From a virus: a stretch of DNA of 21,614 nucleotides. Each line of letters starts with the position of its first letter. Within the stretch, counting starts at the first letter, position 1. The DNA is taken from the IMG/VR virus record IMGVR_UViG_3300017767_000166, positions 1 to 21,614 of that record; one strand, written 5' to 3'. Positions 1-21,614 of this stretch are shown here, one piece after another. The notes beneath the pieces were generated by a model. It was not told where the DNA came from and did not search any database. It was given only the letters and a program-made list of their open reading frames with translations. Both the position numbers and the translations under genes were made by a program.

Positions 1-942
1 AATGGATCAATTGCAATTGGAAATGTTAGGGATGTAGAACATCAAAATAATCTAATAACTCAATTTATTGAAGAAAATTATCCCGATGCAGATAAAAAAG
101 AATTAGATGCAATTAGACATATTAATAGAACAATTAATTCTAAATTACCTGTTCTAGAATCTGTAAGAAATGTAACATGGTATCCGGTTTCATTTGAATT
201 TGATAATATGTTTTCATATGGAGAAAAAAATAAAGTAGATTTTTCAAAATTATCAGATGTTATAGGATTATTCGCAGCAAATGCATCTGGTAAATCATCA
301 TTACTTGATGCTATAACATATACTATATTTGATAAATGTAGTAAAACAAGTAAATCAAAAGAAGTTTTAAATAATAAAAAGTCTGGTTTTAAAGGTATAT
401 TTAAATTCATGTTAAATAATAAATTATATACTATTGAACGAGAAGGTATAACATTAAAACATGGCCATGTTAAAGTAAACGTTAATTTTTATAATGAAGA
501 TCAAAACTTAAATGGAGAAGAAAGAAGTGATACTAATAAAAGTATTCGAAGATATTTAGGAACTTATGATGATTTTATTTTAACTGCATTTTCATTACAA
601 GCAGATAATAATAATTTTATAGAAAAGTCTCAGCGAGAAAGAAAAGATTTATTATCGCAATTTCTTGATACAACAGTTTTTGAACAATTATATTATTTAG
701 CTGCTGAAGAAATAAAAGAAACATCTGGTAAATTAAAAGAATATAAGAAAACAGATTTTGGATCTATAATAAAAGAATCAGATGATATTATCATTGCAAA
801 TCAAGATACAATAATTGAATTAGAAGAATCAGATAATGAGTTTCAAGAGTTAAGAAATAAATTACAAAATGAAATTGTAGAATTAATTGTTCTATTAATA
901 TGTCTAATTGCATCTAATTCTTTTTTATCTGCATCAGGATAA
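1..942 (+). pseudogene. SbcD C-terminus fused in frame to SbcC-like ATPase (partial, chimeric end)
   Basis: The reading frame is open from base 1 to a stop at 940-942. Bases 1-141 encode the last 47 natural residues of the SbcD/gp47-like protein seen on the minus strand at 1961-879. After a 22-residue linker the frame enters an SbcC/gp46/Rad50-type ATPase at the Met at 208. Visible there are FSYGE, a Walker A variant (AANASGKSS, Lys at 292-294) and a Q-loop region (FSLQADNNNF, then a basic RERKDLL stretch), followed by the start of a charged coiled coil. The family pairs with SbcD to process DNA ends during recombination and replication. From base 878 the sequence is reverse complement of the SbcD gene, so the last ~20 codons are antisense and the coiled coil and C-terminal ATPase half are missing. 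It is the only plus-strand gene. I infer it is a displaced copy of the natural minus-strand gene. Identification as SbcC is secure; the ORF as it stands is probably not a real protein. Confidence 0.8.
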
Positions 943-1019
943 TTTTCTTCAATAAATTGAGTTATTAGATTATTTTGATGTTCTACATCCCTAACATTTC
1001 CAATTGCAATTGATCCATT
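1..1019. repeat. Perfect inverted repeat, arms 1-142 and 878-1019
   Basis: Base i pairs with base 1020-i from 1/1019 through 142/878. I checked both ends and the breakpoint: identity stops at 143/877. The left arm is cut by the window edge, so it may be longer. The arms hold the 3' end of the SbcD-like coding region and flank 735 bases (143-877) of SbcC-like coding sequence. The join at 877/878 switches strands in the middle of two genes, and both lose their reading there. This is the geometry of a fold-back chimera at a contig end, or of an invertible segment. Confidence 0.93.
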
Positions 1020-1961
1020 TTGATTATTTTCAACATGATTTGCACTACGTTGTATAGATATATCTTGAACTTTATATTTTTTTCTGATAGTTGCAATTAA
1101 TTTTTTAATATCAGATGCATCAGTATCATTAAATTTAATTCTAACTCTTGGTTTTTTTGGAACTCGATATGGCGAATTAATAATTTTTGCATTATCAACT
1201 TCGAATGTAACATAACCATAATTATTTTCTATTTCTATAAATTCAGATGTACGATCAGGTAAATCCCATACTAATATTCCGTGATCTAATGCTTCTCCAT
1301 GATTTTGTTGTATTAATGATCCAGGATATCCAATTGTTTTTTCTTTATTAAGAAATTGAGCAGGTTTATGTATATCACCTAATAATGTTAAATCATGTCC
1401 TTCAAATAAATCTGTTGTAACATGATCATTTGATATTTGAAATCCAATATCTGTTTTTGCGTTATGTACAGCTCCATGATGTAATGCTATTTTATAATGA
1501 GCATCAAAATCTTTTGCTTGAATATAATCTTTTGGAGCTACATCAACCGCCATATGATTAAATACAACGTTTGCAAATTTAAATAATCCATTTTCTTTTA
1601 TGAAATGTATATTCGAATTGTTAATAACATCTAGTATTGGAGATATTGCATCTAATCTATATAAATTATTTAAATTCATATCATGATTTCCTAATATAAC
1701 AATAGTAGGAATATGAAATTGATTAAAAAATTTTGTTAACATGTTAATTAACTCTGGAGACATATCTAATTTAGAATGTACTATATCACCTGTTACTACG
1801 CAAATACTTTGATTGGTTGCATGTTGTGCTATATGTAAAAATAAATTATCAAATACTTCTTGATATTCTCGATGTCGTTTCAGTGTTCGAATATGTATGT
1901 CAGATATATGAAATATTTTATCAACTGATTTGATATTTGTTTTTAATGTTTTTATTTCCAT
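843..1961 (-). CDS. 47: SbcD/Mre11-like recombination nuclease (T4 gp47 type); natural 3' end lost
   Basis: This is a calcineurin-like metallophosphoesterase, the nuclease subunit that works with SbcC/gp46 to resect DNA ends. The metal-binding motif series is complete: DIH at residues 21-23, GD at 58-59, GNHD at 91-94, HHGAV at 161-165 and GDIH at 195-198, followed by the YPGS segment near 212. A capping-type C-terminal region follows. Residues 315-361 repeat exactly the plus-strand translation of 1-141. The last 11 residues (TISFCNLFLNS) are antisense of SbcC coding sequence and come from the inverted join at 877/878, so the true product does not stop at 843. In the undisturbed copy the frame continues into the SbcC-like ATPase with no stop, implying a fused SbcD-SbcC protein of at least about 606 residues plus the missing coil and C-terminus. 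The start overlaps the end of the primase gene by 10 bases. Confidence 0.9.
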   Translation of the reverse strand: MEIKTLKTNIKSVDKIFHISDIHIRTLKRHREYQEVFDNLFLHIAQHATNQSICVVTGDIVHSKLDMSPELINMLTKFFNQFHIPTIVILGNHDMNLNNLYRLDAISPILDVINNSNIHFIKENGLFKFANVVFNHMAVDVAPKDYIQAKDFDAHYKIALHHGAVHNAKTDIGFQISNDHVTTDLFEGHDLTLLGDIHKPAQFLNKEKTIGYPGSLIQQNHGEALDHGILVWDLPDRTSEFIEIENNYGYVTFEVDNAKIINSPYRVPKKPRVRIKFNDTDASDIKKLIATIRKKYKVQDISIQRSANHVENNQNGSIAIGNVRDVEHQNNLITQFIEENYPDADKKELDAIRHINRTINSTISFCNLFLNS

Positions 1962-2899
1962 AATGAATTTATTTCCATTGTCATTAATTCTTCGAAAGAA
2001 AATTGATATGTTTCTTCAATTTTTTCTGTTATTCTTTTATATCCCATTTCATTAGGATCTTCATCGTCTAATTTAACTAGATATACATGTATACCTTCTT
2101 GCAAAAACATTTGAGCTATATGTTTTGCATTATTTAATGCATCTTGATCTAAGCATATATAAATTTCTTTAACACCCTCTTCAATTATTTTTATTCGAAG
2201 TTTAGGATTAATCATTTTACCAAATAATGGTATTGCATTTCTTTTAATAGTAATTGCGTCAAACGCTCCTTCACATAATATAATAGGTTCGTTCCAATTT
2301 ATTAACATATCAAATCCTATGATATCTTTTGATATTTTTGGATTCTTATGCTTATATAGATCATTTTCATAAAATGCTCTAGATACAAAATAATTTAATT
2401 GTCCTGTATAATCATAACTTGGAATAATAATTTTACCAGAATATGGTCCTGATTCTGCATATCCTATTCTATATCGAATTATATCAAATATATTTATTCC
2501 ACGTTTTTGTAAATAATGCATTGCATTTTTATAATCAGGAGTTTTTCTTTCTAACCATAATGGTTTATAATCTTCTGGTAATTGTATTATTTCTTCAATT
2601 TGTTTTTTATCAATTGAATTATTTCTATACTTCGATCTTTCAATTAATTTTCCTAATTTTTCAAATTTGTCTTTTGGTAAATTTAATTGTTTAAATAAAG
2701 AATGTATCGATCTACCTTTTTTATTAGATATCCAACAATGCCATGGATTTTGTCCTTCACGATTTGTATTTAAATCAATTTCTAGTTTAGGCTTGTAATG
2801 TGAAGTAAATGGAGAAAAGAACGCAACATTATTACCAGATGTTGGTTTACCTTTACCTAGTACAGATTCTAGCAATTGAAGTAGTTTAAGATTCTTCAT
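1952..2899 (-). CDS. 61: DnaG-type DNA primase (T4 gp61-like) with degenerate zinc ribbon
   Basis: The 315-residue protein would make RNA primers for lagging-strand synthesis with the replicative helicase. The N-terminus (residues 27-70) follows the phage primase zinc-ribbon layout: SPFTSHYKPKLE, then PWHCWIS, then KGRSIHSLF. The Cys positions of the usual CPFC...WHCWxC pattern read Ser29, Thr32, Cys55 and Ser58, with His34 kept. A Toprim catalytic fold follows: LCEGAFDA with Glu210, then CLDQDA with Asp251 and Asp253, then DDEDPNE around Asp281. The length suits phage primases that lack a helicase-binding domain. No Shine-Dalgarno sequence precedes the ATG. The gene overlaps the downstream SbcD-like gene by 10 bases, indicating a common transcript. 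The toprim assignment is firm; zinc binding is doubtful. Confidence 0.88.
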   Translation of the reverse strand: MKNLKLLQLLESVLGKGKPTSGNNVAFFSPFTSHYKPKLEIDLNTNREGQNPWHCWISNKKGRSIHSLFKQLNLPKDKFEKLGKLIERSKYRNNSIDKKQIEEIIQLPEDYKPLWLERKTPDYKNAMHYLQKRGINIFDIIRYRIGYAESGPYSGKIIIPSYDYTGQLNYFVSRAFYENDLYKHKNPKISKDIIGFDMLINWNEPIILCEGAFDAITIKRNAIPLFGKMINPKLRIKIIEEGVKEIYICLDQDALNNAKHIAQMFLQEGIHVYLVKLDDEDPNEMGYKRITEKIEETYQFSFEELMTMEINSLWK

Positions 2900-2906
2900 A
2901 TAATCT

Positions 2907-2934
2907 ATTATAATAAAATTTACTGAAAGATCAA
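2907..2934 (-). promoter_or_regulatory. Possible sigma70-type promoter before the primase
   Basis: On the coding strand TTGATC (2929-2934) lies 16 bases before TATAAT (2907-2912), a 4/6 match to -35 and a perfect -10. The predicted transcript start would fall at or just before the primase ATG at 2899, giving a nearly leaderless message, which agrees with the lack of a ribosome-binding site. In sequence this AT-rich a perfect -10 is easily found by chance. Confidence 0.3.
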
Positions 2935-2958
2935 AAGGATTGGTATTATATAATATAG

Positions 2959-2985
2959 GTTAGACACAATTATAATCGGTCTAAC
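2959..2985. promoter_or_regulatory. Intergenic hairpin GTTAGAC / GTCTAAC
   Basis: A perfect 7-bp inverted repeat (2959-2965 with 2979-2985) encloses a 13-base AT-rich loop in the 179-base gap between endonuclease I and primase, the widest gap among the minus-strand genes. There is no T tract after it on either strand, so it does not look like a standard intrinsic terminator. An operator, an RNA processing site or an origin-type hairpin are all possible. The rest of 2900-3078 is AT-rich with no recognisable gene. Confidence 0.45.
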
Positions 2986-3078
2986 GAATCATCATTTAAT
3001 AATATACATTATATTAAACGATTTCATCTTTTTATTAACTTACATTAAAAAAATAATGAATATTTTTCAAAGATCCAA

Positions 3079-3555
3079 TCATAATGCAAAAAATTTTGTT
3101 GCAATCGGTGTTTCGCCTTCTTTACAACATTCCTTTAGCCATTCCTCCGGCATTTCTTTTTTTGCAACATGTTGTATTCCTATTTTTTTTGCATACATTT
3201 CATATGTTGTTTTTGAACCTTTTGAAATTTTTTGATTTGGATTTTGAAATATAATTCGTAAATCAATTTTTGGATGTGATGCTAAAACATGTTTCATTTT
3301 TTGTCTATCAGTACTTGTCCATCTTCCTTTTGTTTCAATATACATTATATTACCATTCTTTTTTATAAAAATAAAATCTGGTGTGTATTTTGAATTTTTT
3401 TGAGGAATAATATATTGTAATGTTTCTGTTTCATATTTTACTGGATAATGTGCTTCTTTGATTTGATCTGCTACTTTTAATTCTAGTCCAGATCGATATC
3501 CATATTTGTACGCCGCTTGGCGTTGTTTATTATTAGAGTGCCAATGATTTTTCAT
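3079..3555 (-). CDS. T7-type endonuclease I, Holliday-junction resolvase
   Basis: This PD-(D/E)XK nuclease cleaves branched DNA such as Holliday junctions and replication forks, and in T7 also helps degrade host DNA. Counting from the ATG at 3555 (158 residues), the catalytic set is Glu25 in RSGLE, Asp60 in YTPDF, Glu74 and Lys76 in ETKG. The 35-residue spacing from Glu to Asp equals that of T7 gp3 (Glu20 to Asp55). Downstream, DLRIIF, KGSKTTYEMYAKKIGI and the MPEEWLKE segment align with the T7 protein's DIRIVF, KGSPTSYGEFCEKHGI and IPAEWIKE. A TTG start at 3579 would add eight residues and overlap the kinase-like gene by 11 bases. The ATG is preferred because it follows a purine-rich AGAAAGA and lies just past the upstream stop (3569-3571). 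T4 itself uses the unrelated gp49 for this task. Confidence 0.93.
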   Translation of the reverse strand: MKNHWHSNNKQRQAAYKYGYRSGLELKVADQIKEAHYPVKYETETLQYIIPQKNSKYTPDFIFIKKNGNIMYIETKGRWTSTDRQKMKHVLASHPKIDLRIIFQNPNQKISKGSKTTYEMYAKKIGIQHVAKKEMPEEWLKECCKEGETPIATKFFAL

Positions 3556-3568
3556 AACTTTTTTCTTT

Positions 3569-4117
3569 CTACCAGTCAATCATTACTAATTGACCATTCC
3601 ATAACATAATATTATCAGGTTTAAAATCTAATGAGTATTCTAAATCTCCAATACCTGTCTTTTTTACTTGTTGTTCTAATGCTCTTAAAAAACTAATTAA
3701 TTTTATATTATAATTTCTAGATGATTCTGTATTTAAAAAGTCAAAAATACTTGTTTCTAATCCTTGACTTCTTGCAAATTCTTTAAAGTCTTCATAATAT
3801 CTAGAAATTTCATTTTGTAAATTATTTGGTAATTTATCTGCACGAGACATTATATATATTCTTTTTTCTGGATCTGCGTAATGTACTGGAATAAATGAAT
3901 TATACTCATTATATCGTCCTACAATAACTCCAGCTACTGCTACTTCGTCTGGTTCTGTTGTTATTTTAAATAATAAATCTTCACCATTAATATAATATAC
4001 TTTTCCATTATCTCCGCTATTCAAAAATGTAAGATCTTTGTTTTTTATTTTTTGTAATAATCTTACAGCTTCTTTTTCAGCTATTTCGTTTAATAAATTG
4101 CGTAATTGAATAGCCAT
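3569..4117 (-). CDS. Minimal protein-kinase-like fold protein, ends at the DFG-equivalent Asp
   Basis: The 182-residue protein shows the landmarks of the kinase / aminoglycoside-phosphotransferase superfamily: a glycine-rich turn GDNGKVYY (35-42), a candidate ATP-anchoring Lys51 in LLFKITTEPDE with acidic partners at 56 and 58, a hinge-like IYIMSRADKLP (87-97), a catalytic-loop-like DFKPDNIM (164-171) and MIDW with Asp181 as the DFG-equivalent metal ligand. The protein stops one residue after that Asp, so the usual C-lobe helices are absent. Its ATG shares the last base of the preceding tail gene's TAA. That gene's 3' end, which encodes RGRGGKI, supplies a strong GGGGAGGT ribosome-binding site 9-10 bases upstream. 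A phosphotransferase acting on host or virion proteins is possible, but no substrate can be inferred. It could also be an inactive structural relative. Confidence 0.65.
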   Translation of the reverse strand: MAIQLRNLLNEIAEKEAVRLLQKIKNKDLTFLNSGDNGKVYYINGEDLLFKITTEPDEVAVAGVIVGRYNEYNSFIPVHYADPEKRIYIMSRADKLPNNLQNEISRYYEDFKEFARSQGLETSIFDFLNTESSRNYNIKLISFLRALEQQVKKTGIGDLEYSLDFKPDNIMLWNGQLVMIDW

Positions 4118-5754
4118 TATATTTTACCTCCCCTTCCCCTATCTAAATCAATTTTCATTCGAATATTTAAATCAATATCTGTTCTATTTAATATTGGATT
4201 TGCTAATTTTCCTATCATCAACATTTGACCTTTATCATTAAACATCCCAATTGTAGTTATATAAGGTGCAAAAGAACTGCCGGTTACAAACCCTTTTACT
4301 GTAATATTATCGTCTTTTAAAGCAGATGGATTTAATGTAACATTAAAATCTCCTTCATCAATTTGTAAAAACATTGAATGCTCATATCTACGAACTGTAC
4401 TTCTATATGTTGCTGTATAATTTTCGTTAATTAAATCATGATAACGATAATCTAATGTAGATATTACTATAAATCCTGTTTGTCCAAATACATTTCCTAC
4501 TTTATTATTTTGAAGAAATTGAGGTATATTAGACTCTAGAGCTCCATTATAAATTGTTTGTACTTGGGCATCTGTTAATACAAAATCATATATTCTAATT
4601 TCATCTAACGATCCATTTAAATAATTGTCTGTATTGCTATCTAATGGCCCAAATCCACCAACTGACAGTTTATCATTATTATTTATATAATTAGTTGTAT
4701 TTTGATCATTGCGTATAAAACTATATGAATTTCCTGCAAATGAATTTCCATTTATACTTGTTTGTAATGTATGACCTATTTTTTGACAACATACAAAATT
4801 CCAAGCTCCATTTATTAAATCTGAAGAAATTTCTGTTGCTTTATTATTTTCGGAGCTCTGTACAGAAAATAATATATTAACTTTTCCATTTAATGCTCCT
4901 GACTGACCATGAGAATTAGTTTCCATTGATGATGACAACATAATTTTAAATGGATATTGTTGATTAGGAGAGGTTTCTGATTTAGCTACTATTAATCCTG
5001 TAGACTCAACTGGAGTAGAATTTTTTGCAGGATATATCCAAAATGCAATCGAATAATCATGATCTCTATCATAATACCCTTCTATATCAGATTGAAAATA
5101 ATTTGATCCAGAAAAAAATGCTGATAATCCTATAGGTTTTTTCTGTCCGTCTCTTGTTGTAACACCCGGTTGTATATTTAAATTATGCGACTCATATTGA
5201 ATTTTACTTTTATCAAAATAATGATTAAATCCTTCGGAAAACATTGGAAAATCTTCTAAAAAACTAGAAGAATTAGCATTAATATCAAATATATTTCCAT
5301 GTCTATCAGAATTTAATGTTAATGATCCATTAGTCCATGTAAATGAATCTAGTTTAATTCCATCGCCAAATCGTTTTTGAGGAATACTAAAAACTGAAGC
5401 TGTTTGATATAAATACTTTTCTACTTTATTTAAATTTGTTGGACCAAATGTTTTTGCCGGCTCATATTTGTATTTATAAAATAAATGATCAATTGAATAA
5501 TATGTATTAAATTGATATGAATTGTCAATGTTTAAAGGAAATGTTTCATTATTATCAATTAAAATTTTGGGTAATGTATTTACATATACTCCTTGTAATG
5601 GAAGAAATCCATCTTCAACAGCACTTGCAGAAGTAAATGTAAATTGTTTATTTGCTTCAAATGGATTAACTTTATAATCAGCTGAGTCTAGTTTTTTAAA
5701 TACAGTTGGTACCGTACCGTTATAATTAGTGATATCTGTATTTTGATTACTCAT
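4117..5754 (-). CDS. Tail protein with LamG-like domain and shared C-terminal module
   Basis: A 545-residue virion protein, probably at the baseplate or a fibre. Residues about 205-405 form a concanavalin/LamG-like jelly roll: the SIAFWIYPA strand near 235-243, a GAWNFVCCQKIG stretch near 317-327, and GSLDEIRIYDFVLT near 381-394, a classic closing segment of this fold. Such domains bind glycans or other surface ligands. Residues about 461-538 (FLQIDEGDFNVTLNP, then YITTIGMFNDKGQML, then RMKIDLD) match the C-terminus of the neighbouring 409-residue protein, suggesting a common docking module. The start is the ATG at 5754; the hairpin and T tract at 5760-5796 lie immediately upstream and there is no adjacent Shine-Dalgarno sequence. 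The last codons double as the ribosome-binding site of the kinase-like gene. Confidence 0.75.
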   Translation of the reverse strand: MSNQNTDITNYNGTVPTVFKKLDSADYKVNPFEANKQFTFTSASAVEDGFLPLQGVYVNTLPKILIDNNETFPLNIDNSYQFNTYYSIDHLFYKYKYEPAKTFGPTNLNKVEKYLYQTASVFSIPQKRFGDGIKLDSFTWTNGSLTLNSDRHGNIFDINANSSSFLEDFPMFSEGFNHYFDKSKIQYESHNLNIQPGVTTRDGQKKPIGLSAFFSGSNYFQSDIEGYYDRDHDYSIAFWIYPAKNSTPVESTGLIVAKSETSPNQQYPFKIMLSSSMETNSHGQSGALNGKVNILFSVQSSENNKATEISSDLINGAWNFVCCQKIGHTLQTSINGNSFAGNSYSFIRNDQNTTNYINNNDKLSVGGFGPLDSNTDNYLNGSLDEIRIYDFVLTDAQVQTIYNGALESNIPQFLQNNKVGNVFGQTGFIVISTLDYRYHDLINENYTATYRSTVRRYEHSMFLQIDEGDFNVTLNPSALKDDNITVKGFVTGSSFAPYITTIGMFNDKGQMLMIGKLANPILNRTDIDLNIRMKIDLDRGRGGKI

Positions 5755-5759
5755 ATTAG

Positions 5760-5796
5760 AAAAAACCCGTTATATATTTATTATAAATATAACGGG
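5760..5796 (-). terminator. Intrinsic-terminator-like hairpin in a tail-gene leader
   Basis: On the coding strand a 10-bp stem beginning CCCGTTATAT (5787-5796 with 5766-5775) has an 11-base AT loop and is followed at once by six T residues (5765-5760). The stem base is GC-rich against a very AT-rich background. It sits after the stop of the 409-residue tail gene and only five bases before the ATG of the 545-residue tail gene. It could end part of the late transcripts, act as an attenuator, or shield an RNA end. Confidence 0.7.
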
Positions 5797-5818
5797 CCTT
5801 AATTCCATGTAATTATTT

Positions 5819-7048
5819 TTAGTAATCTAATTTTACTCTCAGTAATGCTTCTCTAGAAAATGACTTTAATAACGGCTTACTTAATTTAGCAACAGCTAAT
5901 AATTCATTTTTACTATTATATAATCCAACAGTTGTTATATATGCTTTTGGATTATTAACAAACGTTGATTGTTTTAAATCTCCAACTGATCCAGTTACAT
6001 ATGAAGGATTATTTGAAAAATTGAAACTTCCATTTTTTACTCTTACAAAATAATGAGTACTTGTTATCTCTTGTTCATTTCTTGCTTCAAATCCAATGTT
6101 TCCGCTTGCCGCAGCTGATGAACCTGATATTGAATTAAATAATATAAAATGATTATTACCTTCTGCTGTTGCAGAATTAGTAGCACTTAAATTAGTATTA
6201 AATCCAACATGTTGATCTAACATTTTTCCATCTAATACCATAATACCATGTAATGGATAAAATAATCCATAATATGTAGCAGTACTAGATCCTCCTGGAG
6301 AATGTACTCCATTATCGATACTTCCAGAAACAATATTATAAACTATTCCTGCACTAGTATTTGTTCCATTCGAATTAATACTCGAATCATCAATTAACGT
6401 TACTGTTTGACTACCACATACAACACTTCCTGTTGCATTTGTATTATGTGATGTAATAGACTGTAAAGGTAGCTCCCAATTTCCAAAATCTATTTTTTCT
6501 TTTTGTCTACTTCTTTGTATATTGACAACATATATGTAATCAGTACTACCAGATCCAGCTGTTACAAATCTTGTTGCATCTTTTTCTAATAATAATTGTC
6601 TATATTGCGAATAAATAGCTTGTGCTGCAGGAGTTTCTTGTGTTCCTAATTTTGAAGATCCTTTTCCTTCAACATGACCGTATGCTAACGCAAATTGAAC
6701 TTCTCTTGTTTCTACATTTGGAGCTGCATCTATTACGTCTACATAATGTCTTATCTGAGAAACAGTTTGTGTAGAAGAAGTATGAAATGTCGTTAATGAT
6801 CCTAAACCTCCAGTCCATAATCCAGCTGTAACTATTTCTTTTTGTTGTGTAACAACATCTTCGTCTGGATTAAAACTTGAATATGTTTGTCCTGATACAC
6901 GAATTGTTGGTATATTAGAGGGTTGATTAGCTTGTAAAAACTCAGCTTCATCTGCACCAGCATCTAACGAAACTTGTTGACCCGTAGTAGATCTTGTTTC
7001 CATTTGACCATGATTTGGTAATGTTTTTAAATTATTAATTAAATTCAT
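5819..7048 (-). CDS. Tail/baseplate structural protein with shared C-terminal module
   Basis: A 409-residue protein in the tail block, with no enzymatic motif seen. Its middle is rich in Ser, Thr, Asn and Gly, typical of beta-structured virion proteins. Residues 331-409 (HYFVRVKNGSFNFSNNPS, then AYITTVGLYNSKNELLAV, then LLRVKLDY) form a module repeated at the end of the adjacent 545-residue LamG protein and, as I recall, common among structural proteins of environmental T4-like phages. The ATG at 7048 follows TAGGAAAAC, a reasonable ribosome-binding site. The gene lies 24 bases after the stop of the 235-residue gene and ends before the hairpin at 5760-5796. I infer a virion part attached to the same site as the LamG protein; the exact role is unknown. 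Confidence 0.7.
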   Translation of the reverse strand: MNLINNLKTLPNHGQMETRSTTGQQVSLDAGADEAEFLQANQPSNIPTIRVSGQTYSSFNPDEDVVTQQKEIVTAGLWTGGLGSLTTFHTSSTQTVSQIRHYVDVIDAAPNVETREVQFALAYGHVEGKGSSKLGTQETPAAQAIYSQYRQLLLEKDATRFVTAGSGSTDYIYVVNIQRSRQKEKIDFGNWELPLQSITSHNTNATGSVVCGSQTVTLIDDSSINSNGTNTSAGIVYNIVSGSIDNGVHSPGGSSTATYYGLFYPLHGIMVLDGKMLDQHVGFNTNLSATNSATAEGNNHFILFNSISGSSAAASGNIGFEARNEQEITSTHYFVRVKNGSFNFSNNPSYVTGSVGDLKQSTFVNNPKAYITTVGLYNSKNELLAVAKLSKPLLKSFSREALLRVKLDY

Positions 7049-7072
7049 TTGTTTTCCTATTTATTCTAATTT

Positions 7073-7780
7073 CTATCTATATGAGTTACCTCTATTTTCT
7101 TCTCTAAATCCAATATCTTCTTTTCTTACAGCTGTAGCTGCAACTTCTTTCTTAACTTTTACATTAATAGTAGTACTACCACCAGTTTCGTTAGCTATTA
7201 TAGTTATAGTTGCTTCTTTATCTGATAAAACTTGTGGTAATGCAGTAACTTGGAACTCAAATCCTGCTACAGCAACACTTTGTTTATCTGCATTCGATCC
7301 TAATAAAGTTGGAGCAGTTGGTAAATTTCCTGGATTTGATAATTGTTTTGTTACTGATATATCTGCAACAGTACTGTCAGATAAAATTGCTGTATATCCA
7401 AATGTTGCATTTCCTCCTTGAAAATTACTTGTATTTGGACTAATGATAGACGAATCTCCTCCAGCTAATAAATTTATCGAAGCATTTCCAACTGTTATAA
7501 CTGGTATTCTTGTTGTAGATTTTGGCAATGTAACTAATTTATGTTTCAATGCTTGAGTCTCATCTGGTATAGCTTCTACTAGCGGCAAATTTTCTATTAA
7601 TGCTCCGTAATAACTAGATCCTAATGGATGATTAACATTCCATAATCCATAATCTACTTCATCATATCCTAACGCAAATTGCGTAATATTAAAGTCACTA
7701 CTTCCAGCAGCTAACAATTCTCTTCCTTTTTTTGTAAGTATTGCGTCTACTGTTATTGTATTATTATTTAAATATCCCAT
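7073..7780 (-). CDS. Small tail/baseplate protein, possible Ig-like C-terminal half
   Basis: A 235-residue protein. The N-terminus (residues 1-60: VDAILTKKGRELLAAG, then FALGYDEVDYGLWN) resembles a domain that I recognise from uncharacterised structural proteins of large tailed phages, where it heads short tail-associated proteins. The second half (about 100-220) is made of alternating hydrophobic strands ending in ATITIIANETGG and INVKVKK, consistent with a bacterial Ig-like fold often used for surface binding. The start at 7780 follows AAAAGG, 11-16 bases upstream. A 50-base AT-rich spacer separates it from the giant upstream tail gene. The virion role follows from its position within the tail block and is not proven. 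Confidence 0.65.
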   Translation of the reverse strand: MGYLNNNTITVDAILTKKGRELLAAGSSDFNITQFALGYDEVDYGLWNVNHPLGSSYYGALIENLPLVEAIPDETQALKHKLVTLPKSTTRIPVITVGNASINLLAGGDSSIISPNTSNFQGGNATFGYTAILSDSTVADISVTKQLSNPGNLPTAPTLLGSNADKQSVAVAGFEFQVTALPQVLSDKEATITIIANETGGSTTINVKVKKEVAATAVRKEDIGFREENRGNSYR

Positions 7781-7830
7781 ATTGTATATACCTTTTATTT
7801 TTAATAAATATTATCATCTAAACTTTTTTA

Positions 7831-10800
7831 TTATTTTTCATATCTTCTAGGTTCCTCGCCTGAAGATCCTTTTCTTTTTCGACTTTTTTTCTTCTTTAAT
7901 TTCTCAATAACAAATGCACCAGTAGATCCAGGTTGTGATAATGTTATTTTATTTGGATTAATATCTGTAAATTCAACTACTGGGCCGCCATCTACTGTTT
8001 TAAAATCTCCTTCGAATCGTGTAGGTTCAATATTAAAATCTTTTCCAATTAATTTTGATCCCATATATAAAGAGTTAGATCCTCCTTCAATATTATAATC
8101 CTGAACATCTGCAAATGAATAGCTAAAATGTATTATTGTTTTAGAATTAACTGACAATGTAGATCCATATTGTGAATTTCCATATGTTGCGGTACCATAA
8201 CCTGATGATTGACCTAATTCAATACTAGAAGAAATAAATTTTTTCTGATATATATTAGATTTTCTAGAATCTAAAATAATAGGAGATACTGCTTCTGATT
8301 CCCAATAAGGCGTTACATCAGTTACCCATGCTCCGTTTTGTCTACGCAATGATGTTTTTTGATATGACGCGGATGCATATGAATCACTACTAGATGTTAA
8401 ATATGCAATTAAATTATCTGATATACTACCATCAATAGTATTATTTCTATAATCATCTATTATTAAATTACTACTTAAATCATGAATAGAAGAAGTAATA
8501 TTTTTCGTAGAGTCAGATAAAATAATTTCAGTATTATATGTTTCATTAAATTTAGTAAAATATCCTGTATCTGTACTATCTTTACTTCTTTCTAATAATG
8601 TTGGTTGTAATAATAATCCTTTTATCTTTTCAGCTCGAGCTGGTAATAATTGATCAATTTGTGAAAAGAATGTTAAATCAAATAGTTTAAATATACTTAA
8701 GAAATCATTTAAATTACTTTTATCTTTATATTTTTTCCAATAAGTATTTGCAAATTTTTCTAAAACAGAATAATTTCTAGAGTCATTATCAATAGGATCT
8801 CCAATATAATCTTCTAAATTAACACGTCCTAATTGTGAAATAATATCTTCATTAATTATTGTTTGAGGAGAATAAAATACGCCTAATTTAGGAGAATCTT
8901 TTGGAGCAGTATCATATTGACTTTGTTCTGCTCTATTATTTACAGATAATGGAGCAATTAATTTATTGTCTTCTATTCTAATCTTATTATCATCGAATGT
9001 ATCATTACCAACAGTGATAGCATCATAAAAATATGTTTCTTCAAATGAGTTATATGGATTTGAATTAGACCAATTAAAAAATGATGCTGATATATTGGAT
9101 TCGTTTGGTTCAATTCCTAATAAACTACTAGTTAAATTATGATTTACATTTTCAGTCAATGGTAATCTAAACAATAATTCATTATATGTATCTATGTTAC
9201 CGTCATATGCTCCCGGTGCTTTTGTATGATTGGAAAATGGAGCCAAATCTAAACTTGAAGTCCATAATCTAAATTCTTGTAATTGTCCTTGTAATCTAGA
9301 TCCTCCATTGCCACCTGGTTCTCCACCTAATATAACTTTACCAGTACTAGGAAAACTTCCTGTTACTGATGCTGAAACCGTAGTTGTAATTTTTCCAAAT
9401 TTTGATTTTTGAGCTATTAATTCTAATGTTCCGTTATCAGAACCAGATCTTAATAAAGTATTTACAAATTCTCCATCAAAACAATCAATTAATCCTGACG
9501 CTGTTGTGTTTATTCTAATAGTTCCTAAAGTACCACTGTTAAAATCAATTGTAACATTGTTTCCACCAACGGAATATAAATTCATAGTAGATGGCATCGA
9601 TGGATTTGTTAGTACATTATCTGTTCGGAATCTTAGCTCTACAGAGCGAATTTGACCAGAATAATCTATTTCAGTAGTACCAGCTGAATTATTTATTAAA
9701 TCTAACGCATATTTTAATTCATGTGACTCATATATAGGAGTTCTTGTTAATTTAGGTCCTCCATATTCATTAATTGAAATCATTGATTGAGGAATTCCAT
9801 AACATGATAATAAAGCTTTGATACTTCGTTTAGTTCCTTTCGATTTTAACAAATATGGCAAATTATTAACAATACGTCTCCATACATGAAAAGTCATGTC
9901 TTTTCTAGACACGCCAGGATCTCCAACAGATAAAGATCCAGTTATTGGTGTTCCTAATTCATTTGTTCCATATAAATATTCCCATAAATCTGCACCTTGA
10001 TTACCTATGGATAAATTCCATCCAAATTGTTTTGCAACTTGATATAATAATTCATTAGGAACTCCTCGTTTTGGATGTTCATCACGTTCGTAAAGTTTTG
10101 ATAAATATTTTACATATGTATATAGAATGTCAAAATGATGTCCTAACATGTTAACAAATATATCCATATCCGAATTATTTGAATCAAATCTTATAAATTC
10201 TGGAATACCTTTTGTTAATATATTATTATTGTAATTGTCATATAAACTAGCAGAATAATATAATGCATTATACCATACATTAAATTCACTACTAGTAACA
10301 GACATGATACTATATGGTATGGTTGAATTACTTTTTGGAGCTGGTTGAATATAACTACCTGTTAATTCAGAAACATTAATATCGTTAGATAAGTAAATAT
10401 CATGTGTGAAATCTATAGACGAAGATTCGTAATACAAATATTGTTCAAATTCATCAAATCCAGATATTAAATTTGTTTTTAATATATTAAAATCATTTGC
10501 ATTTGTTGTTGAAATATTACTAGTAATATTTGAAATTACTTTTGATTGAGAAACATATGTTTCAATTAAACCTAGTTTATATTTAAAATTTGCAACACGT
10601 TCTGCTGCAGAGCTATAAAAAACAAAATTATTAAAATCATGATACTGAATATTTAAATCAATTCCAGATAAACTTCCGGAGAAATATGAGTCAATTATTT
10701 GTTGAGATGTTTGTATTGAAGATCCTAACAAGTCATTCCAAGATTTTAAATCTGTTTCTGTTGATATACTAGTAGCTTCTGAATTAGCTTGCCAATTAGG

Positions 10801-11568
10801 ACCTGATAATCTATTTATTTCGTCTAATATTGAATCAGCTAAAATATGTATTGAATCAACATAAGGAAGTTTATCTTCCTTAACTACCCAACATTTAAAT
10901 TTTTCTTCAATATTAGAGTCTAAAGGTTTTAATAATTTTACATATAAATGTTCTCCAACAACTACACTATTAACAAATTGCGCACAATTATTTTGACTAA
11001 AATTTAATATATATGTTTCTGTAACATTTGGATTATTTTTGTTTCCATTTTCATATGTTTGTCGTACAGATGAAGCATATGATGCTATCTGCGAAAGTCC
11101 TATTTGATTTTCTTTATCAATTAATGATAACTTTACTTCTGTACGATCAGGTGATATTTCAGAAATTTTTAAATATTGATTATCATAATTACCAATTAAA
11201 TTTGTAAAAAAGTTTAAAACAAATCTAAATTTTCCTGCAGTAATACCTAAATTATTGAATTCATCTAATATACTAATATTTAAAATTCCATATGGAAATT
11301 TTTGATCATTACTAGATGTAGAACTTCCAAAATATTGTGTAGGAATATCTGATGTTGCAGTTATACTATGATTTCCAGTTATCCATGTTTCATTTGAATA
11401 TACATGTAATTCAATACGTTGATTAAAACTAGGCAATAAAGTAGATACATGCGATATTCGATATCTAGGGAATTTTAATAAATCATAGTCTAATTTATCT
11501 ATTCTGTTTGCACTTAATGCTTTTTTTGCAGCTAATAATTCGTCTTTATTTGAGTAGTTTTTAAGCAT
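7831..11568 (-). CDS. Giant baseplate protein: gpI-like wedge domain plus LamG-like domain
   Basis: The largest gene here, 1245 residues. Residues about 465-600 carry a P2 gpI-type signature: LLYQVAKQFGWNL (508-520) followed by LPYLLKSKGTKRSIKALLS (570-588), equivalent to the conserved 'kGT...ai..lL...G' helix of tail protein I. That protein links the baseplate wedge to fibres and has a role comparable to T4 gp7. Residues about 640-790 form a LamG/concanavalin-like insert (VELRFRTD near 643, LQGQLQEFRLWTSSLD at 759-774). A helical region near 930-1010 follows (YWKKYKDKSNLNDFLSIFKL), and the C-terminus is strongly basic (KLKKKKSRKRKG). The ATG at 11568 lies five bases after the stop of the 458-residue gene, with no clear ribosome-binding site, suggesting coupled translation. 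The gpI assignment rests on motif recall and gene order next to gp6 and gp25. Confidence 0.72.
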   Translation of the reverse strand: MLKNYSNKDELLAAKKALSANRIDKLDYDLLKFPRYRISHVSTLLPSFNQRIELHVYSNETWITGNHSITATSDIPTQYFGSSTSSNDQKFPYGILNISILDEFNNLGITAGKFRFVLNFFTNLIGNYDNQYLKISEISPDRTEVKLSLIDKENQIGLSQIASYASSVRQTYENGNKNNPNVTETYILNFSQNNCAQFVNSVVVGEHLYVKLLKPLDSNIEEKFKCWVVKEDKLPYVDSIHILADSILDEINRLSGPNWQANSEATSISTETDLKSWNDLLGSSIQTSQQIIDSYFSGSLSGIDLNIQYHDFNNFVFYSSAAERVANFKYKLGLIETYVSQSKVISNITSNISTTNANDFNILKTNLISGFDEFEQYLYYESSSIDFTHDIYLSNDINVSELTGSYIQPAPKSNSTIPYSIMSVTSSEFNVWYNALYYSASLYDNYNNNILTKGIPEFIRFDSNNSDMDIFVNMLGHHFDILYTYVKYLSKLYERDEHPKRGVPNELLYQVAKQFGWNLSIGNQGADLWEYLYGTNELGTPITGSLSVGDPGVSRKDMTFHVWRRIVNNLPYLLKSKGTKRSIKALLSCYGIPQSMISINEYGGPKLTRTPIYESHELKYALDLINNSAGTTEIDYSGQIRSVELRFRTDNVLTNPSMPSTMNLYSVGGNNVTIDFNSGTLGTIRINTTASGLIDCFDGEFVNTLLRSGSDNGTLELIAQKSKFGKITTTVSASVTGSFPSTGKVILGGEPGGNGGSRLQGQLQEFRLWTSSLDLAPFSNHTKAPGAYDGNIDTYNELLFRLPLTENVNHNLTSSLLGIEPNESNISASFFNWSNSNPYNSFEETYFYDAITVGNDTFDDNKIRIEDNKLIAPLSVNNRAEQSQYDTAPKDSPKLGVFYSPQTIINEDIISQLGRVNLEDYIGDPIDNDSRNYSVLEKFANTYWKKYKDKSNLNDFLSIFKLFDLTFFSQIDQLLPARAEKIKGLLLQPTLLERSKDSTDTGYFTKFNETYNTEIILSDSTKNITSSIHDLSSNLIIDDYRNNTIDGSISDNLIAYLTSSSDSYASASYQKTSLRRQNGAWVTDVTPYWESEAVSPIILDSRKSNIYQKKFISSSIELGQSSGYGTATYGNSQYGSTLSVNSKTIIHFSYSFADVQDYNIEGGSNSLYMGSKLIGKDFNIEPTRFEGDFKTVDGGPVVEFTDINPNKITLSQPGSTGAFVIEKLKKKKSRKRKGSSGEEPRRYEK

Positions 11569-11573
11569 AATAT

Positions 11574-12950
11574 TTAATCATAATCTGGTCTATAATCCAA
11601 CCAATATCCTCGATCATTTGTATAAATGAGTCCATATGGATTATCTGTACGTATATTGCTAGAATATGGTTTCTTAAGAAAATTTAAAGTCAATGGATTT
11701 TCTGGTGACCCGGCATACGCTCCTTTTTGTTGAAATCTGTATTGTCTATTAGGTTCTGATTTTAATGGATCTTTAACTGAAGAAACACGCAATAATGCAG
11801 TACTTTTATTTACGGAAGCAATATGAGTAGTACTAGTTACAGGAGCGCTAGTATTATATGGACTATTAGCTACATCTGCTTTTACCGATATATAATACAT
11901 ATCATATGGAGCAATATCATTTGGATCTACTAAAAATTTAAACGAATGTTTCATTGAATATGCAAAAAATCTTCTATCAGTATCATCATCTCCAGATATA
12001 AACCAAGAAGCTTGTTTTTCTACTCCTGGAGGCTTTCCTGATGCGCCTCCGTCATAATTAGTATATCCCCATTTCATTGGATCAAATAATAACGTAGTAC
12101 TTCCATTCTGAAAACTAGTATTTAATTTTCTAACATATCTCCCAGCTGAAGGACTACTATATCCAGAATATCTATAACCTCTATTATCTATACCACCAGA
12201 AGAACCCACCCATGGCCTCCATTTTTGTTTCATAACTCTACTTAAATATACAAAATAATTAACATTATAATCATCATTTTTTATCTGAGTATATAAATCA
12301 AGTTCAAAAAACAAAGTTCTTCCTGAATCTTTTAAATATTTTAACATAGCTGGCGTAATAATATATTCATTACGGTCAGTATCAATAGAATGACCATTTA
12401 TTGTTTTATCAAATGGAACAGTTATACGCTTATTGGGATATAATTTTAAATTGGCGCTATCCATTGAGTTTGATATTTGATATAATCCAGAAACAGGATC
12501 ATATCCTAAATCATTTATATTAAAATCAATATTGAAATCTAGATCTAATTCTCCGCTTGATTTAATTTTAGGAGGAAATTTAAAAAATTGAAATTGTGTA
12601 TCAACTGCATCAATAAATGATTTATTTGTATATGTTTCTGTTATTGGCTCTATTAATAAAGGTTGTTGATTTTTATTGTCCTGTTGAAATTCTAAATTGC
12701 CAGCTCGATCTCGTTTTAATATTTCATTTGTTGTGCTAGCTAACCCATCTTTAATATATTTTTCTTTCGAACTAGGTAAAACTGCATTTGGTATAGTTTG
12801 ATTAGTAGGTACAGTTGATGATATATTTAAAGATTGCTGTTTTCCATCTCCATTTTTATTTTGACTGCTTTTTATAGGACCTTCAGATAAAGCTTTAGAT
12901 CTAGAAAGTCGTTGTCCAACCCTAGGATATTTTTTTAAACTTTTTATCAT
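11574..12950 (-). CDS. Tail-associated protein of unknown function
   Basis: I do not recognise this 458-residue protein. The N-terminal ~100 residues are polar and low in hydrophobics (Gln, Asn, Lys and Ser rich), probably flexible. From about 120 onwards it has beta-rich stretches (LDLDFNIDFNIND, RTLFFELDLYTQI) and aromatic, Gly-rich loops around RGYRYSGYSSPSAGRY. It ends in a Tyr- and Asp-rich tail (GYWLDYRPDYD). There is no signal peptide or membrane span. It sits four bases after the DNRLRE-like gene and five bases before the giant gpI/LamG gene, so it is surely co-transcribed and very likely a virion component. A TTAGGTAA sequence precedes its ATG. Confidence 0.6.
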   Translation of the reverse strand: MIKSLKKYPRVGQRLSRSKALSEGPIKSSQNKNGDGKQQSLNISSTVPTNQTIPNAVLPSSKEKYIKDGLASTTNEILKRDRAGNLEFQQDNKNQQPLLIEPITETYTNKSFIDAVDTQFQFFKFPPKIKSSGELDLDFNIDFNINDLGYDPVSGLYQISNSMDSANLKLYPNKRITVPFDKTINGHSIDTDRNEYIITPAMLKYLKDSGRTLFFELDLYTQIKNDDYNVNYFVYLSRVMKQKWRPWVGSSGGIDNRGYRYSGYSSPSAGRYVRKLNTSFQNGSTTLLFDPMKWGYTNYDGGASGKPPGVEKQASWFISGDDDTDRRFFAYSMKHSFKFLVDPNDIAPYDMYYISVKADVANSPYNTSAPVTSTTHIASVNKSTALLRVSSVKDPLKSEPNRQYRFQQKGAYAGSPENPLTLNFLKKPYSSNIRTDNPYGLIYTNDRGYWLDYRPDYD

Positions 12951-12954
12951 TAAT

Positions 12955-14112
12955 TTACCTAACTACTTTAAAATAAAAATCGTCGTCAATAATTTCTTCA
13001 TATATTCCAGAATCAACTTTAAATATTAATCTATAATATCGTTCTGGCATTAATCCAGCTGTGTCTAAATTAATAAAATTACTAGTACTGTCACAACTTA
13101 TTTTTGTATAATCCTTATTAAATGGTATAACAACTTCTTCTGATCCTGCATCTGTTATTGAATAAAATGAACTAGTAGGTAAAAATTTTACCGTAGATTC
13201 TGGGAATTGATTTGTTGGCGACTTACTAGGATATCTATCTCGTGCAAATATTCGTATTTTATTAACACTTGTATCTTTATATTCTTTCTTAATATCTGTG
13301 TATATTTTATATGATTCAAAATTAATTTCTGACATTGATCCTGTATTGAATGTTGAATCATCAAAAAACATAATTAATTTTGGAACATATACCGTATGAG
13401 TTTCACGACTAAAAAAGCTAACTTGTCCTTGAGTGTTAAGATTGAGTTCGTCGACATCTGAAAATTGTAATAAAAATCCATAATTTGGAATTATTTTACC
13501 ATTCGATCCAGATTGCCATGTTTTAATAGCGGAAGTAACATCCATGTAAATATCAGTATTTCTAATAGTTTGTAATGGATCTAAATCACTAACACGATCA
13601 AATGATTGAGAAAATACCATTTGTAATCCAGAATTTGGATCTTGATATAAAGAACTTCCACCGGTACCAGAACCAGATATGTATATATTACTTCCATCAA
13701 CAAATTCATTAGGTAATAAAGAAGATCCAGAAGACCAAATTGATCCTGACGTTGGATAATTCCACGTACATCCGTTTTTAATTTTAGGATTTGAATTTAC
13801 AAACCCTAAACCATTATCCCATTGATCGGCAATCATTTTAGCATGTATATTATAATTCGAAGGAAGATTTATTGCATGAGTTGTATGTAATTGTAAAAAG
13901 AACTTACAATTGTTAATATTAATATTATATTTTGTTAATGATTTAGTTACTTGTGTTATATCAAATTGAACTAACGATCTTGTTTTTAAATAATTAGTTC
14001 CGCCAGTAGTATCACGCTTACCAATTTCTAGAATTTCATCAAGTCCAGCATTAAGTTCTTTAGAAGCTTCTAAAATAGTAGTGTCTTGGGATGGATATAA
14101 TATTTTAAACAT
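12955..14112 (-). CDS. DNRLRE/CBM96-like beta-sandwich tail protein
   Basis: A 385-residue protein whose first ~250 residues follow the pattern of the DNRLRE (CBM96-type) beta-sandwich. It has an N-terminal 'SQDTTILEAS...' strand, then LKTRSLVQFDIT, a TWNYP segment, MDVTSAIKTWQSG, and NYGFLLQFSD. This order (repair-like TWN..P, DVT..v..W, N.GFll) is typical of the family, which is found on secreted and surface proteins and binds polysaccharide in characterised members. The C-terminal ~130 residues look like a second beta domain. In this tail block a carbohydrate-contacting or structural role in the baseplate is inferred. No strong Shine-Dalgarno sequence precedes the ATG at 14112; the gene follows the 206-residue gene by 14 bases. 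Confidence 0.55.
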   Translation of the reverse strand: MFKILYPSQDTTILEASKELNAGLDEILEIGKRDTTGGTNYLKTRSLVQFDITQVTKSLTKYNININNCKFFLQLHTTHAINLPSNYNIHAKMIADQWDNGLGFVNSNPKIKNGCTWNYPTSGSIWSSGSSLLPNEFVDGSNIYISGSGTGGSSLYQDPNSGLQMVFSQSFDRVSDLDPLQTIRNTDIYMDVTSAIKTWQSGSNGKIIPNYGFLLQFSDVDELNLNTQGQVSFFSRETHTVYVPKLIMFFDDSTFNTGSMSEINFESYKIYTDIKKEYKDTSVNKIRIFARDRYPSKSPTNQFPESTVKFLPTSSFYSITDAGSEEVVIPFNKDYTKISCDSTSNFINLDTAGLMPERYYRLIFKVDSGIYEEIIDDDFYFKVVR

Positions 14113-14126
14113 TTTTTATTTTTCTA

Positions 14127-14747
14127 TTAATTTGAATATGTTATAGTAGGTGATCCAGTTACTCCTGTTACGTGCCAATATGTTCCATCACATATCAAAT
14201 CATATTGATCTCCAGTAAAGGTTCTAGAAGATGCTATTTCCATTTGAACAAAAGGTCCATTTGACTTTTGTAATGTGGCATTAGTAGTAGTAAGAATACT
14301 GAATAAGGCTTTTTGATCAGAACTCTCAACAAAGATATTAAATGATCTTGCTAATGCCGCTGGACTAGTAGCAGTATCTCCCACTTGTCCAACTATAATT
14401 TTATATGCAGTACCAGGCGTTACAGAATTTGGTCTAGGCAATTTAAATCCAATTCCATTTGAACCTTGATTACCATCGGAGGGAACTATTAATACATATA
14501 TAGAATTTGAATCACCATTTACATCAAATGTTATTGTCGAATCATTTGGTACTTGGGAAGTAATTATTTTTGATTTATTCCCTGATACAGTCCCGGTGAA
14601 AACAGTATCTCCTGTAAACGTAAACGACCCAGATGGAGTTAAATTATACGCATGAGTTCCTTTCAATGCATCAATCGATTGCGATATATGTGCAGCTTGA
14701 ATTGTTCCTGAATTAGTTATGCCTGATGTTGATAATGTTAGTGCCAT
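14127..14747 (-). CDS. Small tail/fibre-like structural protein
   Basis: A 206-residue protein rich in Thr, Ser and Gly with short beta repeats. The N-terminus (LTLSTSGITNSGTIQAAHIS, then NLTPSGSFTFTGDTVFTGTV) resembles the repetitive 'sGs.tftG.t.ftGtvsg' stretches of phage fibre and head-tail decoration proteins. The C-terminus (YDLICDGTYWHVTGVTG) resembles terminal domains of fibre-type proteins that end in an 'l.cdG..W.v.g' strand. It lies between gp6 and the DNRLRE-like gene, 23 bases after gp6. Its ATG has an AT-only leader without an evident ribosome-binding site. Its assignment to the virion is an inference from composition and position. Confidence 0.6.
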   Translation of the reverse strand: MALTLSTSGITNSGTIQAAHISQSIDALKGTHAYNLTPSGSFTFTGDTVFTGTVSGNKSKIITSQVPNDSTITFDVNGDSNSIYVLIVPSDGNQGSNGIGFKLPRPNSVTPGTAYKIIVGQVGDTATSPAALARSFNIFVESSDQKALFSILTTTNATLQKSNGPFVQMEIASSRTFTGDQYDLICDGTYWHVTGVTGSPTITYSN

Positions 14748-14770
14748 AATTTTATATAAATATTTTCATG

Positions 14771-16651
14771 TTAATATGTTGTTACTTTTCCTTTAATATC
14801 TTTTTTAGGAAATTTAATTTCAAATATACTAGGATCTAGACTAGGATATATAATACCCTGTTTTGTTGCAGTTTCTAAATCATATACATTACCAGAATAA
14901 TTTTCTGTCTTTTTAAATAGATTTTTAAATTGCAATCCTACTACGTTTTGTACTCCTTTTGAATTAGCTATTATTTGCATGACTTCTGATTTTATTATCG
15001 GTTGATTAATTTGCCAATTATCTATTCTAAAATATGTTTGTAATTCATTTATACACGTTAATAACACTTCATTTGAATTATAATTAGGCAATACAGTTAT
15101 TTCAAAATCGATTCCAAAATTAATAATAAATGCATTTTTAATATTAATAGCATCTGTTAATATTCGATGATAATCTAGATATGTCTTTAAATTTAATTTA
15201 ATAGCTTTATTTAATTCGGTTAATTGTTTATCTGAATTGTATCCTAATACATATAGATTCATAGCCAATGGATTAGCAATACGAGTATCTTCTAATTGTT
15301 CTTGATCTATTTGGTCATCTGGAACAATATATGCTTTTGCCACACTTCCAAATTTTGCTGGCATAGAATAACATCTAACAAGATAATCTTGTTTTGTAAC
15401 TAATCGATTTTGAGTTGCAAAATTTGCAGCTGCGTTATTTTTTATATCTTGTAATGAATCTTGTTCTTTACCTCCTCGAGCAGGTCCAATGTTATTAATT
15501 GAAATAGATGATTTAACAAAATTAACCATTGCTGTAGCATTTGTTGAATTTGGGTCGTCACGAAATGATACAAAATCTATTTTATTAATAGTATTACTAT
15601 CAACATTGTCAGATAATCCATTACCGGTGGAATATGTTACATTTAATGTTGTATTTGAAGGAGCTTCTCCATATGCTTTTGTATATAAAAAATTTGAAGG
15701 ATCAATATCAACATTAATGTTTTTTCTTTGTCGTTCTAATCCATTACCTACATTTGATGGATTAGGAATTATTTCTTCATCATTATTACTACTTACTCCA
15801 GCACCAAATTGAAGTTCCATTTTATTATCTGATCGTAATCTTCTTATATATCTTTTAGCAACTTTTTTCATTTTTAATAGATACGGAGATGAGTCACGAA
15901 ATTGAAATGTGTCTGGATCATTTTCTTTTACATTTAATACTTCTTGAAAAACTGTATCTTGTGCTAAATATGGAACTTCTGTCCATGCATCGCCGTCTGT
16001 TTCAGTAACTGATATGATTTCTATTACATTTTCTTCTGGTAATACTATTTTATCATATGCTTTTGCAGATTCAAAAGAAAAACTTTTTGTTTTAATAGTT
16101 CCAGATACTGCTTGTACTTCTTTCTTTAAAAGATAATATGTAGGCTCATTAGTAGAATCATCTACTTCATAAATAGTAACTTCTGTTGGACTAACAGATG
16201 AAGATAAATTAAAATCTACTGATTCTAATGTTCTAAATTCTGCAGATCCTTGTTCTTGAGATACTCGCATTCCAGCGTTAATTGATAATGCATAATCAAA
16301 GTTTGGTTTATTATTAGTTCCAGATCCTACTGCAGGAATTAATTGAAAAACATTTAATTTAACATGGGAAGGAACTGCATTTAATGGCTGATATCCTAAC
16401 ATATTAGCTAGATTAATTATATTTCCTCTTTCTTGAGCTTGATTTAAAATTGATTCTTTTAAACTAGTATCTGCGTAAAATGATAAAACATCTCCAACAT
16501 ATGCTGCTAATTCTAAGAACAACATTCCAGGTGATGATTCATTAAAATCAGTATGTTGATTTGGAAAATATTGTTTTGTAAATTCAATAAGATTTTTTCG
16601 AAATTGATTAAAATCTTTATTTAAATAGTTTACATTTTTATTTACGTCCAT
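14771..16651 (-). CDS. 6: Baseplate wedge protein, T4 gp6 / gpJ-like
   Basis: A 626-residue protein close in length to T4 gp6 (about 660). The N-terminus has the recognisable gp6-like block: FNESSPGMLFLELAAYVGDV near 38-57, SFYADTSLKESILNQAQERG next, then NLANMLGYQP. gp6 dimers form the inner ring of the baseplate and clamp gp7 and gp25. The middle and C-terminal parts carry the baseplate-J-type features: GPARGGKEQDSLQDIKNNAA followed by RLVTKQDYLVRC (the 'R.vt..Dy..l' motif). A good AAAGGAG ribosome-binding site precedes the ATG at 16651. It is located directly after gp25, as in many contractile-tail gene clusters. This is one of the most secure calls in the window. Confidence 0.92.
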   Translation of the reverse strand: MDVNKNVNYLNKDFNQFRKNLIEFTKQYFPNQHTDFNESSPGMLFLELAAYVGDVLSFYADTSLKESILNQAQERGNIINLANMLGYQPLNAVPSHVKLNVFQLIPAVGSGTNNKPNFDYALSINAGMRVSQEQGSAEFRTLESVDFNLSSSVSPTEVTIYEVDDSTNEPTYYLLKKEVQAVSGTIKTKSFSFESAKAYDKIVLPEENVIEIISVTETDGDAWTEVPYLAQDTVFQEVLNVKENDPDTFQFRDSSPYLLKMKKVAKRYIRRLRSDNKMELQFGAGVSSNNDEEIIPNPSNVGNGLERQRKNINVDIDPSNFLYTKAYGEAPSNTTLNVTYSTGNGLSDNVDSNTINKIDFVSFRDDPNSTNATAMVNFVKSSISINNIGPARGGKEQDSLQDIKNNAAANFATQNRLVTKQDYLVRCYSMPAKFGSVAKAYIVPDDQIDQEQLEDTRIANPLAMNLYVLGYNSDKQLTELNKAIKLNLKTYLDYHRILTDAINIKNAFIINFGIDFEITVLPNYNSNEVLLTCINELQTYFRIDNWQINQPIIKSEVMQIIANSKGVQNVVGLQFKNLFKKTENYSGNVYDLETATKQGIIYPSLDPSIFEIKFPKKDIKGKVTTY

Positions 16652-16666
16652 TTAATAATACTCCTT

Positions 16667-17098
16667 TTATTCAACTGTTACTTGTCCTGATTCATTTGCT
16701 GATATTGTAATCGATTTTAACGCATCAATATTTGATACTGTATAATCTAATACAACTGTTATTATATTTGGTAATGGTGTATCAAATATGACTTCAATTT
16801 TTTCAATATTAATATATGGTAACCATCTGTTAACAGAGTTACGTATTTCTTCATCGATAGCTATTTGTAATTTAGTAGTTTGCTGTTCAAATAAAAGAAA
16901 TTTTAAAGAAGTTCCAAATTCTACTAGTTCATATCTTTCTCCTAATCCTGTTAAAAGTAAATTTTTTAAATTACTTTCGGATTGTTCCAATGTTGTAAAT
17001 GTAGAATTAAAAACACGTTTACCATTAAACGGAAATTTTATTCCAATTGCAGAATTTGATTCAGATCTAATTTCACTATTTTCTAATCGGTATCCCAT
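16667..17098 (-). CDS. 25: Baseplate wedge protein gp25 (GPW/gp25 family)
   Basis: A 143-residue protein (from the ATG at 17098) of the gp25/GPW family, which seeds sheath polymerisation and joins the wedge to the tail tube. The core stretch NLLLTGLGERYELVEFG followed by LKFLLFEQ matches the family signature, with GERYELVEFG standing where T4-like members usually have GERvm.P.fG. The C-terminal half has the expected amphipathic helix (EIRNSVNRWLPYI) and strand pair. A TTG at 17116 would extend it by six residues. I prefer the ATG at 17098, which follows AGAAGAAAGG. It overlaps the end of the preceding small gene by 23 bases, pointing to translational coupling, and lies just before gp6. Confidence 0.88.
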   Translation of the reverse strand: MGYRLENSEIRSESNSAIGIKFPFNGKRVFNSTFTTLEQSESNLKNLLLTGLGERYELVEFGTSLKFLLFEQQTTKLQIAIDEEIRNSVNRWLPYINIEKIEVIFDTPLPNIITVVLDYTVSNIDALKSITISANESGQVTVE

Positions 17099-17555
17099 TT
17101 CCTTTCTTCTTATCAATTGCTTTCATTAACGTTGAATAATCACGTGTCATTGCTTTTTGAATAACGGGATCTACTTCTAACGTTTTTCCAGTTTCTGGAT
17201 CTGACATTACAGAAGTTTGATTTATATTTTGTATGCTTCTGTTCATTCCAAATCCTTGAGCATCTTTTGAAGTCATCATAATATCTTCTGACATTAATGA
17301 TGCATAATCAGCTACTTTGTTATTTTCTGTTAATCTTGTTGTTTCATTTAAAATATCTGAAAATTTATTTTCTTTAAATTTAACTTTATTATTAGACTTT
17401 TTCGATGTAACTGATTCTTTAGGCGAAGTTTTAATTTCTTGTATTGTATTTTCTAAACCTTGTTTTATTATTTCTGTAAGCTCTTGTTTAATAACTGTTC
17501 GAACTTCTTCGTTTATAACTTTTTTTAGTACATTAATAAATTTTTCTTGTTTCAT
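17076..17555 (-). CDS. Small charged coiled-coil protein next to gp25, unknown
   Basis: A 159-residue protein that I cannot assign to a named family. Residues 1-45 form an amphipathic, probably coiled-coil helix (KFINVLKKVINEEVRTVIKQ and onward) with Lys- and Glu-rich faces. The rest is polar and probably extended, with a small motif-like segment DPETGKTLEVDPVIQKAM (118-135). There is no membrane span. Its position between the 284-residue tail protein and gp25, and its overlap with gp25, suggest a baseplate assembly factor or small wedge component. AAAAAGAAA precedes its ATG as a weak ribosome-binding site. Confidence 0.6.
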   Translation of the reverse strand: MKQEKFINVLKKVINEEVRTVIKQELTEIIKQGLENTIQEIKTSPKESVTSKKSNNKVKFKENKFSDILNETTRLTENNKVADYASLMSEDIMMTSKDAQGFGMNRSIQNINQTSVMSDPETGKTLEVDPVIQKAMTRDYSTLMKAIDKKKGNGIPIRK

Positions 17556-17593
17556 GATTATTTCTTTTTATTATAAATATGTAATGTATAGAT

Positions 17594-18448
17594 TTACGTA
17601 TCAATCCATTTATTATTTAATTTTGGGCCATATATTTCATTTGTAATTTCATCTACATAATAATCACCGGATTTTCCTAGATCATTAGTTGGAGCTCCAT
17701 TTCCTTTAATTAATTGAGAAGGAGCTTCTTGTAGCGAACTTAATAAATCTTGCTGTTGATTAATTAAATCTTGTATTAAATCACCTCTTAAATCTATATC
17801 ATCTATAGATACATTTTTTTCTTGATAAAATTCACTAGGTAATAAATCATTATAATCAAGATTTAATTTGTCAATTTCGTCTTTCAATTGTTTTGGTACT
17901 TCTAACAATTCATCGCTAGTACTTCCATCATTGCCAGTACCATTTGCTGCTCCAGAACAAGCAGATGCTAATCTTGTAGCAACTTGTGCCAATTGGGATA
18001 CTGCCATATCTACACCAATATTTAATCTAGGAGGAATTCCTTCTAGTTGTCCTAATGACTTTTTTGCATTTTCAATTGTCATAGTTTGTACCATTGATAA
18101 ATCAGATAATAATACAGCTTGTCCTACAATTGGTACTGTATATAATGTATTTTTTATTGCAGATGCTATTCCTATTAATGTCTTAAATAAATTGACATAT
18201 TTCATAATTTGTGCAACGAGGTTTTGTAATTTTTTTAGTCTTTCTAATATATCATCTAGATTATCTTTTAATGCATCAATTCTAGGGTCATTACAATCGC
18301 AATCATCTGGTAGCTTTATTGAATCCTGTACTACTTTTAATAAATCTTCAATTAGTTTATTTATAAATTTTACAATTTTATCAACAGCTATACTAGTTAA
18401 TACTGGAGGAATTAATGGAATTTTGTCTAATGGTGATGTAACAGGCAT
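17594..18448 (-). CDS. Tail protein with C-terminal YGPK motif, otherwise unknown
   Basis: A 284-residue protein. The first half is helical: an amphipathic N-terminal helix, a short Cys pair in DDCDCNDPRID (53-63), a heptad-like stretch with LDDILERLKKLQNLVAQIMK, and a hydrophobic segment around 85-115 (IGIASAIKNTLYTVPIVGQA) that could pack in a helical bundle or touch membrane. The C-terminus has the phage tail motif GDYYVDEITNEIYGPK near 260-275, usually found at the ends of collagen-like or fibre proteins as 'GdyYid..t..iYGPK....W'. It lies between the OB/spike protein and the gp25 cluster. A hub or tail-tip component is likely; which T4 protein it corresponds to is not clear. Confidence 0.6.
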   Translation of the reverse strand: MPVTSPLDKIPLIPPVLTSIAVDKIVKFINKLIEDLLKVVQDSIKLPDDCDCNDPRIDALKDNLDDILERLKKLQNLVAQIMKYVNLFKTLIGIASAIKNTLYTVPIVGQAVLLSDLSMVQTMTIENAKKSLGQLEGIPPRLNIGVDMAVSQLAQVATRLASACSGAANGTGNDGSTSDELLEVPKQLKDEIDKLNLDYNDLLPSEFYQEKNVSIDDIDLRGDLIQDLINQQQDLLSSLQEAPSQLIKGNGAPTNDLGKSGDYYVDEITNEIYGPKLNNKWIDT

Positions 18449-18464
18449 ATTTTAATCTTTCTAT

Positions 18465-19496
18465 TTATTTTTTCATGAAGTATCTTGAACTTAATATTGA
18501 TTTTGGATTTGTTGCTGCAGATAATCTTTCTTCAACTTTTTTTATATAACCTTTAGCTGCAGGATTTGGTTCAGAAAAAACTCCGCCGGTGCCATTAGTA
18601 CCAGCTCGTAATGCTGAACATAAATCTAACAATGCTAATAATAACTCATGTCCATTTACCATTGGTTCAGCTGCATCGTCTCCACCTAACAATACTTGTT
18701 CAGCATTTAAATTAATACGTTGTTTTGAATCAAGAATTATACTATTAGTTTTTGAAACTAATAAAATACGGTCTGCAATTCCTATAAATTGAGATTTATT
18801 AAATTTATTATATCCTCCAGATTTATCAGTTACTCCAGATAATTTTAAAGTTGATAATTGTTGAGATGTAGTTAAATAAAACGATGAATCGTCATTTGTT
18901 AAATGTTCTATACTATATTTTCTTCCATAAATATTATCTTGATCCGATTGTTTTTGTTTTGTAGTATTTGATAGTATAATTATTGGATTTGTAATTAATT
19001 TGTCATCATTTGTATTATCTACCCAATTCGGCTCTACTGCAGTATCTGTGTCTTGTTTTATTTTGGATGATCCCAATCTTATTGTATTTCCAAAACGCCC
19101 TTGTAATAATAAATCGCCCGTAAATGATTGTAAAGGATTAACAATTTTTGGTTCAATAGGTGGCGTAAATGTTTCTGATGATGCAGCATTTGGTAATAAA
19201 TTATGATATATACTAGATTGAATTGGAAGTGTACATAAATAATACCATTGTAATTCTTTTCTAGATTTACCAGAATATTGATTTGGTCCGGAAAAGATTA
19301 AAATTATTTCTCCTTTTAATGGTGGCTTTAAAATATTTAATGAAGCTGGCCTAGCACTTATATCATGTTGAGTAGTACTAGTATTAAAAATTTCAACTTT
19401 AACAGAATATAAATTTTGTTCGTCATTTCCTGTTTTTAAAGGTTCAACATCAATAACTTCTGCAATTTCAAAATTAACTTTAGTAAAAGTAGACAT
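18465..19496 (-). CDS. gp5-like OB-fold baseplate hub/spike protein
   Basis: A 343-residue protein with beta-rich sequence. Features suggesting the gp5/gpV group are an N-terminal OB-like barrel (NLYSVKVEIFN, then LNILKPPLKGEIILIFSGPN), the segment GDLLLQGRFGNTIRLGSSKI near 130 that is frequent in spike/hub proteins of environmental T4-like phages, and short beta repeats at about 230-275 (IADRILLVSKTNSIILDSKQ, then RINLNAEQVLLGG) like the start of a spike beta-helix. There is no lysozyme domain, unlike T4 gp5. Its ATG directly follows the TAA of the upstream gene and is preceded by AAAAGGATT. It would form the membrane-contacting centre of the baseplate. This is supported by motif and order, not by alignment. 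Confidence 0.6.
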   Translation of the reverse strand: MSTFTKVNFEIAEVIDVEPLKTGNDEQNLYSVKVEIFNTSTTQHDISARPASLNILKPPLKGEIILIFSGPNQYSGKSRKELQWYYLCTLPIQSSIYHNLLPNAASSETFTPPIEPKIVNPLQSFTGDLLLQGRFGNTIRLGSSKIKQDTDTAVEPNWVDNTNDDKLITNPIIILSNTTKQKQSDQDNIYGRKYSIEHLTNDDSSFYLTTSQQLSTLKLSGVTDKSGGYNKFNKSQFIGIADRILLVSKTNSIILDSKQRINLNAEQVLLGGDDAAEPMVNGHELLLALLDLCSALRAGTNGTGGVFSEPNPAAKGYIKKVEERLSAATNPKSILSSRYFMKK

Positions 19497-19928
19497 TTAT
19501 GAATCCTTTTCTTGTATTAAATCTTTAGCTTTTTGAATTTTTTCTTGAAGTTCTTTATCTTCTTCTTCTATTTTTTCTATTTCATCTGTTAGCTCATCTT
19601 CAAATTCTTTAGATGCCATTCCTAGCAATTCTTTCTTTTCAGATTCACTTAATAGTGATGATTCTCCAGATATAGTCTGAGTAGTTGAAATATAACGTTG
19701 AGTAATAGCAGTTAGTTTAACTATATGATCATCATTTTTTACTGCTACGTCTAAATATTCTTTTATTAAAGGTACTATAATAGTAGCATCTGACGCATTT
19801 CTTATAAGTGGTTGTAATTGTGATATTAATTGATTTATTTGTCTATCTTTTTTCTTTGAATTGTGATAAACATTTGACATTAAATCAGCAAAACTAACAC
19901 CTTTGAATAATTCTTCATTAATATCCAT
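19497..19928 (-). CDS. Small acidic coiled-coil protein, unknown
   Basis: A 143-residue protein not recognised. The N-terminal 95 residues are helical with alternating hydrophobics (RQINQLISQLQPLIRNASDA, then VPLIKEYLDVAVKNDDHIVK). The last 45 residues are a Glu/Lys-rich coiled coil (EFEDELTDEIEKIEEEDKEL and onward). There is no membrane span. It lies between the gp55-like sigma factor and the baseplate genes: 25 bases after the sigma gene and directly abutting the OB/spike gene (TAA followed by ATG). Its ribosome-binding site is AAAGGA. A transcription partner of the sigma factor or a tail assembly chaperone are the two obvious options, and neither can be chosen. Confidence 0.6.
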   Translation of the reverse strand: MDINEELFKGVSFADLMSNVYHNSKKKDRQINQLISQLQPLIRNASDATIIVPLIKEYLDVAVKNDDHIVKLTAITQRYISTTQTISGESSLLSESEKKELLGMASKEFEDELTDEIEKIEEEDKELQEKIQKAKDLIQEKDS

Positions 19929-19953
19929 GGGAACATTTCCTTTAATATAAATA

Positions 19954-20655
19954 TCAAAAGGGTAAATTCACGAATTCATTTTGTTCATATTCTTTGAATT
20001 TTAGATTATATATGTTTTTTAGTACTTTAATAACCTTAGTAATATTATTAGTTTGCAATCCTGTACGTTCACGTATAAATACATATAAAGCTTTTTTATT
20101 ATATTGCTCTATATTTTCTCTATTTTCAAATAGATACAATATTGAGTCAGCAACGTGTATATCTGATTGATTTGTAAATATTCTGTTAATATTTTCATAA
20201 CAATAGTTAACATATGCATTCATGAAAAATTGTAAAAGTTCTTTCATTTCGTTGTTATGCATTTCTGTTACAATATTTCTTTCTTCGTCTATATCTATAG
20301 GGTCCGATTCTTTTTTTAATTTTGCATATCCTTTTTGATTTTCTGCTATTAAATAATTAAATGCAGTTCTTGTATAATATGAGTATGCTTTACCGGCGCT
20401 AGGATTGAATTTATCTAATCTCATTGTTAAATATGTTACCAAATCTGTTTGTAAATCTTGAAAAGAAGAATTAATATAATCCGGCTTCATTTTATTAATA
20501 AGATTTTCAGACAACTTTAAAAAAGCAGGATATATAAATCTTCTATAAATTTTTTCTTTTAAAACCTGTTTGTCATTAGATCTATTATATGCTGCAACTG
20601 AATATTCAGTTATTTTTGTCCAATATCTATTACTTTTTTTCTTTTTTCTTGGCAT
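19954..20655 (-). CDS. 55: Late-transcription sigma factor, T4 gp55-like
   Basis: A 233-residue sigma70-family protein, longer than T4 gp55 (185). Residues about 36-118 form region 2. The -10-recognising part includes LQTDLVTYLTMRLDKFNP, then GKAYSYYTRTAFNYLI, equivalent to the 'kFdp..GkaFsYf..ia.n.li' signature of gp55-like sigma factors. The N-terminus is basic (PRKKKKSNRYW) and the C-terminal ~90 residues are helical with no clear region 4, as expected for this reduced group. It would bind host RNA polymerase with the phage clamp and coactivator to transcribe late (virion) genes. It stands directly upstream of the baseplate block. A GAGGAAG ribosome-binding site precedes the ATG, and its start overlaps the membrane-protein gene by 26 bases. 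Confidence 0.88.
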   Translation of the reverse strand: MPRKKKKSNRYWTKITEYSVAAYNRSNDKQVLKEKIYRRFIYPAFLKLSENLINKMKPDYINSSFQDLQTDLVTYLTMRLDKFNPSAGKAYSYYTRTAFNYLIAENQKGYAKLKKESDPIDIDEERNIVTEMHNNEMKELLQFFMNAYVNYCYENINRIFTNQSDIHVADSILYLFENRENIEQYNKKALYVFIRERTGLQTNNITKVIKVLKNIYNLKFKEYEQNEFVNLPF

Positions 20656-20923
20656 TAAATTCTTCCTCTAAGTTAACTACTACTTGTTTTAATTGTTCAA
20701 ATATCGTTCCAGTTTCATCATCTGCTTCAAAAGCTCCTTTGCTATCAATACGTTTTGCTTCATTTAATGAATTTTTAATTTGATTATACATGTATTGAGA
20801 ATATTCTTCTAATTCTTGTATATAATCTTCCTGATCTGCAAATAATCCAGCTAAAGTATATGCTTTATACATAAAGTAAACTGCAGTTCCTGATGTTAAT
20901 ATTAATAATACAATTTCAATCAT
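20630..20923 (-). CDS. Small single-pass membrane protein with cytoplasmic coil
   Basis: A 97-residue protein with one N-terminal membrane span (residues about 2-20, IEIVLLILTSGTAVYFMYK), followed by an acidic coiled coil (about 32-60), an acidic patch (FEADDETG) and a Lys-rich end (NAKKKEKK). There is no cleavage site typical of a signal peptide. Its ATG overlaps the stop of the HD-domain gene (ATGA), and its 3' end overlaps the sigma gene by 26 bases, so all three are translated from one message. TTGGAGATTC precedes the start. The function is unknown; a membrane anchor or host-membrane effector is possible. Confidence 0.72.
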   Translation of the reverse strand: MIEIVLLILTSGTAVYFMYKAYTLAGLFADQEDYIQELEEYSQYMYNQIKNSLNEAKRIDSKGAFEADDETGTIFEQLKQVVVNLEEEFNAKKKEKK

Positions 20924-21614
20924 GAATCTCCAAATGTTTTAAATATATCTGTTATTGATTTGTCAATATCCGGATTTTGTTCTGCTAAATTTTTAATTGC
21001 TGTTTTCTTTGTTGCTTTTGTTTTTGCACTAATAGGATTAGGAGAATTATTTTTATGAGATCTCCATCTTTCATATTCTATTTGTGATGCCATATGATCT
21101 GCATGATGTAATAGTAAAGGTAAATTAGTTTTTAATTTAGCTTGTGCTGATCTTGCAATAAAATATGGTTTATTAGCATCATCATATATACCATCATGTA
21201 TTCTAATAGCTTGAAACTCATTCCAAGACATTTGAACTTGATATTTTTGAAGTAAATATATTGATAAATCCGGTACCATTGTGAAAGGAATATTTTCATT
21301 ATGCTTATACATTCTTCCCATATTTTTTCTATGCCAATCTGATGTTTCAACTTGGTATACTTCTCTTCCTTTTCCCGGAAAACCACATTTACCTAAATCA
21401 TGATGCATAGCAGCAAACATCATTTCTTGTTTAGAATATCCAGACATATCAGATCCCATACTTTCCCATGAATCAGATAATTTATTTACGCAATCCATTA
21501 CTCTTAATACATGATCTATATATCCTCCAGCAAATGCATTATGATAATGTGCAACTGAAGAAGCAGGCATCATTACAATCCTTTCTTCATAATCATCATA
21601 TAATTTATTTAATT
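20920..21614 (-). CDS. HD-domain phosphohydrolase, 5' end beyond window
   Basis: The frame is open to the right edge. The ATG pair at 21568-21573 is preceded by 13 in-frame codons (LNKLYDDYEERIV) with no stop, which look like natural family sequence, so the gene probably starts outside the window. Numbering from the 21573 ATG, metal and catalytic residues are His21 (GGYIDHVLRV), His58-Asp59 (HHDLGK), His126-Asp127 (RIHDGIY) and Asp159 (HHADHMAS), the complete HD set. HD enzymes cleave phosphoester bonds in nucleotides such as dNTPs, cyclic nucleotides or ppGpp; the substrate cannot be told here. The last ~45 residues are basic and polar, probably flexible. It heads a coupled group with the membrane protein (ATGA overlap) and the sigma factor. 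Confidence 0.85.
   Translation of the reverse strand, partial: LNKLYDDYEERIVMMPASSVAHYHNAFAGGYIDHVLRVMDCVNKLSDSWESMGSDMSGYSKQEMMFAAMHHDLGKCGFPGKGREVYQVETSDWHRKNMGRMYKHNENIPFTMVPDLSIYLLQKYQVQMSWNEFQAIRIHDGIYDDANKPYFIARSAQAKLKTNLPLLLHHADHMASQIEYERWRSHKNNSPNPISAKTKATKKTAIKNLAEQNPDIDKSITDIFKTFGDS

Follow-up and report, generated by a model that had tools for sequence, protein, structure and literature searches.

A probable R555-type single-chain Mre11–Rad50 (SbcD–SbcC) enzyme in an aquatic tailed phage from a metagenome

The locus and the left end of the contig

The window analysed here, the whole of a metagenomic virus record of 21,614 bases, carries at its left end the two parts of an SbcD–SbcC (Mre11–Rad50) gene, next to primase and endonuclease genes; baseplate wedge genes are also present. 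Every gene with a family match lies on the minus strand, the SbcC piece (ORF 1-942) excepted. The features at this end are as follows.

1-142, plus strand: inverted duplicate (SbcD C-terminus and helix-loop-helix), 141/142 identical to 878-1019; very probably the product of a fold-back
143-175, plus strand: linker of 11 residues, approximately 362-372 of the fused protein, as placed by the AlphaFold2 model; conserved in 123 proteins and under purifying selection
176-876, plus strand: SbcC/Rad50 N-terminal half with strand 1, Walker A (ANASGKS) and the start of the coiled coil (PF13476, E 2e-10; phrog_77, E 2.4e-19)
208-210, plus strand: ATG of the internal methionine M384, invariant in 123/123 proteins; not a likely start
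878-889, no strand assigned: inverted microhomology of 12 nt, TAGAATTAATTG, the chimera point at the fold-back junction (window 856-905 compared with both sites in the relative L003)
878-1961, minus strand: SbcD/Mre11 half, residues 1-361, with phosphoesterase, capping domain and helix-loop-helix (PF00149, E 4.3e-9; phrog_100, E 1.7e-28; motifs DIH, GD, GNHD and GDIH)
1952-2899, minus strand: DNA primase (phrog_47, E 3.2e-30), which shares 10 nt with the start of the fused gene
3079-3579, minus strand: phage endonuclease (phrog_945, E 1.1e-41), which we take, from knowledge of the family, to be of the T7 gp3 (endonuclease I) type

The lone mismatch between the two copies of the duplicated segment is a C at 84 and a T at 936, and here L003 (IMGVR_UViG_3300017772_002404), in which this locus is uninverted and forms one complete ORF of 1,036 aa, sides with 936. 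L003 is 99.9% identical to the window over 889 bases and 99.65% over 3,445 bases. Given this inverted copy, the 12-nt microhomology expected for a template switch or an assembly fold-back, and the lack of any inverted repeat of at least 28 nt in the 170 related loci checked, the left end of the window (1-877) is very probably an inverted fold-back artefact that nonetheless carries genuine sequence. The preliminary description of this DNA had proposed that SbcD and SbcC form one polypeptide, to be rebuilt by joining 1961-878 (minus) to 143-877. The recipe is right, 1-142 being the inverted duplicate: the join yields 1,819 bases of continuous open frame with zero stops. The frame from window position 1 also stays open, from the SbcD C-terminus through the linker into the SbcC N-terminus, up to 877. 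Beyond that point, the plus-strand ORF has a spurious tail (to 942) antisense to SbcD, and the remainder of SbcC/Rad50 beyond 876 is absent from the contig. The fold-back thus makes a false ORF end (878-942, plus) and a false SbcD C-terminus (843-877, minus), with a risk of mis-annotation.

The overlap with the primase gene would fit co-expression of the fused gene with replication genes. The cultured Microcystis phage Mel-JY01 likewise has a primase-like gene a short way upstream of its fusion, and so, as judged by eye, does the locus L128. Elsewhere in the window, several large ORFs in 4117-14747 (minus), such as one of 1,245 aa at 7831-11568, have no PHROG match and lie beside the baseplate wedge genes. 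An ORF of 233 aa at 19954-20655 (minus), likewise without a PHROG match, looks by eye like a T4 gp55-like late sigma factor.

The fused gene among relatives

Loci were gathered by scanning viral contigs with the SbcC half and with an alignment of 10 proteins, by scanning bacterial and archaeal genomes, and from phage records. The best 80 matches were kept per viral scan, and the search went by similarity to the fused protein, so that distant two-gene relatives would escape this set. Among the matches listed, 166 loci besides the window bear the gene, and 159 of the 161 that fully span the junction, coming from many separate assemblies, have one ORF running from SbcD through SbcC; these are the single ORFs for which the preliminary description had proposed searching metagenomic phages. 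A two-gene layout occurs in 0 of these 161 listed loci. Left out of the 161 are L020, L062 and L075, truncated by contig ends, and L086 and L087, divergent cultured phages that the SbcC-half HMM scored under its threshold. The clade is fixed for the fused form, with protein identity down to about 37%, and the 123 complete fused proteins measure 1,026-1,073 aa. From bacterial genomes the scan returned a single relative, whose 4.1-kb MAG contig is possibly of viral origin. Six contigs of 75-183 kb, which may be incomplete, each have a single phrog_77 (SbcC) match, namely the fused gene; Mel-JY01 has two further weak phrog_77 matches besides its fusion.

The preliminary description had also named what might undo the fusion, either an error or frameshift at 100-207 or relatives with two separate genes. 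The former was not found, L003 being uninverted and open, and no intact instance of the latter appears among the matches listed, where the only interruptions near the linker are single in-frame stops in L005 and L061, both with intact flanks. These stops lie near 1628 in L005 and near 579 in L061, within about 30 residues of the SbcD–SbcC junction, one in the helix-loop-helix and one at the first SbcC strand, and are either errors or real split alleles.

Across the 123 complete proteins, the junction region is conserved as INRTINSKLPxxxxxRNxTWxPxxFEFxNMFSYG. In 822 pairs of relatives with 80-97% DNA identity, the linker (residues 357-373) shows a substitution level of 0.034 at codon positions 1+2 vs 0.37 at 4-fold sites, a ratio of 0.09; the same ratio is 0.09 for the ATPase N-lobe and 0.46 for the coiled coil. 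These patterns indicate that the linker is translated and that purifying selection acts on it as strongly as on the ATPase core. As had been noted at the outset, no ATG, GTG or TTG lies in frame in the window from the end of SbcD up to the ATG at 208. Among the 123 sequences, 78 lack all three codons in residues 345-383 and no start codon there is conserved, and on this ground we reject an arrangement of two genes with a start in the linker.

Predicted fold and alternative readings

Both halves of the protein are matched by Pfam, PHROG and NCBIfam, the N-terminal half by Metallophos and phrog_100 (SbcD-like), the C-terminal half by AAA_23, SMC_N and phrog_77 (SbcC-like). In 52 proteins, the phosphoesterase residues D21, H23, D59, N92, H93, D94, H162, D196 and H198 are invariant, as are those of the ATPase: Walker A G411, K412 and S413, signature S947 and G948, Walker B D977 and E978, and H-loop H1010. 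D196 is taken as the Asp at the position of P. furiosus Mre11 His206 (GDIH), matched by motif and not by structural alignment. The CxxC zinc hook, C717 and C720, is also invariant and lies at a break between long helices in the AlphaFold2 model. This model, built from 52 sequences of the family itself, has a mean pLDDT of 82.8 and a pTM of 0.46, so that relative domain placement is uncertain. It contains helices at 326-340 and 346-361, a linker at 362-372 and a strand at 373-382; the helices would fit the Mre11 helix-loop-helix and the strand the first strand of Rad50. The linker of 22 residues in the preliminary description therefore exists, but its length was overstated, part of the second Mre11 helix having been counted in; the modelled loop has 11 residues. 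Also in agreement with that description, a start at the ATG at 208 would remove strand 373-382, the first of the ATPase.

Foldseek matched the model to Rad50, SbcC and Mre11 structures (best PDB E 2.9e-17). In the viral library, the best matches were long full-length proteins of Tupanvirus, Harvfovirus, Yasminevirus and Catovirus, and their alignments of 1,100-1,370 columns imply that they cover both halves; full-length proteins of Tenacibaculum phages were also returned. The top viral match, from Tupanvirus (E 2.6e-72, 24% identity, 1,312 columns), has an E value not comparable with the PDB one, since the libraries differ, and R555 was not in the comparison. Two attempts at a deep tree of fused and separate SbcC, made without Goe3 and PALS_1, whose Walker A sequences escaped the extraction pattern, gave saturated branches on which origins are not countable.

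Taken together, these data make it highly likely that the locus encodes a single-chain Mre11–Rad50 (SbcD–SbcC) enzyme of the kind known from Mimivirus R555, carried by an aquatic tailed phage whose baseplate is that of a contractile tail. The open frame, the intact ORF in L003, the 159 open loci among the matches listed and selection on the linker uphold the original claim of one polypeptide. That the apparent fusion is instead a fold-back assembly artefact or a sequencing error, the real genome having two genes, has next to no probability. The contig end is indeed chimeric with an inverted microhomology at its junction, and stops occur near the linker in L005 and L061, but L003 and 158 other loci among the matches listed are open across the join, the inverted repeat is lacking from the 170 loci, and Mel-JY01 has one annotated CDS; L003 and Mel-JY01 refute this reading. 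It is also very improbable that the fused ORF additionally yields a separate SbcC, by internal initiation at the invariant Met (208) or by post-translational cleavage. M384 is an ATG in 123/123 sequences, as such a start would have it, but its Shine-Dalgarno match is the poorest of the sites compared (a mean of 2.2 of 6, against 3.3 for gene starts and 2.7 for other internal Mets), and a product begun there would lack the first ATPase strand of the model. Since F385, S386 and Y387 beside it also show no variation, and N383 almost none, the conservation of M384 is better explained by structure.

A further possibility is a chance joining of a T4 gp47–gp46 pair in this lineage of phages alone, with no relation to the fusions of giant viruses. 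In its favour, this phage encodes a primase and baseplate wedge proteins, and the pair is kept as separate genes in T4 and Herelle phages. Against such an accident stand the fixation of the fused form in a clade whose proteins diverge to about 37% identity and the nearest structural relatives, which are fused proteins and not separate phage subunits, in a ranking that somewhat favours fused targets because longer alignments score higher. We consider a chance fusion of this sort distinctly unlikely, and retain the R555-type reading.

Known fusions and proposed mechanism

Yoshida, Claverie and Ogata described Mimivirus R555 as an Mre11/Rad50 fusion, with twelve more cases including Bacillus phage 0305phi8-36, and found R555-type fusions to be abundant in aquatic phage scaffolds, near primase and T7-type endonuclease genes (Yoshida et al., 2011; PMC3175470). 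In that study, the Mre11 C-terminus was measured to lie about 28 angstroms from the Rad50 N-terminus in Thermotoga maritima, and a linker of 9-12 residues was estimated (PMC3175470). The window fusion is thus of a known kind, described in 2011, marine phage metagenomes included (PMC3175470). It shares with R555 and its GOS marine phage homologs the order of Mre11 before Rad50, the retained helix-loop-helix, the short linker (9-12 residues estimated, 11 here) and the Asp replacing P. furiosus Mre11 His206; the GOS homologs also lie on aquatic phage scaffolds with a primase and a T7-gp3-like endonuclease close by. It differs from R555 in length (about 1,036 aa vs 1,351 aa), its coiled coil probably being shorter, and whereas few long environmental sequences confirmed the fusion in 2011, well over 100 loci do so here.

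The product of Mel-JY01, WWT39521.1 (PP395634), is a single CDS, 39-40% identical over its full length and two genes downstream of the primase-like gene. Unlike the window virus, Mel-JY01 is a cultured freshwater cyanophage, and its CDS is annotated only as 'AAA domain containing protein'; our literature search found no publication on this phage. T4 gp47/gp46 and E. coli SbcD/SbcC have the same domains, motifs and probable role in DNA-end processing, but are encoded by two separate genes (T4 gp46 has 560 aa), as are those annotated in Moorella, Goe3 and PALS_1. In Tenacibaculum phage pT24 BPT24_019, Xanthomonas phage phiXF1_71 and the huge phage LR756501, too, a phosphoesterase at the N-terminus and a Rad50-like ATPase at the C-terminus share a single ORF; these ORFs are highly divergent, with other linkers, and may be separate fusion events.

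In Mre11–Rad50, two nuclease and two ATPase subunits make up the head, and the helix-loop-helix of Mre11 docks at the base of the coiled coil. The fused protein would read, from N- to C-terminus, as a metal-dependent phosphoesterase, a capping domain, a two-helix Rad50-binding motif, an 11-residue linker, an ATPase N-lobe, a coiled coil with a CxxC hook and an ATPase C-lobe, and its mechanism is likely that of the ordinary complex in catalysis and dimerisation. Since a linker of 11 residues matches the estimate of 9-12, the normal arrangement is plausibly kept as a dimer of fused chains. The linker would merely bridge a gap already present in the two-subunit complex, so that each chain's helices could keep their place at the base of that chain's coiled coil. 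Two chains would pair via their nuclease domains and ATP-bound ATPase heads, and ATP hydrolysis would let the nuclease reach the DNA end for resection. By analogy with the proposal for T4 gp46/gp47, the enzyme probably resects or opens DNA ends for recombination-dependent replication. The forced 1:1 assembly suggested in the preliminary description adds little, and is no special consequence of fusion, since the ordinary complex is already 2:2; what the fusion plausibly adds is that both halves are translated together, stay permanently tethered and are transferred as one gene. A stronger proposal is that the fusion is obligatory and shapes function, the conserved 11-residue tether limiting the swing of the nuclease in the ATPase cycle and giving a distinct mode of end processing by the phage's only such enzyme; we think this unlikely.

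The fused gene opens no new class of system. What is new is its fixation in a large phage clade and its standing as the only such enzyme found in the six long contigs, to which the scale of the survey, the selection on the linker, the predicted fold and the cultured relative are added. What in 2011 was a sporadic curiosity is now seen to be fixed in a large clade of aquatic phages, one of them in culture, and a natural single-chain Mre11–Rad50 of about 120 kDa could suit structural work on nuclease–ATPase coupling.

Two relatives carry additional ORFs at the fused gene. In L084 (LR756508.1, 4600-5660), which is counted among the 159 open loci, the gene is broken upstream of the junction, between GDIHK and GSLIQQ, by an ORF (4701-5615) that looks homing-endonuclease-like by eye, so that either an intron or a free-standing homing element is probable; an Rfam search of the window and L084 returned no RNA element, and no intron match in L084. 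In L128 (7636-8596), the fused gene is directly followed by an ORF of 273 aa that looks endonuclease-like, and the end of this ORF repeats the C-terminal tail of the fusion (ISHIDSMRDVVDKLIEITK...). This repeat suggests that a homing element has entered the fused gene at its 3' end.
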